Assembly (NCBI RefSeq): GCF_003096095.1
Contig: NZ_CP015453.1
Location: 3,286,001-3,350,000 of the forward strand
Source of the DNA: Dietzia psychralcaliphila
GTDB lineage: Bacteria; Actinomycetota; Actinomycetes; Mycobacteriales; Mycobacteriaceae
Reading direction: 5' to 3'
DNA length: 64,000 nucleotides
In this document: in pieces, positions 1 through 64,000 of the stretch
Numbering within the stretch: position 1 is the first letter of the stretch
How the letters are laid out: every line of letters starts with the position of its first letter
Program-made: the position numbers and the translations under genes
Notes under the pieces: generated by a model
What the model was told of the DNA's origin: nothing
Database searches by the model: none
What the model saw: only the letters and a program-made list of their open reading frames with translations

Positions 1-2475
1 CATGGGGGTGCCGGTCACCGCGAGCAGGAAGTCCGCGCGCAGACCGGCCAGTGCGGCGAACAGCTTGGACGCCGGGTTCTTCGCCTGCTGGGCCTCGTCC
101 AGGATCACCCCGGCCCAACCGATCCCTGCGTACGCCTCGGCGTCCAGGCGCAGGACGGTCGCGGAGGTGACCACGATGTCGTGGGCGGCCGCGTCCTCGG
201 CCACGGTGGTGGGCGACTTGCTCTCCGTGGCCGAGCGTCGGGCCACGCGCAGCGAGGGCACGAACCTCCGGGCCTCGGCCTCCCAGTTGGGCACGACCGA
301 CGAGGGCGCCACCACGAGGAACGGCCCCGGCGAGGCGCCCGCCGTCTCGGCACCGGCACCGGCACCGGCACCGACACCGAGCGAGTGGGTCTCGTGCACG
401 TGGGCGATCAGGGCCAGCGCCTGGACCGTCTTGCCGAGCCCCATGTCGTCGGCCAGGATCCCGCCGATCCGGTGTCGCCACAACATGGCCAACCAGCCCA
501 ACCCCTGCTGCTGGTACGGCCGCAGCTCGGCCTCCAACGTGGCGGGGACCGGGACCGGCTCTGGAGTATCCGAGGCCAGCTCGAGTAGTGCCTGCGCCCG
601 CCCGGTGGGTGGCGCGAGGTCGTCGGCCAGCTCGGCCAGGTCCGCCCACAGTCCCGCCTGGCCGAGCCCGATCCGGATGTCGCCCGGGCCCGGTGCCGTG
701 CCCGCCCGCGCAGCCGAGGCCGCGAGCGCCTCGTCGAGCAGGGTGCGTAGTTCACCGAAGCGCTCGAGGTCCACGGGGACCAGGACGCCGTCCTCGGTGA
801 CGAACTCCGACTGCCCGCTCACCACCGCCCGGAACACGGTCGCGAACGGTACCGGACGCCCCTCGACGGTCACGCCCACCGACAGTCCCAGCCAGTCGAT
901 CCCGGACCGGTCGTCCTCGGCCGCGACCGTGATCCGCGGCCCCTCGCTCGCGCGTCGTATCTCCGGGACCCCGTCGCGCACGGTCACCCGGACCCCCTCG
1001 AGGGCGCGCAACGCGGCCACCCCGTCGGCGAGCAGTACCGCGGCGTCATGCCCCGTGACCCGCCAGGGCCCGGGCGTGACGACCCATCCCCACCCGGTCT
1101 CCTCTGCAGTAACGGCGAGGTCGAGCGAATCGGGGTCCGCGAGGATCGGGCCCGCATCCCCCAGGTCCCCGGCCGTCAGTGGACGACGCCGAACCGTCTC
1201 GGTACCGTCGCTCATCCGCATCACGTCGAGCCGGTACCACTCCGCGACGAGGTCCGGCCCGTCCGAGGAGTCGGGCCCGGCGTAGCGGCGGATCACGAGT
1301 TCGAACTCCACGCGGTCCTTCTCCGGCAGCTCCAGGCGACCGGCGCGGTCGATCACCGGGAACGCGTCGACGAGGCCGGGGAGGAACTCGCCGCAGAACT
1401 CGGGCACGGCCTCGTCCGGAATGGTCAGCTCTCGCCATCGGCGCAGATCACGGGCCACCCCGGGGTCGAGTCGCCCGACCGGGCACAGCTCCAGCACCCG
1501 GCCCCGGACCACCGCGACGAGGTCCCCGCGTTCCCCCACGAGGGCGCCGGGCAGGGGGCGGTCGAGCTCCTCGTCGTCGTCGGGCATCGTCCGGGCGCCG
1601 TCGGAGTCCGGCAGTATCTCCGCCGCGGCGGTGACCACCACCTCCCGGCCGTCGGGTGACCACGCCGTGAGTCCCACGCGTCGGCGCGGCCCGGGCCGGA
1701 CGTCGTGCAGACCGTCATCGGGGACGATCTCCACTTCCGCCTCCGCAGCAGTGGAGATGAGCGGCCACAGCGCGGGCACCTCGGCATCGCACAGGTCCAG
1801 CCAGACCCTGGCCTGGCGACGACTGCGGGCCAGCGCGTCCATGGCGCGGAACCAGCTGGTCTGGGCGGCGTTCATGTCCGCGGTCCACCCGTAGCGCAAC
1901 CGGTCCCATTCCACGCCCGCCGACTTCCACCGCCCGCCCCGACCCGGGACCACGATGCGCGCGCGGAGTCGGTTGCCCAGCCCCGGGCGCAACCCACCGG
2001 CCCACCCGTCGTCGACGGTCTCGTCCGCCACCATCGACAGCTGCAGCCCGTAGACCTCGGGCTCCCGCGGCGGCGACTGCGACCCAGTTGCGTGCAGCAA
2101 CTCCTCGACCCGCTTCCGCCATTCGGGAACCGGTTCGGTGCCGCCGTCCGCGCCTCCGTCCGCGCCGCTGTCCAGTCCCGCGCCGGCGAACAGCATGAGC
2201 GCCGCGGCGTGCTTGCACCGCATCGCCACCGGGCACGTGCACGTGCTGAGCTTCGGCCGGGACCAGCCGCTCGGATCGGGTGTGCCGAAGGCGACCTCGG
2301 TCCGGTACCAGCGGCCACCGCTGCCATTGACCAGGGCCGACAACGTCCGCGACTCCGGGGTGTAGTCCACCTCGCGAATGGCGTCCGGGGTCGCGTACGG
2401 ACGCGAACGGGCCAGCGCCGCGGACCCCACGAACCGCTCGACCTCGGACTCGGGGACCCACACGCTCGACCGCAC
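1..2475 (-). CDS. SNF2-family helicase with SWIM zinc finger, C-terminus outside window
   Basis: ATP-dependent SNF2-family DNA translocase of the bacterial HelZ-like type. Reading leftward from a GTG at 2475 the frame stays open to base 1, so about 825 N-terminal residues are present and the second helicase lobe is missing. A SWIM zinc finger (CTCPVAMRCKH, about residues 79-89) lies near the N-terminus. Walker A (DDMGLGKT) is near residue 675, a DEAQ box (ILDEAQQAKNP) near 793 and motif III (VTGTPM) at the window edge. The middle region matches where SNF2-associated domains lie. A run of Ser/Gly/Val/Ala from a GGCACC-type repeat sits near base 360. A second in-frame GTG at 2499 could be the start. 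Likely role is nucleic-acid remodelling; the substrate is unknown. Confidence 0.9.
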   Translation of the reverse strand, partial: MRSSVWVPESEVERFVGSAALARSRPYATPDAIREVDYTPESRTLSALVNGSGGRWYRTEVAFGTPDPSGWSRPKLSTCTCPVAMRCKHAAALMLFAGAGLDSGADGGADGGTEPVPEWRKRVEELLHATGSQSPPREPEVYGLQLSMVADETVDDGWAGGLRPGLGNRLRARIVVPGRGGRWKSAGVEWDRLRYGWTADMNAAQTSWFRAMDALARSRRQARVWLDLCDAEVPALWPLISTAAEAEVEIVPDDGLHDVRPGPRRRVGLTAWSPDGREVVVTAAAEILPDSDGARTMPDDDEELDRPLPGALVGERGDLVAVVRGRVLELCPVGRLDPGVARDLRRWRELTIPDEAVPEFCGEFLPGLVDAFPVIDRAGRLELPEKDRVEFELVIRRYAGPDSSDGPDLVAEWYRLDVMRMSDGTETVRRRPLTAGDLGDAGPILADPDSLDLAVTAEETGWGWVVTPGPWRVTGHDAAVLLADGVAALRALEGVRVTVRDGVPEIRRASEGPRITVAAEDDRSGIDWLGLSVGVTVEGRPVPFATVFRAVVSGQSEFVTEDGVLVPVDLERFGELRTLLDEALAASAARAGTAPGPGDIRIGLGQAGLWADLAELADDLAPPTGRAQALLELASDTPEPVPVPATLEAELRPYQQQGLGWLAMLWRHRIGGILADDMGLGKTVQALALIAHVHETHSLGVGAGAGAGAETAGASPGPFLVVAPSSVVPNWEAEARRFVPSLRVARRSATESKSPTTVAEDAAAHDIVVTSATVLRLDAEAYAGIGWAGVILDEAQQAKNPASKLFAALAGLRADFLLAVTGTPM

Positions 2476-2530
2476 GCACCCAGGGTAGGGGCCACCCACG
2501 ACAAGACGGCGTGCGAGTTCGGCCACACCA

Positions 2531-2576
2531 TTGACATCCCTGCCGCCCCGACCTAACGTGAAACCAAATGGTTTCA
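2531..2576 (+). promoter_or_regulatory. Leaderless promoter with palindromic operator over the start codon
   Basis: TTGACA at 2531-2536, a 17-base spacer, and TAACGT at 2554-2559 form a close match to a housekeeping sigma promoter. Start of transcription would fall at about 2566-2568, that is at the ATG itself, and no ribosome-binding site precedes the ATG, so the mRNA should be leaderless. A perfect inverted repeat, TGAAACC-AAAT-GGTTTCA, covers 2559-2576, overlapping the last base of the -10, the start site and the first codons. This is where an autorepressor of the ArsR family would bind. Binding itself is inferred. Confidence 0.75.
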
Positions 2577-2915
2577 TATCGCACGCACGAGGTGTCTCTC
2601 GATGACGATGAGGTGGACCGATTGTTCCGGGCGCTGGCCGATGCCACGCGCCGGGACATCGTCCGTCGCACGCTCACTGACGAGTCCTCCATCTCCGACC
2701 TCGCCCACCACTACGACATGTCGTTCGCGGCGGTCCGGAAACACGTCAACGTCCTCGAGGAGGCCGGACTGGTGACCGACGACCGCCACGGACGCGAACG
2801 CCGGATCCGGGGCAATCCCGAGGCGATCCGCAGGGCCCAGCGCCTGCTGGACGGCTACGAGCGCCTCTGGAGGGGGCGCATCGACCGACTCGACGCCCTG
2901 TTCGCCGACGACTGA
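2568..2915 (+). CDS. ArsR-family transcriptional regulator
   Basis: A 115-residue winged-helix regulator of the ArsR/SmtB type. The signature is LFRALADATRRDIVRR near residues 18-33 followed by a recognition helix region (SISDLAHHYDMSFAAVRKHV). No Cys-rich metal site is visible, so it is more like the SdpR/autorepressor branch paired with SRPBCC proteins than a metal sensor. The ATG at 2568 is the likely transcription start as well (leaderless promoter with an 18-bp palindrome over it). The next gene, a double SRPBCC protein, starts 119 bases downstream and is probably co-transcribed; ArsR-SRPBCC pairing is common in actinobacteria and Bacillus. The ligand is unknown. Confidence 0.9.
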   Translation: MVSYRTHEVSLDDDEVDRLFRALADATRRDIVRRTLTDESSISDLAHHYDMSFAAVRKHVNVLEEAGLVTDDRHGRERRIRGNPEAIRRAQRLLDGYERLWRGRIDRLDALFADD

Positions 2916-2940
2916 CCCGGCCTGACCCGACCCCACCCGC

Positions 2941-3000
2941 ACAAGCCCGAACCCGAACCCAATACCGACACCGACACCGACACGACACCGAACCCAGCAC
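2941..3000. repeat. Hexamer-type short tandem repeats between ArsR and SRPBCC genes
   Basis: The spacer holds GAACCC units followed by CGACAC/ACCGAC units, then GAACCC again. A very similar GAACCC tract occurs at 6757-6783, also just after a stop codon. No coding potential is evident. Confidence 0.6.
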
Positions 3001-3034
3001 CATCCGCAGACCGCCGCAACGAAAGAGGCCGATC

Positions 3035-4018
3035 ATGCCAGTGACATCCGTGGACAAGGACCTCGAGGGGTTGACGATGACCATCGTCGCCGACTTCCCC
3101 GTGACGGTCCGCCGGCTCTGGGACGCGTATGTGGACCCGCGCCAGCTGGAGAGGTTCTGGGGGCCGCCGGAGTGGCCGGCCACGTTCACCCGGCACGACA
3201 TCTACCCCGGCGGCCGGTCGGAGTACTACATGACCGGGCCGGACGGGAGCAGGAGCGGTGGCTACTGGGAGCACCTGGCGGTGGACGAGGGCAACTCGTT
3301 CGAGATCCTGGACGGCTTCACCCACGAGGACGGTCGCCCCAACACCGAGCTGCCCACCATGCGCGCGACCTTCGCGTTCGAGGAGACCGACTCCGGGGCC
3401 CGCCTGACCACCACGACGTACTTCAACAGCCTCGACGAGCTGGAGAAGCTCCTGGCAATGGGCGTGGAGGAGGGCACCCGGTCCGCGATGGCCCAGATCG
3501 ACGACGTACTCGCCGACCTGCGCTCCTTCGCCGCCGACCGCGCGACCGCCGCGCAGCTCCTCAGCGACACGCAGGTCCGGATCAGCAGGGTCCTGCGCGG
3601 GACGCCGCAGCAGATCTGGGACGCGCACCACGACCCGGCGCTCCTCCGACTGTGGAGCTTCGGACCGGACGGCTGGTCGATGACCGTCTGCGAGCCGGCC
3701 GCGGCACCGGGCGAGAGGCACCGCTACGAGTTCTCACCCGAGCAGGGCGTGGAGGGAGAGACCTTCGCCCTCACCGGCGAGCTCCTGGAGTCCGATCCCC
3801 CGTACCGGGAGGTCTTCACCGAGACGATGGAGGGGGTCGACGGCCCACCCACGCACAACGAGCAGACCCTCACCCCGGTCGAGGGCGGGACCCTGGTCTC
3901 CCTCGTCGTCACGTACGCCGACAAGGAGATGCGCGACATCATCCTGGGCACGGGCATGACGGACGGCATGGAGGCGGGCTACCGGCGGCTGGAATCGGAG
4001 GTCCTGTCCCGGGCCTGA
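3035..4018 (+). CDS. Tandem SRPBCC (AHSA1-type) domain protein
   Basis: A 327-residue cytoplasmic protein with two successive START/AHSA1-like domains. The first (about residues 10-165) has the typical VRRLWDAYVDPRQLERFWGPPEW opening; the second (about 180-325) repeats the pattern with ISRVLRGTPQQIWDAHHDPALLRLW. SRPBCC folds form a hydrophobic pocket for small lipophilic ligands; no catalytic residue can be assigned. The ATG at 3035 follows AAAGAGG with a six-base gap. It lies directly downstream of the ArsR gene, so a regulator-plus-effector pair is likely. The duplication within one chain is less usual than single-domain members. Confidence 0.88.
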   Translation: MPVTSVDKDLEGLTMTIVADFPVTVRRLWDAYVDPRQLERFWGPPEWPATFTRHDIYPGGRSEYYMTGPDGSRSGGYWEHLAVDEGNSFEILDGFTHEDGRPNTELPTMRATFAFEETDSGARLTTTTYFNSLDELEKLLAMGVEEGTRSAMAQIDDVLADLRSFAADRATAAQLLSDTQVRISRVLRGTPQQIWDAHHDPALLRLWSFGPDGWSMTVCEPAAAPGERHRYEFSPEQGVEGETFALTGELLESDPPYREVFTETMEGVDGPPTHNEQTLTPVEGGTLVSLVVTYADKEMRDIILGTGMTDGMEAGYRRLESEVLSRA

Positions 4019-4070
4019 GCGGCCACCGGATCGCATCCCCACACCACCAGCGCACACCGGGAGGACCCAC

Positions 4071-4658
4071 ATGCGCCCACTCATCATCACGGCCTTCATG
4101 TCGCTCGACGGGGTCATGGAGGCTCCCGGCGGCGAGGAGGGCTATCGCAACGCCGGTTGGACGTACAAGGACGTGGCCTACGACGAGGCCGCGTACGAGA
4201 TCAAGGGCCGCGAGCAGGACCAGGCCACCGCGCTGCTGCTCGGTCGACGGAGCTACGAGGCGTTCTCACCGATCTGGCCGGAGATGACCGAGGACTTCGC
4301 CCGGTACAACGAGCTCCCGAAGTACGTGGTGTCCTCCACCCTGACCGCCGACGATCTCGTGGACAACTGGGGACCGACGACCATCCTGCGCTCGGTCGAC
4401 GAGGTGGCCCGGCTCAAGGAGACCGAGGGCGGCCCGATCCTCGTCCACGGCAGCGCGACGCTGGGGCACGCCCTGTCCGACGCGGGCCTGGTCGACCGGT
4501 ATCACCTGCTGGTGTTCCCGGTGCTGCTCGGCGCGGGGAAGCGACTGTTCAGCGCGGCCGACGTCGATGCCACCGCACTCGTCCTCACCGAGCACGAGGC
4601 CTACGGCAACGGCGTCCAGAAGATGGTCTTCGATGTCGCCCCTCCGGAGGCGACCTGA
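4071..4658 (+). CDS. Dihydrofolate reductase family (RibD C-terminal-like) protein
   Basis: A 195-residue protein of the DHFR/RibD C-terminal reductase superfamily, seen from the opening ITAFMSLDGVMEAPGG, the LLLGRRSYEAF segment, KYVVSSTL, and GGPILVHGSATLGHAL near the nucleotide site. These small proteins bind NADPH, but few have a known substrate; a true folate role is not supported. GGGAGG precedes the ATG with a seven-base gap. It is 52 bases after the SRPBCC gene on the same strand and may end the ArsR operon. A convergent gene begins 64 bases beyond its stop. Confidence 0.88.
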   Translation: MRPLIITAFMSLDGVMEAPGGEEGYRNAGWTYKDVAYDEAAYEIKGREQDQATALLLGRRSYEAFSPIWPEMTEDFARYNELPKYVVSSTLTADDLVDNWGPTTILRSVDEVARLKETEGGPILVHGSATLGHALSDAGLVDRYHLLVFPVLLGAGKRLFSAADVDATALVLTEHEAYGNGVQKMVFDVAPPEAT

Positions 4659-4700
4659 CGATCGGCCCTGCAGGGGCCACCTGACGATCAGCCCAGCGGG
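4653..4700. repeat. Short direct repeat and small inverted repeat between convergent genes
   Basis: The motif ACCTGACGATC-GCCC occurs twice, 26 bases apart, the first copy overlapping the end of the DHFR-like gene. Between them lies GGCCCTGCAGGGGCC, a self-complementary stretch that could help terminate transcription from both sides. No T-run follows. Confidence 0.45.
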
Positions 4701-4722
4701 GACGGTCGCCCGGCGGTTCCGG

Positions 4723-5799
4723 CTACTCGCGGTCCTCGAGCGCGGTGACCCGCGGGTCCGGGTCGGTGGTCGCGGCCTTGTCGGCGAACACCCGCTCGAC
4801 CGCCAGGACTATCACCACCACGACGACGCCGACGGCGGCCGCGGCCAGGACCATCGGCCAGTCGGAGCCGGGGGCCAGCACGTCGGCCTCCTCGGTCTGC
4901 CAGGGCCACAGCGCCCGCAACGAGCCGAGCATCAGGCCCGCCATGGCGATCAACGTGGGCTTGCGGAAATCCTCGAGCAACCGGTCGAGCACCTTGACGA
5001 ACAGCGAGATACCGAGGAGCGCGCCGAGCGCGAACACCCCGAGGTAGGCGAAGTTCCGGTCGTCGACGGCGCCGAGTGTCGGCGCGTAGAGCCCCATCGC
5101 GAGCAACAGGTACGACCCCGACACCCCGGGCAGGACCAGCGCGCAGATGGCCACCGCCGCGGCCACGAACACCAGCAGGTAGGACGGATCGCTGATCGAC
5201 CCGCTCGGCAACCCCGACAGCACCAACGCCAGCGCCGCGCCGCCGGCGAAGATCAGCCCCAGCACCCAGTTCCGTCCGCCGGGTGTCGCCCGTGCCATCC
5301 CGAGCGGTACGGCGATACTCGCCGCGACCATCCCCAGGAACAGTCCCCGCGCGATCTCCGGGCTGCCCTCGACGAATCCCTTCATCACGCCGGCCATGGT
5401 GAAGACCATCGCCAGCATGCCCACCGCGAGCGGCAGCAGGAGCCACCAGTCCACGTGCCGGAAGGCCGCAGCCGTACGCGCCCGGCGCTCCGGGCCCAGG
5501 GCGGCCGACCGCATCCCGTCCACCACGTGCGCGCCGGAGTCCAGCAGTCGCGGGTACACGCCCGTCACCAGCGCCACCGTGCCCCCGGAGACGCCGGGCA
5601 CGAGCTCGGCCATGCCGATCAGCGCGCCGCGGAGACCGTTGCCGAGCACCCCGAGCGGCCCCGGAGGGGCGGGGACCGGCGAGCGCGGATCCAGATCGGA
5701 GTCCGCGACGGGGTCGTGGTGAACCGACTCCGCCGCCGCGCCGGGGGGCGTTTCTCCCGGTTCCGGAGTGGACGCAGGCCGTGGTGACTCGACAGACAT
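4723..5799 (-). CDS. DUF368 multi-pass membrane protein
   Basis: A 358-residue integral membrane protein of family DUF368. The diagnostic start GLRGALIGMAELVPGVSGGT is near residue 53, and a related internal half (ALVLPGVSGSYLLLAMGLY) occurs near residue 217, matching the duplicated architecture of the family. About eight to ten hydrophobic segments are visible, and an acidic tail follows the last one (VVVIVLAVERVF). Members of this family have been linked with polyprenyl-phosphate recycling in envelope synthesis; whether this one acts so is unproven. The start is uncertain because GAGGG abuts the ATG. It converges with the preceding gene. Confidence 0.88.
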   Translation of the reverse strand: MSVESPRPASTPEPGETPPGAAAESVHHDPVADSDLDPRSPVPAPPGPLGVLGNGLRGALIGMAELVPGVSGGTVALVTGVYPRLLDSGAHVVDGMRSAALGPERRARTAAAFRHVDWWLLLPLAVGMLAMVFTMAGVMKGFVEGSPEIARGLFLGMVAASIAVPLGMARATPGGRNWVLGLIFAGGAALALVLSGLPSGSISDPSYLLVFVAAAVAICALVLPGVSGSYLLLAMGLYAPTLGAVDDRNFAYLGVFALGALLGISLFVKVLDRLLEDFRKPTLIAMAGLMLGSLRALWPWQTEEADVLAPGSDWPMVLAAAAVGVVVVVIVLAVERVFADKAATTDPDPRVTALEDRE

Positions 5800-5954
5800 C
5801 CCTCTACTTTCCCCGACGACACGCCCCTACGCCCAGTCACCACCCCGCCCACGGGCTATTCCTGTGACCAACCCGTCACGTCGCGGCCGACTAGAATCGT
5901 CCGGACCGGGGCGACGATCCGGGGTTTTCGACCGGTCGACGAAGGGAGCGCGTC

Positions 5955-6737
5955 ATGCCGATGCACTACCCGCCGCTCGACGACGGCACCTACCGCTATG
6001 GCGATCCACCCCGGCCCCTGCCCTCCCCGGTCCCGGGGCCCGAGTCGACGGGGCCCGAGTCGACGGGGCCCGGGTCAGGGAGTGGGTCGGGGAGCGAGGC
6101 GGCCGGACCAGCGTCCGGGCGCGAGAACACCTGGCCGCACCCACCCGGCACTCACCTCCAGCCCGGGCCGCCCCCGCCGGACGGCCGACCCGGCCAGGGC
6201 ACGCCACCGGAGGACGACCCTCGGAACGACCGCAGGAGCGGCAGGACTGCAGCCGCGGCGATCGTCGGGGGGTTGGCCCTCGTCGTCGTGGTGGTCCTGG
6301 GTTTCGCGCTGTTCGGCCCCGGCGCCGACTCCGGCCGCGGCCCCACCGACCAGCTGCGCGGGCCGCTCCCACCCCAGGCCGCCCCGCCCGCCGAGCGCCC
6401 GCCGGGGGCGTTGTTCACCGTCGAGGGCCGCTTCACCGTGATGTCGTCCCCGGGCGAGCCGGTCTCGGGCGACGGATCCGGCTGCGACCTGCCGGTCACC
6501 CTCTCCGACATCGGCGAGGGCACGCGGATCACGCTCACCGAGGGCGTGTACACCACCCTCGGCAGCACGGTCCTCGCCTACGACGGGGGCGACCTCTCCT
6601 CCTGCACCTTCACCTTCGACTTCGGTGAGATCCCCTCGGGCGCACCGTTCTACCTGATCGAGATCCCCGGCCGGGGGCAGCTCACCTACACCGAGGACGA
6701 GCTCCGCGCGGGAGTGGACATCACCCTCGGCCGGTGA
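5955..6737 (+). CDS. Single-pass membrane-anchored protein, unknown function
   Basis: A 260-residue protein I do not recognise. The first 95 residues are Pro/Gly/Ser-rich and contain a direct repeat (ESTGPESTGPGSGSGSGS). One strong transmembrane helix follows (AAIVGGLALVVVVVLGFALF, about 99-118). The C-terminal 115 residues form a compact domain with two Cys (GCDLPVTL and SSCTFTFDF) that could form an external disulfide. The layout suggests a cytoplasmic disordered N-terminus and an extracytoplasmic domain. GAAGGGAG precedes the ATG. Several such proline-rich, single-TM proteins are typical of Mycobacteriales; another lies at 9619-10698. Confidence 0.75.
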   Translation: MPMHYPPLDDGTYRYGDPPRPLPSPVPGPESTGPESTGPGSGSGSGSEAAGPASGRENTWPHPPGTHLQPGPPPPDGRPGQGTPPEDDPRNDRRSGRTAAAAIVGGLALVVVVVLGFALFGPGADSGRGPTDQLRGPLPPQAAPPAERPPGALFTVEGRFTVMSSPGEPVSGDGSGCDLPVTLSDIGEGTRITLTEGVYTTLGSTVLAYDGGDLSSCTFTFDFGEIPSGAPFYLIEIPGRGQLTYTEDELRAGVDITLGR

Positions 6738-6756
6738 GCCGGCCGGGCCCTCCGCA

Positions 6757-6824
6757 CCCGAACCCGAACCCGAACCCAAACCCGGCGAACCGTTGACCCC
6801 GTGAACCGTTGACCCCGTGAACCG
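6757..6824. repeat. GAACCC hexamers followed by a 16-bp tandem repeat
   Basis: Hexamer GAACCC units run from about 6757 to 6783. They are followed by two exact copies of GAACCGTTGACCCCGT (6787-6802 and 6803-6818) and the start of a third. The tract fills the gap between the membrane protein and the beta-propeller gene. Confidence 0.8.
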
Positions 6825-6888
6825 GGCTCCGTACACTCCCAGGTGCCAACCGGACGCTTGTCCAGAAACGCTGATCCCGGGAGCCGCC

Positions 6889-8211
6889 GTGAACCGCCCG
6901 CCCGTCCTCGCCCGAGCCGCAGGCGCCATCGCGCTCGCCACGGTCACCGCCCTCGGCGGTGTGGTCGCCCCACCGACGGTCTCCGCGGCCACCGTCGAAT
7001 CGCCGTACGTGAACCCTGCCGAGGGCCTGCGCAACGTCCTCTGGGTGGGCAACAACTGGGAGGGCACCGCCGACGCGGTACACCCGGACGGCGACTTCCA
7101 TCGGATCGCCCGGATCAACATCATCCCGGACCGCAACGAGCGCCTGGTGGAGATCCACCGCGACCCCGCCCGCCTCGCCCTCTACTACGGCATCCGCCAG
7201 ATGGTCGGCGAGGGCCACGACCAGTACGTCGACGACATGTACTCGACCAAGGACGGCCGGAACCTCATCGTGTCCCGGCCGAGCTTCGCCGATGTGGTCT
7301 CGATCGACATCGTCACCGGTGAGATCGCCTGGCGCTTCCCGGTCCAGGGGTTCCGTTCGGACCACATGGCGGTGAGCCCCGACGGATCTCAGGTCGCCGT
7401 GAGTGCCTCGACCGCCAAACTGGTGCACGTCCTCGACACCGCGACGGGCCGCGAGATCGGCACCTTCCCCTCGGGCGACAACGCCCACGAGAACACCTAC
7501 ATCAAGGGCGGCACGCAAATCGTCAACGAGTCGATCGGCAACGTCTGGACGCCGCTCGACCAACCGTGGGCCGACGTCACCAAGGGCGAGCGGGTGTTGC
7601 AGTTCGTCGACGCCGAGACGCTGCAGGTCATCAAGCGCGTCGATCTGCGCGCCCGGCTCGCCGAGGCCGGCCGTCCCGAGCTGAGCATCGGGGTGCGGCC
7701 GATGACCTTCTCCCCGGACTACCGCTTCATGTACTTCCAGGTCTCGTTCTTCCACGGCTTCATCGAGTACGACATCGACGCCGACGAGATCACCCGGATC
7801 GTGGACCTGCCCATCACACCCGCCGGCGACGTGCCCCGCGAGGCCCATCTGCTGGACTCCGGACACCACGGGATCTCCATGAACCCCCAGGGCACCAAGA
7901 TCTGCGTCGCGGGCACGATGAGCGACTACGCCACGGTGGTCGACCGGGACACCATGCAGCACGGGCCGCTGGTCTCGACCGGGCTCAAGTCCTATTGGGT
8001 CACCACCGACCTCACCGGGGAACACTGCTTCGTGTCCTGGGCCAAGAGCGACAAGGTGAGCGTCCTGTCCTTCGAGACCGGTGAAGAGGTGGCCCAGATC
8101 CCCGTCGGGTACCACCCCCAACGCATGCGTATCGGCGTGGCACCGCAGGACTGGAGCGGCAACCCGGTTCCGCTCCCCGCCCCGGGAAGCCCCCTCCCCG
8201 TGTTCTCCTGA
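6889..8211 (+). CDS. Exported YncE-like beta-propeller protein
   Basis: A 440-residue secreted protein. An N-terminal signal peptide is clear (VNRPPVLARAAGAIALATV through VSAATVES). The rest shows propeller-blade phrases such as NLIVSRPSFADVVSIDIVTG, MAVSPDGSQVAVSASTAKLV and HVLDTATGREIGTFPSG, as in YncE and related surface propellers. I chose GTG 6889 because CGGGAG lies six bases upstream and the signal peptide starts there; the longer frame from 6817 begins inside the tandem repeat. No catalytic residues are recognisable. Proteins of this type bind ligands or redox partners in the envelope; no partner is adjacent. Confidence 0.82.
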   Translation: MNRPPVLARAAGAIALATVTALGGVVAPPTVSAATVESPYVNPAEGLRNVLWVGNNWEGTADAVHPDGDFHRIARINIIPDRNERLVEIHRDPARLALYYGIRQMVGEGHDQYVDDMYSTKDGRNLIVSRPSFADVVSIDIVTGEIAWRFPVQGFRSDHMAVSPDGSQVAVSASTAKLVHVLDTATGREIGTFPSGDNAHENTYIKGGTQIVNESIGNVWTPLDQPWADVTKGERVLQFVDAETLQVIKRVDLRARLAEAGRPELSIGVRPMTFSPDYRFMYFQVSFFHGFIEYDIDADEITRIVDLPITPAGDVPREAHLLDSGHHGISMNPQGTKICVAGTMSDYATVVDRDTMQHGPLVSTGLKSYWVTTDLTGEHCFVSWAKSDKVSVLSFETGEEVAQIPVGYHPQRMRIGVAPQDWSGNPVPLPAPGSPLPVFS

Positions 8212-8289
8212 CCGCCGGGACCGGCGCCGGCCGCTATCCTGGGGCACCGGCGGACGCCGACGGTAGGTGAGCAGGTTGGAGGCGCGGAG

Positions 8290-9594
8290 GTGGTCAGAAC
8301 TTCAGGGAAGGACGCCGACGACGCCTCCTCCCGAGCCGCGGACGTCGAGCGCCTCGTCTCGGACATCGACCTCGCGCCGTATCTCGGCCGGGTCGCCGAC
8401 CCCACTGCGACCCCGCTGACCGACCCCGTCCCGGTCTCCGCGGACACTCCCCCGCTGCTCGCGTTACGCGACCTCGTCGCCGACCCGCGCTTCGTCGACA
8501 TGTTCGCCCGCGCCCTGCGTGAGGCAGACCCGGATTTCCGCGAGTTGTTCCCCCGCGACGCCTCCGGGGTGCTCGGCAGGTTCGTCCGCGCCATGACGTG
8601 GGCGCTCGAGACCGTCGAGAACGCCCGCGGAGACGAGGCCAAGGTCGCGGAGGTGGTGGAGTTCGCCCGTCATCTGGGTGCCGACCACCGCAAACTCGAA
8701 CTCTCCCCCCGCCACCACGAGCGATTCGGCGAGGCCATGACCGACACCCTGCGCCACCTGGCCGGCCGCGGTTGGGACGACCGGCTGGCCACCACCCTGG
8801 GCACCACGTACCGGGTGCTCTCGACTGCTCTTCAACAGGGTGCGGCCGCAGCTCAGGGGCCCGCGAGGGTCGGTGCGACCGTCGTGGAGGTGCTCCGGCC
8901 GACCCGCGACGTGGTGGTGGTCAGGCTGATCTCCGACGTGATGGTGGACTACCACCCGGGCCAGTACCTGAGCGTCCTGACCCCGTACACCCCGGGCGTG
9001 TGGCGCCGGCTGAGTCCCTCGATCCCGGCCAACCCGGCGGGCCAGATCGAGTTCCACGTCCGCGACGTCCCCGGCGGGGCGCTCAGCGGGTCCCTGGTCC
9101 GGGGCGTCGGCGTGGGCGACCGGTGGGTCCTGGCCAGGCCGCTCGGGCTGCTCGAGGTGGACCGCACCGAACCCGTCCGGGATGTGCTGATGGTGGCCGG
9201 CGGCACCGGCATCGCCCCGCTGCGCTGCCTGCTGTTGGACATGATGCGGCACGGCTTCAACCCACGCGTGCACCTGTTCTACGGCGCGCGTCACCCCGGC
9301 GACCTCTACGACCTGCCGACGCTCGTCGACCTGGCCGCCACCGCGCCGTGGCTCACCATCCAACCGGTCTCCGAGCAGGACGCCGACCCGTGGTGGGCCG
9401 GCCCACGACAGGAGCTGCCCCGGACCCTGCACCGGAGGCAGACCGGGACGCTGGTCGACGTGGTCACCGGTTGGGGTTCGTGGGCGGACCGCCAGGTCCT
9501 GGTGTCCGGGTCACCGGAGATGCTGCGCGCGACCGTCAACGGCATGGTCGCCGTGGGCACCCCGCGGGAGAACATCCGCTACGACCGGCCCTGA
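8290..9594 (+). CDS. Globin-FAD/NAD reductase fusion (flavohaemoglobin-like)
   Basis: A 434-residue cytoplasmic fusion: about 55 extra N-terminal residues, a globin domain (about 56-190), an FAD-binding barrel (about 198-290) and an NAD-binding lobe (about 293-434, MVAGGTGIAPL). The proximal-His region is present (HLGADHRKLELSPRHHERFG). Compared with E. coli Hmp as I remember it, the helix B segment reads FARALREADPDFRELF where Hmp has FYERMFSHNPELKEIF, so the distal Tyr B10 appears to be Ala, and the distal Gln is also not evident. The FAD motif is RRLS rather than RxYS. It may therefore not be a classical NO dioxygenase. TTGGAGG precedes GTG 8290 with a six- to seven-base gap. Confidence 0.85.
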   Translation: MVRTSGKDADDASSRAADVERLVSDIDLAPYLGRVADPTATPLTDPVPVSADTPPLLALRDLVADPRFVDMFARALREADPDFRELFPRDASGVLGRFVRAMTWALETVENARGDEAKVAEVVEFARHLGADHRKLELSPRHHERFGEAMTDTLRHLAGRGWDDRLATTLGTTYRVLSTALQQGAAAAQGPARVGATVVEVLRPTRDVVVVRLISDVMVDYHPGQYLSVLTPYTPGVWRRLSPSIPANPAGQIEFHVRDVPGGALSGSLVRGVGVGDRWVLARPLGLLEVDRTEPVRDVLMVAGGTGIAPLRCLLLDMMRHGFNPRVHLFYGARHPGDLYDLPTLVDLAATAPWLTIQPVSEQDADPWWAGPRQELPRTLHRRQTGTLVDVVTGWGSWADRQVLVSGSPEMLRATVNGMVAVGTPRENIRYDRP

Positions 9595-9618
9595 CCCGCT
9601 GCCGTGCCGGCTCCGGGA

Positions 9619-10698
9619 TCAGGACTCCTCGGCGTCCCCCTCGGCACGGTCGCCGGCGTCATCATCGTCCACGGAGGCATCGTCCGCGGAGTCATCGCCT
9701 GCGGCTGCACCCTCCTCGACCCCACCGGCGCCCGGGTCCGCCGGCGGCGCGGGGGGCGTGGTCACGGTCGTGGGAGCCGTGGGCGGGGTCGGGCTCGCAG
9801 GCGTGGTCGCCGGGGTGGTCGGGCTGGGTGTGGTCGGGCTGGGTGTGGGCGCCTCACAGGGCTGGAAGACGCGGCGGAACTGATCCGGCACGCCAAGCTG
9901 CTCCAGCTGCTCCCGGCACACCTCGGATGACGGCTCGGCCAGGAACTCCCAGGTGTCCTCTCGCCACGAGAGCAGCTCGAGATCGCCGTCCTCGCCGCTG
10001 ACCAGCAGGAACCGCCCGTCACACTCGCGCACGGTCGTGTCGTCGCCCAGCTCTTCGGCCACGAACTCCGGGGAACAGCGCTCGGCGACTCCGGGCGGGC
10101 CGGTCGTGGTGGGTGTGGTCGGTCTCGGCGTGGTGCGCGGTGTCGAGGTCGTCGTGGCCGTGGTGGTCGTGGGTACGGTCACGGGGTCGCGATCGTCTCG
10201 GCCCGAGTTGACCAACCACACGATCAACCCGGCCACCAGCACCACCGCCAGCAGTATCGCGACGATCATCCACGGGGTCGGACTCCCGCCGCGCCCGCTG
10301 CCGTCCCAGCCGTCGTCGCCACCGTCGACCGGGGGAGGGACATCTCCCGGCGGAGGCACGTGGGCCTGCGGGGGAACGTCGCCGGTCGGGTAGCCGCCGG
10401 TGGGGCTACTGCCCGTGGGTGCCGCCATCGCGGGGCCGGCGGGGTACTGCGACCACGCGGTACCGGTCCCTTCGCCCTCCACCGGTGGGAGGTGCTCGGT
10501 CGGCGGATCAGCGGGCGGGATCTGTTGGGTCGGCGGGTCCGCGGACGGGTTCGGCTCGGTGGGCGGGTCCGCTGACGGCATCTGCTCCGTCGGCGGGTCC
10601 GCTGACGGGTTCGGCTCGGTCGGCGGGTCGACCTCGCGCCCGCCGCCACCGTTGCCGGCGTCCCTACCGGCACCGCTGCCGTCGCGCGGCCCGGTCAC
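9619..10698 (-). CDS. Repeat-bearing single-pass membrane protein, unknown function
   Basis: A 359-residue protein. Residues about 20-70 are a ten-residue tandem repeat of the form DPPTEPNPSA (five copies). A transmembrane helix (MIVAILLAVVLVAGLIVWLV) follows near residue 150, then a Thr/Pro-rich linker, a small domain with four Cys (RCSPEFVAEELG, VRECDGRFLL, EVCREQL, FQPCEAP), a second Thr/Pro-rich stretch and an acidic tail. The external domain may be glycosylated on the Thr-rich linkers. GTG 10698 overlaps the stop of the upstream nitrilase-type gene by four bases (GTGA), so the two are translationally coupled. Function not recognised. Confidence 0.75.
   Translation of the reverse strand: MTGPRDGSGAGRDAGNGGGGREVDPPTEPNPSADPPTEQMPSADPPTEPNPSADPPTQQIPPADPPTEHLPPVEGEGTGTAWSQYPAGPAMAAPTGSSPTGGYPTGDVPPQAHVPPPGDVPPPVDGGDDGWDGSGRGGSPTPWMIVAILLAVVLVAGLIVWLVNSGRDDRDPVTVPTTTTATTTSTPRTTPRPTTPTTTGPPGVAERCSPEFVAEELGDDTTVRECDGRFLLVSGEDGDLELLSWREDTWEFLAEPSSEVCREQLEQLGVPDQFRRVFQPCEAPTPSPTTPSPTTPATTPASPTPPTAPTTVTTPPAPPADPGAGGVEEGAAAGDDSADDASVDDDDAGDRAEGDAEES
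10501..10630. repeat. 30-bp tandem repeat inside the membrane-protein gene
   Basis: Four in-phase 30-bp units (10501-10530, 10531-10560, 10561-10590, 10591-10620) plus a partial fifth encode the ten-residue DPPTE(P/Q)xPSA repeat. Units 2 and 4 are nearly identical. The period is a multiple of three, so copy changes would keep the frame. Confidence 0.9.
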
Positions 10699-11588
10699 CG
10701 TACGACCTCCGCGGCCCGGTCCTCGGTGATCCTGCCGTTCGCGAGCACGGGGATCTTCTTCCGGATGTCGGTCACCTCGTCGTCGTCGATCTCGAACAAC
10801 ACCAACCCCGCTCCGGGGCCCGCCTCGTCGCGCACGGTCCCGTCCGGTCCCACGAGCATGGAGTGGCCGATGCCGGTCGGGGCGCCACTCTTGACCTGCA
10901 CACCTTCGGCCTCGGGGTCGGCCTGGCCGACAGCGACCAGGAACGTGGTGGCGTCGAGCGCGCGAGCCCGGGACAGCAGTCGCCACTGGTCGACCTTGCC
11001 GGGGCCCGACCCCCACGACGCGCTGCACAGGGTGACGCGGGCGCCGGCGGCCGCGAGTGCACGGAACTGACCGGGGAAACGGATGTCGTAGCAGACGCTC
11101 AGCCCGATCCCCACGCCGTCGACGGTCACCACGCGCGTGGCGTCTCCGGGCTCGACGGTGTCGGACTCGGCGAACCCGAACGCGTCGAACAGGTGGATCT
11201 TGTCGTAGCCCAGGTGGAGGTCCCCAGCGTCTGCGCCGTCCCCGCCGGCCCCACCGTCCGCGCCGCCCCCACCGTCCGAGCTACCCCCGGCGGGGCCGGT
11301 GACCAGGAGTGTGTTGCGCACGCGGCCGCCCTCGCCGGGCGTGAACATGCCGACGACGACGAGGACCCCGTGTGCCCGAGCGATCTCGGCCACCGCGGTC
11401 GCCCACGGGCCGTCGAGGGGCTCGGCGATCTCGTCCAGCCGGCCGGCCCCGAAAGCCCGCATGGTGGCCTCGGGCAGCACCACGATCCGGGCCCCACGGG
11501 TGGCGGCCTCGGCCACGGAGTCGCGGACCAGCCGGAGATTGTCGGCGGGATCGCGTCCGGACAGGATCTGGGCTGCGGCGATGCGCAC
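10695..11588 (-). CDS. Carbon-nitrogen hydrolase (nitrilase superfamily)
   Basis: A 297-residue amidase of the Nit/omega-amidase-like branch. The catalytic triad is complete: Glu in VVLPEATM (near residue 44), Lys in GYDKIHLFDAFG, and Cys in LSVCYDIRFP. The family hydrolyses C-N bonds of small amides such as deaminated glutathione or alpha-ketoglutaramate; the substrate here is not determined. A 20-residue Gly/Asp/Ala-rich insertion (GGSSDGGGGADGG and onward) sits just before the Lys motif, probably a surface loop from repeat expansion. GTG 11588 is chosen over a longer frame because AGGAGG lies six bases upstream. It is coupled to the following membrane-protein gene by a GTGA overlap. Confidence 0.9.
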   Translation of the reverse strand: MRIAAAQILSGRDPADNLRLVRDSVAEAATRGARIVVLPEATMRAFGAGRLDEIAEPLDGPWATAVAEIARAHGVLVVVGMFTPGEGGRVRNTLLVTGPAGGSSDGGGGADGGAGGDGADAGDLHLGYDKIHLFDAFGFAESDTVEPGDATRVVTVDGVGIGLSVCYDIRFPGQFRALAAAGARVTLCSASWGSGPGKVDQWRLLSRARALDATTFLVAVGQADPEAEGVQVKSGAPTGIGHSMLVGPDGTVRDEAGPGAGLVLFEIDDDEVTDIRKKIPVLANGRITEDRAAEVVR

Positions 11589-11649
11589 GGCGGTCCTCCT
11601 GGGGCTCTCGGGGTCGGGCGGCCTCCGGCCGGGTGCTCGTCCCCCGACG

Positions 11650-14307
11650 CTACCCGCGCCGGAGCGCCAAGGCCGCGCGCGGTGCGGACCGCCGGACCGC
11701 CCGGGCACCCCGTTCCCAGAGCACCCACACGAGCAGGCCGACGGCTATCGACGCGGCGAACGACAGCCACACGTGGCCGGCGTCGCGGATCGGCGGGTAG
11801 ACGAGGAAGTGGGTGAGGTAGATGAACAGCGACGCCGCGGCGAGCGGGGTGATCACCCGGACCACCGGGCGCGGCAGGCGGACCGACGGGATCCAGATCA
11901 GGGCGAGCAGTCCGGCCGTGATCACGACCTCGCGCCCCGGGTCACCGAACCACCCCGGCGCACACAGCAGCGCGACCACCGAACACGCGATGCGGAGCCA
12001 CACCGCGTGCGCGGGAGAATCGGAGCGGCCGGGCGCGGCGGATCGCGCGATGACCCAGCCCAACCCGAACAGCCACAGCACTGCCGGCGCCGAGTACCAG
12101 ACCTGAGGGCCGCCACCCAGGTCGATCAGCCCGAACCTCACGGTGAGCCCGGCTGCGACGAACGCGGCCGGCAGCGCCAGCGGCCACCGGCGGTCGAGGC
12201 GGCTCACCGCGGGCACGGCCATGAGCGCCGCCACGAGCAGCAGCCCGTAGACCACCGCCTCGATGAACCACATCTGCCACGGGTTCCACCAGCGGTCCTC
12301 CCACCACGACCGCGGCCCGAACAGGTTGGTGGCCAACAGTGGCGAGTACCAGTGATAACGGCTGGTCAGTGGCGTGACGATCAACAGCCAGAGCACCGCC
12401 GGCACCGCGATCCGCCCGGCCGTGCGCAGGACCCCGCGGGCGCGGTCGCGGGCGTCCGTGGCGTGGAGTCGGAACCGCGCCAACGAATAGCCGGCCAGGG
12501 CCACCAGGACGTGGGCGCCGCCGATGATCGCGATGGCCCGCGTGTGGGAACCGACTATCGCGAGGATGAACAGCGCGCGCAGCACGATGGAGGTGTCCAC
12601 CCGCGCCCATGCCCGCCACGGCGCCCACCACCGGGCCACGGTGGGAACGCAGGCGCGGGCCAGTTCGTCGAGCTCCCCGACCGGACACAGGTGCCAGTCC
12701 CGCGGCAGGCCCGGCACCCGCTCCTCGAGCTTCGTGGACAGCACCACGTAGGTCAGCGAGTCGCCACCGAGGTCGACGAAGGTCGCATCGGGGTCGAGCT
12801 CGCGGGCGTCCAGGCCGAGGGCGTGCGCGATGAGCTCACCGGGCGACCCGGCGGCGTCGTCGGCCACCGCCCGGTTCCTCGCGGCGACGAGCTCGCGCAG
12901 CGCCATCTGGTCGATCTTCCCCGCCGGGGTGCGCGGCGGTTCGTCCACGACGAGGACCTCGACAGCTGAGGCTGGCAACCCCGATGAGGAGGCGGCTCCC
13001 GCTCGTGCGTCCTGCGTCCGATCGGCGTCCCTGGTCACCACCACCAGTCGATCCGGCTCGCCCACACACCACGCGTCCACTCCGCGGTCGGCCAGCGCGG
13101 CCTCGACGCGCCCGAGGTCGATCCGGTGGCCGAAGATCTTGGCCTCGCGCCCCATGCGGCCCACGATCTCCACGAGGCCGTCGTCGGCGATCCGCGCGAG
13201 GTCCCCGGTGCGCAACTCTGTCAGTTCGGGGCCGCGGGCGAGGTCGGCCGAGTCGCGGGCGTAGCCCATCATCACGTTGGGACCGGTGTAGACGAGCTCA
13301 CCCGGGGCATCGGGATCGGAGCCGTCGGACTCCGAGGAGTCGGGATCCGAACTGTTCGGCCTGTCCACCCGGAATGCACCGCCGGGGATCGCGACGCCGA
13401 TCGCCCCGGCCCGGCTGCGCGCGAGGTGTGGTGGCAGGTAGCCCATGCGGGCGGTGGCCTCGGTCTGGCCGTACATCACCACGAGCTCGGCGCCCCTGGC
13501 CTCGAGCCGCTCCGCGAGCGAGCGCACCTTCTCCGGGGCCAGTCGGCCGCCGGCCTGGGTGAGGTAGCGCAGGCGGGTGAGGTGGTCCAGCCGGTCCAGC
13601 CCCACCCGTTCGAGCAGTTCCACCGTGTGCGGGACGGCGGCGAAGGTCGTCACGCCGTGGGCGCCGGCGCGCTCCCAGAACTCGGGGGTCGCCACGGAGT
13701 CCTCGTTGAGCACCACGGAGGCGCCCACGAGAAGGTGACTGTGGATCACCGACAGGCCGTAACAGTAGTGCGGCGGGAGGGTGGTGATCGCGCGGTCGCC
13801 GGGCACGATGCGCAGGTACTCGGCGATCGCCGCGGCGTTGGACAGCACCGCCTGACGCGACTGGCGGACGAGCTTGGGCGACCCGGTGGAGCCCGAGGTA
13901 CTGAGCAGCAGGGCGAGGTCGGGGTGGAGCTCGTGGCGCGGCGGGGTGTGGTGCGAGGAGCTCGGGATCGCCTCTCCCGCACCCGCCACGACGTCCGGGG
14001 TCCACGAGTCCACGAGGCTTCGCGTGGCCGGGCTCTCCGGCGGTAGGAGCAGGATCGCGTGACCTGCTTCGTGCGCGGCGAGATAGTCGACCAGGAAGTC
14101 GCAGGTGTTGCCCGCGACGAGGCCGATCATCCGCCGCCCCGATGCCACCGCCGGGTATTCGGTCGCCCGGTCGTAGACGCGAAGGGCGAGGTCGGTGTAG
14201 GTGAGTGTGGTGTCGTCGTCGATCACGGCCACGGCCCGGCCGCGGGCCGCGAGGGCCCTCGCGAGTCCCCCGACCTGCCCGGTATGCCCTACCTGCGTGA
14301 TCGTCAC
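11650..14307 (-). CDS. Adenylation domain - carrier protein - membrane acyltransferase fusion
   Basis: An 885-residue three-part enzyme. The adenylation domain (about 1-490) has STSGSTGSPK, YGQTEATARM, RTGDLARIADDGLVEIVGR and PRTPAGKID with the catalytic Lys. A carrier domain (about 495-570) has the phosphopantetheine Ser in DLGGDSLTYV. The last 300 residues are an integral membrane domain with about eight to ten helices, resembling acyltransferase family 3 (VLRALFILAIVGSHTRA; WFIEAVVYGLLL). The order suggests that an acid is activated, loaded on the carrier and passed to an acceptor by the membrane domain, much as DltA, DltC and DltB do as separate proteins. GTG 14307 is probably leaderless behind an iron box. 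The substrate and acceptor are unknown. Confidence 0.88.
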   Translation of the reverse strand: MTITQVGHTGQVGGLARALAARGRAVAVIDDDTTLTYTDLALRVYDRATEYPAVASGRRMIGLVAGNTCDFLVDYLAAHEAGHAILLLPPESPATRSLVDSWTPDVVAGAGEAIPSSSHHTPPRHELHPDLALLLSTSGSTGSPKLVRQSRQAVLSNAAAIAEYLRIVPGDRAITTLPPHYCYGLSVIHSHLLVGASVVLNEDSVATPEFWERAGAHGVTTFAAVPHTVELLERVGLDRLDHLTRLRYLTQAGGRLAPEKVRSLAERLEARGAELVVMYGQTEATARMGYLPPHLARSRAGAIGVAIPGGAFRVDRPNSSDPDSSESDGSDPDAPGELVYTGPNVMMGYARDSADLARGPELTELRTGDLARIADDGLVEIVGRMGREAKIFGHRIDLGRVEAALADRGVDAWCVGEPDRLVVVTRDADRTQDARAGAASSSGLPASAVEVLVVDEPPRTPAGKIDQMALRELVAARNRAVADDAAGSPGELIAHALGLDARELDPDATFVDLGGDSLTYVVLSTKLEERVPGLPRDWHLCPVGELDELARACVPTVARWWAPWRAWARVDTSIVLRALFILAIVGSHTRAIAIIGGAHVLVALAGYSLARFRLHATDARDRARGVLRTAGRIAVPAVLWLLIVTPLTSRYHWYSPLLATNLFGPRSWWEDRWWNPWQMWFIEAVVYGLLLVAALMAVPAVSRLDRRWPLALPAAFVAAGLTVRFGLIDLGGGPQVWYSAPAVLWLFGLGWVIARSAAPGRSDSPAHAVWLRIACSVVALLCAPGWFGDPGREVVITAGLLALIWIPSVRLPRPVVRVITPLAAASLFIYLTHFLVYPPIRDAGHVWLSFAASIAVGLLVWVLWERGARAVRRSAPRAALALRRG

Positions 14308-14343
14308 CCGACCACTGTAAAAGGTAAGGCTATCCTAGGACAA
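14308..14343 (-). promoter_or_regulatory. Iron-box promoter of the acyltransferase fusion
   Basis: On the minus strand TTGTCC (14338-14343) and TACAGT (14314-14319) are 18 bases apart. The spacer is filled by AAAGGTAAGGCTATCCTAG (14320-14338 on the plus strand), which agrees with the DtxR/IdeR consensus at about 14 of 19 positions. The predicted transcription start coincides with the GTG start codon at 14307, so the message should be leaderless. Repression by iron-loaded IdeR is inferred. Confidence 0.7.
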
Positions 14344-14369
14344 TTCGACGTGTGCTCGGATGCGGCCCT

Positions 14370-14400
14370 CGCGGGGCCCGGTCGTGGCCCGGGCCCCGCG
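14370..14400 (-). terminator. GC-rich hairpin after the secreted nuclease gene
   Basis: A 12-bp perfect stem (CGCGGGGCCCGG and its complement) with a seven-base loop begins six bases beyond the nuclease stop codon. There is no T-run, as is usual for actinobacterial terminators. It separates the nuclease transcript from the acyltransferase promoter. Confidence 0.6.
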
Positions 14401-14405
14401 ACCGA

Positions 14406-16874
14406 CTACGCGGAGGAGCCCGCGAAGAGCGACCTCAGGGCGGTACCGATCGTCCCGAAGACCCCCGAGACCGAGCCGGTGCCCGGCTCCTGCGGATCGG
14501 TGGGCTCCTCCGGATCACCCGGGTCGCCGTCACCGGCGAGGTCGAGGCCCACGAGGACGGGGTCGTGGTCGGACGCACGGTAGGCGTCAGGCGCGTAGAT
14601 CGCGTCCTGGGCGTCCTTCTTGAACTCCATGGTGTAGTCGATCAGGTCCGGCTCATCGGCGTTGTTGGTCCACACGGCGACGTCGGTGACGTGTTCGGCG
14701 AGCCCGGCGCTGGCCAGGGCGTGGTCGAGGTAGCCGAGCTGTCCGTCGAAGACATAGGTGTACGCCTCGGGGCCGACGTGCTGGCGGATCACGTCCACGT
14801 AGCCGGCCTCGTTCAGGGCGAGGATCGGGTCCTCCTTCGCGTACGCGTTGAGGTCACCGATCACCAGCGAGTGGCCCGAGGCCGACAGCCGCGGGTGGTC
14901 GCCGAGCCAGTCCGCGAGCGCCCGGGCGGCATTGGTCCGCACACCGTTGCAGTTGCCCTGGCCGTTCGGGTCCTCCGGGTCGCCGAGATCAGCGCAGGCC
15001 GAGCCCTTGGACTTGAGGTGGTTGACCACCACGGTCACGTCCTCACCGGAGGTCTTGTCGGTGAACACCTGGGCCAGGGCCGGTCGGTTCTTGCTGGTGA
15101 CGAACCGGGGGTCGACGGTCTCGTCCAGGACCTCGACGGCGCCGTCTGGGCTCACCGCGGCGGGCTTGTAGATGAACGCGGTGGTGATGGCGTCGGTTCC
15201 GAGCCGGCCGGTCTCCAGTGCGCGGTAGGTGCCCTCGCCGACCCGTGCGTTGAGCGCGTCGACCAGTCTGCGGAGGGCGACGTCGTCGTTGTTCTCGATC
15301 TCGGTGAGTCCCACCACGTCGGCGTCGAGGCCGGCGAGCATGGCGACGATCTTGTCCTCCTGGCGCGCGAACTCGGTCGCGTCCAGCGCGCCGCGGGCGT
15401 TGCGGTCGTCCGATCGCAGGGTGGTGAAGTAGTTGAGGACGTTGGCCCCGGCCACGGTGAGCGGTGCGTCGACGACCGGCGCCGTCGGACGCGGGTTGGC
15501 GACGGTGTGGGTGGCGCCCTGCGTGGGCTGGATGGCCCAGGCTTCGAAGCGGTAGTCGAGCACGCCGGTCACACCGTCGAGGTGGTCACCCATGCGGAAG
15601 CGGTGGTCGATGGTGAAGTCCGCTCCGTCCGGATGGATCGCCGGGTCCGGATTCTGGGTGCTGCGGCCGTCGTCGATCAGGATCCGGTCCGCCGCGTTGG
15701 CCTCGGCCAGCGCGCGCGCCTCGGATGAACCCGCCTCGAACTGGTTGGTGGGCTGGAACTGCCGGCCGGTGGAGACGGCGATCTGACCGTAGCGGTCGTA
15801 GTTGAAGGCCTCGATGATCGTCACCTGCTGCGGCAGCGTCACCCGCATGCCCTCGTACTGCTCGAGCGAGTCGCGGTCCGCGATCGGCAGGGCCACCTCG
15901 ATCGGGGCGGGGAGGTCCTGGCCGGTCGCGCACACCTCGGTGGCGGTCGGCTGGATCTGGGTCATGCCGAAGTACTCGGCGACCGTCCCGGTCAACCGCA
16001 CCCGGTCCCCCACCGACACCGCGGGGGTCTCGGTGTAGACGAAGACGCCGTCCGAGGTGGCGGCGTCGCCGTCCCCTGCGTCCTGCAGGTAGAAGCCGCG
16101 GAAGCCGCCGGTCTGCATGTCGCCCACCACGATGCCCTCGACGGTGGCGGACTGACCGACCATCGGGGACTGCGCACCGGGGCCCTGGACGGCGCCCACG
16201 GCGGTGGCCGCCTCGCCACACGCACCCACGGGCTCCTCGTCGCCCGGATCGCCCGGATCGCCACCGGAGTCGTCGTCCGGCCAGTTGCCGAGGCCGTCGA
16301 AGGTGTCCACGGGCATCGAGGTCCACTGCGCGGCGGGGTCGAACACGTTCGACGGATCGGTGTCCGGGGCACTACCCACGATGCGTCGCAGTGTGCGGTC
16401 GACGGTGCTCACCTCACCGGAGGTCCACGCGGTGCCGGGGTCGAACCCCACCTGGCCGAACGAGTCCACGACGCCTCCGTCGGTGGAGCGGAGGACGATG
16501 GCGTCGTCGCCGTTCCACAGGCCGGCCCCGGTGCCCTGGTCCACGGTGAAGCCCGCGCGAGAGCTGCCGTAGACGAACGAGGATCCGGGCGCCAGTGTCC
16601 CGGCCAGACGGTCGTTCGAGGAGGTGGAGGTGGAGCCGTTGCTGTACACCTCGACGGAGTATCCGGCCAGGTCGACCGGCGTGACGCCGGTGTTGGTGAT
16701 CTCGATGGCCTTGTTGAACGAGGTGCCCTCGACGTACTCGGTGATCAGCAGGGCGTGCGCTGCCTGAGCGGAGACGACGGGGGCGGCGGCGATCGGCGCG
16801 AGTGCCGCTGACACGACGACCGTCGCGGCCAGGGCGACCGCCCTGCGGGGGCGGCCGACAGCAAAGCGTTCCAT
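14406..16874 (-). CDS. Secreted ExeM/NucH-type endonuclease with lamin-tail domain
   Basis: An 822-residue exported nuclease. A signal peptide (MERFAVGRPRRAVALAATVV through VSAQA) is followed by a lamin-tail-like domain (ALLITEYVEGTSFNKAIEI, about 36-170), a Gly/Asp/Pro linker, an OB-like segment of the ExeM family (about 220-440), and an endonuclease/exonuclease/phosphatase domain (about 460-780). Metal and catalytic motifs are visible: GLTEIENND, VVVNHLKSKG, VIGDLNAY and the terminal SDHDPVLVGLD. It should degrade extracellular DNA for nutrients or biofilm turnover. GGAG lies seven bases before ATG 16874; a longer frame to 16958 lacks this. Monocistronic, ending in a hairpin. Confidence 0.9.
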   Translation of the reverse strand: MERFAVGRPRRAVALAATVVVSAALAPIAAAPVVSAQAAHALLITEYVEGTSFNKAIEITNTGVTPVDLAGYSVEVYSNGSTSTSSNDRLAGTLAPGSSFVYGSSRAGFTVDQGTGAGLWNGDDAIVLRSTDGGVVDSFGQVGFDPGTAWTSGEVSTVDRTLRRIVGSAPDTDPSNVFDPAAQWTSMPVDTFDGLGNWPDDDSGGDPGDPGDEEPVGACGEAATAVGAVQGPGAQSPMVGQSATVEGIVVGDMQTGGFRGFYLQDAGDGDAATSDGVFVYTETPAVSVGDRVRLTGTVAEYFGMTQIQPTATEVCATGQDLPAPIEVALPIADRDSLEQYEGMRVTLPQQVTIIEAFNYDRYGQIAVSTGRQFQPTNQFEAGSSEARALAEANAADRILIDDGRSTQNPDPAIHPDGADFTIDHRFRMGDHLDGVTGVLDYRFEAWAIQPTQGATHTVANPRPTAPVVDAPLTVAGANVLNYFTTLRSDDRNARGALDATEFARQEDKIVAMLAGLDADVVGLTEIENNDDVALRRLVDALNARVGEGTYRALETGRLGTDAITTAFIYKPAAVSPDGAVEVLDETVDPRFVTSKNRPALAQVFTDKTSGEDVTVVVNHLKSKGSACADLGDPEDPNGQGNCNGVRTNAARALADWLGDHPRLSASGHSLVIGDLNAYAKEDPILALNEAGYVDVIRQHVGPEAYTYVFDGQLGYLDHALASAGLAEHVTDVAVWTNNADEPDLIDYTMEFKKDAQDAIYAPDAYRASDHDPVLVGLDLAGDGDPGDPEEPTDPQEPGTGSVSGVFGTIGTALRSLFAGSSA

Positions 16875-17046
16875 TCGGGGACTCCATTTCGAGGGCGAAC
16901 CCGGCCGTGCGCTGACATCGGGAGCGATGACATGTCCCGACCCGGGCGGGGCCACCATATGGGCGAAAGGAGTTGCGCAGACGGTGCCCAGGAGACGCCC
17001 GGGTGAACCTCAGGCAGCATCTCCTGTCCGGTCCCCGGGGGTCCTC

Positions 17047-17472
17047 TCAGCGGCGGTCCTCGCGCTCGTGTCGGGGACGCCAGACCACGACGGAGGTGGA
17101 CCTCGGTACGTGGACCAGCTCCCCACCGACCCGGCCTCGCGCCGGCCCGGCGCGGAGTTCCGCGAGTTCGTCGACCAGCTCGCGGACCCGCGACTGCAGG
17201 GCGTCGACCTGGTTGGTCAGCTCGATGATGCGTTTGATGCCGGCGAGGTTGACCCCCTCGTCCTGGCTGAGCCGCTGCACCTCGCGGAGCAGGGCCACGT
17301 CGCGGAGCGAGTAGCGACGTCCGCCACCGCTGGTGCGTTCGGGCGTGACGATGCCCAGCCGGTCGTAGGTACGCAGGGTCTGGGCGTGCAGTCCCGACAG
17401 CTCCGCGGCCACGGAGATCACCAGGACGCTGTCGTCAGGGCCCAGGTCCCCGACGTCCCGCCGGGGGCTCAT
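17047..17472 (-). CDS. hspR: Heat-shock repressor HspR (MerR family)
   Basis: A 141-residue MerR-type regulator with the helix-turn-helix VISVAAELSGLHAQTLRTYDRLGIVTPERTSGG near residues 18-50 (split here for description) and a C-terminal coiled coil (NQVDALQSRVRELVDELAEL). HspR represses the dnaK operon by binding HAIR boxes, with DnaK as co-repressor in Streptomyces. Here it is the last gene of that operon; its ATG overlaps the dnaJ stop by four bases (17469-17472). Two HAIR-like sites are found upstream of dnaK, so autoregulation through the operon promoter is expected. Confidence 0.95.
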   Translation of the reverse strand: MSPRRDVGDLGPDDSVLVISVAAELSGLHAQTLRTYDRLGIVTPERTSGGGRRYSLRDVALLREVQRLSQDEGVNLAGIKRIIELTNQVDALQSRVRELVDELAELRAGPARGRVGGELVHVPRSTSVVVWRPRHEREDRR

Positions 17473-18659
17473 GCCGACCCGGCCCAGCCCGACCGTGGAT
17501 CGAAGCCGGCTGCGCGCAACGCGTCGTCGTAGGCGGCGAGCTCGGCCTCGGCCATACCGGCGGGGGGCGTGGCCACCCGGAGAGTGACCTTGAGGTCACC
17601 GGTCCCGGACTTGCGTGCGATGCCGCGTCCCCGGACCCGCAGGATCTGGCCGTCGCGAGAACCGGCCGGGACCTTGACGGTCACCCGGCCGGTGAGCGTG
17701 GGCACCGACACCTGCGAGCCGCGGACGAGTTCCGGGTAGGAGACCGGCAGGTCCACGAGCAGGTCGGCGCCGTCGCGGTCGAACACGGCGTCCTTGGACA
17801 CGGTGACGGTGACGTACAGGTCGCCGGACGGCGCGCCGCGGAACCCTGCCTCACCCTGGCCCGAGAGCCGGATGCGCTGGCCGTCCTGGACCCCTGCGGG
17901 CACCTTGACGTTGATGGTGCGGGCGCGGTCGGTGACGCCACTGCCGGTGCAGTCCGGGCACGGGTCGTCGATCTTGGACCCGGTGCCGCCGCAGTCCGTG
18001 CACGGTTCGGCGAACCCGAACGCACCCTGGGTGCGCTGGGTGACCCCGGCCCCGTGACAGGTCCCGCACACCTTGGGGCTGGTCCCCGGGCGGGCGCCGC
18101 TGCCGTGGCAGGTCAGGCACGGTGAGGCGGACGAGAGTCTGATCTGCACCGTCTCGCCCAGGGCTGCCTCGCGGAACGACAGGGTGAGGGCGGTCTCGAC
18201 GTCCTGCCCGCCCTGCGGCCGCTGGGCCCGACCGCGTCCCGCTCCGGCCCCGCCGCCACGGCCCTGGTTGAACAGGCCGCCGAACAGGTCGGAGAAGCCT
18301 CCGGCACCACCGGCTCCGCCGGCACCCGCGGCCCCACCGAAGAGGTCGCCGATGTCGAAGTCGCCACCGGTCGTGGTGTACCTGCCGCCACCGGGGGGTG
18401 CGAAGCCGCCGAACCCGCCCGAGGAGACCTGCGCCCGGAACTCGTCGTACTCCTTGCGCTTGGCGGGGTCGCCGATGACGCTGTTGGCCTCACCGACCCG
18501 CTTGAACTTCTCCTCGGCGGCCTTGTCACCCGGGTTCTTGTCCGGGTGGTTGTCGCTCGCGAGCTTGCGGTACGCCTTGCGGATCTCGTCCGCGGTGGCG
18601 GACTTGGAGACGCCCAGTTCGGCGTAGTAGTCCTTCTCGACCCATTCGCGCTGACTCAC
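17469..18659 (-). CDS. dnaJ: Chaperone DnaJ
   Basis: A 396-residue type I Hsp40 co-chaperone that stimulates DnaK ATPase and delivers substrates. The J domain is at about 10-75 with the HPD motif (SDNHPDKNP). A Gly/Phe-rich linker follows (GGAAGAGGAGGAGGFSDLFG). The zinc-binding region has all four CxxCxGxG repeats: CLTCHGSG, CGTCHGAG, CTDCGGTG, CPDCTGSG. The C-terminal substrate domains follow. AAGGAGG precedes GTG 18659 with an eight-base gap. It is separated from grpE by 154 bases containing a strong inverted repeat, unlike the overlapping joins elsewhere in the operon. Confidence 0.97.
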   Translation of the reverse strand: MSQREWVEKDYYAELGVSKSATADEIRKAYRKLASDNHPDKNPGDKAAEEKFKRVGEANSVIGDPAKRKEYDEFRAQVSSGGFGGFAPPGGGRYTTTGGDFDIGDLFGGAAGAGGAGGAGGFSDLFGGLFNQGRGGGAGAGRGRAQRPQGGQDVETALTLSFREAALGETVQIRLSSASPCLTCHGSGARPGTSPKVCGTCHGAGVTQRTQGAFGFAEPCTDCGGTGSKIDDPCPDCTGSGVTDRARTINVKVPAGVQDGQRIRLSGQGEAGFRGAPSGDLYVTVTVSKDAVFDRDGADLLVDLPVSYPELVRGSQVSVPTLTGRVTVKVPAGSRDGQILRVRGRGIARKSGTGDLKVTLRVATPPAGMAEAELAAYDDALRAAGFDPRSGWAGSA

Positions 18660-18738
18660 CAGACGCCTCCTTCCTCTATCGGGTCCTGCTCTTCTGAAGT
18701 CTCATTAGTCTCATTTTTCCACTTCGGCCGCCGGTGTG

Positions 18739-18796
18739 CGGGTGTGACCGCCCAGGCACTCGCACCTACACGGTCACACCCGACCGGTCACACCCG
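18739..18796. promoter_or_regulatory. Inverted and direct repeats in the grpE-dnaJ gap
   Basis: CGGGTGTGACCG (18739-18750) is exactly complementary to CGGTCACACCCG at 18771-18782, with a 20-base loop; the second arm is repeated at 18785-18796. Either copy can pair with the first. It could be an operator, an RNA hairpin setting the grpE/dnaJ ratio, or a processing site. No T-run follows on the transcribed strand, so simple termination is less likely. Confidence 0.6.
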
Positions 18797-18813
18797 CATT
18801 CCGGCGGGATGGA

Positions 18814-19434
18814 TCAGCGGACGGTGACCATCGCCGACCGCAGGGTCCGCTCGCCGTGGCGGTATCCCTTGCGCAGGATCGTGCCGAGCACGGGCTCGGA
18901 GCCCTCGGACTCGTCCTGCACGGCCTCGTGCACGGCCGGGTCGAACGCGTCGCCCTCCTCGCCGAAGGATTCGACCCCCTGGGAGGCCAGGACCGCGTGG
19001 ACCCTGTCGGCGAAGACCTTGAGCGGCCCCTCCTCCAGGTCCCCGTGCGCCCGTGCCCGCTCCAGGTCGTCGACGATCGTCAGGAGCTCGGTGAGGACCG
19101 AACCCTTGGCGGTGTCGATGATGGCCTGCCGGTCCCGCTCGACGCGGCGGCGGTAGTTGGCGAACTCCGCCGACACGCGCTGCAGATCCGCGGTCCGCTC
19201 GTCGAGCTGGGCCTGCAGTGCCGACGTGGTGTCGTCCGACGACGGGTCGCCGGTGGTGGCGGCGCCGGCGGTGGCGGCAGCGGAGTCGTCGTCGACGATC
19301 TCGCCCTCCACCGTCTCCGCCGGAGCGGCCCCGGCCTTCTCGTCCACCGCCTGCGCGGCGGCCACGTCCTCGGCGTCTCCGCCGGCCCAGGCGGCCTTGT
19401 CCGTCTCCGGACCGTCAGCGTGTGGTGTGGTCAC
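18814..19434 (-). CDS. grpE: Nucleotide exchange factor GrpE
   Basis: A 206-residue GrpE. The N-terminal 75 residues are acidic and Ala-rich; the long coiled coil starts at [20 protein letters not shown] and continues through [10 protein letters not shown]; the C-terminal beta domain ends with [20 protein letters not shown]. GrpE dimers release ADP from DnaK. The GTG start at 19434 overlaps the stop of a 65-codon ORF by four bases (GTGA), and a GGGGTGAG sequence lies just upstream. It is the third reading frame of the heat-shock operon. Confidence 0.95.
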
Positions 19435-19628
19435 TGGAACTCACCCCTGGCTGTCTCGTCGTCTTCGGCGGCCGCCTCGACCTCGTCGGGCGCGACGCCG
19501 GCCGCACCCTCGGCCACGATCTCGGCCTCGGGGGCGACGGGGGCGTCCTGGACGAACTTCTCGTCCACGGCCTCCTCGTCGGTGACCTCCGGGTTGCCGG
19601 GATCAGGGATTCCGGTCGCGTCCGTCAC
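19431..19628 (-). CDS. Small acidic protein encoded between dnaK and grpE
   Basis: A 65-residue ORF, rich in Glu, Asp, Ala and Val, with no hydrophobic segment ([20 protein letters not shown] at its N-terminus). Its GTG overlaps the dnaK stop by four bases and its own stop overlaps the grpE GTG by four bases, so it is coupled at both ends. GGGGGAG lies six bases before the GTG. The composition resembles the acidic leader of actinobacterial GrpE, but GrpE here already has its own acidic leader in another frame. It may be a real small protein, a coupling leader, or a detached duplicate of the GrpE N-terminus. Function unknown. Confidence 0.6.
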
Positions 19629-21478
19629 TTGTTCTCCCCCTTGGGCTCGTCCTCGTCCACGACCTCGGCGTCGACGACGTCGTCGTCAGCCGACCCGTCG
19701 GACGAGGGGTCTCCGGCCTCGGCGCCCTCGGCCGCAGCGGCTTCGTAGATGGACTGGCCGACGGCCTGGGCCTCGGTGTTGACCTTCTCCACTGCGGCCT
19801 TGATGGCGTCGACGTCCGAGCCCTCGAGTGCGGACTTGGCCTCGGCGATCGCGGCCTCGAGGGACTCCTTCTTGTCCGCGGGGACCTTGTCCTCGTTCTC
19901 CGAGACGAACTTCTCCGTCTGGTAGATCGTGGACTCGGCCTGGTTGCGGGCGTCGGCCTCCTCGCGGCGCTTGTGGTCCTCCTCCGCGTGGGCCTCGGCG
20001 TCCTTGATCATCTGATCGATCTCCTCCTTGGACAGGCCCGAGCCGTCCTGGATCACGATCGTGTTCTCCTTGCCGGTGCCCTTGTCCTTGGCCGTGACGT
20101 GGACGATGCCGTTGGCGTCGATGTCGAAGGTCACCTCGACCTGCGGCACGCCGCGCGGTGCGGGAGCGATCCCGGCCAGCTCGAACGACCCGAGCAGCTT
20201 GTTCTGCGCCGCCATCTCGCGCTCGCCCTGGAAGACCTGGATCTGCACCGACGGCTGGTTGTCGTCGGCCGTGGTGAAGGTCTCGGACCGCTTGGTGGGG
20301 ATGGTGGTGTTGCGCTCGATAAGCTTGGTCATCACACCGCCCTTGGTCTCGATGCCCAGCGACAGCGGGGTCACGTCGAGCAGGAGCACGTCCTTGACCT
20401 CGCCGCGGAGCACGCCGGCCTGGAGCGCGGCGCCCACGGCCACGACCTCATCCGGGTTGACGCCCTTGTTGGGCTCCTTGCCGCCGGTCAGCTCCTTGAC
20501 CAGGTCCGACACGGCGGGCATGCGGGTCGAGCCACCGACGAGCACCACGTGGTCGATGGTGGAGACGGCGATCCCGGCGTCCTTGATGACGGCCTGGAAC
20601 GGCTTGCGGCACCGGTCGAGCAGATCCTGAGTGATCTTCTGGAACTCCGAGCGCGAGAGCGTCTCGTCCAGGAAGAGCGGGTTCTTGTCCGCGTCGACGG
20701 TGATGTACGGCAGGTTGATCGAGGTGGACTGGCCACTGGAGAGCTCGATCTTGGCCTTCTCGGCGGCCTCACGCAGACGCTGGAGCGCCATCTTGTCCTT
20801 GGTGAGGTCGATGCCGTTCTGCGCCTTGAACTTCTCGACCAGCCAGTCGACGATCCGCTGGTCCCAGTCGTCGCCACCGAGGTGGTTGTCGCCGGAGGTC
20901 GCGCGGACCTCCACGACGCCGTCACCGATGTCGAGAAGGGAGACGTCGAACGTGCCGCCACCGAGGTCGAAGACCAGGATGGTCTGCTCCTTGTCGCCCT
21001 TGTCCAGCCCGTAGGCCAGCGCGGCCGCGGTGGGCTCGTTGACGATGCGCAGGACGTTCATGCCAGCGATCTGGCCGGCGTCCTTGGTGGCCTGACGCTG
21101 GGCGTCGTTGAAGTAGGCGGGGACGGTGATGACGGCGTCCGTCACGTCCTCACCGAGGTAGGACTCCGCGTCTCGCTTGAGCTTCTGCAGCGTGCGTGCG
21201 CTGATCTCCTGCGGGGTGTAGTTCTTGTCGTCGATCGAATCCGACTTCCAGTCCGTGCCGATATGGCGCTTGACCGAGCGGATGGTGCGGTCGACGTTGG
21301 TGACCGCCTGGTTCTTGGCGGGCTGGCCCACGAGGACCTCGCCGTTCTTGGCGAACGCGACCACCGACGGGGTCGTGCGTGACCCCTCGGCGTTGGCGAT
21401 GACGTTGGCCTCGCCGCCCTCGAGGACGGCGACGCAGGAATTGGTGGTGCCGAGGTCGATACCGACTGCACGTCCCAT
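19625..21478 (-). CDS. dnaK: Chaperone DnaK (Hsp70)
   Basis: A 617-residue Hsp70. The ATPase domain begins [20 protein letters not shown] and contains [17 protein letters not shown] and [10 protein letters not shown]. The substrate domain begins after the linker [12 protein letters not shown], and the lid region ends in an acidic tail ([20 protein letters not shown]). It folds and protects proteins with DnaJ and GrpE, and in actinobacteria also acts as HspR co-repressor. It is first in the operon dnaK-orf65-grpE-dnaJ-hspR. Two HAIR-like operators lie 60 and 220 bases upstream. The length is close to that of mycobacterial DnaK. Confidence 0.98.
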
Positions 21479-21538
21479 GATGAACTCCTTCTCTCCGCGC
21501 TCTCATCGCGCGGACGGGGTGTGGTCCGAAACTCTGTT

Positions 21539-21559
21539 GTTAAGCAGACCCGGCTCAAG
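21539..21559. promoter_or_regulatory. HAIR-like HspR operator, proximal
   Basis: GTTAAGC, seven bases, GCTCAAG: five of seven bases of the left arm and six of seven of the right arm fit the HAIR pattern CTTGAGT-N7-ACTCAAG. The seven-base spacer (AGACCCG) nearly equals that of the distal site (AAACCCG). It lies 60 bases before the dnaK start. Confidence 0.6.
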
Positions 21560-21698
21560 GCTCGGATCAGTGACTCCACCCTGCCTGTCGCCGGGGGCGC
21601 CGTCAACCCAAGTTGAGTCCGGATCGCTGAGGTTTGACGCACTGTACAACTGGGGACCGGCCCGATCAATTCCCGACGTGATCCAACTCACACCAAAA

Positions 21699-21719
21699 CT
21701 TGAGCAAACCCGACTCAAC
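21699..21719. promoter_or_regulatory. HAIR operator for HspR, distal
   Basis: CTTGAGC, AAACCCG, ACTCAAC: six of seven bases of each arm fit the HAIR consensus CTTGAGT-N7-ACTCAAG. It lies about 220 bases before the dnaK start codon in the AT-richest part of the gap, so it probably overlaps the heat-shock promoter. hspR itself is the last gene of this operon. Confidence 0.8.
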
Positions 21720-21853
21720 AAGAAAAGCGGGGCGACGACGACGAAGGGACGCCGCCCACCCAGGGACGGATCAGATGACGCGCTGCACTAATCAACGCCT
21801 TGCACTTCGACGCCTTGCGCTGGATAGCGCCCTGCGATGGATAGCGCCCCGGG

Positions 21854-23212
<1,359 letters not shown>

Positions 23213-23400
23213 CTAAGGATGACAAGTACACGGGTGACCCGCTCTGGGCGATACCTCGTACCGAGGTTCCGGAGGTGGGTGCCACGGCCACAACCACGTC
23301 GCCGCCGTGCCGCAGCCTAGCGTCTGTTCAGGGAGATCACCGAGTCAGGCTGCGGCCGACCCCCGCCACGAACTCCCCCGGGGGAAACTCTCCGCCGGGG

Positions 23401-23444
23401 CGGATCCGGCCATACGATCAGGCGGATCCGGCCATACGATCAAC
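23401..23444 (+). repeat. 22-bp tandem duplication carrying a -10-like hexamer
   Basis: Two adjacent 22-bp copies (23401-23422 and 23423-23444) agree at 20 positions. Each contains CATACGATCA, whose TACGAT fits a -10 hexamer. No convincing -35 was found, so a duplicated promoter is only possible. The tract is 52 bases upstream of the first protease gene. Confidence 0.6.
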
Positions 23445-23495
23445 GGTCACGGGCCCGACCGGTCCCTCCCCGTGCTGAGAGGAACAGTCACCCAC

Positions 23496-24839
23496 ATGCG
23501 ACACCTCCCCCGTCCTCGTCTGTGGAGTATCGGCGCCCTGCTCGCCGTGGCGGTGGTCACCGCCCCGGTCGCGGCCCAGGCCCAGCCACGCGACGGCTCC
23601 CCGATGGTGGATGAGTCCCGCGCGACGAGCGCGATCGAGCACGATTCCCTCGAGGACGCGCTCGCGGAGGTTGGGACGACACGAGGCGGCTTCCGGTCGC
23701 AGTCCGAACTGGCGGACCGTCTGGCGGCCGCCTCGGACGACTACACCAGCCGGTTCCCCACGGCCTTCGCCGGCGTCGGGATCGTCGGTACCACCGGTCA
23801 GGTGGCGGTGGTCCGGGACGCCGACCGGGCGGACCAGCTGATCACGGACGCACGATCCCGCGGTTTCTCGGTGCACTCCGCCCCCTCCCCGGCCCGTCAA
23901 CTGGACCAGAGGGCGGAGCGGGCGCAGGCCTGGGCGGATTCCCTTCCCCCGGGCCAACGGGACGGGGTCACCGCGATCGACGTGGACCCCTCGAGCGGCG
24001 ACGTCACCGTGGTCGTCGAGGACTCCGGGGCCGCGCCCGTTCCCCCCGCCGACCTCGGGGCGGGCGTGCGTACCGCGGGCTTCCGCCCCGCCCAGGGCTC
24101 GCTCGGGTCGGGCGCGGCAACGCTGCCCGACGCCCCACCCGCCCTGCTGCCGAACTCGATGGTGGGCGGGACCCGTATGTATGTCCTCTCGCCCTCCCGC
24201 ACCGTCGCCAACTGGTGTTCCCTCGGCTTCAACGGGATCCGCGACGGTCGGGTCGTCAACATCACCGCAGCCCACTGCAGTTCTTTCACCGAGCCGACCA
24301 CGGGCCAGTCCGTCTTCCGGCCCGGCACGGTCTCGGAGAGCGGCTCCACCCCGAGGCTCGGGGCGTTCACGTCCGGCGAGGCGGATGAGTCCCTCGACGC
24401 GGCGCTGGTCACCGTCGATCCCGAGGACACTCCACGCTTCAGCAACTCCCACGTCCTCGCCGGCGGCGCGGAGCCCCTCGCACTGACCGGCACCCAGTCC
24501 CCGGTCAGGGGTCAGATCCTGTGCAAATACGGTCAGCGGACCGGGTACACGTGCGGGAGGGTGTCCGGCATCGACTCCGCCTCTCCCGGTGGCGTCAGGA
24601 ACGTCACGGTCGAGCTGTGCGCGATCGCGGGGGACAGCGGCGGCGTGGTGTTCTCCGAGACCCGGGCGGTGGCGGTGACGAGCCTGTCCAACGCCTTCGA
24701 CCAGTACGACCAGCCCTACCCGAGCTGCGAGGCGGCCCGGACCGACCTCGCTCTCCGCGGGGCGGTCCCCATGATGGTCGGGGTGACCGTCGGTGCGATC
24801 TCGGCCCGCTTCCCGGGTCTCCAGGTGGGCGCGACATGA
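23496..24839 (+). CDS. Secreted S1-family serine protease, first of a tandem pair
   Basis: A 447-residue exported protease of the alpha-lytic/streptogrisin type. A signal peptide (MRHLPRPRLWSIGALLAVAV through AAQAQ) is followed by a roughly 200-residue propeptide and a C-terminal catalytic domain from about residue 230. The triad is visible: His in NITAAHCSS, Asp in ESLDAALVTVD and Ser in AGDSGGVVF. Two Cys pairs (ILCKYGQRTGYTCG) match the disulfide typical of the family. ATG 23496 is 12 bases after AGAGG. A paralogue follows 114 bases downstream. Confidence 0.88.
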   Translation: MRHLPRPRLWSIGALLAVAVVTAPVAAQAQPRDGSPMVDESRATSAIEHDSLEDALAEVGTTRGGFRSQSELADRLAAASDDYTSRFPTAFAGVGIVGTTGQVAVVRDADRADQLITDARSRGFSVHSAPSPARQLDQRAERAQAWADSLPPGQRDGVTAIDVDPSSGDVTVVVEDSGAAPVPPADLGAGVRTAGFRPAQGSLGSGAATLPDAPPALLPNSMVGGTRMYVLSPSRTVANWCSLGFNGIRDGRVVNITAAHCSSFTEPTTGQSVFRPGTVSESGSTPRLGAFTSGEADESLDAALVTVDPEDTPRFSNSHVLAGGAEPLALTGTQSPVRGQILCKYGQRTGYTCGRVSGIDSASPGGVRNVTVELCAIAGDSGGVVFSETRAVAVTSLSNAFDQYDQPYPSCEAARTDLALRGAVPMMVGVTVGAISARFPGLQVGAT

Positions 24840-24953
24840 CACATGAATCCCACTAATCACACGTGTCACACTGGACTCAGTAATCACATCTCCGTAATCT
24901 TGGCCGCAACTGGTCGACCTGAAGTCGTCCACCGTGCATCACGGAAGGCCACA

Positions 24954-26546
24954 ATGCGCACCACCTCTAAGCTCGCCGCACTCACCGCCGCCGCGGCCCT
25001 GGTCGTCACCGCCGCCCCCGCCGGCGCGGCCCCCTCCCCGATTCCCACCACACCGGCGCCGGCAGCCGCCCAGACGCTGCCCTCCCTCGACGGCGCCCTC
25101 GGATCGCAACTGACCTCCCTGGTCGAGGCCCTTCGTCGGGATCTCGGGCTGACCCCCGAGCAGTTCCTGGACCAGGCCGGGATCGGTGAACGCCTGGCCG
25201 AGTCCGGTCCCCGCTGGGAGCAGGCGTTCCGCAACTCGTTCGGCGGCGTCTGGCTGGACGAGCAGGGCACGGGCCTGGTGGGCGTGGTCGCCGGCGAGGC
25301 CGGCGACCTACTGCGCGCCGAGGCCACCGACGCCGGGTTCACCGTCCAGGACGTGGCCCTGACCACGGAGGAACTCACCGCCCGCGAGCGGCAGGTGGGC
25401 AAGATCGTCGAGGACCTCCCGGAGGACCTGAGAGCCCTGGTCACCGGGGTGCGGGTCGATCCCACCCGCAACGCGGTGGTCGTGGAGACCCGGGGCGGGG
25501 AGGCGGCCCAGCTGGGCAACCTCACCGCACGGCTCAAGGACCTCGCCGAGATCGACATGACCGAGGCCCCCGACCCCGCGGGGGACACCGCACCGTTCGG
25601 CAGCGAGGGCGGGACCCAGTCCGACGGCGAACCGACCACGGACGGGATCGAGCCCGCCACCACGCGCGCCGGCGCCCAGGCCGAGGCCGGCACCGGCGGA
25701 GACTCCGGCTCCCTCGGCAGCCTGGCCCTGCTCAACCAGACCGGCGTGATCCCGGAGGGCCCGATGCGCACGATCGTCGAGCTGCTCTCCGGCCTGACCC
25801 CCGGCACCGGCTCCATCATCGACGGGATGAGCCAGACCATGTCCGACCCCGTCACCCCGGTCCCCGAGAACCAAGCCCGCGCCGACGGCCCGGCCCCGAC
25901 CGGACCCATCCCGGGAGGCACCGCCTACTCCGTCGCGGTCCCGGGCGGGATCCTCGAGTGCTCCACCGGGTTCAACGGAGAACTCGACGGTGCACCGGTC
26001 GTCGTCACCGCCGCCCACTGCGCCGGCGCCGACGGCACCCGCGCCGCGCTCGCCGACGGCGAGGAGTTCGGCACCATGACCCGGACCGAACGTGACGGGA
26101 TCGATACGGCGCTCGTGGCCGTGGACCCCGAGTTCACCGACCGCTTCCGCACCAACCTGGTCGGCGCCGGTCCCGACACCACGCAGGCGATCACCGGGAC
26201 CGCCGACCCGGTCGTCGGGCAGAAGGCCTGCAAGACCGGATTCCGCACCGGATTCTCCTGTGGCACCGTCTCCGAGGTCGGCGCGATGATCGACGTGGCC
26301 GGTTCCCGCACCATCGCCAACGCGTTCACGGTGGACCTCTGCGCCCTCCCCGGCGACAGCGGCGGCGTGGTGTTCTCGGGCGACAAGGCGCTGGGGATCT
26401 CCAGCGCGTCCAACGTCGCCGAGACCGGAACCTGCACCAACGCGGACACCGTGGCCAGGGAGAACGGCTACGTCCCGCGCCTGTCGGCGGTCCCGATCTC
26501 CGACGTCCTGGCCGCGCATCCCGGACTGACACTGCGCACCAACTGA
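24954..26546 (+). CDS. Secreted S1-family serine protease, second of a tandem pair
   Basis: A 530-residue paralogue of the preceding protease. Signal peptide MRTTSKLAALTAAAALVVTA ends near AGA-AP; a long propeptide (to about residue 325) contains a region typical of alpha-lytic pro domains (GVWLDEQGTGLVGVVAGEAG). The catalytic domain has His in VVTAAHCAG, Asp in DGIDTALVAVD, Ser in PGDSGGVVFSG, and the ACKTGFRTGFSCG disulfide segment. GGAAGG lies five bases before ATG 24954. A long inverted repeat 15 bases after the stop probably terminates transcription. The pair likely arose by tandem duplication with later divergence of the pro regions. Confidence 0.88.
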   Translation: MRTTSKLAALTAAAALVVTAAPAGAAPSPIPTTPAPAAAQTLPSLDGALGSQLTSLVEALRRDLGLTPEQFLDQAGIGERLAESGPRWEQAFRNSFGGVWLDEQGTGLVGVVAGEAGDLLRAEATDAGFTVQDVALTTEELTARERQVGKIVEDLPEDLRALVTGVRVDPTRNAVVVETRGGEAAQLGNLTARLKDLAEIDMTEAPDPAGDTAPFGSEGGTQSDGEPTTDGIEPATTRAGAQAEAGTGGDSGSLGSLALLNQTGVIPEGPMRTIVELLSGLTPGTGSIIDGMSQTMSDPVTPVPENQARADGPAPTGPIPGGTAYSVAVPGGILECSTGFNGELDGAPVVVTAAHCAGADGTRAALADGEEFGTMTRTERDGIDTALVAVDPEFTDRFRTNLVGAGPDTTQAITGTADPVVGQKACKTGFRTGFSCGTVSEVGAMIDVAGSRTIANAFTVDLCALPGDSGGVVFSGDKALGISSASNVAETGTCTNADTVARENGYVPRLSAVPISDVLAAHPGLTLRTN

Positions 26547-26560
26547 TCCCGAACGACCCG

Positions 26561-26626
26561 CGGGCCCCGTCCCACGAGTCGAGCGCGCTCCGCTAAGGGC
26601 GACCTCAACTCGTGGGACGGGGCCCG
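26561..26626 (+). terminator. 19-bp perfect inverted repeat after the proteases
   Basis: CGGGCCCCGTCCCACGAGT (26561-26579) is exactly complementary to 26608-26626, with a 28-base loop. It starts 15 bases after the protease stop and is probably its terminator. No T-run follows. The right arm ends only 94 bases before the Fe-S reductase start codon. Confidence 0.7.
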
Positions 26627-26719
26627 TGTGGCTTACCTTTAACGACAAGACCGTCGGCGGGCACCCCAGGGGTCGTCAAGTGCTCGTGCGTCGAGAAGTG
26701 CGACGAAAGGCCGCGAACC

Positions 26720-29700
26720 ATGTCAGGCGTGACCATCACTCTCGGGACGATCGGTGTCCTGCTCAGCCTCTTCTGCTGGGCCTCCTTCATCGGGGGCGTC
26801 TCCAGGATGGTGCGGAGCATCATGTTGGGCCAGAAGGACGGATTCAACCGATTCGGCCCGGTGTTCGCACGGATGAAGAACACGATCGTCGAGGTCGGCG
26901 CACACACCAGGATGGCCAGGAAGCGGTCGGTCGGCTTCTTCCACTGGTTCGTCATGATCGGCTTCATGCTCGGCTCGATCGTCTGGTTCGAGGCCTACAT
27001 CCAGACGTTCAACCCGCGCGGCGGCTGGCCGTGGCTGTCCGATCAGGCCTGGTACCACGGCGTCGACGAGTTCCTCGGCCTGGGCACCGTCATCGGTATC
27101 ACCGTGCTGATCATCATCCGCCAGATCAATCAGCGTCGGGGCCTCAACCGCTTCACCGGCTCGGACCGCCGGGCCGCGTACTTCGTCGAGACCGTCGTGC
27201 TCCTCGAGGGCCTGGGCATGATCTTCGTCAAGGCCGGCAAGCTCGCGCTGTACCGCGCGGAGGGCCAGGACTTCCACTGGTCCACCGACTGGGTCTCCGG
27301 CCCGCTGTCGACGATCCTGCCGGCCAACGAGCTCATGGTCTCGGTCTTCGCCCTGATCAAGCTGCTCACCGGCATGATCTGGCTGTACGTGGTCGGCCGC
27401 AACATCACCTGGGGCGTCGCCTGGCACCGCTTCTCCGCCTTCTTCAACATCTACTTCAAGCGCGAGGCCGACGGTCGCACCGCGCTGGGCGCCCTCAAGC
27501 CCATGACCATGGACGGCGAAGCGCTGACCATGGAGAAGATCGAGGAGCGCACCGAGGCCGACGAGGACTTCGAGCCGGTCCTGGGTGCGGGCGCAATCGA
27601 GGACTTCTCGTGGAAGGGCTGGCTGGACTTCTCCACCTGTACCGAGTGTGGTCGCTGCCAGGAGCAGTGCCCCGCCTGGAACACCGGTAAGCCGCTCAGC
27701 CCCAAGCTGATGATCATGGCCCTGCGTGACCACGCCCACGCCAAGGCCCCGTACCTGCTCGCCGGTGGCAAGACCACCATGGGCGAGGAGACCGGACTGG
27801 TCGACGCCGACGGCAACCCGGATGAGAAGCGTCTGGCCAAGATCCCCGAGGCCTCCCGCCTCGAGGCCCAGCGCCCGCTGGTCGGCCACACCACCGCCGA
27901 CGTCTCCGACGACCCGATGCTCGCCGGCATCATCGACCCGGAGGCCCTGTGGTCCTGCACCACCTGTGGCGCCTGCGTCGAGCAGTGCCCGGTGGACATC
28001 GAGCACGTCGACCACTTCATCGACATGCGCCGCTACCAGGTGCTCATCGAGTCCGAGTTCCCCACCGAGCTCGCCGGCCTGTTCAAGAACCTCGAGAACA
28101 AGGGCAACCCCTGGGGCCAGAACAACTCGGGCCGCGACGACTGGATGAAGAACCTCGACTTCGACATCCCGGTCATCGGTTCGGACATCGAGGACTTCTC
28201 GGACACCGAGTACCTGTTCTGGGTCGGCTGTGCCGGCGCCTTCGAGGACCGCGCCAAGAAGACCACCCAGGCCGTGGCCACCCTGCTGCACACCGCCGGT
28301 GTGAAGTTCGCCGTGCTGGGCCAGGGCGAGACCTGTACCGGTGACTCCGCCCGCCGCGCGGGCAACGAGTTCCTGTTCCAGATGCTCGCCGAGCAGAACA
28401 TCGAGACCATGAACAACGCCTTCGACGGCGTGCCCGCCGGGCAGCGCAAGGTCGTCGTGACCTGTGCCCACTGCCTCAACGCGCTCAAGAACGAGTACGG
28501 CGACTTCGGCGGCGACTACCAGGTGGTCCACCACACGCAGCTGCTCAACCGCCTCGTGCGGGAGAAGCGGCTCGTGCCGGTCGCCCCGATCGACGGCGGC
28601 GTGACCTACCACGACCCGTGCTACCTCGGCCGGCACAACAAGGTCTACGAGGCGCCGCGCGAGCTCATGGACGGTTCCGGCGTGACCCTCACGGAGATGC
28701 CGCGCCACGGCCAGCGCTCCATGTGCTGTGGCGCCGGCGGCGCACGCATGTGGATGGAGGAGACGATCGGCAAGCGCATCAACGTCGACCGTGTCGACGA
28801 GGCGCTGTCCACCAAGGCGACGAAGATCGCCACCGGCTGCCCGTTCTGTCGGGTGATGCTCTCCGACGGCGCCACCGCGCAGACCGACGGTACCGAGCTC
28901 GAGGGTCAGGTCGAGGTCGTGGACGTGGCCCAGCTGCTGCTGGAGTCCGTCACCCGCGACACCGGTCTGCCGGAGCCACGCGAGGCCGCGTGGCTGGAGC
29001 AGCCGAAGCGCGAGAAGACCTCTGCGGAGAAGGCGGCCGCCGAGGCCGAGGCCGCCACGTCGGCCGAGGCCAGGACCGCGGTCGCCGAGCCCACCGAGAC
29101 CGAGTCCACCACGGTCGAGTCCACCAAGGTCGAGCAGGCCCCGGACAACACGGTGATCGACAAGGGCGAGGGCGCCGAGGTGGCCGCGGCCGGCACCGCA
29201 GGTGCCGTCAGCGCCGCCGAGTCCGGCCCCTCAGCCGCTGACTCGACGGGGAAGCCCAAGTCGGGTGGCCTCTCGCTCGGCGGTGGCGGAAAGGCTCCCG
29301 GCGGTCCCAAGGCCCCCGGCGGTCCCAAGGCCCCGGGTGGCGCCAAGGCGCCCGGCGGCCCCAAGGCCCCGGGTGGCGCCAAGGCGACCGGTGAGTCCAC
29401 GACCGAGGCGCAGTCCGCGGTCAAGGACGCCGAGCGCACCGAGGAGACCAGGGAGGCGGCCGCTGGTTCCGCGCCGGCCACCACCGGAGCTCCGAAGGCC
29501 GGCGGTCTGACCCTCGGCGGCGGCGCCAAGGCCCCCGGCGCCCCGAAGGCACCTGGAGCCCCCAAGGCCCCGGGCGCCCCGAAGGCGGCGGCGCCGGCTG
29601 CCACCGAGCCCGAGCCGACCGAGGCCACCGCGGCGGAGCCCGCCGGTGACGCGACCGGCAGAGCCGAGCCCGCGACGCCGGCCAAGCCGGCCGTCGGCCT

Positions 29701-29992
29701 CGGACTGAAGGGCGGAGGCAAGGCCCCCGGCGCACCCAAGGCCCCCGGCGCTCCGAAGGCGGCGGCCCCGGCCGCCGCAGCACCGGCCAACGACACGCCG
29801 GCGGAGCCCGCGTCCGGGTCCGGCTCAGAGCCCGCGTCGGCGCCGGACACCGCTCCGGAGTCAGACACCGTGACCGAGGAGCAGAAGGCCGACACCACGG
29901 TCCCCGAGACCGACGCCCCGTCGGCACCCGGGAAGGGCGGTTCGATCCCCCGCTCGACGAAGCCCGGCGGCTACGGCCTGTCCCTGGGCTGA
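26720..29992 (+). CDS. Membrane Fe-S reductase with heterodisulfide-reductase-like modules (Rv0338c type)
   Basis: A 1090-residue protein resembling the essential M. tuberculosis Rv0338c reductase. About five or six transmembrane helices (residues 1-245) resemble a nitrate-reductase gamma haem subunit. Two 4Fe-4S clusters follow (CTECGRCQEQCP, CTTCGACVEQCP), then two CCG-type modules (FWVGCAGAF, VVTCAHCLN; YHDPCYLGRH, SMCCGAGGARMW, TGCPFCRVM). The last 300 residues are low-complexity Ala/Glu/Pro with KAPGGP and KAPGAP repeats. It probably moves electrons between the quinone pool and a soluble partner. GAAAGG lies nine bases before ATG 26720. An aminotransferase of the Rv0337c type is nearby. 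Confidence 0.9.
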   Translation: MSGVTITLGTIGVLLSLFCWASFIGGVSRMVRSIMLGQKDGFNRFGPVFARMKNTIVEVGAHTRMARKRSVGFFHWFVMIGFMLGSIVWFEAYIQTFNPRGGWPWLSDQAWYHGVDEFLGLGTVIGITVLIIIRQINQRRGLNRFTGSDRRAAYFVETVVLLEGLGMIFVKAGKLALYRAEGQDFHWSTDWVSGPLSTILPANELMVSVFALIKLLTGMIWLYVVGRNITWGVAWHRFSAFFNIYFKREADGRTALGALKPMTMDGEALTMEKIEERTEADEDFEPVLGAGAIEDFSWKGWLDFSTCTECGRCQEQCPAWNTGKPLSPKLMIMALRDHAHAKAPYLLAGGKTTMGEETGLVDADGNPDEKRLAKIPEASRLEAQRPLVGHTTADVSDDPMLAGIIDPEALWSCTTCGACVEQCPVDIEHVDHFIDMRRYQVLIESEFPTELAGLFKNLENKGNPWGQNNSGRDDWMKNLDFDIPVIGSDIEDFSDTEYLFWVGCAGAFEDRAKKTTQAVATLLHTAGVKFAVLGQGETCTGDSARRAGNEFLFQMLAEQNIETMNNAFDGVPAGQRKVVVTCAHCLNALKNEYGDFGGDYQVVHHTQLLNRLVREKRLVPVAPIDGGVTYHDPCYLGRHNKVYEAPRELMDGSGVTLTEMPRHGQRSMCCGAGGARMWMEETIGKRINVDRVDEALSTKATKIATGCPFCRVMLSDGATAQTDGTELEGQVEVVDVAQLLLESVTRDTGLPEPREAAWLEQPKREKTSAEKAAAEAEAATSAEARTAVAEPTETESTTVESTKVEQAPDNTVIDKGEGAEVAAAGTAGAVSAAESGPSAADSTGKPKSGGLSLGGGGKAPGGPKAPGGPKAPGGAKAPGGPKAPGGAKATGESTTEAQSAVKDAERTEETREAAAGSAPATTGAPKAGGLTLGGGAKAPGAPKAPGAPKAPGAPKAAAPAATEPEPTEATAAEPAGDATGRAEPATPAKPAVGLGLKGGGKAPGAPKAPGAPKAAAPAAAAPANDTPAEPASGSGSEPASAPDTAPESDTVTEEQKADTTVPETDAPSAPGKGGSIPRSTKPGGYGLSLG
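29281..29770. repeat. Low-complexity KAPGG/KAPGA coding repeats
   Basis: Three clusters (about 29290-29390, 29525-29590 and 29715-29765) of 15- to 18-bp in-frame units encode PKAPGG or PKAPGA. Each cluster follows a short GLxLGGG or GLGLKGGG motif, and GYGLSLG ends the protein. The tail is probably disordered. Confidence 0.8.
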
Positions 29993-30009
29993 CCCCCGCC
30001 GGACGCCAC

Positions 30010-30045
30010 TGCGGCCCGTGATCGGAACCTCGATCACGGGCCGCA
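30010..30045. terminator. Bidirectional hairpin between convergent genes
   Basis: TGCGGCCCGTGATC (30010-30023) pairs perfectly with 30032-30045 across an eight-base loop. It lies between the stops of the Fe-S reductase and the flavin monooxygenase, which face each other, and can serve both. Confidence 0.75.
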
Positions 30046-30066
30046 GGCCATTTCCGGGCGCCGCCC

Positions 30067-31926
30067 TCAGCAGGTGTGATGCGCCTCCTGGACCCGGTAC
30101 ACCGGGGTCGGGATCCCCTCCATCCTCGCCTTGAGCTGCAGCGCGAGGTATTTCGAGTAGTGGCGGGACTGGTGCAGGTTTCCACCGTGGATCCAGAGCT
30201 GATCGACGTTCGTCGGCTTCCACATGTTGCGGAGCTCGCCCTCCCAGGGGCCCGGGTCCCGCGTGGTGTCCGAACCGTAGCCCCAGACCTTGCCCACCTT
30301 GTCGGCCACCTGCTGCGACACCAGGTCGGTCAGCCACTGGTTCATCGAGCCGTAGCCGGTGGCGTAGACGATGATGTCGGCGGGCAGCGTCGCTCCACCG
30401 TCCAGCTCGACCGCGTCGGGCAGGATCCGCGTCACCTGGCCGCGCTCCAGCGCGACCTCGCCGTCGATCACGAGCTGGCTCGCACCGACGTCGATGTAGT
30501 ACCCCGACCCGCGCCGGAGGTACTTGAGGAACAGGCCGGACCCGTCCTCCCCGAAGTCCAGCTCGAACCCGGCCTCGCGGAGTCGGCGGTAGAACTCCGC
30601 GTCCTTCTCCGCCATCTGCTCGTACACGGGGATCTGCACGTTGGGCAACAGTCGGTACGGCCACGAGGCGAACAGCATGTCCGCCTTCTCGGTGGTCACG
30701 CCGGCGTCGAGCGCGTCCTCGGAGTACAGGGGTCCGAGCGCCAGGGACATCAGGGACTCGCTCCGCGCGATGTGTGTCGAGGAGCGCTGCACCATGGTCA
30801 CCTCGGCCCCGTGGTCCCACAGCGCGGCGCAGATGTCGTGGGCGGAGTTGTTGGACCCGATCACCACGGCGCGCTTGCCCTCCACATCCCCCTCCCCCGT
30901 GAACTCGGAGGAATGCCACTGCTCCCCGGTGAAGCTCTCCGTGCCCTCGAAACGCGGGATGTTCGGGTACCCGGAGACGCCGAGGGCGAAGATCAGTTGG
31001 GTTGGTCGGAGCTCGACCCTCTCGCCCTGCCGGTCCACCTCGACCCGCCAGGTCCCCGACTCGTCGTCGAAGTCGGCGTTCAGGCACCGGGTCCCGGTCC
31101 AGTAGTCGAGCTCCATGATCGCGGTGTAGTGCTCGAGCCAGTCCCCGACCTTGTCCTTCGAGGGGAACACCGGCCAGTCCTCGGGGAACGGCAGGTACGG
31201 GAGGTGGTCGTACCAGACGGGATCGTGGAGGTGGAGCGACTTGTACCGCTTGCGCCACGAGTCTCCGGCCCGTTCGTTCTTCTCGATCACGATGGTCGGT
31301 ACGCCCAGTCGCTTCAGCCGCGCGGCGAGCCCGATGCCACCCTGGCCGCCGCCGACGATCACGGCGTAGGGCTGTTCGCTGTAGCCGAGGGTCTCCTGAC
31401 GCTCGGCCTTCTGCTCGAGCCAGGTCTTGCGTCCACGGCGGACCACGTGCTCGACCCCCTGGTCGCGGGTCCGGCGCTTCTTCTCCTCATGGCCCTTCAG
31501 CTCCTGCATCGTGGTCAGCAGCGTCCACGCCTTCCCGTCGCGCAGTCGGAGGTGGGCCCACCCGCGACCGGCCGCTGTCTCGAAGGTGACCCACGACTCG
31601 ACCACGCCGTCGGAAACGGTGGCGGGTTCGTCGAGTGACCAGTCCGAGGGAGAGATCTCCGCGGGCTGGGTCTCGAGCATCCGGCGGATCTCCTCGCGGC
31701 CCTCGAGCGTCCGCAGGTTCCAGGTGAAGGCGACGAAGTCGCGCCAGTACCCGTCGGCTTCGAAGAGCTCAGCGGCCCGGTCCGGCTGTCCGTCGCGGAG
31801 GGCCTGATCGAAGGCCGCGAGCCAGTGCTCGACGGCGGAGTCCGCGTTCACCGGGTCGTCGTCGACGCCCCCGCCGGCACGGTCGCCCCGACCCCGCTCG
31901 GTCGGGGCTGCTGTCATCTCGGTCAT
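30067..31926 (-). CDS. Flavin-containing monooxygenase with N-terminal NTF2-like domain
   Basis: A 619-residue FAD/NADPH-dependent monooxygenase. An NTF2/SnoaL-like domain occupies about residues 25-150 (VEHWLAAFDQALRDGQPDRA). The flavoprotein part has the FAD motif VIVGGGQGGIGLAARL near residue 190, the NADPH motif VVIGSNNSAHDICAAL near 355, and a late ATGYGSM segment. Such enzymes oxygenate ketones, amines or sulfur compounds; the substrate is unknown. ATG 31926 is preferred over the longer frame to 31959 because GAGGGAG lies five bases upstream. It is divergent from a GAF-domain regulator 63 bases away, which is the likely control protein. Confidence 0.88.
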   Translation of the reverse strand: MTEMTAAPTERGRGDRAGGGVDDDPVNADSAVEHWLAAFDQALRDGQPDRAAELFEADGYWRDFVAFTWNLRTLEGREEIRRMLETQPAEISPSDWSLDEPATVSDGVVESWVTFETAAGRGWAHLRLRDGKAWTLLTTMQELKGHEEKKRRTRDQGVEHVVRRGRKTWLEQKAERQETLGYSEQPYAVIVGGGQGGIGLAARLKRLGVPTIVIEKNERAGDSWRKRYKSLHLHDPVWYDHLPYLPFPEDWPVFPSKDKVGDWLEHYTAIMELDYWTGTRCLNADFDDESGTWRVEVDRQGERVELRPTQLIFALGVSGYPNIPRFEGTESFTGEQWHSSEFTGEGDVEGKRAVVIGSNNSAHDICAALWDHGAEVTMVQRSSTHIARSESLMSLALGPLYSEDALDAGVTTEKADMLFASWPYRLLPNVQIPVYEQMAEKDAEFYRRLREAGFELDFGEDGSGLFLKYLRRGSGYYIDVGASQLVIDGEVALERGQVTRILPDAVELDGGATLPADIIVYATGYGSMNQWLTDLVSQQVADKVGKVWGYGSDTTRDPGPWEGELRNMWKPTNVDQLWIHGGNLHQSRHYSKYLALQLKARMEGIPTPVYRVQEAHHTC

Positions 31927-31989
31927 GTCCACTCCCTCGTGCTCGTGTAGCTTCTGCAATGACGTAGATCACACTTTCTCCCCAAGGGG

Positions 31990-33024
31990 GTGGCAAGGTC
32001 GTTGCATCCGACGTTGCGCTTCTCCGACCCGCGGGCCTTCGCGGCGCGCTCGATCGAGGCCCACGGGGTCGCGTTGGCCGGGGGCACGACCTCCGTTCTG
32101 GACTCGAGGGTTCTTCGTGCGTGGCGTCGCAGCGGGGCGGCCGGGATCTCCCCGGATCAGGAGCACCCGACGCGCGTGCTCTCCCGCGACCAGATCACCG
32201 ACGCGCGCGAGATCACGCCCCTGCGCCATATCGCTGCGGACGTGGTCTCGTCGGTGTCCGACACCTCAGCAGCGGGCCGGCACCTGGTGGTCCTCACGGA
32301 CTCGCGGGGCTGCCTGCTGTGGCGGTCGGGGAGCGCCCAGGTCCTCCGGCGCGCGGATTCGATCGCGTTCGCCGAGGGTGCCGACTGGTCCGAGAGGGGG
32401 ATCGGGACGAACGGCATCTCGTTGGCCCTCGAGACGGGCGCCCTGACGCACGCCACGGCCGGCGAGCACTACGTCCGTGCGCATCACGGCTGGACGTGCA
32501 CGGCGAGTCCGATCAGGGACGCGCGGGGATCGATCGTCGGCGTCCTGGACGTCTCACACCCCCTGAGGTACTCGACCGCCGAGACGGCGTCCCTGGTGCG
32601 ATGCGGTGCCCGGCTCGCCGAGACCCTCCTCGCCGCCCGGTCCGGTGAGGACGGCGATCCCGCAGCCAACCCGGTCACCGAGATCCGTCTGCTCGGCTGG
32701 AAGCCCTCGCTGACCCGTGCTGACGGGTCGACGATCGCCCTCACCCCGCGGCGCGCCGAACTCCTCGCCCTCCTGGCGTCCCGTGAGGCGTGGACGGCGC
32801 GGGCCCTGGCCGAGGCGCTGTACGGCGACCCCTCGGCCACGACCACCGTCCGGGGCGAGGTCCGTAGGTTGCGGCAGCTCACCGGACTATCGATCGACTC
32901 GCAGCCGTATTCGCTGGCCCCGCACGAGCGGCGTTGTGTGGACTTCCTCTCGGTGGAGCATCCGGACGAGCTCCTGCCCGACTCGGAGATTCCCGCCATC
33001 AACGATCTCCGCTACGGGATCTGA
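31990..33024 (+). CDS. GAF-domain transcriptional regulator with winged-helix C-terminus
   Basis: A 344-residue regulator. The N-terminal two thirds match the sensory half of AcoR-type activators (DWSERGIGTNGISLALETG, HYVRAHHGWTCTASPIRD, GVLDVSHP). The AAA+ sigma-54 module is absent; instead the C-terminus is a winged-helix-like domain (ALTPRRAELLALLASREAW and LAEALYGDPSATTTVRGEVR). It thus should act on ordinary promoters. It is divergent from the flavin monooxygenase, the likely target. The start is uncertain: GTG 31990 sits directly on AAGGGGG, while TTG 32002 has that sequence 11 bases upstream. Confidence 0.82.
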   Translation: MARSLHPTLRFSDPRAFAARSIEAHGVALAGGTTSVLDSRVLRAWRRSGAAGISPDQEHPTRVLSRDQITDAREITPLRHIAADVVSSVSDTSAAGRHLVVLTDSRGCLLWRSGSAQVLRRADSIAFAEGADWSERGIGTNGISLALETGALTHATAGEHYVRAHHGWTCTASPIRDARGSIVGVLDVSHPLRYSTAETASLVRCGARLAETLLAARSGEDGDPAANPVTEIRLLGWKPSLTRADGSTIALTPRRAELLALLASREAWTARALAEALYGDPSATTTVRGEVRRLRQLTGLSIDSQPYSLAPHERRCVDFLSVEHPDELLPDSEIPAINDLRYGI

Positions 33025-33085
33025 GCCGGAGGTCACCTCGGCCGGACCCCGGCCGGAACCGGCGGGGGTGGCACAATCATCAGGT

Positions 33086-34339
33086 ATGACGCCTGAGACC
33101 CCGGGACGCGAGCTCCGCCAACCGCGCACGCTCGACCAGTCCTCCAAGCTCAAGAACGTCCTCTACGAGATCCGCGGCCCGGTTCTCGCGCGAGCCAACC
33201 AGCTCGAGGCGGAGGGTCACCGGATCCTCAAGCTCAACATCGGCAACCCCGCGCCGTTCGGGTTCGAGGCGCCGGACGTGATCATGCGCGACATGATCGC
33301 CGCGCTCCCCCACGCTCAGGGTTACTCGGAGTCCAAGGGCATCCTGTCGGCCCGCCGCGCGATCTTCACCCGCTACGAGTTGGTCCCGGACTTCCCCCAC
33401 CTCGACGTGGAGGACATCTATCTGGGCAACGGCGTGTCCGAGCTCATCACCATGACGATGCAGGCGCTGCTCGACGACGGCGACGAGGTCCTGATCCCGG
33501 CCCCTGACTATCCGCTGTGGACCGCCATGACCTCACTCGCGGGCGGCAAGCCCGTCCACTACCTCGCCGACGAGGACGACGACTGGAACCCGTCGCTCGA
33601 GGACATCGCCTCGAAGATCACGCCCAAGACCAAGGCGATCGTCGTGATCAACCCCAACAATCCCACCGGGGCGGTCTACTCCCGCGAGGTCCTGCAGGGG
33701 ATCGTCGACCTCGCCCGCGAGCACAGCCTGCTCATCCTGGCGGACGAGATCTACGACCGGATCGTCTACGACGAGGCCCAGCACACGTCCATCGCCACGC
33801 TCGCCCACGATCTGCTGGTCCTGACCTTCAACGGTCTGTCCAAGACGTACCGGGTGGCGGGGTACCGGGCGGGCTGGATGGCGATCACCGGCCCCAAGGC
33901 GCACGCGGCCGGGTTCCTGGAGGGGTTGGAGCTGCTGGCCTCGACTCGGTTGTGCCCCAACGTGCCGGCGCAGCACGCGATCCAGGTGGCCCTCGGCGGT
34001 TACCAGTCGATCAACGAGCTGATCGAGCCCGGCGGGAGGCTGCACGAGCAGCGCGGCATCGCGTGGGAGAAGCTCAACTCGATCCCCGGCGTGAGCTGCG
34101 TCAAGCCGATGGGCGCCCTGTACGTGTTCCCCAAGCTGGACCCGGACTTCCACGAGATCCGCGACGACCGGCAGTTCGCGCTGGATCTGCTCGAGCGCGA
34201 GCGCATCCTGGTCACCCAGGGCACCGGGTTCAACTGGCCCGACCCGGATCACTTCCGCGTGGTCACGCTGCCCGCCGGCCGTGACCTGGCCGTGGCGATC
34301 GAGCGGATCGGCAACTTCCTGTCCTCGTACCGCCAGTAG
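33086..34339 (+). CDS. Alanine/aspartate-type aminotransferase, class I PLP enzyme
   Basis: A 417-residue fold-type I aminotransferase close to the AlaT/AspC group (M. tuberculosis Rv0337c by memory). PLP-site motifs are present: IGNPAPFGF, INPNNPTGAVY, ILADEIYDRIVYD and the Schiff-base Lys in FNGLSKTYRVAGYRAGW. It probably converts pyruvate and glutamate to alanine and 2-oxoglutarate. ATG 33086 fits the alignment start of the family; the frame remains open upstream into the regulator gene but has no support there. Its last codons and TAG stop lie inside the first unit of a 34-bp tandem repeat. Confidence 0.92.
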   Translation: MTPETPGRELRQPRTLDQSSKLKNVLYEIRGPVLARANQLEAEGHRILKLNIGNPAPFGFEAPDVIMRDMIAALPHAQGYSESKGILSARRAIFTRYELVPDFPHLDVEDIYLGNGVSELITMTMQALLDDGDEVLIPAPDYPLWTAMTSLAGGKPVHYLADEDDDWNPSLEDIASKITPKTKAIVVINPNNPTGAVYSREVLQGIVDLAREHSLLILADEIYDRIVYDEAQHTSIATLAHDLLVLTFNGLSKTYRVAGYRAGWMAITGPKAHAAGFLEGLELLASTRLCPNVPAQHAIQVALGGYQSINELIEPGGRLHEQRGIAWEKLNSIPGVSCVKPMGALYVFPKLDPDFHEIRDDRQFALDLLERERILVTQGTGFNWPDPDHFRVVTLPAGRDLAVAIERIGNFLSSYRQ

Positions 34340-34421
34340 GCCCGTCCCGTCAGAAGTCCCGTCCCGCCAGTAGGCCCGTCCCGTCAGAAGTCCCGTCTCG
34401 CCAGTAGGCCCGTCCTGTCAG
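34331..34421. repeat. 34-bp tandem repeat spanning the aminotransferase stop codon
   Basis: Units at 34331-34364 and 34365-34398 are identical save one base; a partial third runs 34399-34421. The first unit contains the final Arg-Gln codons and TAG, so the gene end itself was amplified. The third unit reaches the stop codon of the convergent YibE/F gene. Confidence 0.88.
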
Positions 34422-35563
34422 TGGCTCGCGCCCACGGTCGCCCGGTCCAACTCCTCCGGGGTCACGTCGCGGGAGAGCCACACCGCTGCAGCGGTGGTGA
34501 GCGGTACGCACAGCGCGAGCGCGATCGCGCCGACCAGCGACCGCATCAGCTCCACGGCCACGACGTCGGAGGTGAGGATCGACAGCGGCGAGCGGGTCCC
34601 CAGCGAGAACAGGAGCAACAGCGGCAGCGCCGACCCGGTGTACGCCAGGACCAGGGTGTAGACCATCGAGGCGACGTGGTCGCGGCCGACTCCCATCGCC
34701 GACCGGAACACCTGGACGGGACCGGCGTGCGGGTCGAGGTGGCGCATCTCGAACACGGTCGCGGACTGGCTCACGGTGACGTCGTTGAGCACGCCCAGGG
34801 CGCCGATGATGAAGCCGGCGAGCAACAGTCCCGTCAGCGAGACGTGCTGCACGAACACCTGGACCTGTGTCGTGGAGTCGCCGCTGAGTCCGGTGATCCT
34901 GGTGGTCTCGATGACCACCCAGCTCAGTAACGCCGCCGCCAGCATCGCCGACAACGTGCCGAGCAGCGCGGCGTGGGTCTTGAGGTTGATCCCGTGGACC
35001 ACGTAGATCACCAGGTAGAGCACGGCGGAGCCGCCGACCACGGCCACGAGGATGGCCGGGTTGCCGTCCAGGATCGAGGGGAGGACGAACCCCACGACGA
35101 CGACGAGGGCCACCGCGATCCCGATCAGGGCCCGCAGTCCCTTCCACCGCCCCACCGCGACCATCACCACGGCGCCCACGAGGAGCCACAAGGCCATGGG
35201 CACGGTCCGGGTGAAGTCCTCGAAGGCGTAGGTGTCGGTGGCCCCCTGGGGTGAGCGCCCCAGCTGGATCTGGTCGCCCGCGCCGAGGTCCGGCGACCCG
35301 GGGCCGGGCGGAATCTCCAGCAGGACCTCTCGGCCGGCGTCAGGGCCGGTGTCGAGTCGCACGATCGAGCGCGGACACTCCGGGCCGGGGAACCGGGGGT
35401 CGAGCGGCGGCCCGGGCAGCACCCGCCCGTTGTCCGGGGAACCACAGGGGGCCACCTCGGTGGACACGACCTCCCCGCGCTCGGTGACCACCGAGGAGCC
35501 GGACGACTGGGCGAAGTACGGGTCCAGTTCGGGGTCCTCGAAGGTCGGCCACAGCAACGCCAC
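34418..35563 (-). CDS. YibE/F-family membrane protein, main frame (5' end shifted)
   Basis: A YibE/F-family integral membrane protein; 381 residues lie in this frame. After an extracytoplasmic segment with three Cys come about eight helices, including PMALWLLVGAVVMVAVGRW, the GVLNDVTVSQSATVFEMR segment and ALPLLLLFSLG. The function of the family is unknown; a role in transport is often guessed. The frame opens abruptly with MALLWPTFEDPE, which in relatives is the end of a first transmembrane helix. That helix is encoded just upstream in another frame (35563-35708). One extra base in a run of five G (minus strand) at 35563-35567 explains this. So it is either a true pseudogene or a sequence error. 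Confidence 0.8.
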   Translation of the reverse strand: MALLWPTFEDPELDPYFAQSSGSSVVTERGEVVSTEVAPCGSPDNGRVLPGPPLDPRFPGPECPRSIVRLDTGPDAGREVLLEIPPGPGSPDLGAGDQIQLGRSPQGATDTYAFEDFTRTVPMALWLLVGAVVMVAVGRWKGLRALIGIAVALVVVVGFVLPSILDGNPAILVAVVGGSAVLYLVIYVVHGINLKTHAALLGTLSAMLAAALLSWVVIETTRITGLSGDSTTQVQVFVQHVSLTGLLLAGFIIGALGVLNDVTVSQSATVFEMRHLDPHAGPVQVFRSAMGVGRDHVASMVYTLVLAYTGSALPLLLLFSLGTRSPLSILTSDVVAVELMRSLVGAIALALCVPLTTAAAVWLSRDVTPEELDRATVGASH

Positions 35564-35708
35564 CCCCGATCATCGTCGCGACCGCACCCAGGATCAGACC
35601 CACCACCGTGATCCGGCCGGCGCTGCCGGAGGGCACGAGGTAGGACCCGCGTGGGGGGCGCTCGACCCGGTGCCGGTGCCGGGGAGGGGTCGCTGGCCGG
35701 TCGCTCAC
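35563..35708 (-). pseudogene. Out-of-frame N-terminus of the YibE/F gene
   Basis: Read from GTG 35708 this frame gives VSDRPATPPRHRHRVERPPR, then a transmembrane segment (ITVVGLILGAVATMIGG) and then loses similarity. Dropping one G of the GGGGG run joins ATMIG directly to VALLWPTFEDPE of the main frame. The join restores a typical first helix of the family. Confidence 0.65.
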
Positions 35709-35740
35709 GCCGGTAACCCTAACCCGGCGGACCCCGCCGC

Positions 35741-37075
35741 TCAGGCCGTCGGCACCCCGCGGCCCAGTGCGCGGTAGGTCCAGCCGGCGGCGCGCCAGCT
35801 GTCGGCGGGCATGCAGTTGCGGCCGTCCAACAGGATCCGCCCGCGCGCCACCCCCGTCACGGCCACCGGGTCCAGTTCCAGGAACTCGGCCCACTCGGTG
35901 GCCACCAGCACCACGTCCGCGCCCTCACACGCCTCGATAGCCGAGTCGGCGTACGCGAGCGTCGGGAACAACGCCCGAGCGTTGTCCAGCGCCTGCGGGT
36001 CGTAGACCACCGCCTGCGCTCCCTTGAGGGAGAGCATCCCGGCCACGTTCAACGCCGGCGAGTCACGCACATCGTCGGAATCCGGCTTGAACGCCGCCCC
36101 CAGCACCGCGATCGTCTTGCCGATCAGCATCCCCCCGCACGCCTCAGTCGCCAGGTCGACCATCCGCTCCCGACGCCGCATGTTGATCGAGTCGACCTCC
36201 CGCAGGAACGACATCGCCTGATCAGCACCGAGTTCCCCGGCGCGGGCCATGAAGGCCCGGATGTCCTTGGGCAGACACCCCCCACCGAATCCCAGGCCCG
36301 CGCCCAGGAAGCGCCGCCCGATCCGCGGATCCATCCCGATCGCGTCCGCCAACACCGTCACATCCGCGCCCGCCGCCTCACACACCTCCGACACGGCGTT
36401 GATGAAGCTGATCTTGGTGGCCAGAAACGCGTTCGCGCTGACCTTGACCAGCTCGGCGGTCGCCAGGTCGGTCACGATCACCGGACACGGATCGGCCTCG
36501 AGGATCGGCGCGTACGCCCCGCGCACCACCTCCTCCACCGCACCACCCGGCTCACGTAACCCGATCACGATCCGGTCCGGCGTGAGCGTGTCGACCACCG
36601 CGAAACCCTCCCGCAGGAACTCCGGGTTCCACACCACCTCCGCCCGCACACCCTGCCGAACGTTCTCGTCGGCGATCTCCTGCAACCGCGCCGCCGTCCC
36701 CACCGGGACCGTCGACTTGCCCACCAACACCGCATCCCCCCGCAGCAACGGCGCCAACCGGGCCACCACGTCCTCCACATACGAGGTGTCGGCCGCGAAC
36801 TCGCCCTTGCGCTGCGGGGTACCCACCCCGATGAAATGCAGGTCCGCGAACTCCGCCGCCTCGGCATAATCCGTGGTGAACCGGACCCGACCGGCCTCCA
36901 CCTGCCGCAGCAGGATCTCCGGCAACCCCGGCTCGTAGAACGGCACCTCACCGGCCCGCAGGCGATCGATCTTCGCCTCGTCCACGTCCACCCCCAGCAC
37001 CTCATGACCCAACTCGGCCATACAAGCGGCATGGGTGGTCCCCAGATACCCGGTCCCGAACACGGTCATACGCAT
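35741..37075 (-). CDS. udgA: UDP-glucose/GDP-mannose dehydrogenase family protein
   Basis: A 444-residue enzyme that oxidises a UDP-sugar to the uronate using two NAD+. The N-terminal Rossmann motif is MTVFGTGYLGTTHAACMAE; the catalytic-Cys segment is GAGLGFGGGCLPKDIRAF near residue 265; the C-terminal UDP-binding domain has AVLGAAFKPDSDDVRDSPAL. UDP-glucuronate would feed cell-wall polysaccharide synthesis. It is upstream of neither an obvious glycosyltransferase nor an operon partner. In M. tuberculosis udgA also sits beside dcd, as here (149 bases away, same strand). A second ATG two codons in is equally possible as start. Confidence 0.93.
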   Translation of the reverse strand: MRMTVFGTGYLGTTHAACMAELGHEVLGVDVDEAKIDRLRAGEVPFYEPGLPEILLRQVEAGRVRFTTDYAEAAEFADLHFIGVGTPQRKGEFAADTSYVEDVVARLAPLLRGDAVLVGKSTVPVGTAARLQEIADENVRQGVRAEVVWNPEFLREGFAVVDTLTPDRIVIGLREPGGAVEEVVRGAYAPILEADPCPVIVTDLATAELVKVSANAFLATKISFINAVSEVCEAAGADVTVLADAIGMDPRIGRRFLGAGLGFGGGCLPKDIRAFMARAGELGADQAMSFLREVDSINMRRRERMVDLATEACGGMLIGKTIAVLGAAFKPDSDDVRDSPALNVAGMLSLKGAQAVVYDPQALDNARALFPTLAYADSAIEACEGADVVLVATEWAEFLELDPVAVTGVARGRILLDGRNCMPADSWRAAGWTYRALGRGVPTA

Positions 37076-37166
37076 AGCGCCGTTCTACCGTCCCCGAACG
37101 ACCTCGCGGGAACACCGGGGTGAACGCAGGACGAGCGTCCTGTTGCGGGGCCCGGGTCGGGACAAG

Positions 37167-37220
37167 CCCGGTTCGGCGTCGGGCCCGGTTCAGCGTCGGG
37201 CCAGGTTCAGCGACAAGCCG
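37167..37220. repeat. 17-bp tandem repeat between dcd and udgA
   Basis: Three 17-bp units (37167-37183, 37184-37200, 37201-37217) built on CCCGGTTCAGCGTCGGG, with a decayed fourth running to the dcd stop codon at 37224. Confidence 0.8.
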
Positions 37221-37223
37221 GGG

Positions 37224-37787
37224 TCAGCGGAAGTTCAGGTACGCCTTGGAGGCCGTCGGGCCGCGTTGCCCCTGGTACTTGGAGCCCGTCGCGGCGGTGC
37301 CGTACGGCACCTCGGCGGGACTGGACAGCCGGAACAGGCACAACTGGCCGATCTTCATCCCCGGCCACAGCGTGATGGGCAGGTTGGCCACGTTGGACAG
37401 CTCGAGGGTGATGTGGCCCTCGAACCCCGGGTCGATGAACCCGGCGGTGGAGTGCGTGAGCAGACCGAGACGTCCGAGTGAGGACTTGCCCTCGAGCCGG
37501 CCCGCCAGGTCGTCGGGCAGCGCCAGTCTCTCCAGGGTGGCGCCCAGGACGAACTCGCCGGGGTGCAACACGAACGGGTCCCCCTCGGCGGGCTCGACCA
37601 GTTCGGTCAGGTCGTCCTGCTGTTGCGCCGGATCGATGTGGGTGTAGCGCGAGTTGTTGAACACGCGGAACAGACTGTCGAGGCGGACGTCGATGCTCGA
37701 CGGCTGGATCAGCGAGGAGTCGAGGGGGTCGATCGTGAGCCGCCCGTCGGCGAGCTCGGAGCGGAGGTCACGGTCGGATAGCAGCAC
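37224..37787 (-). CDS. dcd: dCTP deaminase
   Basis: A 187-residue trimeric nucleotide deaminase that supplies dUTP (or dUMP directly in bifunctional actinobacterial forms) for thymidylate synthesis. Motifs include [14 protein letters not shown], the catalytic region [20 protein letters not shown] with its Glu nearby (LEGKSSLGR), and [20 protein letters not shown]. Length fits the family (about 190). GTG 37787 starts 20 bases inside the end of the upstream DUF2470 gene, so the two are overlapping and probably co-transcribed from the iron-box promoter or an internal one. Confidence 0.95.
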
Positions 37788-38547
37788 GGTCTAGAGGGTA
37801 ACGCGACCCCCCGGCGAGCAGTCGGAGCTGGGTGCCCAACTCCGTGACGTTGACGCACGCCTCGGCGAAGGGCAGTCGCTCCCGGTGGATGCGCCCGTCA
37901 CGCCCGACGAGTTCGATGTCCACCCCGGCGCGGTCGATGCCGACCAGCAGCGGGCGCTCGGCCGGGAGGCAGCGGCACACGCGGAGGGCCATCCGCGGCA
38001 CCACCTGACAGCGCGGGTCGTTGAGGTGGTCCAGCCAGTGCCCCTCGAGGTCGGCGAAGGGGTCGGGGCCGGAGGTGGCCAGGTCCTCGGGGTCGATGTC
38101 GGTCACGCCGTCGTCGTCGGTGAGGACGACCCGGTCAGCGCGGAGCCGCACCAGGGCGACGCCGGTTCCCACGTCCAGCAGGACGGGGTCCGGGAGGTCG
38201 CGGGCGATCTCCCCGGCGGTGCTGCGCTGGGCGCGCACGCCCGGAAGTTCCACACGACCCTCGACGACGACGATGCGGCGACAGCGCCCCTCGGCCGCTC
38301 CCCCGATGATCTCGTCGAGGACCTCGAGCCGCGCCCGCACACCCCCGACTCCGATCGTGACCGCGTCGGCCATCGGTAGCGCCACCCAGAGGTCGGCGGT
38401 CCCGGGCACCTGGTGCACCAGGCTCACCTCGGGAGGGGGCACGGCGGCCGTGACGGACGGAAGACTCAGTGCGGCCCGGGGGCACCGGCGCAGCGCCGAG
38501 CTCACTCGTTCCGCGGGTTCCGGGATCGGCCCCACCAGTGATCGCAT
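37768..38547 (-). CDS. DUF2470-domain protein, iron-box controlled
   Basis: A 259-residue cytoplasmic protein. The C-terminal half carries DUF2470 features ([23 protein letters not shown] near residues 155-180, then [16 protein letters not shown] and [20 protein letters not shown]). DUF2470 is the C-terminal domain of HugZ-type haem oxygenases and also occurs alone. The N-terminal half is a diverged relative of the same unit. ATG 38547 is chosen because GAGGAG lies four to five bases upstream; the frame is open to 38574. It lies behind an iron box and a 14-bp leader hairpin and overlaps dcd by 20 bases. A role in haem or iron metabolism is inferred from domain and promoter. Confidence 0.8.
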
Positions 38548-38573
38548 GCCAACTCCTCGTCGTCGTTCCCGCA

Positions 38574-38608
38574 CCGTTCCGGCGCCTCAGGGGAAGGCGC
38601 CGGAACGG
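38574..38608 (-). promoter_or_regulatory. 14-bp leader hairpin upstream of the DUF2470 gene
   Basis: CCGTTCCGGCGCCT (38574-38587) pairs perfectly with 38595-38608 across a seven-base loop. If transcription starts at the iron-box promoter (about 38636), the hairpin lies in the 5' leader, 15 bases before the GAGGAG. It may instead end transcripts from the upstream paralogue. No T-run follows. Confidence 0.55.
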
Positions 38609-38635
38609 TCCGGGGGCGGGGACGTGACTACCCGC

Positions 38636-38671
38636 AGCGACTAACTTAGGTAAGGCTTACCTCTAAAGCAA
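38636..38671 (-). promoter_or_regulatory. Iron-box promoter of the DUF2470 gene
   Basis: On the minus strand TTGCTT (38666-38671) and TAAGTT (38643-38648) flank a 17-base spacer. The spacer and -10 are covered by TTAGGTAAGGCTTACCTCT (38646-38664, plus strand), about 15 of 19 positions of the DtxR/IdeR consensus with a perfect GGTAAG-G-CTTACC core. The layout equals that at 14314-14343. Repression by iron-loaded IdeR is inferred. Confidence 0.75.
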
Positions 38672-38701
38672 GGGTTTTGTGCGAACCGGTCAGAACCGGG
38701 C

Positions 38702-39553
38702 TCACCCGGCGAGTGAGGTGAGCTCTCGTCGTACATCCTCGGAATCACGAACGACCTGCGCGAACGGGATCCGGACGACCTCTCTGACCCCGGTCGCGGA
38801 ACCGACCGAGAGGTCCAGCCCGAACCTGTCGATGCCCACGATCCACGGGCGGGTGCCGGCGATCTGGCGGCCCGAGCGCAACGCGAGCCGCGCCGCGAGG
38901 CCGGTGTCGGAACCGAGGCGGCGCAACCACGCCTGCTCGTCGATGCCGATCGGGTCGACCGCCGCCGCCGCGAGGTCGCCACGGGGGATCACGTACGCCC
39001 CGTCGGCACACAGGTAGGAGACGTCGAGCGGCTGCAGTTCGCTCAGACGCAGCGATCCCGCCTCCCCGTTCGGGCCCGACCCGCCCCCGTCGGCGGCGAC
39101 CAGCCTGCGCCGCCTCGTCGCCGAGGACGCGGTGACGATCCCCGAGATGGTGACCACTCCGCGAGCCACGGCGCAGTCGTCGTCACATGGCGTGACCCGA
39201 CCCCCTGCGCGCGGACTCCCCGAGCGCGGGCCCCCCGAACGCCGGACCTGCGCCGAGGGCCGGCCGTCGACCGCGAAGGACGGCCCCCCGCCGGACTCAC
39301 GACACCGGCCGGTGCACACCGTGTCGACGATCTCGACCGACGCCGAACCGCCCGCCGACGCGACTCCGGCCGACTCCCCCGCTTCGCGGGACATGCCTCC
39401 GACGTCCACCACCAGCACGATCACACCGTCATCGCGGACCCGCGCCGACCGCAGCGGTCGCGTCAGGAGCCCCGCCCCGACAGTGCCGGCGGCGCCGCGC
39501 GCCAGGACGGTCCGCACACGCTCGGCGATCGGCCGCTCCGTCACGTCGTCCAT
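38702..39553 (-). CDS. DUF2470-like paralogue
   Basis: A 283-residue protein paralogous to the one downstream. The C-terminal part aligns by eye: LQPLDVSYLCADGAYVIPRG, PWIVGIDRFGLDLSVGSATG, VRIPFAQVVRDSEDVRRELT. The central region (residues about 95-150) is Ser/Gly/Arg-rich with several Cys (TVCTGRC, CDDDC), which the paralogue lacks, and could bind metal or be disordered. GGGAGG precedes ATG 39553; the frame is open to 39592. No iron box is visible before this copy, but it is followed by one at 38646. Function not known; a haem or iron link is by family only. Confidence 0.72.
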   Translation of the reverse strand: MDDVTERPIAERVRTVLARGAAGTVGAGLLTRPLRSARVRDDGVIVLVVDVGGMSREAGESAGVASAGGSASVEIVDTVCTGRCRESGGGPSFAVDGRPSAQVRRSGGPRSGSPRAGGRVTPCDDDCAVARGVVTISGIVTASSATRRRRLVAADGGGSGPNGEAGSLRLSELQPLDVSYLCADGAYVIPRGDLAAAAVDPIGIDEQAWLRRLGSDTGLAARLALRSGRQIAGTRPWIVGIDRFGLDLSVGSATGVREVVRIPFAQVVRDSEDVRRELTSLAG

Positions 39554-39770
39554 GATGATCCTCCCGGCATGGCTCGCCCGCCGGCCGTACACCCGGCCCT
39601 GAAACGGACTCTCATCCTTTTTCAGCGCCGATCGCGGCCGGTTCCATACCCGTATTCGCGCAGAATCGTCGTGAGACCTGCCACATCATCAGGCCGCGGC
39701 GGCTCCGGTAGGCCCCCTGCCCCGGCCACGGATATGCGCCGTCCCCTGCATACGTGGTGGAATCGAGGGC

Positions 39771-40040
39771 ATGGACGAGTTCAGGGAAGAGCCCTCGAAG
39801 TACATCTGGCGATGGACCATCTGGTCCTGGGTGTGCGTGGGTGTGGCCGCCCTCATCGTGGTGATGGGCCTGACGGGCGGCGGTGCGCTCACCCCGTGGA
39901 TCATCGGCGCGCTCGCCGTGGCGGTAGTGGGTGGCGTCGGGTTCGGGTTCGTTCCCCGTGCCTCGCTCGGCCAGACCACGCGGCCCATGACCACCGGGGC
40001 CAAGCGGAAGGCCGCCCGCAAGGGACCCCGGAACAGCTGA
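39771..40040 (+). CDS. Small two-helix membrane protein
   Basis: An 89-residue protein with two transmembrane helices (WSWVCVGVAALIVVMGL, about 19-36, and TPWIIGALAVAVVGGVGFGF, about 41-60) and a basic tail (KRKAARKGPRN). Codon use fits the window and GAGGG precedes the ATG closely. Small proteins of this shape occur in many Mycobacteriales, without known function. It is 46 bases upstream of the tRNA gene. Confidence 0.65.
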   Translation: MDEFREEPSKYIWRWTIWSWVCVGVAALIVVMGLTGGGALTPWIIGALAVAVVGGVGFGFVPRASLGQTTRPMTTGAKRKAARKGPRNS

Positions 40041-40086
40041 CGGTCGGACCACTCGTGCTAATCTGAGTCCGCCTCCAGCAGGCATC

Positions 40087-40160
40087 GCCGATGTAGTTCA
40101 ATGGTAGAACTTCTGCTTCCCAAGCAGATGGCGCGGGTTCGATTCCCGTCATCGGCTCCA
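40087..40160 (+). tRNA. tRNA-Gly (CCC)
   Basis: A complete cloverleaf: acceptor stem GCCGATG pairs with CATCGGC, discriminator T and encoded CCA end. The D arm contains TAGTTCAATGGTAGAAC, the anticodon stem TCTGC/GCAGA encloses the loop TTCCCAA giving anticodon CCC, and the T arm reads CGGGTTCGATTCCCG. It reads GGG glycine codons, which are common in this high-GC genome. Confidence 0.95.
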
Positions 40161-40169
40161 CAGCGAGAA

Positions 40170-40186
40170 CGCCCCGCGGAGGGGCG
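40170..40186 (+). terminator. Short hairpin after tRNA-Gly
   Basis: CGCCCC-GCGGA-GGGGCG, a six-base-pair stem ten bases after the tRNA end, is probably its terminator or processing signal. Confidence 0.5.
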
Positions 40187-40303
40187 AGAAACACTGTTCA
40201 CTTGAAAGTCGTCTTATCGCGACACTTGTGGGTCTAGTGTCTCACCATCCGGCACAAGTCCGGATTACGGTGCTGTTCGCACCTCCCTCCCCGAAAGGTC
40301 CTC

Positions 40304-40858
40304 ATGTCCTTGCTCAAGACCCCCCTCGCCCTCGCCGCCGCGGTCGCCCTCGCCCTGGGCGGTGCCGGCGTCGCCGCCGCCCAGGCCTACGACGACCACG
40401 AGTTCGACAGCCCCAGCGAGATCGACACGACCGGCCGTGGCGCCGAGACCACCGTCACCTACACCAACCGGACCGACCACACCCTGACCTGCGTCGTCCA
40501 TGTCGGCGACCCCGAGATCGTCAACGCCCTGCACGTGGATTCCGCACCCGGCGACGGACCGCTCGATGACGAGACCATGCTCTCTCTCATCGAGGAGGCG
40601 ATGGAATCCGGCCGGTTGGCGCTGGCGATGGGTGACGTCCCGCCGCAGGAGACCGCCGAGATCCCGTTCCTCTTCTCGCTCACGGACGCCTCGTTCGACC
40701 CCATCTCGTGGGGCACCTGCAGCGGCCACGGCAGCGACTACGGCGAGGTGGAGATCGACGTCCCGGAGGTCTCGTCGGGCTCACTCGGCTCGATCGACGT
40801 GTTCGGATCGCTCGGCGGCGGGTCGGGATCCCTGTCGGCTGCGCCTCTCGACCGCTGA
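40304..40858 (+). CDS. Small secreted protein, unknown function
   Basis: A 184-residue exported protein. The signal peptide (MSLLKTPLALAAAVALALGG through AAAQA) is clear. The mature part is acidic and contains a two-Cys domain (LTCVVHVGDPE and GTCSGHGSDYG) and ends in a Gly/Ser-rich tail (GSLGSIDVFGSLGGGSGSLS). The GSLGS-type tails also occur in the sugar dehydrogenase (FGSLGGGS) and second SGNH hydrolase (LGSLGST) of this window, just after their signal peptides. No family is recognised. The start ATG 40304 follows CGAAAGG. A hairpin at 40967 ends the transcript. Confidence 0.72.
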   Translation: MSLLKTPLALAAAVALALGGAGVAAAQAYDDHEFDSPSEIDTTGRGAETTVTYTNRTDHTLTCVVHVGDPEIVNALHVDSAPGDGPLDDETMLSLIEEAMESGRLALAMGDVPPQETAEIPFLFSLTDASFDPISWGTCSGHGSDYGEVEIDVPEVSSGSLGSIDVFGSLGGGSGSLSAAPLDR

Positions 40859-40966
40859 CCCTCCCCCACTGCACTGAACTGCGGAAGCCGCTCGCCGCGG
40901 GTCGGGACAGCCCTGTTCTGCCTCACCCCGGGTAGCTGGTCGCTCCCCGCCGTTGGTTCCGTCCTC

Positions 40967-40994
40967 GAGGCCCTCCCCACGCGGGGAGGGCCTC
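40967..40994. terminator. Bidirectional terminator hairpin
   Basis: GAGGCCCTCCCC (40967-40978), loop ACGC, and the exact complement (40983-40994). It lies between two convergent genes (stops at 40858 and 41015). Confidence 0.8.
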
Positions 40995-41014
40995 AGGTCA
41001 CTTCCGTGCAGTCT

Positions 41015-42124
41015 TCACACGTCCGGGCCGGGTCGACCCGGATCGGTCCTGGCCGGCGCGGAGGATGACCCGGCCTTGCCGTTGTCGCCGCCGCGACGCC
41101 TCAGGAGCTGGAATCCGGGGATGCCCTGGACCGCCTCGAGACACTGTTGCGCCACCTCGAGGATCTGGTGCACCTCGGGGGCGACCGTGTCCAGGGACGC
41201 CAGGACCGGCATGACGTCGTTCTCGAGGCTGTCGCCCAGCGCGGGCAGGTGGTCGATGAACTGAACCACCGCCCTGATCTCCTCGGAGTCGACCGATTCG
41301 AGTATCTCGTCGGCGATCGGCTCCAGAAGCGCGATGGTCTTGTCCGTCCACACCAGCACCTCGGTGAGGCGGGTCACCACCTTCCTGGCGGTCTCCGGCG
41401 AGAGTTCAGCGTCGACCAGCAGGGCCTCGACGACCGGCTTGACGGGCGCCAGAGCCGAATCGGCGAAGTTCAGGAGCGGCTCCACGCGCCCGATGAGCCC
41501 GCCGGCCTCGATCACCAGCTCGTCCGCGACGTCGACCGTCGTACCGACCCGGGTCACCACACCGTCGGCCGAATCCACCGTCGAGTCGACCCTCAGCACG
41601 ACCTCGTCCGCCGCGTCGACGGTTGAGCCGACGCGGGCGACGATCCCGTCAGCCGACTCAACCGTGGACCCGACACGAGCCACGATCCCGTCAGCAGAAT
41701 CAACCGTGGACCCCACCCGAGCCACGATCCCGTCAGCAGACTCCACAGTCGAACCCACCCGAGCCACGATCCCGTCAGCAGAATCGACGGTGGACCCGAC
41801 GCGGGCGACGATCGCGTTGGCAGTGGAGACCGTGCGGGCGACGTCGTCGACCACCCCGTCGGCCCGCGCCACCGTGGCGCGCACCCCGTCGACGGTGTCC
41901 GCCGCCGTCGCCACGACCCCGTCGATCGCGGCGACCGTGCGGTTGACCTCGTCCAACAGCCGCTGGATCCGTTGCACGATGCCCTCGACATCCTCCAGGA
42001 GCGCGAGGGCCCGCGCGGGCAGGAGGAGGAACTCCCGCGCCATCGAGAGTTCCCACTCGACCACCCGGAACGCGGTCTGGAGGAGGGACGACGGGGAGGG
42101 AACCCGGACCTGCATGTCAGCCAT
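41015..42124 (-). CDS. Helical protein with seven 14-residue repeats
   Basis: A 369-residue protein of no recognised family. Residues 104-201 are seven tandem 14-mers of the form GIVARVGSTVDSAD, flanked by decayed copies (about 62-103). Two heptads per unit with hydrophobic residues at a spacing of three and four suggest a long amphipathic helix or coiled coil. The N-terminus (LLQTAFRVVEWELSMAREFL) and the region after the repeats are also helical, and the tail is polar. No signal peptide or transmembrane helix is seen; phasin-like, apolipoprotein-like or scaffold roles are possible. It is divergent from PEP synthase with a 103-base gap. Confidence 0.75.
   Translation of the reverse strand: MADMQVRVPSPSSLLQTAFRVVEWELSMAREFLLLPARALALLEDVEGIVQRIQRLLDEVNRTVAAIDGVVATAADTVDGVRATVARADGVVDDVARTVSTANAIVARVGSTVDSADGIVARVGSTVESADGIVARVGSTVDSADGIVARVGSTVESADGIVARVGSTVDAADEVVLRVDSTVDSADGVVTRVGTTVDVADELVIEAGGLIGRVEPLLNFADSALAPVKPVVEALLVDAELSPETARKVVTRLTEVLVWTDKTIALLEPIADEILESVDSEEIRAVVQFIDHLPALGDSLENDVMPVLASLDTVAPEVHQILEVAQQCLEAVQGIPGFQLLRRRGGDNGKAGSSSAPARTDPGRPGPDV
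41522..41815. repeat. 42-bp coding tandem repeat, seven units
   Basis: Exactly 294 bases, seven in-frame 42-bp units, encode the 14-residue repeat. The central four units (about 41648-41815) are the most alike, differing by a few silent or Asp/Glu changes, which points to recent amplification or homogenisation. Confidence 0.9.
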
Positions 42125-42227
42125 GGATCGATTCTGCCCGATCATCCCACCCGGGACCTCACGATCTGCGCACCATGGACGAAGCGACGGGTGGACATAC
42201 CCGATCGTGTTCCCGGAGGGGTACGAG

Positions 42228-44570
42228 ATGAACGCAGGGCAGGTAACGAACTTCGACGATCTACGACTCGACGACTCACCGGAGTACGGCGGGAAATCGG
42301 CCAACCTCGGGGAGATGACGGGCGCCGGACTCGCCGTGCCACCCGGCTTCGCGATCGGACAGTCGGCATACCTGGAGGCGATGGACGCCGGGGGCGTCCG
42401 TGCCCGCCTCCACGCCGAGAGGGTGCCAGAGGAAGGGCTCACCGAAGCAGAGCTCATGGTCAGGTCCGAGGACCTCACGCGGTCCGTCGCGCAGGTGGAG
42501 TTGCCTGCGCCCCTCCGCGAGTCGATCCTCGAGCACTACCGCGCGCTGGGAACCGATGTCCCGGTCGCGGTCCGCAGCTCCGCACCCGCCGAGGACGCCG
42601 GCGACACGTCGTTCGCCGGGATCCACGAGTCGTACACCGACGTCGTCGGCGGGGACGCCCTGCTCGACGCGGTCCGGAAGTGCTGGTGCTCGCTGTGGTC
42701 CCCGCGGGCGATGACCTACCGGGCGGTGTCGGGGTACGACGAGGAGCCGTCCATCGCGGTGGTCGTGCAGCGGATGGTCCGCTCCGACACCTCCGGGGTC
42801 GCCTTCACCGCGGACCCCCGGACATCGCAGACCGACCGGGTCGTCATCGAGGCCGCCTACGGCCTGGGCGAGGTCGTCGTCGGCGGGAAAGTCGAACCCG
42901 ACACCTACGTGGTCGCCAAATCCGACCTGGAGATCGTCACCGCCCACGTGGGCCGGAAGGTCTCCCGGATCGTCGCCGGCCGCACCGACGAGGGACTCGT
43001 GCCCGTCCCCGAGGAGATGCAGACCGCACGAGTCCTCGACGACGAGCAGGTGCGAGCCGTCGCACGTCTGGCGATGGCGTCCGAGGAGCACTACGGCACG
43101 CCGCAGGACACCGAGTTCGCGATCGAGGACGGGGAGCTGTTCATCGTCCAGACCCGGCCGATCACCACCCTCGCGGCGCAGGCGACGAACGGGGACCCGG
43201 CGGGCGGGACGGGTGACGACGGAGACGTGTTCAATACCGACGCGTCCGACACCGATGTCGACCCGATCGTCGAGGGCCTGGGCGCCGGCCCGGGTGTGGC
43301 CACGGGGCGGGCGCGGGTCCTGCACGAGCTCGCCGACGGGGCCGACCTGGCGCCCGGCGAGATCCTGGTCGCCACGATGACCGACCCGGACTGGCTGCCG
43401 ATCCTCAAGCGGGCCGCTGCGATCGTCACCGACGAGGGCGGCGTGACCTGCCACGCGGCGATCGTCGGTCGCGAGCTGGGCCGCCCCGTCATCGTCGGTA
43501 CCCGGTCGGCGACCACCGACATCCGCGACGGTCAGACGATCACCATCGACGGCACCGCCGGCGTGGTCTACCCGGGCACCGTACGTCGGGCCACCGCCGA
43601 GCAGGCCCCGGCCGACGCCGGTCGGGCGCCCGAGGTGCGGACCCGCGAGGTCACCGCGACCGCCGTGTACGTCAACCTCGCGACCCCCGACGCAGCCGCC
43701 AGGGTGGCCGCGATGGACGTCGACGGTGTGGGCCTGCTCCGAGCGGAGTTCCTCATCACCAGCGCACTGGACGGCGTTCACCCACGCACGCTCATCGCCG
43801 AGGGGAGGGCGGAGGAGTACGTCGGCCGCATGGCCTCCGGCATCGCCACGATCGCCGCGGCGTTCGACCCCCGGCCCGTGGTCTACCGCGCCACCGACCT
43901 CCGCTCGAACGAGTTCCGTGGCCTGCTCGGCGGGGAGGTCGAGGCCGAGGAACGCAATCCGATGATCGGCTACCGCGGCTGCTTCCGCTACACCCAGGAG
44001 CCGGACCTGTTCCGGCTGGAACTGGACGCGTTGGCCCGGGTGCGCCAGAAGCACGGCAACCTGCACCTGATGATCCCGTTCGTCCGCACCAGGTGGGAGC
44101 TCCGGGCCTGCCTGGACATCATCGACGCCCATCCGATCGGCCGCGACCCGGGCCTCAAGCGGTGGATCATGGCCGAGGTCCCGTCTGTCGTCCACTGGAT
44201 CCCCGAGTACGCCGCGATGGGCATCGACGGCGTCTCGATCGGGTCCAACGACCTCACCCAGCTGACCCTCGGGGTGGACCGCGACTCCGAGGTGTGCGCG
44301 GCGCTGTTCGACTCGATGGACCCGGCGGTGCTGGCGTTCATCGACCAGATCATCGACCGCTGTCACGAATCGGGGCTCACCGTCTCGCTCTGCGGGCAGG
44401 CCGCGTCGACCGACCCGGCGATGGCCGAGCACCTCGTCCGCAAGGGTGTGACGTCGGTGTCGGTGACACCCGATTACGCCGAGATCACCCGGCGGACCGT
44501 CGCGCGCGCCGAGAAGGCGATCCTGCTCGATGCGGCCCGTTCAGCCGGACGCCGCCCACCTGCGAAATAA
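42228..44570 (+). CDS. ppsA: Phosphoenolpyruvate synthase
   Basis: A 780-residue enzyme that makes PEP from pyruvate and ATP for gluconeogenesis. The ATP-binding domain begins YGGKSANLGEMTGAGLAVPPG and holds VAVRSSAPAEDAGDTSFAG. The phosphohistidine domain has TDEGGVTCHAAIVGRELGRP, with its His. The C-terminal PEP/pyruvate barrel has NPMIGYRGCFR, MIPFVRT, SIGSNDLTQLTLG and the catalytic Cys in SLCGQAAS. GGAGGGG lies six bases before ATG 42228; the same frame is open far upstream through the divergent gene, an artefact of high GC. Its neighbours are fatty-acid oxidation genes, fitting growth on lipids. Confidence 0.95.
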   Translation: MNAGQVTNFDDLRLDDSPEYGGKSANLGEMTGAGLAVPPGFAIGQSAYLEAMDAGGVRARLHAERVPEEGLTEAELMVRSEDLTRSVAQVELPAPLRESILEHYRALGTDVPVAVRSSAPAEDAGDTSFAGIHESYTDVVGGDALLDAVRKCWCSLWSPRAMTYRAVSGYDEEPSIAVVVQRMVRSDTSGVAFTADPRTSQTDRVVIEAAYGLGEVVVGGKVEPDTYVVAKSDLEIVTAHVGRKVSRIVAGRTDEGLVPVPEEMQTARVLDDEQVRAVARLAMASEEHYGTPQDTEFAIEDGELFIVQTRPITTLAAQATNGDPAGGTGDDGDVFNTDASDTDVDPIVEGLGAGPGVATGRARVLHELADGADLAPGEILVATMTDPDWLPILKRAAAIVTDEGGVTCHAAIVGRELGRPVIVGTRSATTDIRDGQTITIDGTAGVVYPGTVRRATAEQAPADAGRAPEVRTREVTATAVYVNLATPDAAARVAAMDVDGVGLLRAEFLITSALDGVHPRTLIAEGRAEEYVGRMASGIATIAAAFDPRPVVYRATDLRSNEFRGLLGGEVEAEERNPMIGYRGCFRYTQEPDLFRLELDALARVRQKHGNLHLMIPFVRTRWELRACLDIIDAHPIGRDPGLKRWIMAEVPSVVHWIPEYAAMGIDGVSIGSNDLTQLTLGVDRDSEVCAALFDSMDPAVLAFIDQIIDRCHESGLTVSLCGQAASTDPAMAEHLVRKGVTSVSVTPDYAEITRRTVARAEKAILLDAARSAGRRPPAK

Positions 44571-44585
44571 GAGCGTTTCCTCACC

Positions 44586-44636
44586 TTGGACGGATCGCTG
44601 ACGACGCACTAACATCTGTCTTGTTACCGACGGGTA
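44586..44636 (+). promoter_or_regulatory. fadE5 promoter with palindrome at the start site
   Basis: TTGGAC (44586-44591), an 18-base spacer, and TAACAT (44610-44615) make a plausible promoter. GTTACCGACGGGTA (44623-44636), a GTTAC-N4/5-GTA palindrome, begins at the predicted start site. A same-spaced GTTACTCAGCAGTA lies between fadA2 and fabG4, so a common repressor is likely. Confidence 0.6.
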
Positions 44637-44723
44637 GGTTCCGGTGCGCCCATGGCCACCAGAGCCGACCCGCGCGGCCACCTCAATTGCCACGACACCG
44701 CACTCCGATCGGAGAAGACCGTA

Positions 44724-46562
44724 ATGGGTCACTACAAGAGCAACGTCCGCGATCTCGAGTTCAACATGTTCGAGGTCCTGCGCATGAACGAGGCACTCGA
44801 CGCCGGCGAGTTCGGCGACATGGACACCGACACCGCCAAGGGCATCCTCGACGAGGTCGCCACACTCACCGAGGGCCCGGTCGCCGAGTCCTTCGCGTCG
44901 GCAGATCGCAACCCGCCGGTCTTCGACCCCGAGACCCATTCGGTCACCCTCCCCGAGGACTTCAAGAAGTCGTTCCGCGCCTGGTTCGACGCCGGCTACT
45001 GGTCGATGGGCCTCCCCGAGGACCTCGGCGGCATGCCCGCACCCCGCGCGATGGTGTGGGCCACCGGCGAGATGATGCTCGGCGCCAACCCGGCGGCGTT
45101 CATGTACGGCGCCGGCCCGTCCTTCGCGGCCGTGCTCTACGAGAACGGCACCGAGGAGCAGAAGAAGTGGGCGGCCACCTGTGTCGAGCGCGGATGGGGC
45201 GCCACCATGGTGCTCACCGAGCCCGACGCCGGCTCCGACGTCGGCGCCGGCCGCACCAAGGCCGTCAAGCAGGACGACGGCTCGTGGCACATAGAGGGCG
45301 TGAAGCGCTTCATCACCTCAGCTGACTCCGACGACATGTTCGAGAACATCTTCCACCTCGTCCTGGCCCGCCCCGAGGGCGCCGGACCGGGCACCAAGGG
45401 CCTGTCCCTGTTCTTCGTCCCCAAGACCCATTTCGACTTCGAGACGGGCGAACTGGGTGAGCGCAACGGCGTCTTCGTCACCGGCGTCGAGCACAAGATG
45501 GGCCTCAAGGTCTCCACCACGTGTGAGGTCACCTTCGGCGGCCACGGCGTGCCCGCCAAGGGCTGGATCGTCGGCGACGGCGAGCTCAACCTGGGCATCC
45601 GTCAGATGTTCGACGTGATCGAGCACGCCAGGATGATGGTGGGCACCAAGGCCATCTCCACCCTGTCGACCGGCTACCTCAACGCGCTCGAGTTCGCCAA
45701 GGAGCGCGTGCAGGGCGGCGACATGACCGAGATGGCGGACAAGAACGCCCCCCGCGTGACCATCACCCACCACCCGGACGTCCGTCGGGCGCTCATCCGC
45801 CAGAAGGCCTTTGCCGAGGGCCTGCGCGCGGTGTACATGTACACGGCCGCCCATCAGGACGTGTCGATCGCCGAGCGGGTCTCCGGCGCCGACGGCGAGC
45901 TCGCGCACCGCGTCAACGACCTGCTCCTGCCGATCGTCAAGGGCGTCGGTTCCGAGCGGGCGTACGAACTGCTCACCGAGTCCCTGCAGACCTTCGGTGG
46001 CTCCGGCTTCCTGCAGGACTACCCGATCGAGCAGTACATCCGCGACGCCAAGATCGACTCCCTCTACGAGGGCACCACCGCGATCCAGGCCCAGGACTTC
46101 TTCTTCCGCAAGATCGCCCGCGACCGCGGCACGGCGATCGGCCACGTGTCGGCGCAGATCAAGAAGTTCCTGGACAGCGACGCCTCGGGCGGGCAGCTGG
46201 CCACCGAGCGCGAGCACCTGGCCACCGCGCTCGCCGACGTCGAGGCGATCATCGGCACCTGCTTCGACCACCTGCTGGGTTCGCAGGACGACCCGAAGCG
46301 CCTCTACACGGTCGGCCTGGCGTCGGTGCGCCTGCTCATGGCGTTCGGTGACCTGATGATGGGGTGGCGACTGCTCGTCGGCGCCGAGGTGGCCCTGAGC
46401 AATCTGGACGGCGCGTCGGAGGCCGACAAGGCCTTCTACAACGGGAAGATCGCCGCTGCCAAGTGGTTCGCCAACAACGAGCTCCCGCTGATCACCGCCA
46501 CCCGCGGGATCGTCGCCGGTCTCGGCAGCGACCTCATGGACCTGGACGAGGCCGCGTTCTGA
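44724..46562 (+). CDS. fadE5: Long-chain acyl-CoA dehydrogenase (FadE5-like)
   Basis: A 612-residue FAD-dependent acyl-CoA dehydrogenase of the large class; M. tuberculosis FadE5 has about the same length. FAD/substrate motifs are [29 protein letters not shown], and [20 protein letters not shown] followed by [17 protein letters not shown] with the catalytic Glu. It introduces the trans-2 double bond in the first step of beta-oxidation. GGAGAAG lies six bases before ATG 44724. The partner enzymes fadA2, fabG4 and htdX lie 2.3-8 kb downstream. A very stable hairpin follows the stop. Confidence 0.93.
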
Positions 46563-46586
46563 CGCAGGCCTGACCGAGTCCCCCGC

Positions 46587-46645
46587 GATCCCCGGGGGTT
46601 GTGCGCTGTGTCCGGTCCCGACACGGCGCACGACCCCCGGGGATC
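46587..46645. terminator. 26-bp inverted repeat between convergent genes
   Basis: 46587-46612 and 46620-46645 are complementary over 26 positions, with two G-T type mismatches, around a seven-base loop. It begins with GATCCCCGGGGG. It lies between the stops of fadE5 and the VanW-type gene and can terminate both. Confidence 0.82.
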
Positions 46646-46734
46646 CGTGCATTTCGGGCGCATACCTCGCTCCGCGGCAAGGTGGTGCGGCCGGGTGGTT
46701 CGACCGGCCGACCGGGGGCCGCCCCGGTCGGCGG

Positions 46735-48669
46735 TCAGTTGCCGGGCAGCCCCGGGATCCGGAACTCCGGCAGGCCCGGGATCCGGATCGCGTCGTCCGG
46801 CACCGGCGGCGGCGCAGGCGGGCCGGGCGCCTCGTCCGTCGGAGTCGGCCGCTCGACCCGACACTCGACCCGGACCCTCGGCGCGTAGGTCGACGACACC
46901 GTGTCGGTGCTGACGGTGTCGTCGCCCCTCTGGACCACGCGCGTGACCCGGGCGGTGTACCCGTCGGCGCCCGGGTCCGGTGTGCACCCGGCGGTGGTGA
47001 CGACGCGGGTCTCGGCGCGCCGGAGGTCGGCCCGTGGCGCGGTCGAGACCCGGACCGTGTACTCGCGGGTCCCCCACAGTCGGACGGTGACCGAGCTGCC
47101 GCTGCCCGAGGCGTCGATCACCAGGCCGGTGCCCTGATCGTTGCGGAATCCCACGTCCGCCGACGCGGTGGCGTCGCGACCGGCGGGGAACTGCGCCCCG
47201 TCGACACCCCGACCCGTCCGGACCAGTCCCTGTGCCCCGGACTCGAATGCGGCGTTGAACAGGGCCGTGGCCACCGCGTCGGCGGAGACGTCCCCGGAGA
47301 CCGTGCCGGCGACGTCGGCCATGGAGAAGGACTCGCCGGCGGGGACGAGGTGCCCGGCGAGCGAGGCGATCATCGACTGAGCCCGGCCGCTGGCGCCCAC
47401 CGCGACCGTGAACTCGCCGACGGGCTCGCGGATCCCGGCCCTCTCGGCGTCCTCGGTGGTGAGCTCCGGATCCCGGCCCACGTAACCGACGGGGAGCACC
47501 CGGGGTCCCTGGACGTCTGTGAGCTGACCCGGGAGTCCACCCAGCAGCGGTCCCCACGAGACCGTTCGTCCCTGGACCGCGGGGACGACGGACGCGGTGG
47601 ACCCGCTGAAGGAGAACGTGGCGTCCCTGCCCTCCTGCTCGGTCTCCTCCAGGAGCGGCTCCAGGATCCCCTTGGCCGCGTCGGCGTCGAACCGGGGCTC
47701 GAGCTCGGCCCCGTCGCGCACGAAGGTCAGGTACTCCCCGATCCGGTCCCGGGGGAACAGGACCGGCACGGCGTCGGGGCCGTCGGCGTCGACCATCTCC
47801 ATTTCCCGCTCGGCGGGGACCGCCCGCTCCCTGCCCGGGGGCGGCGGCGGGGCCGGCGGCCTGGTCGTGACGGTGGTGACGGGCGGCTCCGTCCCGTCCT
47901 CACGCATCCGCGAGGCGAGCAGCGTCATGTCGCGCCCGGCAGCGGGCTCGGCCACGTCGCGGATGAGCGCGCGGACCTCGTCCGCCTGCGTCTCGGTGGG
48001 GGTGTAGTCGACGACGAGGTCGACCCCCTCGTCGTCGAGCCAATGGGCGAGCACCGCATCGCGCGAGCTCTCGATCCGCAGGCGCTGGCCGTCCAGGGGG
48101 ATGGCGGAGCGGACCTCGTCGCGGTCGAACCAGATGGCACCCTCGCGCGGCTCGAAGTCCGCCTGCAGTGCGAGCTTCTCCAGGAAGTCGGTCAGCCGTG
48201 CGTCGGGGATCACGCTGGAGATGCCCACCTCGGTGGACCACACCACGCTGATCAGCCGCGTCAGCGGGTTGAGCGGTTGTTCGCCCGCCCGGTCGAGGGT
48301 GCCCTGCCAGTCCACGGACAACCCGACCGACCGGGGGTCGAGGGTGGTGGACACGACCCCGGCGCGCAGATCCACCTCCTCGTCGACCCGCGGTCCCAGT
48401 TCGCGGATCAGGAGCTGCTCGGCGTCGGCCGTGCGCATCCCGCCCACCTGGATCCCGGCCACCTCGGCCCCGCGCGGAACCCGGCCGATGCTGTGGACCA
48501 GGTCGAAGCCGTAGAGCACGGACAGTCCCATGAAGACGCCGACACCCGTGTGGATCCACCGTGAGCGCACGCGATACCGGCGCCGGTCGGCGGCCGCGGG
48601 CTGCGGGCCGGCACCTTCTATCGCGACGGGCCGTGCGGGGCCGGCGTCGCCGGTGGTGGATTCGTCCAC
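46735..48669 (-). CDS. VanW-family, peptidoglycan-binding-like envelope protein
   Basis: A 644-residue single-pass membrane protein. A cytoplasmic head with Arg-rich end leads to a transmembrane helix (WIHTGVGVFMGLSVLYGFDL, about 38-58). Two domains follow that resemble the putative peptidoglycan-binding domain of VanW proteins (RGAEVAGIQVGGMRTADAEQ near 66). The VanW domain is at about 420-570 (FTVAVGASGRAQSMIASLAG, VPAGESFSMADVAG). A Pro-rich linker (PPAPPPPPGRERAV) and a tail of PGLPEFRIPGLPGN complete it. VanW function is unresolved; an envelope role is likely. GAGGAGG lies 11 bases before GTG 48669. It lies between fadE5 and fadA2. Confidence 0.85.
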   Translation of the reverse strand: MDESTTGDAGPARPVAIEGAGPQPAAADRRRYRVRSRWIHTGVGVFMGLSVLYGFDLVHSIGRVPRGAEVAGIQVGGMRTADAEQLLIRELGPRVDEEVDLRAGVVSTTLDPRSVGLSVDWQGTLDRAGEQPLNPLTRLISVVWSTEVGISSVIPDARLTDFLEKLALQADFEPREGAIWFDRDEVRSAIPLDGQRLRIESSRDAVLAHWLDDEGVDLVVDYTPTETQADEVRALIRDVAEPAAGRDMTLLASRMREDGTEPPVTTVTTRPPAPPPPPGRERAVPAEREMEMVDADGPDAVPVLFPRDRIGEYLTFVRDGAELEPRFDADAAKGILEPLLEETEQEGRDATFSFSGSTASVVPAVQGRTVSWGPLLGGLPGQLTDVQGPRVLPVGYVGRDPELTTEDAERAGIREPVGEFTVAVGASGRAQSMIASLAGHLVPAGESFSMADVAGTVSGDVSADAVATALFNAAFESGAQGLVRTGRGVDGAQFPAGRDATASADVGFRNDQGTGLVIDASGSGSSVTVRLWGTREYTVRVSTAPRADLRRAETRVVTTAGCTPDPGADGYTARVTRVVQRGDDTVSTDTVSSTYAPRVRVECRVERPTPTDEAPGPPAPPPVPDDAIRIPGLPEFRIPGLPGN

Positions 48670-48778
48670 GCGTTCTCACGCCTCCTCAGGAGCGGGGGAC
48701 TCTCGACCCGGTGGGGCGTCGACCGGGTTTATCCCACCCGAACCACTGTGGCGTCCACTATGACGGACCGGTACCGAT

Positions 48779-48815
48779 GAGTGCAGCCCCCGCGCCGTAC
48801 GCGGGGGCTGCACTC
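48779..48815. terminator. 16-bp hairpin after fadA2
   Basis: GAGTGCAGCCCCCGCG (48779-48794) pairs perfectly with 48800-48815 across a five-base loop. It starts 44 bases beyond the fadA2 stop on the minus strand and separates it from the VanW gene. Confidence 0.75.
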
Positions 48816-48859
48816 TCGGACGGCGTCAGCCGTGACCGGGTCTGGTCAGCGTGCCGGGT

Positions 48860-50173
48860 TCACCGTTCGACGATCGCCGTGACGCCCTGACCACCGGCCG
48901 CGCAGATGGAGATGAGCGCGCGGCCCGAGCCATTCTGCTCCAGCAGCTTGGCGGTGGCGGCCAGGATGCGGGCGCCGGTGGCGGCGAACGGGTGGCCGGC
49001 CGCCAGCGAGGATCCGTTGACGTTGAGCTTGCTGCGGTCGATCGATCCGAGTGCGGAGTCCAGACCCAGGCGCTCGGTGCAGTACTCCTCGGACTCCCAG
49101 GCCGCGAGCGTGGCCAGGACCTGCGAGGCGAAGGCCTCGTGGATCTCGTAGTAGTCGAAGTCCTGCAGGGTCAGGCCGTTGCGCTCGAGCAGCCGCGGCA
49201 CGGCGTAGGTGGGGGCCATGAGCAGCCCGTCCGGGGTGCGGCCGTCGTGACCGTGGATGAAGTCGACCGCCGCGGTCTCCGAGTCCACCAGGTAGGCGCG
49301 GACCGGCAGCTTGTTCTCCTCGGCCCATTCCTCACTCGCCAGCAGGACGGCGGAGGCGCCGTCGGTGAGCGGGGTGGAGTTGCCGGCCGTCATGGTGGCC
49401 TCGGTGCCGTGGGCCTCGGCGTCGCGCTTGCCGAAGACCGGCTTGAGCTTCGCGAGCTTCTCCTCGGAGGAGTCGGGACGCATGTTGTCGTCGCGCGGCA
49501 CGCCCAGGAACGGGGTGACCAGGTCGTCCTGGAAACCGGACTCGTAGGAGGCGGCGAGGTTGTGGTGACTGGTCGCGGCCAGCGCGTCCTGGTTCTCGCG
49601 GCTCACACCGAGCTCGCGGGCGGTGATGGCGGCGTGCTCGCCCATCGACAGGCCCGTGCGGGGCTCCGCGTTCTGCGGCTGCTCGGGGACGAGCGACTGC
49701 GGGCGGATGTCGCCGAGCAGCTTGAGCCGGTCGACCGTGCTCTTGGCCGAGGTGACCTTGATGAGGATCTTGCGCAGGTCGTCGTTGACGGCCAGCGGGG
49801 CGTCGGAGGTGGTGTCGGTGCCGCCCGCGATCCCGGCGTCGATGCGACCGACGGCGATGGCGTCGGCGACCTGGATCGCCGTGGCCAGTCCGGTGCCGCA
49901 CGCCTGCTGCACGTCGTAAGCTGGGCTCGACGAGTCGAGCACCGAACCGATGACCGACTCGCGGGTGAGGTTGAAGTCGCGGGCGTGCTTCAGGACCGCA
50001 CCCGCGGCGACCATGCCGACGCGCTTGCCCTGCAGGTTGTAGCGGCTGGCGAGGCCGTCGATCGCCGCGGTGAGCATGTCCTGGTTGGAAGCGTCCGCGT
50101 ACTTGCCGTTCGATCGCGCGAAGGGGATTCGGTTGCCGCCTACGATGGCGACCTTGCGGGGGCTGGTGGTCAC
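48860..50173 (-). CDS. fadA2: Acetyl-CoA acetyltransferase / 3-ketoacyl-CoA thiolase (FadA2-like)
   Basis: A 437-residue thiolase that cleaves 3-ketoacyl-CoA at the end of beta-oxidation. The nucleophile Cys is in [14 protein letters not shown], the catalytic His in [13 protein letters not shown], the second Cys in [11 protein letters not shown], and the [10 protein letters not shown] loop is present. The length is above the 390-400 of simple biosynthetic thiolases and equals that of FadA2/FadI types. GTG 50173 has GGGAG eight bases upstream. It is divergent from fabG4; the 122-base gap holds palindromes likely to control both. Confidence 0.93.
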
Positions 50174-50233
50174 GTGTGTCACTCCCGTTGGTTCTCGGTA
50201 TCCGGTGGCCCGCAACGCGGCCCGCCGAGTATT

Positions 50234-50267
50234 GTTACTCAGCAGTAAGTTACTTGTCGACCGGTAA
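50234..50267. promoter_or_regulatory. Double palindrome between fadA2 and fabG4
   Basis: GTTACTCAGCAGTA (50234-50247) has the same spacing as the palindrome at the fadE5 promoter. GTTACTTGTCGACCGGTAA (50249-50267) is a second, longer inverted repeat centred on GTCGAC. Both lie between divergent genes; on the minus strand TCGACA and TAACAA are 17 bases apart within them, a possible fadA2 promoter. TetR-type control is inferred. Confidence 0.6.
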
Positions 50268-50295
50268 AACCGCACCTCTCCAGGAGAAGATCGCC

Positions 50296-51645
50296 ATGGC
50301 ACAGGGCAACCTCGACCTCTATTCGCAGTTCGTGACCTCGGCCCCCGGGTCGTTCATCGCCGGCAAGGTCGGCCTCCCGCAGCCCGAGCAGCTCCGCCGA
50401 CACGAGGCCGGGCAGCCCGCACTCCACGGACCGGTCCTGGTCGGGGGCGAGGGCCGCCTGGTCGAGCCCGTCCGCGCGATCCTCGAGTCGGACTACGATC
50501 TGGCCGGCGCGGACGCCGAGGGCAAGTTCGCCGGCCTCGTCTTCGACGCCACCGGCATCCGCCGCACCGAGGACCTCAAGGCCCTGTTCGACTTCTTCAA
50601 CCCCGTCGTCCGCCGAGTCGCCGCCAGTGGCCGCGTCATCGTGCTGGGCACCACCCCGGAGGAGACCGGATCGGTCGAGGAGCGCATCGCCCAGCGCGCG
50701 CTCGAGGGCTTCACCCGCTCGCTCGGCAAGGAGATGAAGCGGGGCACCACCGTCCAGCTGGTCTACGTCTCCGCCGACGCCGACACCGGCGCCTCGGGGC
50801 TCGAGTCCACCCTGCGCTTCATCCTCTCCGGCAAGTCCGCCTACGTCGACGCCCAGGTGTTCCGCGTGGGCGCCGGCGCCGCGACCGCCCCCGCCTCCTG
50901 GGACCGCCCCCTCGAGGGCAAGGTCGCCGTGGTCACCGGCGCGGCCCGGGGCATCGGCGCGGAGATCGCCGCCGTGCTCTCCCGCGACGGCGCGCACGTG
51001 ATCTGCTGCGACGTCCCCGCCGCCGGCGAGTCCCTCTCGGCGACCGCCAACAAGGTGGGCGGCACCTCGCTGCCGCTCGACGTGACCGCCGCCGACGCCG
51101 CCGAGGTGCTGGCCAAGCACGTGCAGGAGCGCCACGAGGGCGTCGTCGACATCCTCGTCCACAACGCCGGCATCACCCGCGACAAGACCCTCGCCGGCAT
51201 GGACTCCGCCAGGTGGGACTCGGTCATGGCCGTCAACCTCATCGCGCCGGAGCGGATCACCGCCGAGCTCGCCGAGAAGGGCGTCCTCACCGAGGGCGGC
51301 CGCGTCGTCGGGGTCTCGTCCATGGCCGGCATCGCCGGTAACCGCGGCCAGACCAACTACGCGGCCTCCAAGGCCGGCGTGATCGGTTTCGTCGACGGCG
51401 CCTCCGCCGAGCTGGCGTCCAAGAAGATCACCGTCAACGCGGTGGCCCCCGGCTTCATCGAGACCCAGATGACCGCCGCCATCCCGTTCGCCACCCGCGA
51501 GGCCGGCCGCCGCATGAACTCCATGCAGCAGGGCGGTCTGCCGGTCGACGTGGCCGAGACCATAGCCTTCTTCGCCAGCCCCGCCTCCTCCGCGGTCACC
51601 GACAACGTGATCCGCGTGTGCGGCCAGTCCCTCCTGGGTGCGTGA
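50296..51645 (+). CDS. fabG4: 3-oxoacyl-CoA/ACP reductase, FabG4 type
   Basis: A 449-residue high-molecular-weight FabG. Residues 1-205 are a degenerate flavodoxin-like domain typical of FabG4; residues 210-449 are the active short-chain dehydrogenase: [24 protein letters not shown], the catalytic [23 protein letters not shown] spanning Ser, Tyr and Lys, and GFIETQMT. It reduces 3-ketoacyl thioesters or runs in reverse during oxidation. AGGAGA precedes ATG 50296. Its stop overlaps the next GTG (htdX) by four bases. This pairing is the same as in M. tuberculosis Rv0242c-Rv0241c. Confidence 0.94.
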
Positions 51646-52613
51646 TCAGGGTGGATCACACTGACGCTCACTCCGTGCAGTACACCCGGCTTCCCGCCAT
51701 CCCCACCCTGCTGACCCAGTACGGCAAGGCCGCCGTCGGCGCCCTCCCCGTGGTGGGCGGGAGCCGCGACGGCACATCGATGCCCGAGAAGGGCGTCGAG
51801 GTGGAGGGCGTGCGCGTGGACGCGGCCAACCTGGCCGCCTACGCCCGCGTCTGTGACCTGCGGTTCGGCGACGCGCTGCCGCTGACCTACCCGTTCACGC
51901 TGGCCTTCCCGTTGAGCATGCAGCTCATGCTGGACCCTGCCTACCCGGTGCCGGCAATGGGGTCGGTGCACCTGACCAACGAGATCGAGTCCCGCCGCGC
52001 GCTGCGGGTGGGTGACGAGCTCTCGATCCGCGCACGGGCCGAGAACCTGCGGGAGCACCCCGCCGGGTTGCTGCTCGACATCGTCACGGAGATCCGTACC
52101 GGCGACGACGACGAGCCGGCCTGGGTCCAGAGGTCGGGGCTACTCTCCAAGCGCAGGACGTCCCTGACCCCGCCCAAGGACGCACCGCGCCCGCCGCGGC
52201 CCGAGCCGCCCACCGCCGCGGAGATCGGCGACCCCACCGTGGTGAAGTCGGTGTCCGAGGCGCTGATCTCCGAGTACGCATCGGTGTCCGGCGACCGCAA
52301 CCCCATCCACGTCTCCAAGGTGGGCGCCAAGGCATTCGGGTTCCCGGGCGTGATCGCCCACGGGATGTGGACGGCCGCCACCATGCTCGGCGTGGTCGAG
52401 GGCGCCATCCCCGAGCGGGCGCGCTACTCGGTGGAGTTCGGCAAGCCCGTCGTGCTCCCGGCCAAGCTCGCGATCTACGCCCGGCGCGGAACCGGTCCGG
52501 GCGTCGGAACCGGTGTGGGCGCGGGTACCGGCGACCCGGCCTGGTCGCTGCGGGCGCGCAACCCGCGCAAGCTCGGCACCGTGCACGCCACGGCCACCAT
52601 CGAGGAGCTCTAG
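51642..52613 (+). CDS. htdX: MaoC-type (R)-3-hydroxyacyl-thioester dehydratase (HtdX-like)
   Basis: A 323-residue double-hotdog-like dehydratase. The MaoC catalytic hydratase motif is in the C-terminal half: [20 protein letters not shown] and [14 protein letters not shown] with Asp and His. It should interconvert (R)-3-hydroxyacyl and trans-2-enoyl thioesters together with the preceding FabG4. Several starts are possible (GTG 51642, 51651, 51675); 51642 is taken because it overlaps the fabG4 stop (GTGA). A Gly/Thr-rich loop ([17 protein letters not shown]) near residue 290 is an insertion not seen in short relatives. A strong terminator with a T-run follows. Confidence 0.9.
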
Positions 52614-52641
52614 CTCCTCGCCGGGCGCGCGTCGCCCCCGA

Positions 52642-52683
52642 CCCCGGTCACCCGCTCCCCTCAGGACGGGTGACCGGGGTTTT
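52642..52683 (+). terminator. Rho-independent terminator after htdX
   Basis: CCCCGGTCACCCG (52642-52654) pairs perfectly with 52667-52679 and is followed by TTTT (52680-52683). It is the most classical terminator of the window. Confidence 0.92.
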
Positions 52684-52775
52684 GTGGTCGGTGCGGTACC
52701 GCACCTGAGAGTTTGTGCATATGGTCTGTGTCACACCACAAGTCGTCCGCACATCGCAGAGGAGCCGCAGATCGT

Positions 52776-54026
52776 ATGACCACGACCGCCCGCACCATCA
52801 CCTCCCGTATCCGTTCCCGATCGATGGCCGGGGTGGCCGTGGCGGCCGCCGTCGCCCTCGCGGTCCCCGCCGTGGCACAGGCCCAGTTCGGATCTCTCGG
52901 CGGCGGCTCGGTGGACACAGGTTCCGTCCCGCCGGACGTTCTCTTCCCGCCTGAGGTGGGCGTCGGTGCGGGCGAGGGCGTGCGGGTGGTCGAGGGCCCC
53001 GCCGTCACCACGACGACCGTCATCGACCAGCTGAACATCCCGTGGGACGTGGTCCGTTCCCCCGACGGCACCCTCCTGACCGGCGAGCGCGGCGGCCGCA
53101 TGGTCGCGCAGCTCCCGGGCGGCGAACGTCGGGATGTCGCGATCGACCTTCCCGGCCTGGTGCGCCAGTCGGAGAGCGGCCTGATGGGCATGGCCGTCGA
53201 TGCCGGATTCGCGCAGAACCGCGAGATCCACGTGTGTTACTCCCAGAACGCCGGGGGGACGCGGGACAACCGGGTCACCACCTTCCGGGCGGCCGAGGAC
53301 TGGTCCGAGTTGACCCGGGTCCGCGATGTCGTCACCGGTATCCCCCTGGGCGCCGAGGGGATCCACAGCGGCTGCCGTCTGCTGGTCGACGACGACGGGT
53401 CGATCTACATCGGCACCGGCGACACCTACACCGCCACCGATCCGCAGGATCCCACCTCACTCGCCGGGAAGACGCTGCACGTCAATCCTGACGGGACCGC
53501 CGCTTCGGGCGACTCGGTGATCCACACGATCGGACACCGCAACGTCCAGGGTCTGGCCGTCCAGCCCGGCACCGGCCGCGTCTACTCCGCCGAGCACGGA
53601 CCGGACCGCGACGACGAGGTGAACCTCCTCGAGCCCGGCGCCAACTACGGCTGGAACCCGAACATCGGTGGGAGCTACAACCAGAACGTCCCGATGACCG
53701 ACACCGAGCAGTTCCCGGACGCGGTCGAAGCCGTATGGTCCTCGGGTCGCCCGCCTCTGGCCCCGGCGGACATCGAGTTCCTGCGGGGCGAGGCGTGGGG
53801 CGAGTGGGAAGGCGGACTCGCCATGGCCAACCTCAGGGAGCAGAAGCTGGTCCTGTTCCGCCTCTCCGAGGATGGCCGGTCGATCGTCGACGCCTCCGTG
53901 CTCCTCGAGGGTGACTTCGGCCGCCTGCGTTCGCTGACGCCCGAGCCGGACGGCTCGCTGCTGGTCACCACCTCCAACGCGAACAACCGGGACGAGGTCT
54001 TCCGCGTCAGCCCCGCAGCGCTGTAA
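52776..54026 (+). CDS. Secreted PQQ-dependent glucose/sorbosone dehydrogenase family protein
   Basis: A 416-residue exported beta-propeller of the soluble glucose/sorbosone dehydrogenase family. After a signal peptide (SMAGVAVAAAVALAVPAVAQ, about 22-41) come LNIPWDVVRSPDGTLLTGER, the active-site His region IHTIGHRNVQGLAVQPGTGR, SAEHGPDRDDEVNLLEPGANYGW in two motifs, and a final DGSLLVTTSNANNRD. The family oxidises sugars with PQQ, but many members have untested substrates. GAGGAG lies 11 bases before ATG 52776, and a putative promoter lies after the htdX terminator. Monocistronic. Confidence 0.9.
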   Translation: MTTTARTITSRIRSRSMAGVAVAAAVALAVPAVAQAQFGSLGGGSVDTGSVPPDVLFPPEVGVGAGEGVRVVEGPAVTTTTVIDQLNIPWDVVRSPDGTLLTGERGGRMVAQLPGGERRDVAIDLPGLVRQSESGLMGMAVDAGFAQNREIHVCYSQNAGGTRDNRVTTFRAAEDWSELTRVRDVVTGIPLGAEGIHSGCRLLVDDDGSIYIGTGDTYTATDPQDPTSLAGKTLHVNPDGTAASGDSVIHTIGHRNVQGLAVQPGTGRVYSAEHGPDRDDEVNLLEPGANYGWNPNIGGSYNQNVPMTDTEQFPDAVEAVWSSGRPPLAPADIEFLRGEAWGEWEGGLAMANLREQKLVLFRLSEDGRSIVDASVLLEGDFGRLRSLTPEPDGSLLVTTSNANNRDEVFRVSPAAL

Positions 54027-54078
54027 AGGTACTGCTGCAGGATCCGGGTCAGGGCGCGAGGTGCCGTCCGGCGGGCGA

Positions 54079-54888
54079 CTACAGCCGCAGGACCTGCCGG
54101 GCGGCGTCGGCCAATGCGACCGCGTAGCCGGCGCCGTGGCCGGCCGAGTGGGTGGCCAGCGGGTGCAACTGATGTAGCGGCACCCGCTGCTGCCAGCCCT
54201 CCCGAAGCGGGTGCCGCTCCTGGTAGCCGCGCAGGATCTCGGCCAGGTGAGGCGCGCCGAACAGTGCGAGCATGGCCAGGTCGGTCTCGCGATGCCCGCC
54301 GTGGGCGGCCGGGTCGATGAGCACGGCCTCGACGGCACCTGTCCCGGCAGCCGAGCTGGCTGGCGCCCACAACACGTTTCCCGTCCACAGGTCGCCGTGG
54401 ACGCGGGCGGGTTCGTCGCCGGGGTGGTCCAACTCGCCGGCCGCGATCCGGTCGCAGGCCCGCTCGATCACCGCGAGGTCGGCGCCGCCGAGCACTCCCA
54501 TGTCCACCGCGATCGCCACGAACGGGCGCACGCGCTGCTCGGCGTAGAACTCCCCCCACGACCCGGTGGGTCTGCACTCCTGGGGGCGGTTGCCGATGAA
54601 ACACCGGCCCGCCCAGCCCTCGGCGGGTGCGCCCCAGGCGGCGGCCCCGGCGTCGTGCATCGTGGCCAGCGACCGCCCGAATCGTCGAGCCGCCTCCGTC
54701 GTGGCGCGACCGGCGGAGATGGTCTCGAGGGTGATCTCGTCGTCGTCGACCCCCAGGACCTCCACCACCCGGGGCCCGCCGGGGGCCGCGGCGAGCCAGG
54801 CCAGCCCGGCGGCCTCATGGCGGAAGAAGTCGGGGCCGTGCCGGGAGCCCCGCTTGACGAACGGTTCGGCCCCTCGTGCGTCGCTCAT
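54079..54888 (-). CDS. Fructosamine-kinase-family phosphotransferase
   Basis: A 269-residue kinase of the fructosamine/ketosamine-3-kinase family (aminoglycoside phosphotransferase fold). The catalytic loop is ARVHGDLWTGNVLW near residue 162 and the metal-binding motif is LIDPAAHGGHRETDLAMLALFG near 190. These enzymes phosphorylate glycated amino groups so that the sugar can leave. The ATG at 54888 overlaps the stop of the upstream transporter gene (ATGA), so both are made together; the transporter may import or export the related compound. Full length for the family. Confidence 0.9.
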   Translation of the reverse strand: MSDARGAEPFVKRGSRHGPDFFRHEAAGLAWLAAAPGGPRVVEVLGVDDDEITLETISAGRATTEAARRFGRSLATMHDAGAAAWGAPAEGWAGRCFIGNRPQECRPTGSWGEFYAEQRVRPFVAIAVDMGVLGGADLAVIERACDRIAAGELDHPGDEPARVHGDLWTGNVLWAPASSAAGTGAVEAVLIDPAAHGGHRETDLAMLALFGAPHLAEILRGYQERHPLREGWQQRVPLHQLHPLATHSAGHGAGYAVALADAARQVLRL

Positions 54889-56300
54889 GCGCGCAGCTCC
54901 TGCCTGTGATCGGACGGCCCCTGATCGGTGTGTGCCTGGCCGGTGTGTGCCTGGCCGGTGTGTGTCTGATCGGTGTGTGTCTGATCGGTGCGCCCCTGAC
55001 CGGACCGACCGAGCAGGGGCCCGGCAAGCACGGTGATGAGGACGCCGCCCACGAGCACCGGGATGACGGTCCACCGCATCCCGGCGTGCTCGGCGATCAG
55101 GCCGACCAGCGGCGGGGAGGCCAGGAAGCCCAGACGCATGACCCAGTTGAGCACTGCCAGGCCCGTGCCCGGGGTCAGACCCGGGACGGAGTCGGCGCCC
55201 ACCATCGCGCCCGGGATCACGGTGGCGATCCCCCACCCGGCCAGAGCGAAGCCCGCGAGAAGGACGGCGAGCAGAGCGGGGCCGTCCAGGGCGAACGACG
55301 CGATCAGAGCCGCGCCCGCTCCCATCACCACGCAGCCCCCGCCCATGCGGCCGACGTGCGCGGCTCCGAATCCGTCGACCAGTCGGTCGCCGGTGATCCG
55401 CCCGACCAGCTGCGCGCCCTGGACGGCGATGAAGCCCAGCCCCGCGAGCCCGGCGCCGGCCACCGCGACCTCACGGAGGTAGAGCGCGGACCACGTCTGC
55501 GCGAAGTCCTCCACGATCGCGGCGCAGGAGGCGAGCAGGCCGAACGCCACCAGGAGGAGCAGCATTCCGCCCCCCGGTATCCGGCGGTGCGGGGCCGCTG
55601 CAGGGGGAACAGCTGTGGCCGCCGGCCCGGGGTCCCGGTCGAGGTCCCGTCCGGAGCGGTCCTCTGCCGCTCCGGGGCCCAACCGCAGGGGGTAGGCGGC
55701 CAGCACGGCGAGCGCGCAGACGACGCCCGCCGCGCTCATCTGGCCCACCACGGGTGCCCCGGCCCCGGCGGCCACCGAGCCACCCGCGGCGCCGAGCACC
55801 GCCCCGAGCGACCAGACGGCATGGAAGCGGTTGATCAGCGACCGACCGTGCCGCAGTTGTACGCGGATGCCGTGGGCGTTCATCGCCACGTCGGTGAGGG
55901 CGTCGCACAACCCGAACAGCAGGAGCAGCCCGGCGAACACCCCGACGACCGGGGACAACCCGATGAGGGCGGCGACGAGCGAGGCCAGGACCATCGTGGC
56001 CACGGCCACCGCCCCGTCCGAACGCCTGCGCAAAAGGGCCGGGGCGAACAGTCCCCCCACGAGTGCGCCCGCCGGGTAGCACGCCATCGCCAGGCCGAAC
56101 ACGGCCGGACCCAGCTCGAGCGCGTCCTTGAGGTCCGGCAGTCGGGGGACTATGGCGCCGAAGATCGCCCCGTTCGCGGCGAAGAGCAGTGCCGTGCCGG
56201 CCACCGGGCCCCGGAGGGAGGCGCCACGGTCGTCGCCGCCCGCCGTCCCGCCCGCATGCTCGTCCGCCGCGCCGTACGCCGCCCCTCCCGTCGCGATCAC
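54885..56300 (-). CDS. Major facilitator superfamily transporter
   Basis: A 471-residue, twelve-helix transporter resembling sugar/drug MFS proteins of the FucP/YbjJ type (PRLPDLKDALELGPAVFGLA; NGAIFGAIVPRL; NRFHAVWSLGAVLGAAGGS). The first 30 residues and the central loop (AAEDRSGRDLDRDPGPA) are polar. The last 25 residues are a THTDQ/AHTGQ repeat from a 15-bp tandem repeat and are probably disordered in the cytoplasm. GTG 56300 is a cautious start; GTG 56327 is possible. It is coupled to the fructosamine-kinase-like gene and divergent from an SRPBCC gene. Substrate unknown. Confidence 0.86.
   Translation of the reverse strand: MIATGGAAYGAADEHAGGTAGGDDRGASLRGPVAGTALLFAANGAIFGAIVPRLPDLKDALELGPAVFGLAMACYPAGALVGGLFAPALLRRRSDGAVAVATMVLASLVAALIGLSPVVGVFAGLLLLFGLCDALTDVAMNAHGIRVQLRHGRSLINRFHAVWSLGAVLGAAGGSVAAGAGAPVVGQMSAAGVVCALAVLAAYPLRLGPGAAEDRSGRDLDRDPGPAATAVPPAAAPHRRIPGGGMLLLLVAFGLLASCAAIVEDFAQTWSALYLREVAVAGAGLAGLGFIAVQGAQLVGRITGDRLVDGFGAAHVGRMGGGCVVMGAGAALIASFALDGPALLAVLLAGFALAGWGIATVIPGAMVGADSVPGLTPGTGLAVLNWVMRLGFLASPPLVGLIAEHAGMRWTVIPVLVGGVLITVLAGPLLGRSGQGRTDQTHTDQTHTGQAHTGQAHTDQGPSDHRQELRA
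54921..55003. repeat. 15-bp tandem repeat in the transporter 3' end
   Basis: Five 15-bp units (54921-54935 to 54981-54995) of the type CTGATCGGTGTGTGC or CTGGCCGGTGTGTGC, plus a partial sixth, encode the THTDQ/AHTGQ pentapeptide repeat. The tract lies 33 bases before the kinase start codon. Confidence 0.9.
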
Positions 56301-56378
56301 GACCGTCAGACTACGTCGTGCACCCACGCCGGTAGCGTTGTCGAAGGTAACGGGCGGACGGGCAGGTAGGAGCGCGAT

Positions 56379-57338
56379 ATGTACGGGGTGACGGCTGAGA
56401 TCGAGGCCACGGACGACGGCCGCCACGTGGTGTGCAGCGTGCCGCTCCCGGTGGCGACGGACGTGGTGTGGGACGCGGTCTCGACCGGCGAGGGCATCTC
56501 CTCGTGGTTCGTGCCGTGCGCCCTCGAGCCGCAGGTGGGCGGACGGATCGTGCAGTTCGCCGACCCCGGGGCCCCCGATCCCACGACCGGGCCGGAAGCC
56601 GCTGCCGAGGCGATGCTCACCGCGACGGTCGGCGAGATCACGGTCTTCTCACCTCCCACGGGCAGCGTGCCCGGTGTGTTCACCTTCGAGGAACGTGACT
56701 GGATGGGCGAGGGGATCCCGGTGCCCCCGTGGACGACTTCCTGTGAGGTCGCCGATGACGGCGAGGGCGGCACCGTCCTGACCCTGCGGTCGGGGTTCGC
56801 CTCCGGCGGGCAACTCGCGGAGGAGTCGGTCGACGGCAGCGTCAGCGGTTGGTACCAGTCCCTGACCGTGTTGGCACACCGGCTCACCCACCGGCCCGCC
56901 GACGGCGTGGTGACCGTCCACGCCGCCACCGATCCCGTCGAGTCGTCCCTACCCGAATTGTGGTCGCGCGTCCTCGGCCGACTGGTAGCCCCCGCGGCCG
57001 GCACCGGCGTGGTGGCCCGGCCCGGAGAGGTGGCCCGATCCGGCGCGGTGGCCCGGTCCGGAGAGGTCGGGGGCATCGTCGCGACGGAGTCGGAGGCCTC
57101 GGCGCTGATCGTGCTCTCCGCGCCTGTCGACGGCGTGATCGAGCTCTACGTCTTCCCCGCCGGGGACACGCCCGAGGACGCCAAGGGCAGCGCCGCGGTC
57201 GCCGTCCGCGCATACGAGTACGTAGACGCCCCGGGCACCACCGGCGCGCCGCTCGGGGCCGCCGCGGTCGACGGGGTCGAGCCCACCTGGGACGCCGAGC
57301 GCTGGCGTGGGTGGCTCGAGGCCCTGGTCACGGGCTGA
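56379..57338 (+). CDS. SRPBCC-domain protein
   Basis: A 319-residue protein whose first 170 residues form one AHSA1/SRPBCC domain (ATDVVWDAVSTGEGISSWFV, then GERDW-like segments and GWYQSLTVLAHRLT). The second half (about 185-319) is less clear and may be a diverged second domain (WSRVLGRLVAPAAG, IELYVFPAGDTPEDAKGSAA). Between them is a short repeat (VARPGEVARSGAVARSGEVG). Likely binds a hydrophobic ligand; no enzyme activity can be named. GTAGGAG lies six bases before the ATG. Unlike the one at 3035 it has no ArsR neighbour. Confidence 0.82.
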   Translation: MYGVTAEIEATDDGRHVVCSVPLPVATDVVWDAVSTGEGISSWFVPCALEPQVGGRIVQFADPGAPDPTTGPEAAAEAMLTATVGEITVFSPPTGSVPGVFTFEERDWMGEGIPVPPWTTSCEVADDGEGGTVLTLRSGFASGGQLAEESVDGSVSGWYQSLTVLAHRLTHRPADGVVTVHAATDPVESSLPELWSRVLGRLVAPAAGTGVVARPGEVARSGAVARSGEVGGIVATESEASALIVLSAPVDGVIELYVFPAGDTPEDAKGSAAVAVRAYEYVDAPGTTGAPLGAAAVDGVEPTWDAERWRGWLEALVTG

Positions 57339-57483
57339 TCCGGGGGTAGCCCCCGAACGGTGACGAAACATCCCCGCTTGGTGCGACGATGTCCACCGAG
57401 ACAGCAGTACTGTGTCGGAGAGCACCAGCCGTGCACCGATCACGAACCGCACGAACAGCAGACCGACGAGGAGCACCATCCGA

Positions 57484-58551
57484 ATGGCGGATTCCAACGA
57501 CACCGTGACCATCGCGACCGGCGATGGCGCGTCCGGCACGACCCTCCTGGGCATCGGCGCCTACCGTCCACGTCGCGTGGTGAGCAACGAGCAGATCTGC
57601 GAGACGATCGACTCGACCTCCGAGTGGATCTACGAGCGCTCCGGCATCCTCAACCGCCACCGCGCGGAGCCGGACGAGACGATCGTCTCCATGTCCAGCG
57701 AGGCCGCCAAGAAGGCCGTGACCTCCGCCGGCATCGACCCGGAGCTCATCGACGCGGTGATCGTGTGCACCTCCACCAACTGGACCCAGGTTCCGCACGC
57801 CGCCCCGCAGGTGGCCACCGACCTCGGCCGTAACGGCATCGCCGCGTTCGACCTGACCGCCGGTTGTGCGGGGTTCGGCTACGGCTTGGCCGTGGCCACC
57901 AACATGATCCGCGGCGGTGGCGCACGGTACGTCGTGGTGGTGGGCGTGGAGAAGATGAGCGACGGCATCGACTACTCCGACCGCAACACCTCGTTCATCT
58001 TCGGTGACGGCGCCGGTGCCGTGGTGGTGGGCCCGTCGGAGACCAACGACATCAGCCCGGTGGTCTGGGGGTCCGACGGCGAGAAGGGCGATGCCATCAG
58101 CCAGACGAAGGACTTCAAGCAGTACGTGGACGAGGTGGACGCCGCTGCCGCCGACGGGCGTGACGAGGCCGTGATCCAGCCGTTCCTGACGATGGACGGC
58201 TCCAAGGTGTTCCGCTGGGCCGCCGTCCAGGTGTCCAAGGTGTGCGTGCAGACGCTGGAGACCGCGGGCGTGACCGCGGAGCAGATCCAGGCGTTCATCC
58301 CCCACCAGGCCAACGGTCGCATCAACTCGGCCATGGCCAAGCACCTCGGCCTCCCCGACTCGGTGGCGATCGCCAACGACATCGAGCAGACCGGCAACAC
58401 CTCGGCGGCCTCGATCCCGCTGGCCATGGAGGCCATGCTGCGCGACGGTGAAGCCGAGCCGGGCCAGATCGCACTGTGCATCGGATTCGGTGCGGGCCTG
58501 TCCTACGCAGGCCAGGTCGTGCGGCTGCCCGCCGCGCCGCCCGTCGACTGA
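57484..58551 (+). CDS. fabH: Beta-ketoacyl-ACP synthase III
   Basis: A 355-residue condensing enzyme that joins an acyl-CoA primer with malonyl-ACP. The catalytic Cys is in DLTAGCAGFGYGLAV, the His in FIPHQANGRINSAMA and the Asn in QTGNTSAASIPLAM. An insertion around residues 195-245 (KDFKQYVDEVDAAAADGRDE) is consistent with actinobacterial members. In Mycobacteriales FabH links FAS-I products to FAS-II mycolate synthesis; an analogous role here is inferred. GAGGAG lies ten bases before ATG 57484. It stands alone, followed by a 16-bp repeat and a terminator. Confidence 0.94.
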   Translation: MADSNDTVTIATGDGASGTTLLGIGAYRPRRVVSNEQICETIDSTSEWIYERSGILNRHRAEPDETIVSMSSEAAKKAVTSAGIDPELIDAVIVCTSTNWTQVPHAAPQVATDLGRNGIAAFDLTAGCAGFGYGLAVATNMIRGGGARYVVVVGVEKMSDGIDYSDRNTSFIFGDGAGAVVVGPSETNDISPVVWGSDGEKGDAISQTKDFKQYVDEVDAAAADGRDEAVIQPFLTMDGSKVFRWAAVQVSKVCVQTLETAGVTAEQIQAFIPHQANGRINSAMAKHLGLPDSVAIANDIEQTGNTSAASIPLAMEAMLRDGEAEPGQIALCIGFGAGLSYAGQVVRLPAAPPVD

Positions 58552-58553
58552 CG

Positions 58554-58617
58554 GCCCGCCCCACGCTGCGCCCGCCCCACGCTGCGCCCGCCCCACACAG
58601 CGCCCGCCCCACGCAGC
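58554..58617. repeat. 16-bp tandem repeat after fabH
   Basis: Four exact-length units (58554-58569, 58570-58585, 58586-58601, 58602-58617) of GCCCGCCCCACGCTGC with changes only in the last five bases. The first begins two bases after the fabH stop. Confidence 0.92.
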
Positions 58618-58624
58618 TACTCCC

Positions 58625-58654
58625 GCGGCCCCGGTTCCCTCGAACCGGGGCCGC
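58625..58654 (+). terminator. 13-bp hairpin terminator after fabH
   Basis: GCGGCCCCGGTTC (58625-58637), loop CCTC, and its exact complement (58642-58654). It separates fabH from the SGNH hydrolases. Confidence 0.8.
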
Positions 58655-58695
58655 GATCCTGCTTGATGGACAAGTGTTCATGAGAGAGTGATCCC

Positions 58696-59790
58696 ATGCA
58701 CACTCCACGTCTCCGCGGCTCCACTCGCCGTGCGGTCACGGGTACCGCCGTGGCGGCCGCGACCGCTCTCCTGACCTCGCTCGCCGCCCCCGGAGTGGCC
58801 CAGGCCGCTCCCGGGATCCCTCTCGCTCCCCCGGCGACGGGGTCCACGATCGAGCAGGCGGGCGGGTCCGCGCAGACTCTGGGACAGAACATCGCAGGTC
58901 AGATGAGCAGAGCCGGCCTCGGCCCGTCCGTCTACGCCGGCACCGGAACCGGTCCGGCACGCTATGTGGCGTTGGGCGATTCGTACGCCGCGGTCGGCCG
59001 GGTGGCGCCGGGATCCTGGGGCGCCGGGCCGGTCGCGTGTGTGCGTACCGACGACGCCTACCCCACGGTCGTGGCCCGTGAGCTGGGTGTGGGGACGTTC
59101 ATCAACGCCAGTTGCGGTGGAGCGACCGCCGACGACTTCTGGGAGTCCGCGCGCAACGGGGCCCCGCCCCAGCTCGACGCCCTGGACGCTCAGACCGACC
59201 TCGTCACCATGACCATCGGCGGCAACGACGTGGGGTTCGCCGCGGTGATCGTGGCGTGTGCACTGCGGCCCAACACGGCCCCTGAACTCCTGCCGGCCGT
59301 CGACGCGGTCACCGGGACGCTGGCCGAGGGCTTCGACACCACCACCGGCTGTGGCGACGTGATCGACCGCCAGGCCTCGCAGGCCCTGCGAACCCTCGAC
59401 GGGCGTATGGACTCCGTGTACGCCGAGATCGCCCGCCGCTCGCCGGACGCCCGCGTGGTGACCGTGGGGTACCTGTCCGCGATGCCCGACGACCAGACGG
59501 TCCGGAACTCTCCCGACTGCGCGCCGTTCATGGCCATCTCCGAGGCCGAGCGGGACAAGGTCCGTGGGTTCCAGGAGAGCATCAACCGGGTGGTCCGGGA
59601 CGCGGCCGACCGCAACGGTGCCACCGTCGTGATCCCCGACGAGCCCGGGCACTCGATGTGCACGTCCCCGGAGACCCGATCGGTCGACTTCACCGGGCTG
59701 CAGACCGCCTCGGTGCCCGTGCATCCCACGTCCGCCGGGCACGCTCACGTGGCCGGCAGGGTGCTGTCCGCGCTGGCCGGGCGGCCGTGA
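58696..59790 (+). CDS. Secreted SGNH hydrolase, first of a tandem pair
   Basis: A 364-residue exported esterase/lipase. A signal peptide (TAVAAATALLTSLAAPGVAQ ending at AQA) is followed by a 50-residue linker and the SGNH core: block I Ser in YVALGDSYAAVG, block II Gly in NASCGGATADD, block III Asn in MTIGGNDVGFAAV, and block V Asp-His near SVPVHPTSAGHAHVAG. Eight or so Cys suggest disulfides, as in the secreted SGNH esterases of Streptomyces and Mycobacterium. Likely acts on lipids or acylated polysaccharides in the envelope or medium. A paralogue follows after 77 bases. Confidence 0.9.
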   Translation: MHTPRLRGSTRRAVTGTAVAAATALLTSLAAPGVAQAAPGIPLAPPATGSTIEQAGGSAQTLGQNIAGQMSRAGLGPSVYAGTGTGPARYVALGDSYAAVGRVAPGSWGAGPVACVRTDDAYPTVVARELGVGTFINASCGGATADDFWESARNGAPPQLDALDAQTDLVTMTIGGNDVGFAAVIVACALRPNTAPELLPAVDAVTGTLAEGFDTTTGCGDVIDRQASQALRTLDGRMDSVYAEIARRSPDARVVTVGYLSAMPDDQTVRNSPDCAPFMAISEAERDKVRGFQESINRVVRDAADRNGATVVIPDEPGHSMCTSPETRSVDFTGLQTASVPVHPTSAGHAHVAGRVLSALAGRP

Positions 59791-59867
59791 CGGTGATCGA
59801 CGGCGAGAGAATCACTTAGTTGACAAAACCGCCAACGGTGCGGCGGTCGGGATAGCAGACTGAGCCA

Positions 59868-60854
59868 ATGTTCACCCCCCTACACCGCCGCGCCGTCGGC
59901 TCACGCACCCTCACCACGTCCCTCGCCCTGGCCGCGTCCCTCGCGCTGGCCGTCGCACCCGTCGCCGCTGCGCAGTCGACTACCGGGGCGGACGGCACGA
60001 TCGCCCTCGGCTCCCTCGGCTCCACGGCCGGGACCCCCCTCCCCGCGACCGGCTCGCTCGGTTCCCTGGCCCAGCCCGCCTACGCGGACTACGTGGCCCT
60101 GGGCGACTCGTACGCCGCGCTCGGCGACAGCCGCGAGTCGGCCGGTGGGCCCGCGGCGTGCAGTCGGAGTCTCGCGAACTACCCCAACCGGCTGGACGCC
60201 TACCCGGCCGTCGACGACCTCACCGACGCCACGTGCGGTGGGGCCCAGATCCCCGACCTCGCCGGTTCGCAGTCCGCGGGCGTCCCGCCGCAGTTCGACG
60301 CTCTGGACTCGACCACCGACCTGGTCACACTGTCCATCGGCGGCAACGACGTCGGCTTCGGCACCATCGTCGGCTGCATCACGCAGGGTGCTCTCCCCAC
60401 CGACCCCCGCGCGCCACGCGACTGCCGCGCGGAGCTCGGCGGGACCGTCGCGTCGGACATCACCGAGGTCTTCGGCGACGGCGGGGAGATCGACGAGGTC
60501 TATGCGGCCATCGGCGAGGCCGCACCGGGCGCGACCGTCATCGCCACGCAGTACCTGCCGTTGATGCCCGAGTCGGACGAGGACGGCTGCGCGTTCACCG
60601 AGGCGCTCACCGAGGACAACCTCCAGTGGGCCCGTGAGGTGGCGGAGTCGATCAACGACGCCGTCGACGACGCCGCCCAGCGAAACGGCCACATCTCGGT
60701 GCTGCCCACCTCTGATGTCGACCGCAGCGCCTGCGCCCCGGCCGATGAGCGCTGGACCGACTTCTTCGGCGGGGCGCCGACCTACGCCGCCGGGATGCAC
60801 CCGACGGCGCTCGGTCAGCAGGCCATGGCCGACGCGATCGCCGCGGCGATCTGA
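59868..60854 (+). CDS. Secreted SGNH hydrolase, second of a tandem pair
   Basis: A 328-residue paralogue of the preceding enzyme. The signal peptide (TTSLALAASLALAVAPVAAA) is followed by a Gly/Ser linker (LGSLGSTAGTPLPATGSLGS) and the four SGNH blocks: YVALGDSYAALGDS, ATCGGAQIPD, LSIGGNDVGFGTI, and AAGMHPTALGQQAMAD. TTGACA stands at 59820-59825, but no good -10 is at the right distance, so I cannot say whether the gene has its own promoter. A long imperfect hairpin between its stop and the convergent peroxidase gene probably terminates both. Confidence 0.9.
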   Translation: MFTPLHRRAVGSRTLTTSLALAASLALAVAPVAAAQSTTGADGTIALGSLGSTAGTPLPATGSLGSLAQPAYADYVALGDSYAALGDSRESAGGPAACSRSLANYPNRLDAYPAVDDLTDATCGGAQIPDLAGSQSAGVPPQFDALDSTTDLVTLSIGGNDVGFGTIVGCITQGALPTDPRAPRDCRAELGGTVASDITEVFGDGGEIDEVYAAIGEAAPGATVIATQYLPLMPESDEDGCAFTEALTEDNLQWAREVAESINDAVDDAAQRNGHISVLPTSDVDRSACAPADERWTDFFGGAPTYAAGMHPTALGQQAMADAIAAAI

Positions 60855-60883
60855 CCCAGCCCACCCAACCGCTCCCGACCACC

Positions 60884-60950
60884 GCCGCCCCCGGCGACGA
60901 ACACCCAGCGTGAGCCGATGCTCGCGCGGGGGTTCATCGCCGGGGGCGGC
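60884..60950. terminator. 23-bp inverted repeat between convergent genes
   Basis: 60884-60906 and 60928-60950 are complementary at 21 of 23 positions. The stem lies between the stop codons of the second SGNH hydrolase and the DyP peroxidase. Confidence 0.75.
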
Positions 60951-60961
60951 TGCGTGTCAGA

Positions 60962-62260
60962 TCAGCCCTCGAACAGCCCCTGCCCCACGTACCCGCCCTC
61001 CGGCGCGCCGGGCGGGAGCGCGAACACGGCGGACCCGATCGGGATGGTCCACGTGTTGAGCGCGTCCTGCTCGGCGAGCCGCTGCTGGACGGGGATGTAG
61101 GTGCGCACCGGGTCGGCCTGGTAGGCGGTGAAGATCAGGCCGCTGTTGCTGATCAGGCCGCGCTCCGGCGGGTCGTCGTAGTTGTACGGCCGCCGGAGCA
61201 TGGCCTCGCCGCGATCGCGCTGCCGGGCCCGCGCCATGTGCGACTCGGGCGGGATCACCGGCAGACCGACGTCGTCGATGGCCTCGAAGTCGGCCGGGTC
61301 GTGCTCGGCCACCCCGGTCAGCGGCGCTCCGGTGTCGATCCGCCGGCCCATGCTCAGCTCGCGGGAGGTGCGGTCGATCTCCTCCCAGGTGTCCATGGTC
61401 ATTCGGATTCGGCGCAGCACCAGTGAGGACCCGCCCCGCATCCACCGCTGGACCTGCCCGTCAGACGAGCTGCCGTCGGAGAACACGACCTGGTCGTAGT
61501 CCACGTCATCGGGCCGAGGGTTGACGGTCCCGTCGATCTGACCGAACAGGTTTCGCTGCGTGCGGCCGGTCGGGTCGGTGCCCACGGCCTTGCGGAACCC
61601 CCGCTGCGCCCATTTCTGTTCGGCCACCCCGCGCACGCCGGAGGCCAGGATCCGGGCGGCGTGCGAGACGATCAGCGGGTCGTCGGCGCAGATCTGCAGC
61701 AGCAGATCCCCTTCCGACCACCGGTCCTCGAGCTGGTCGATCTGCGGGAACGCCGGCAACTGCCGCAGCCACGACGGCCGCCGTTCGGGCAGGCGCACCG
61801 CGTCGAACAGTCCGGGACCGAACCCGATGGTCACCGTGAGCCGTGCCGGGTCCTCGGCCAGTTCGGGCTCGAGATCGGCCAACCCGCCGCGACCCGAGGT
61901 GAGCCGTGCGGCGTCCTGGGACCACGCCCGCAGGACGCCCTGGACCTCGGCGCGGGTCGCCCCCGCCGCGATGTCGAATCCGACGAACGCGGCGTGGGCC
62001 TGCGGCGGTGTGGTGATGCCGGCCTGGTGTGCGCCGTGGAAGGGCTCGGTGGCCGCCCCCACGACTCGCGAGTCGGCGACCGTCTCCCAGTCCGGGACGG
62101 CCTCGCCGTCGTCGAGGGCTCCCCGGCCCGCGTACCCGGCGGCGCCCCCGACCACGCCGCCGACCAGGCCACTCCCGACGACAGCGCCACCCACCACGGC
62201 TCCGGCGCCGCGGGTGAGCACCGACCGCCGTGACAGACCGCGGGAGGCCTGATCAGCCAT
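60962..62260 (-). CDS. efeB: Tat-exported DyP-type haem peroxidase (EfeB-like)
   Basis: A 432-residue DyP peroxidase. A twin-arginine signal (SRRSVLTRGAGAVVGGAVVG) directs folded, haem-loaded export. The DyP GxxDG motif is present (FGQIDGTVNP, near residue 233), with the distal Arg region SLVLRRIRM and the likely proximal His in PPESHMARARQRDRG. EfeB-type enzymes oxidise substrates with peroxide and are tied to ferrous iron uptake with EfeU/EfeO, which are absent here. Its ATG overlaps the end of the PCu(A)C gene by eight bases, so the pair is co-translated, suggesting a link with copper rather than only iron. Confidence 0.92.
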   Translation of the reverse strand: MADQASRGLSRRSVLTRGAGAVVGGAVVGSGLVGGVVGGAAGYAGRGALDDGEAVPDWETVADSRVVGAATEPFHGAHQAGITTPPQAHAAFVGFDIAAGATRAEVQGVLRAWSQDAARLTSGRGGLADLEPELAEDPARLTVTIGFGPGLFDAVRLPERRPSWLRQLPAFPQIDQLEDRWSEGDLLLQICADDPLIVSHAARILASGVRGVAEQKWAQRGFRKAVGTDPTGRTQRNLFGQIDGTVNPRPDDVDYDQVVFSDGSSSDGQVQRWMRGGSSLVLRRIRMTMDTWEEIDRTSRELSMGRRIDTGAPLTGVAEHDPADFEAIDDVGLPVIPPESHMARARQRDRGEAMLRRPYNYDDPPERGLISNSGLIFTAYQADPVRTYIPVQQRLAEQDALNTWTIPIGSAVFALPPGAPEGGYVGQGLFEG

Positions 62261-62909
62261 CGTGGCTCATGGCCCCGTGGTCCATACCCCCCTCGTCCAT
62301 GCCGCCGTGGTCCATACCGCCGTGCTCGCCGCCGACGTACTCCTCCTCGCCTCCACGGAAGTCGCGGGCGGAGACGGTGACGTCCTGTTCGGTGCCGCCG
62401 CCCTGAGTGCCGCCGGAGAACTCGAGCGTCAGGGTGATCTGCTGGCCGGTGGTGATGGGCTGGTCCAGCTCCATCAGCATGATGTGGTCGCCGCCGGGCG
62501 CCAGGATTAGCTCGCCGCCGGCGGGGACGAGGAAGCCGTCCTCCTTCTCCTGCATCATCATCCCGCTGCCGCCGGGGACGGTCTCGTGCAGTTCGGTGCG
62601 GCCCCCGAGCTCGCCGGAGACGCCGGTCAGGTGGACGTCGTCGTCGCCCGGGTTGCGGATGGTGCCGAAGACTCCGCTCATGTCGGTGCCGGTGGCCTTG
62701 GCCCAGCCATCGTCGAGAGTCACGACGCTGGTGGCCTCGGCGCTGTTCGTCTGGTCGGGGGCGCCGGTGGCCTCGGTGGTGTCGTCGGAGGCGCACGCCG
62801 CAGTGGTCAGGGCGAGGGCCAGTGCGGTGGCCGCGGCGAAGGCGGCACGCTTGTGGGGGGCACGTTTGTGGGAGGCACGGGTGTGGGAGGCACGGGTGTG
62901 GGAACGCAT
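62253..62909 (-). CDS. PCu(A)C-type copper chaperone lipoprotein
   Basis: A 218-residue lipoprotein. The lipobox is at TALALALTTAAC, preceded by a basic leader with a short repeat (RASHTRASHKRAPHKRA). The PCu(A)C domain (about 60-170) contains the copper ligands: His in TELHETV, Met in SGMMMQEKEDGF and the HxM of GGDHIMLMEL. The tail is rich in His and Met (EHGGMDHGGMDEGGMDHGAM), which would bind more copper. It hands Cu(I) to cytochrome oxidase or stores it outside the membrane. ATG 62909 follows AAGGA. It overlaps the DyP peroxidase gene downstream. Confidence 0.9.
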   Translation of the reverse strand: MRSHTRASHTRASHKRAPHKRAAFAAATALALALTTAACASDDTTEATGAPDQTNSAEATSVVTLDDGWAKATGTDMSGVFGTIRNPGDDDVHLTGVSGELGGRTELHETVPGGSGMMMQEKEDGFLVPAGGELILAPGGDHIMLMELDQPITTGQQITLTLEFSGGTQGGGTEQDVTVSARDFRGGEEEYVGGEHGGMDHGGMDEGGMDHGAMSHDG

Positions 62910-62982
62910 GGGTGTGTCAGTCCTTGGTGTGGTGTGTGAGGTCGCCCGGCAGCGCGTGGCGCAGCCGGAACGTGAGGTCAGG

Positions 62983-63627
62983 TCACACAGCCACGGGCGG
63001 CGCCCGGGTGCCTCCGCGGGCAAGGAGGAACCGGCCGCGTGGGGCGCCGGCGTCGTAGGAGGAGACGAGCTTGGCGACGACGACGAGGTGGACGGTCGCC
63101 AGAAGCGGCATCACCCGCGCTGCCACCCAGGCCAGGGATACGGACAGGACCGCCACCAGGGCGAGCGTGACGGCGATGGCGGCCAGGTGGGCGCCGAGCA
63201 TTCCGGGGGTCAGCAGCGCCGCCGGGGAGGTGGCCAACTCGGATCCCGAAGCACTGTCCATCGCGGCGCGGACGAGTGCTGGGTCGGTCACGTGGTGGCC
63301 GAGCGCGGCGTGCGAGGAGCCCGGTGTGGACGAGTGCGTGTGCCCGGTAGCCAGTGCCAGGTGAACGGCGCCCTGCCCTACGATCAGACCGCCCGCGGCC
63401 ACGAGGATCGGAGACCGTTGCCGGGCTATGGCCGCGGTGGCGGCCCCCACGCCCGCGCTCGCCGCCGCGATCAACAGGATCTGGCCGGGGGTCGGGGCCA
63501 CCGCAGTCGTTCCGGCTGCCAGGCCGTGGGCGGCGATGCCGAACACCGCGCTGACCACCGCGACGACGATCCCGACGGCCGCTGCCACCACGGGCGGGAC
63601 CTCGGCTCGGAATCGGTCGGCGGGCAT
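62983..63627 (-). CDS. Five-helix membrane protein upstream of the copper chaperone
   Basis: A 214-residue integral membrane protein of no recognised family. About five helices are visible (AAAVGIVVAVVSAVFGIAAH; ILLIAAASAGVGAATAAIA; ILVAAGGLIVGQGAVHLALA; HLAAIAVTLALVAVLSVSLA; MPLLATVHLVVVAKLVS). A loop between helices 3 and 4 is His-rich (GHTHSSTPGSSHAALGHHV) and could bind a metal. It precedes the PCu(A)C and DyP genes on the same strand with a 73-base gap, and a role in copper handling is a reasonable guess. Confidence 0.72.
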   Translation of the reverse strand: MPADRFRAEVPPVVAAAVGIVVAVVSAVFGIAAHGLAAGTTAVAPTPGQILLIAAASAGVGAATAAIARQRSPILVAAGGLIVGQGAVHLALATGHTHSSTPGSSHAALGHHVTDPALVRAAMDSASGSELATSPAALLTPGMLGAHLAAIAVTLALVAVLSVSLAWVAARVMPLLATVHLVVVAKLVSSYDAGAPRGRFLLARGGTRAPPVAV

Positions 63628-63659
63628 GAGCCAATTCTAGATCGCGTGCGGGGCCGGAC

Positions 63660-64000
63660 CTATCCGGCGTCTGCGGGCCCGGCTTCTGGGTACTCGGTGT
63701 CGGCGGATTCTGTGTCAGCGGATTCGGTGTCAGCGGATTCGGTGGCGGGCTCGATCCGGGTGCGTTCCTCGTCCGCCAGTCCCGCCTCGAGCCGCGCGAG
63801 CATGTGGGGGCGCATCTCGGGCAGGTCATCGACCGCGAACCAGCGGACGTCGGTGTTCTCGCCGTCGGCGGGGTGCGGATCGCCGCCGAGGTAGGTGCAG
63901 GCGAAGGTGTGGTCGAGGTATTGCGCGCGGTCGCCGTTGGCGTAGGTGACCATCCGGGAGACGCCGATGGACGCGACGCGGTCCACGCGGATGCTCACGG
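63660..64000 (-). CDS. Probable NUDIX hydrolase, C-terminal part only
   Basis: The last 113 or so residues of a protein whose start lies beyond the window. The visible part (YLDHTFACTYLGGDPHPADG, then NTDVRWFAVDDLPEMRPHML) matches the region after the Nudix box of small NUDIX hydrolases, where F-C-Y-L-GG and WF-DDLP are typical. The Nudix box itself is not in the window. The C-terminus has an ESADTESADTESADTE tail from a 15-bp tandem repeat, probably disordered. The GTG at 63998 is unlikely to be the true start. Confidence 0.75.
   Translation of the reverse strand, partial: VSIRVDRVASIGVSRMVTYANGDRAQYLDHTFACTYLGGDPHPADGENTDVRWFAVDDLPEMRPHMLARLEAGLADEERTRIEPATESADTESADTESADTEYPEAGPADAG
63694..63745. 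repeat. 15-bp tandem repeat at the NUDIX gene end
   Basis: Units at 63694-63708, 63709-63723 and 63724-63738 (TCGGTGTCAGCGGAT type) plus a partial fourth encode the ESADT pentapeptide tail. Confidence 0.88.

Follow-up and report, generated by a model that had tools for sequence, protein, structure and literature searches.

Dlt D-alanylation is carried out by three proteins, takes an amino acid as its substrate and uses a transferase of the MBOAT family. In the epsilon-poly-lysine synthetase Pls, an adenylation (A) and a carrier (T) domain precede membrane helices in a single chain that also carries condensation-like domains. Ferric iron import by FbpA proteins involves an adjacent Tyr-Tyr pair that serves as a ferric ligand. 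Membrane proteins of the acyltransferase-3 (AT3) class are described as acyl-CoA users with a largely open mechanism, and the fusions named for them are with SGNH, alanine racemase and NRF, together with acyl-CoA donors (excerpts of PMC9558356 and PMC9833829).

The gene analyzed here lies in a 64,000-nucleotide stretch (hereafter the window) of the 3.9 Mb genome of Dietzia psychralcaliphila and encodes an A-T-AT3 fusion (Table 1). As in DltA, DltC and DltB, the predicted steps are ATP activation, a carrier thioester and transfer by a membrane acyltransferase. Unlike the Dlt system, the fusion is one chain, its membrane part is of the AT3 type and its A domain lacks the Asp that would hold an amino group. 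Like Pls, it has A and T domains followed by membrane helices in a single chain, with AT3 in the place of the condensation-like domains. A literature search of open-licence papers, with most subscription papers outside its scope, found no characterized three-domain fusion. The same search, mainly of open-licence papers, found no acyltransferase partner of Fbp-type importers and no AMP-binding/Fbp pair.

Table 1. Coordinates of the fusion gene, its domains, key residues and promoter element within the window
Feature	Position	Strand	Details
A-T-AT3 fusion gene	11650..14307	-	885 aa, GTG start
Adenylation domain	12883..14265	-	residues ~15-475; Pfam AMP-binding 1.2e-38; AlphaFold2 model and structure matches
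Arg287	13447..13449	-	at the place of VinN Arg331; invariant 52/52; VinN alignment
Lys464, adenylation-domain catalytic lysine	12916..12918	-	invariant 52/52
Carrier (phosphopantetheine) domain	12652..12852	-	residues ~486-552; Pfam PP-binding 4.3e-8
Ser517 of DLGGDSL, expected phosphopantetheine attachment site	12757..12759	-	invariant 52/52
Acyltransferase-3 membrane domain	11704..12615	-	residues ~565-868; Pfam Acyl_transf_3 6e-16
Arg577-x10-His588, AT3 helix-1 R/H pair	12544..12579	-	both invariant 52/52; matched to OafB by spacing
AT3 helix-3 RxxR place, here RxxxR	12412..12426	-	RxxR in 2/52 fusions vs 25/26 other AT3 domains
DtxR/IdeR-type iron box, promoter	14320..14338	.	14/19 consensus letters; whole-genome scan

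Domain architecture and fold

The AMP-binding, PP-binding and Acyl_transf_3 families were all detected in the fusion protein above their curated Pfam cut-offs, the last (PF01757) with a score of 58.8 bits against a cut-off of 31. A preliminary description, made from the sequence and its reading frames, had proposed an A domain, a carrier and an AT3-like multi-helix domain in one 885-residue frame, so that activation, carrying and transfer would follow one another on one polypeptide. Pfam, the family alignment and AlphaFold2 agree on this architecture, and the domains and their invariant residues back the proposed logic. The residues expected of an NRPS-like A-T loading module, the catalytic Lys464 and the carrier Ser517, are present and do not vary across the 52 rows of the family alignment.

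The AlphaFold2 model of the full-length fusion has a mean pLDDT of 88 and a pTM of 0.54, so the mutual arrangement of the domains is unsure. Because the matches listed for the whole model were all A domains, the AT3 part was folded separately (pLDDT 91, pTM 0.90). This second model matches HGSNAT in the fold comparison and has the TmAT fold; the C-terminal domain matches an acyltransferase by fold, as the preliminary description supposed. Fold and profile together place the fusion in the AT3/TmAT superfamily, as a variant rather than a canonical acyl-CoA-using AT3 protein. It has the PF01757 match, the HGSNAT fold and the invariant helix-1 Arg-x10-His in common with AT3/TmAT proteins such as OafB and HGSNAT, and it differs from them in bearing its own adenylation and carrier domains and in the absence of the helix-3 RxxR from 50 of 52 rows.

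Helix motifs and the probable acyl donor

Arg577 and His588 in AT3 helix 1 are invariant in all 52 fusion rows. Through their spacing, we equate them with R14 and H25 of OafB, which are described as essential in a paper that also refers to conserved arginines in AT3 helices 1 and 3 (PMC9833829, in its available part). The helix-3 RxxR of canonical AT3 proteins is held to contact acetyl-CoA (excerpt of PMC13345540). Ahead of the helix-3 proline, we found the RxxR pattern in 2 of the 52 fusions. A control set of non-fusion AT3 proteins in related genomes had it in 25 of the 26 domains that could be located (32 loci, less 4 without a match and 2 that were mislocated), many of these controls being mutually orthologous and some bearing further domains.

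Phosphopantetheine bound to a carrier comes without the 3'-phospho-ADP of CoA, and with the RxxR missing as well, a replacement of CoA by the fused carrier is the simplest interpretation. We consider it likely that the fused carrier is the acyl donor of the AT3 domain, the loss of the RxxR being an indirect indication. This would be a departure, because evidence to date is reported to favor acyl-CoA over acyl carrier protein (ACP) as donor (excerpt of the AT3 review, PMC9558356). Some doubt also arises from the arginines that are kept in about half of the rows, at position 628 in 27/52 and at position 632 in 25/52, with which a phosphate contact is still possible.

The adenylation pocket

Among the best 50 structure rows listed, the highest identities of the A domain to solved structures were 26-28%, with HitB, VinN and PltF. 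No NCBIfam model that could name a substrate exceeded its cut-off among the best 25 of 93 listed. In VinN, Asp230 holds the amino group of the substrate (PMC11253843, in part). The corresponding column of the fusions is occupied by Cys (40), Ser (11) or Ala (1) in the 52 rows, and an alternative register places Gly at the amino-group position in all 52; the LgrA and VinN alignments disagree on the register at position 235, and Asp occurs there in neither. With the amino-group Asp absent from these rows, an amino acid is an unlikely substrate. This makes the first half of the earlier suggestion, an amino or hydroxy acid, improbable.

Arg287, invariant in 52/52 rows, falls on the Arg of the VinN CKR loop in the alignment with VinN (numbered K330/R331 in the excerpt of PMC11253843). 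Arg331 or its equivalent is credited with holding the substrate carboxylate (PMC12186527 and PMC7756342, both in part). The fusion thus resembles VinN, AfcQ and BolO in having an Arg aligned with position 331, the reported carboxylate binder, and differs from VinN, which has Asp230 and a shorter loop where the fusion has Cys or Ser and one more loop residue. Arg287 at the place of Arg331, combined with the missing amino-group Asp, leads us to guess at an acid that carries a further acidic group but no amino group. We propose a dicarboxylic-type acid tentatively, at somewhat less than even odds, from one residue in a loop that is one residue longer than that of VinN. The substrate may be a hydroxy, a keto or a dicarboxylic acid.

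Pocket motifs are common to the fusion A domain and nine stand-alone, CaiC-like A domains, and are near-identical around the acid pocket. A single branch splits the fusions from the stand-alone A domains with a support of 88, which is not decisive. The stand-alone domains differ from the fusion in having a separate ACP (at L076 and L079) and no AT3 domain, and no iron box was found upstream of any of the nine loci. At L076 and L079, the A domain adjoins genes for an ACP, a FabG-type reductase, LuxE, LuxC and a PglD-type protein (Pfam gave the names LuxE, LuxC and PglD_N at L076 only). These ACP-FabG-A domain-LuxE-LuxC-PglD islands are compact (L076:9004-14416 and L079:8683-14103), and their A pocket is nearly that of the fusion. 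Flagellin glycosylation islands contain ACP, LuxE, LuxC, CaiC-type ligases and FabG (excerpt of PMC4875605).

Distribution of the fusion

The closest named relative of the fusion is from Dietzia natronolimnaea (88%), and the next closest ones are also from Dietzia. The preliminary description had called for a search for the same three-domain order in Mycobacteriales genomes. In the GTDB family that we sampled, the fusion occurs in 63 of 301 genomes and 14 of 31 genera, including 12 of 23 Dietzia genomes. A scan of named genomes yielded 60 related loci. Ten of these (L076-L084 and L086) match the A domain only, and the other 50, of which 40 are in actinobacteria and 10 elsewhere (mainly alphaproteobacteria), hold a complete or a truncated fusion. 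The locus counts in this analysis are partly dependent, since several loci, such as L028 with L029 and L027 with L115, share a genome or belong to near-identical ones. The fusion also matches 34 plasmid records, including some from Rhodococcus, Mycolicibacterium and Leisingera. Judged by these matches, it is a member of a widespread family. An apparent two-gene form on a Leisingera plasmid was rejected as a pair of natural proteins, the break lying within the A domain.

One GTDB-family genome carries two fusion genes in tandem (L102:7961-13228) and a third copy elsewhere. In a deltaproteobacterial MAG (L070:110-5599), the fusion comes right after glycosyltransferase-like and asparagine-synthase-like frames, and an MBOAT-like frame is nearby; these likenesses were recognized by eye.

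Association with a probable ferric importer

Neighbor clustering and profile searches revealed a three-gene ABC importer beside the fusion. The importer genes adjoin 24 of the 40 actinobacterial fusion loci, 22 with the binding protein and 2 with genes that run up to the contig end. The binding protein was found near none of the 10 non-actinobacterial loci, one of which (L063) has another ABC ATPase 3.7 kb from the fusion and two weak permease matches. Two of the six plasmid records opened carry the binding protein next to the fusion, and both annotate the set as an iron ABC transporter. Further GTDB-family regions gave 7 of 18 with the binding protein, among them the regions of two fusions that are only ~33% identical. 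Where the importer shares the strand of the fusion, it may precede or follow it; at other loci it is encoded on the opposite strand. The linked or unlinked state changed at least 11 times on a FastTree tree of 68 fusions.

A comparison with solved structures placed the linked D. aurantiaca binding protein nearest to YfuA (E-value 3.7e-116) and SfuA (5.1e-115), and we regard the importer, by its likeness to SfuABC, YfuABC and FbpABC, as the probable partner system of the fusion. The adjacent Tyr-Tyr pair is kept in 34 of 34 binding proteins near fusion loci; His and Glu ligand patterns were matched in part of these rows, and we claim the Tyr pair alone. If the likeness to YfuA and SfuA holds, the importer carries ferric ions and not siderophores. 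Local synteny aside, no recurrent partner gene was seen among the importer-less fusion loci listed, with genes called, as in other neighborhoods, by a simple GC-frame script instead of a gene finder, or among the 40 most widely shared neighbor clusters. No shared exporter or second biosynthetic gene was recognized among these clusters, not all of which are annotated. This makes it likely that both the acid and the acceptor are common molecules, with an exporter seemingly unneeded, which fits a self-sufficient enzyme and delivery to the outer face through the AT3 pore.

We searched the 301 GTDB-family genomes with the D. aurantiaca binding protein (E-value up to 1e-20) and obtained a match in 135. 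The Fbp/Sfu-type binding protein is present in all 63 genomes with the fusion and in 72 of the 238 others (Fisher 3e-27, a value that ignores shared descent), where the comparison covers one GTDB family and matches of 29-37% identity count as Fbp-type by resemblance only. Outside Dietzia, the counts are 51/51 and 69/227. As a control, the PF04183 siderophore synthetase was found in 12 of 63 fusion genomes and 37 of 238 others (p 0.56), and no general tie of the fusion to siderophore genes was found for PF04183.

Within Dietzia, the binding protein occurs in 12/12 fusion genomes compared with 3/11 others, and two of those three are assemblies that are 87% and 78% complete. Four of the 12 fusion genomes have the linked type (80-100% identity), eight, including that of the window, have only an unlinked one (31-36%), and none has both at this threshold. 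The third exception among the genomes without the fusion, the 99% complete G055, has a partial linked-type gene (L134, contig 38) and no fusion gene in 12 kb of the 13.2 kb contig; this is perhaps a decayed locus.

The fusion gene of the window stands alone, without an adjoining importer. Its neighbors are a CN_hydrolase gene and an LTD/endonuclease gene, on which account we rejected a siderophore operon as its setting. The genome has unlinked importer genes at ~1016616-1020236, headed by an iron box at 1016546-1016564; they are 32-44% identical to the linked type and lie 2.28 Mb from the fusion gene. In three other Dietzia (L030-L032), the importer has the fusion on one side and the same upstream gene clusters on the other. 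The nesting of the window's clade among linked clades on the FastTree tree suggests that this lineage probably lost a linked importer and retained another.

Predicted iron regulation

The predicted promoter box of the fusion gene, scored against a DtxR/IdeR consensus, sits 13-31 bases upstream of the GTG. It is one of nine genome-wide matches to the degenerate consensus with at most 3 mismatches; the reversed control pattern gave two. We extended the search to other loci, requiring at least 13 of 19 letters close to where the fusion gene, or the binding-protein gene beside it, starts. A box was detected at 46 of 61 actinobacterial loci, some of which are close relatives or from the same genome and those with a neighboring binding protein having two windows each, versus 1.6% of random windows (193 of 12,200 windows of 350 bases from the same loci, the boxes themselves included). 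From this predicted DtxR/IdeR box, the fusion gene appears to be switched by iron. Use under iron starvation, which the preliminary description had read from the promoter, gains backing from the box counts, the importer adjacency and the co-occurrence. At the same threshold, 15 of the 61 actinobacterial loci were without a box and none of 13 non-actinobacterial fusions had one. Since the binding protein is also missing near the 10 non-actinobacterial loci of the named-genome scan, the role in iron may not hold across the whole family.

Proposed role and alternative explanations

Our computed basis consists of the domains, the invariant residues, the iron box, the co-occurrence and adjacency of the importer, and the absence of the RxxR. 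From these we favor, with a probability of roughly 55%, a self-contained thiotemplate acyltransferase, induced by iron starvation, that cooperates with Fbp/Sfu-type ferric import. When iron is low, DtxR/IdeR would leave the box. The A domain would then use ATP to activate one small carboxylic acid, which would be bound as a thioester to the fused carrier through its phosphopantetheine. Docked at the cytoplasmic face of the AT3 domain, this carrier would stand in for acyl-CoA. The AT3 domain would next transfer the acyl group to an acceptor in wide supply, which most likely lies at the membrane's outer face or beyond it, and the acylated molecule so formed would aid ferric iron in reaching the importer. 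A role in ferric iron acquisition is probable, and for the acceptor we lean slightly towards an extracytoplasmic molecule. If the acyl group kept a free carboxylate, an acceptor so modified, whether a small molecule or part of the surface, could gather ferric iron for the importer. The most specific version, a one-protein iron aid in which the attached carrier, and not CoA, feeds the AT3 pore and a dicarboxylic acid on an outside acceptor gathers Fe(III), is speculative and we would not bet on it.

The iron box and the importer association would also suit a one-gene metallophore. In that case, the AT3 domain would couple a small metabolite with the activated acid to give a diffusible chelator, whose Fe(III) is passed to the Fbp-type importer. 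AT3 proteins also modify small molecules (excerpt of PMC13345540), and the gene often stands alone among the loci listed, so its building blocks would be common metabolites. However, the associated importer resembles the ferric-ion kind (YfuA/SfuA) and not a siderophore importer, the window genome already has an IucA/IucC gene, and the partly annotated 40 most widely shared neighbor clusters hold no recognized common exporter or further biosynthetic gene; a metallophore is doubtful. Envelope remodeling that responds to iron and has no part in uptake, with acylation of a surface glycan or lipid altering charge, permeability or signaling, would be in keeping with AT3 acceptors that are mostly surface sugars (PMC9558356, in part) and with the nearest stand-alone A domains (L076 and L079), whose gene set is close to flagellin glycosylation islands (PMC4875605, in part). 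It also has a parallel in AimS, an AT3 protein that is important in low iron and leaves the metal content of the cell unchanged (excerpt of PMC13345540, a preprint). An iron-linked AT3 protein may accordingly act without altering metal content, which calls for caution about an uptake role. Remodeling by itself nevertheless leaves the 63/63 co-occurrence and the repeated adjacency unexplained, and we think it rather unlikely, though both it and the metallophore are serious rivals of the favored reading.

The preliminary description had compared the fusion to a Dlt-type system, in which an amino acid is activated and placed on an envelope polymer. The analogy stands for the sequence of activation, carrying and transfer and fails for the membrane part, which is AT3/TmAT and not of the MBOAT family of DltB; no MBOAT family was among the 4 Pfam families detected in the fusion at E-values up to 10. 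Given also that the Asp for an amino group is absent from the 52 rows and that DltA is not among the relatives listed (best 25 of 93 models and best 60 of 106 chains), Dlt-like aminoacylation is very improbable.

If the thiotemplate acyltransferase reading is true, a single protein would allow donor loading, channel and transfer to be traced, each with its own point mutant. The importer tie in 63/63 genomes points to an undescribed iron-supply step in dietzias, rhodococci, mycolicibacteria and nocardioids, groups that include members with uses in industry and bioremediation. What is new here is an AT3 protein whose donor arrangement appears unusual and which is strongly tied to ferric iron import; the AT3 class was already known.

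A second iron box in the window

The window contains a second iron box at 38646-38664 (15 of 19 letters); the 268-aa frame that follows ~70 bases downstream of it matches no Pfam family. Frames at 37768-38574 and 38702-39592 flank this box, and a DUF2470 protein is the product of the next frame upstream, which shares the strand of the 268-aa frame. By eye, the 268-aa frame and the DUF2470 frame are alike near their ends.
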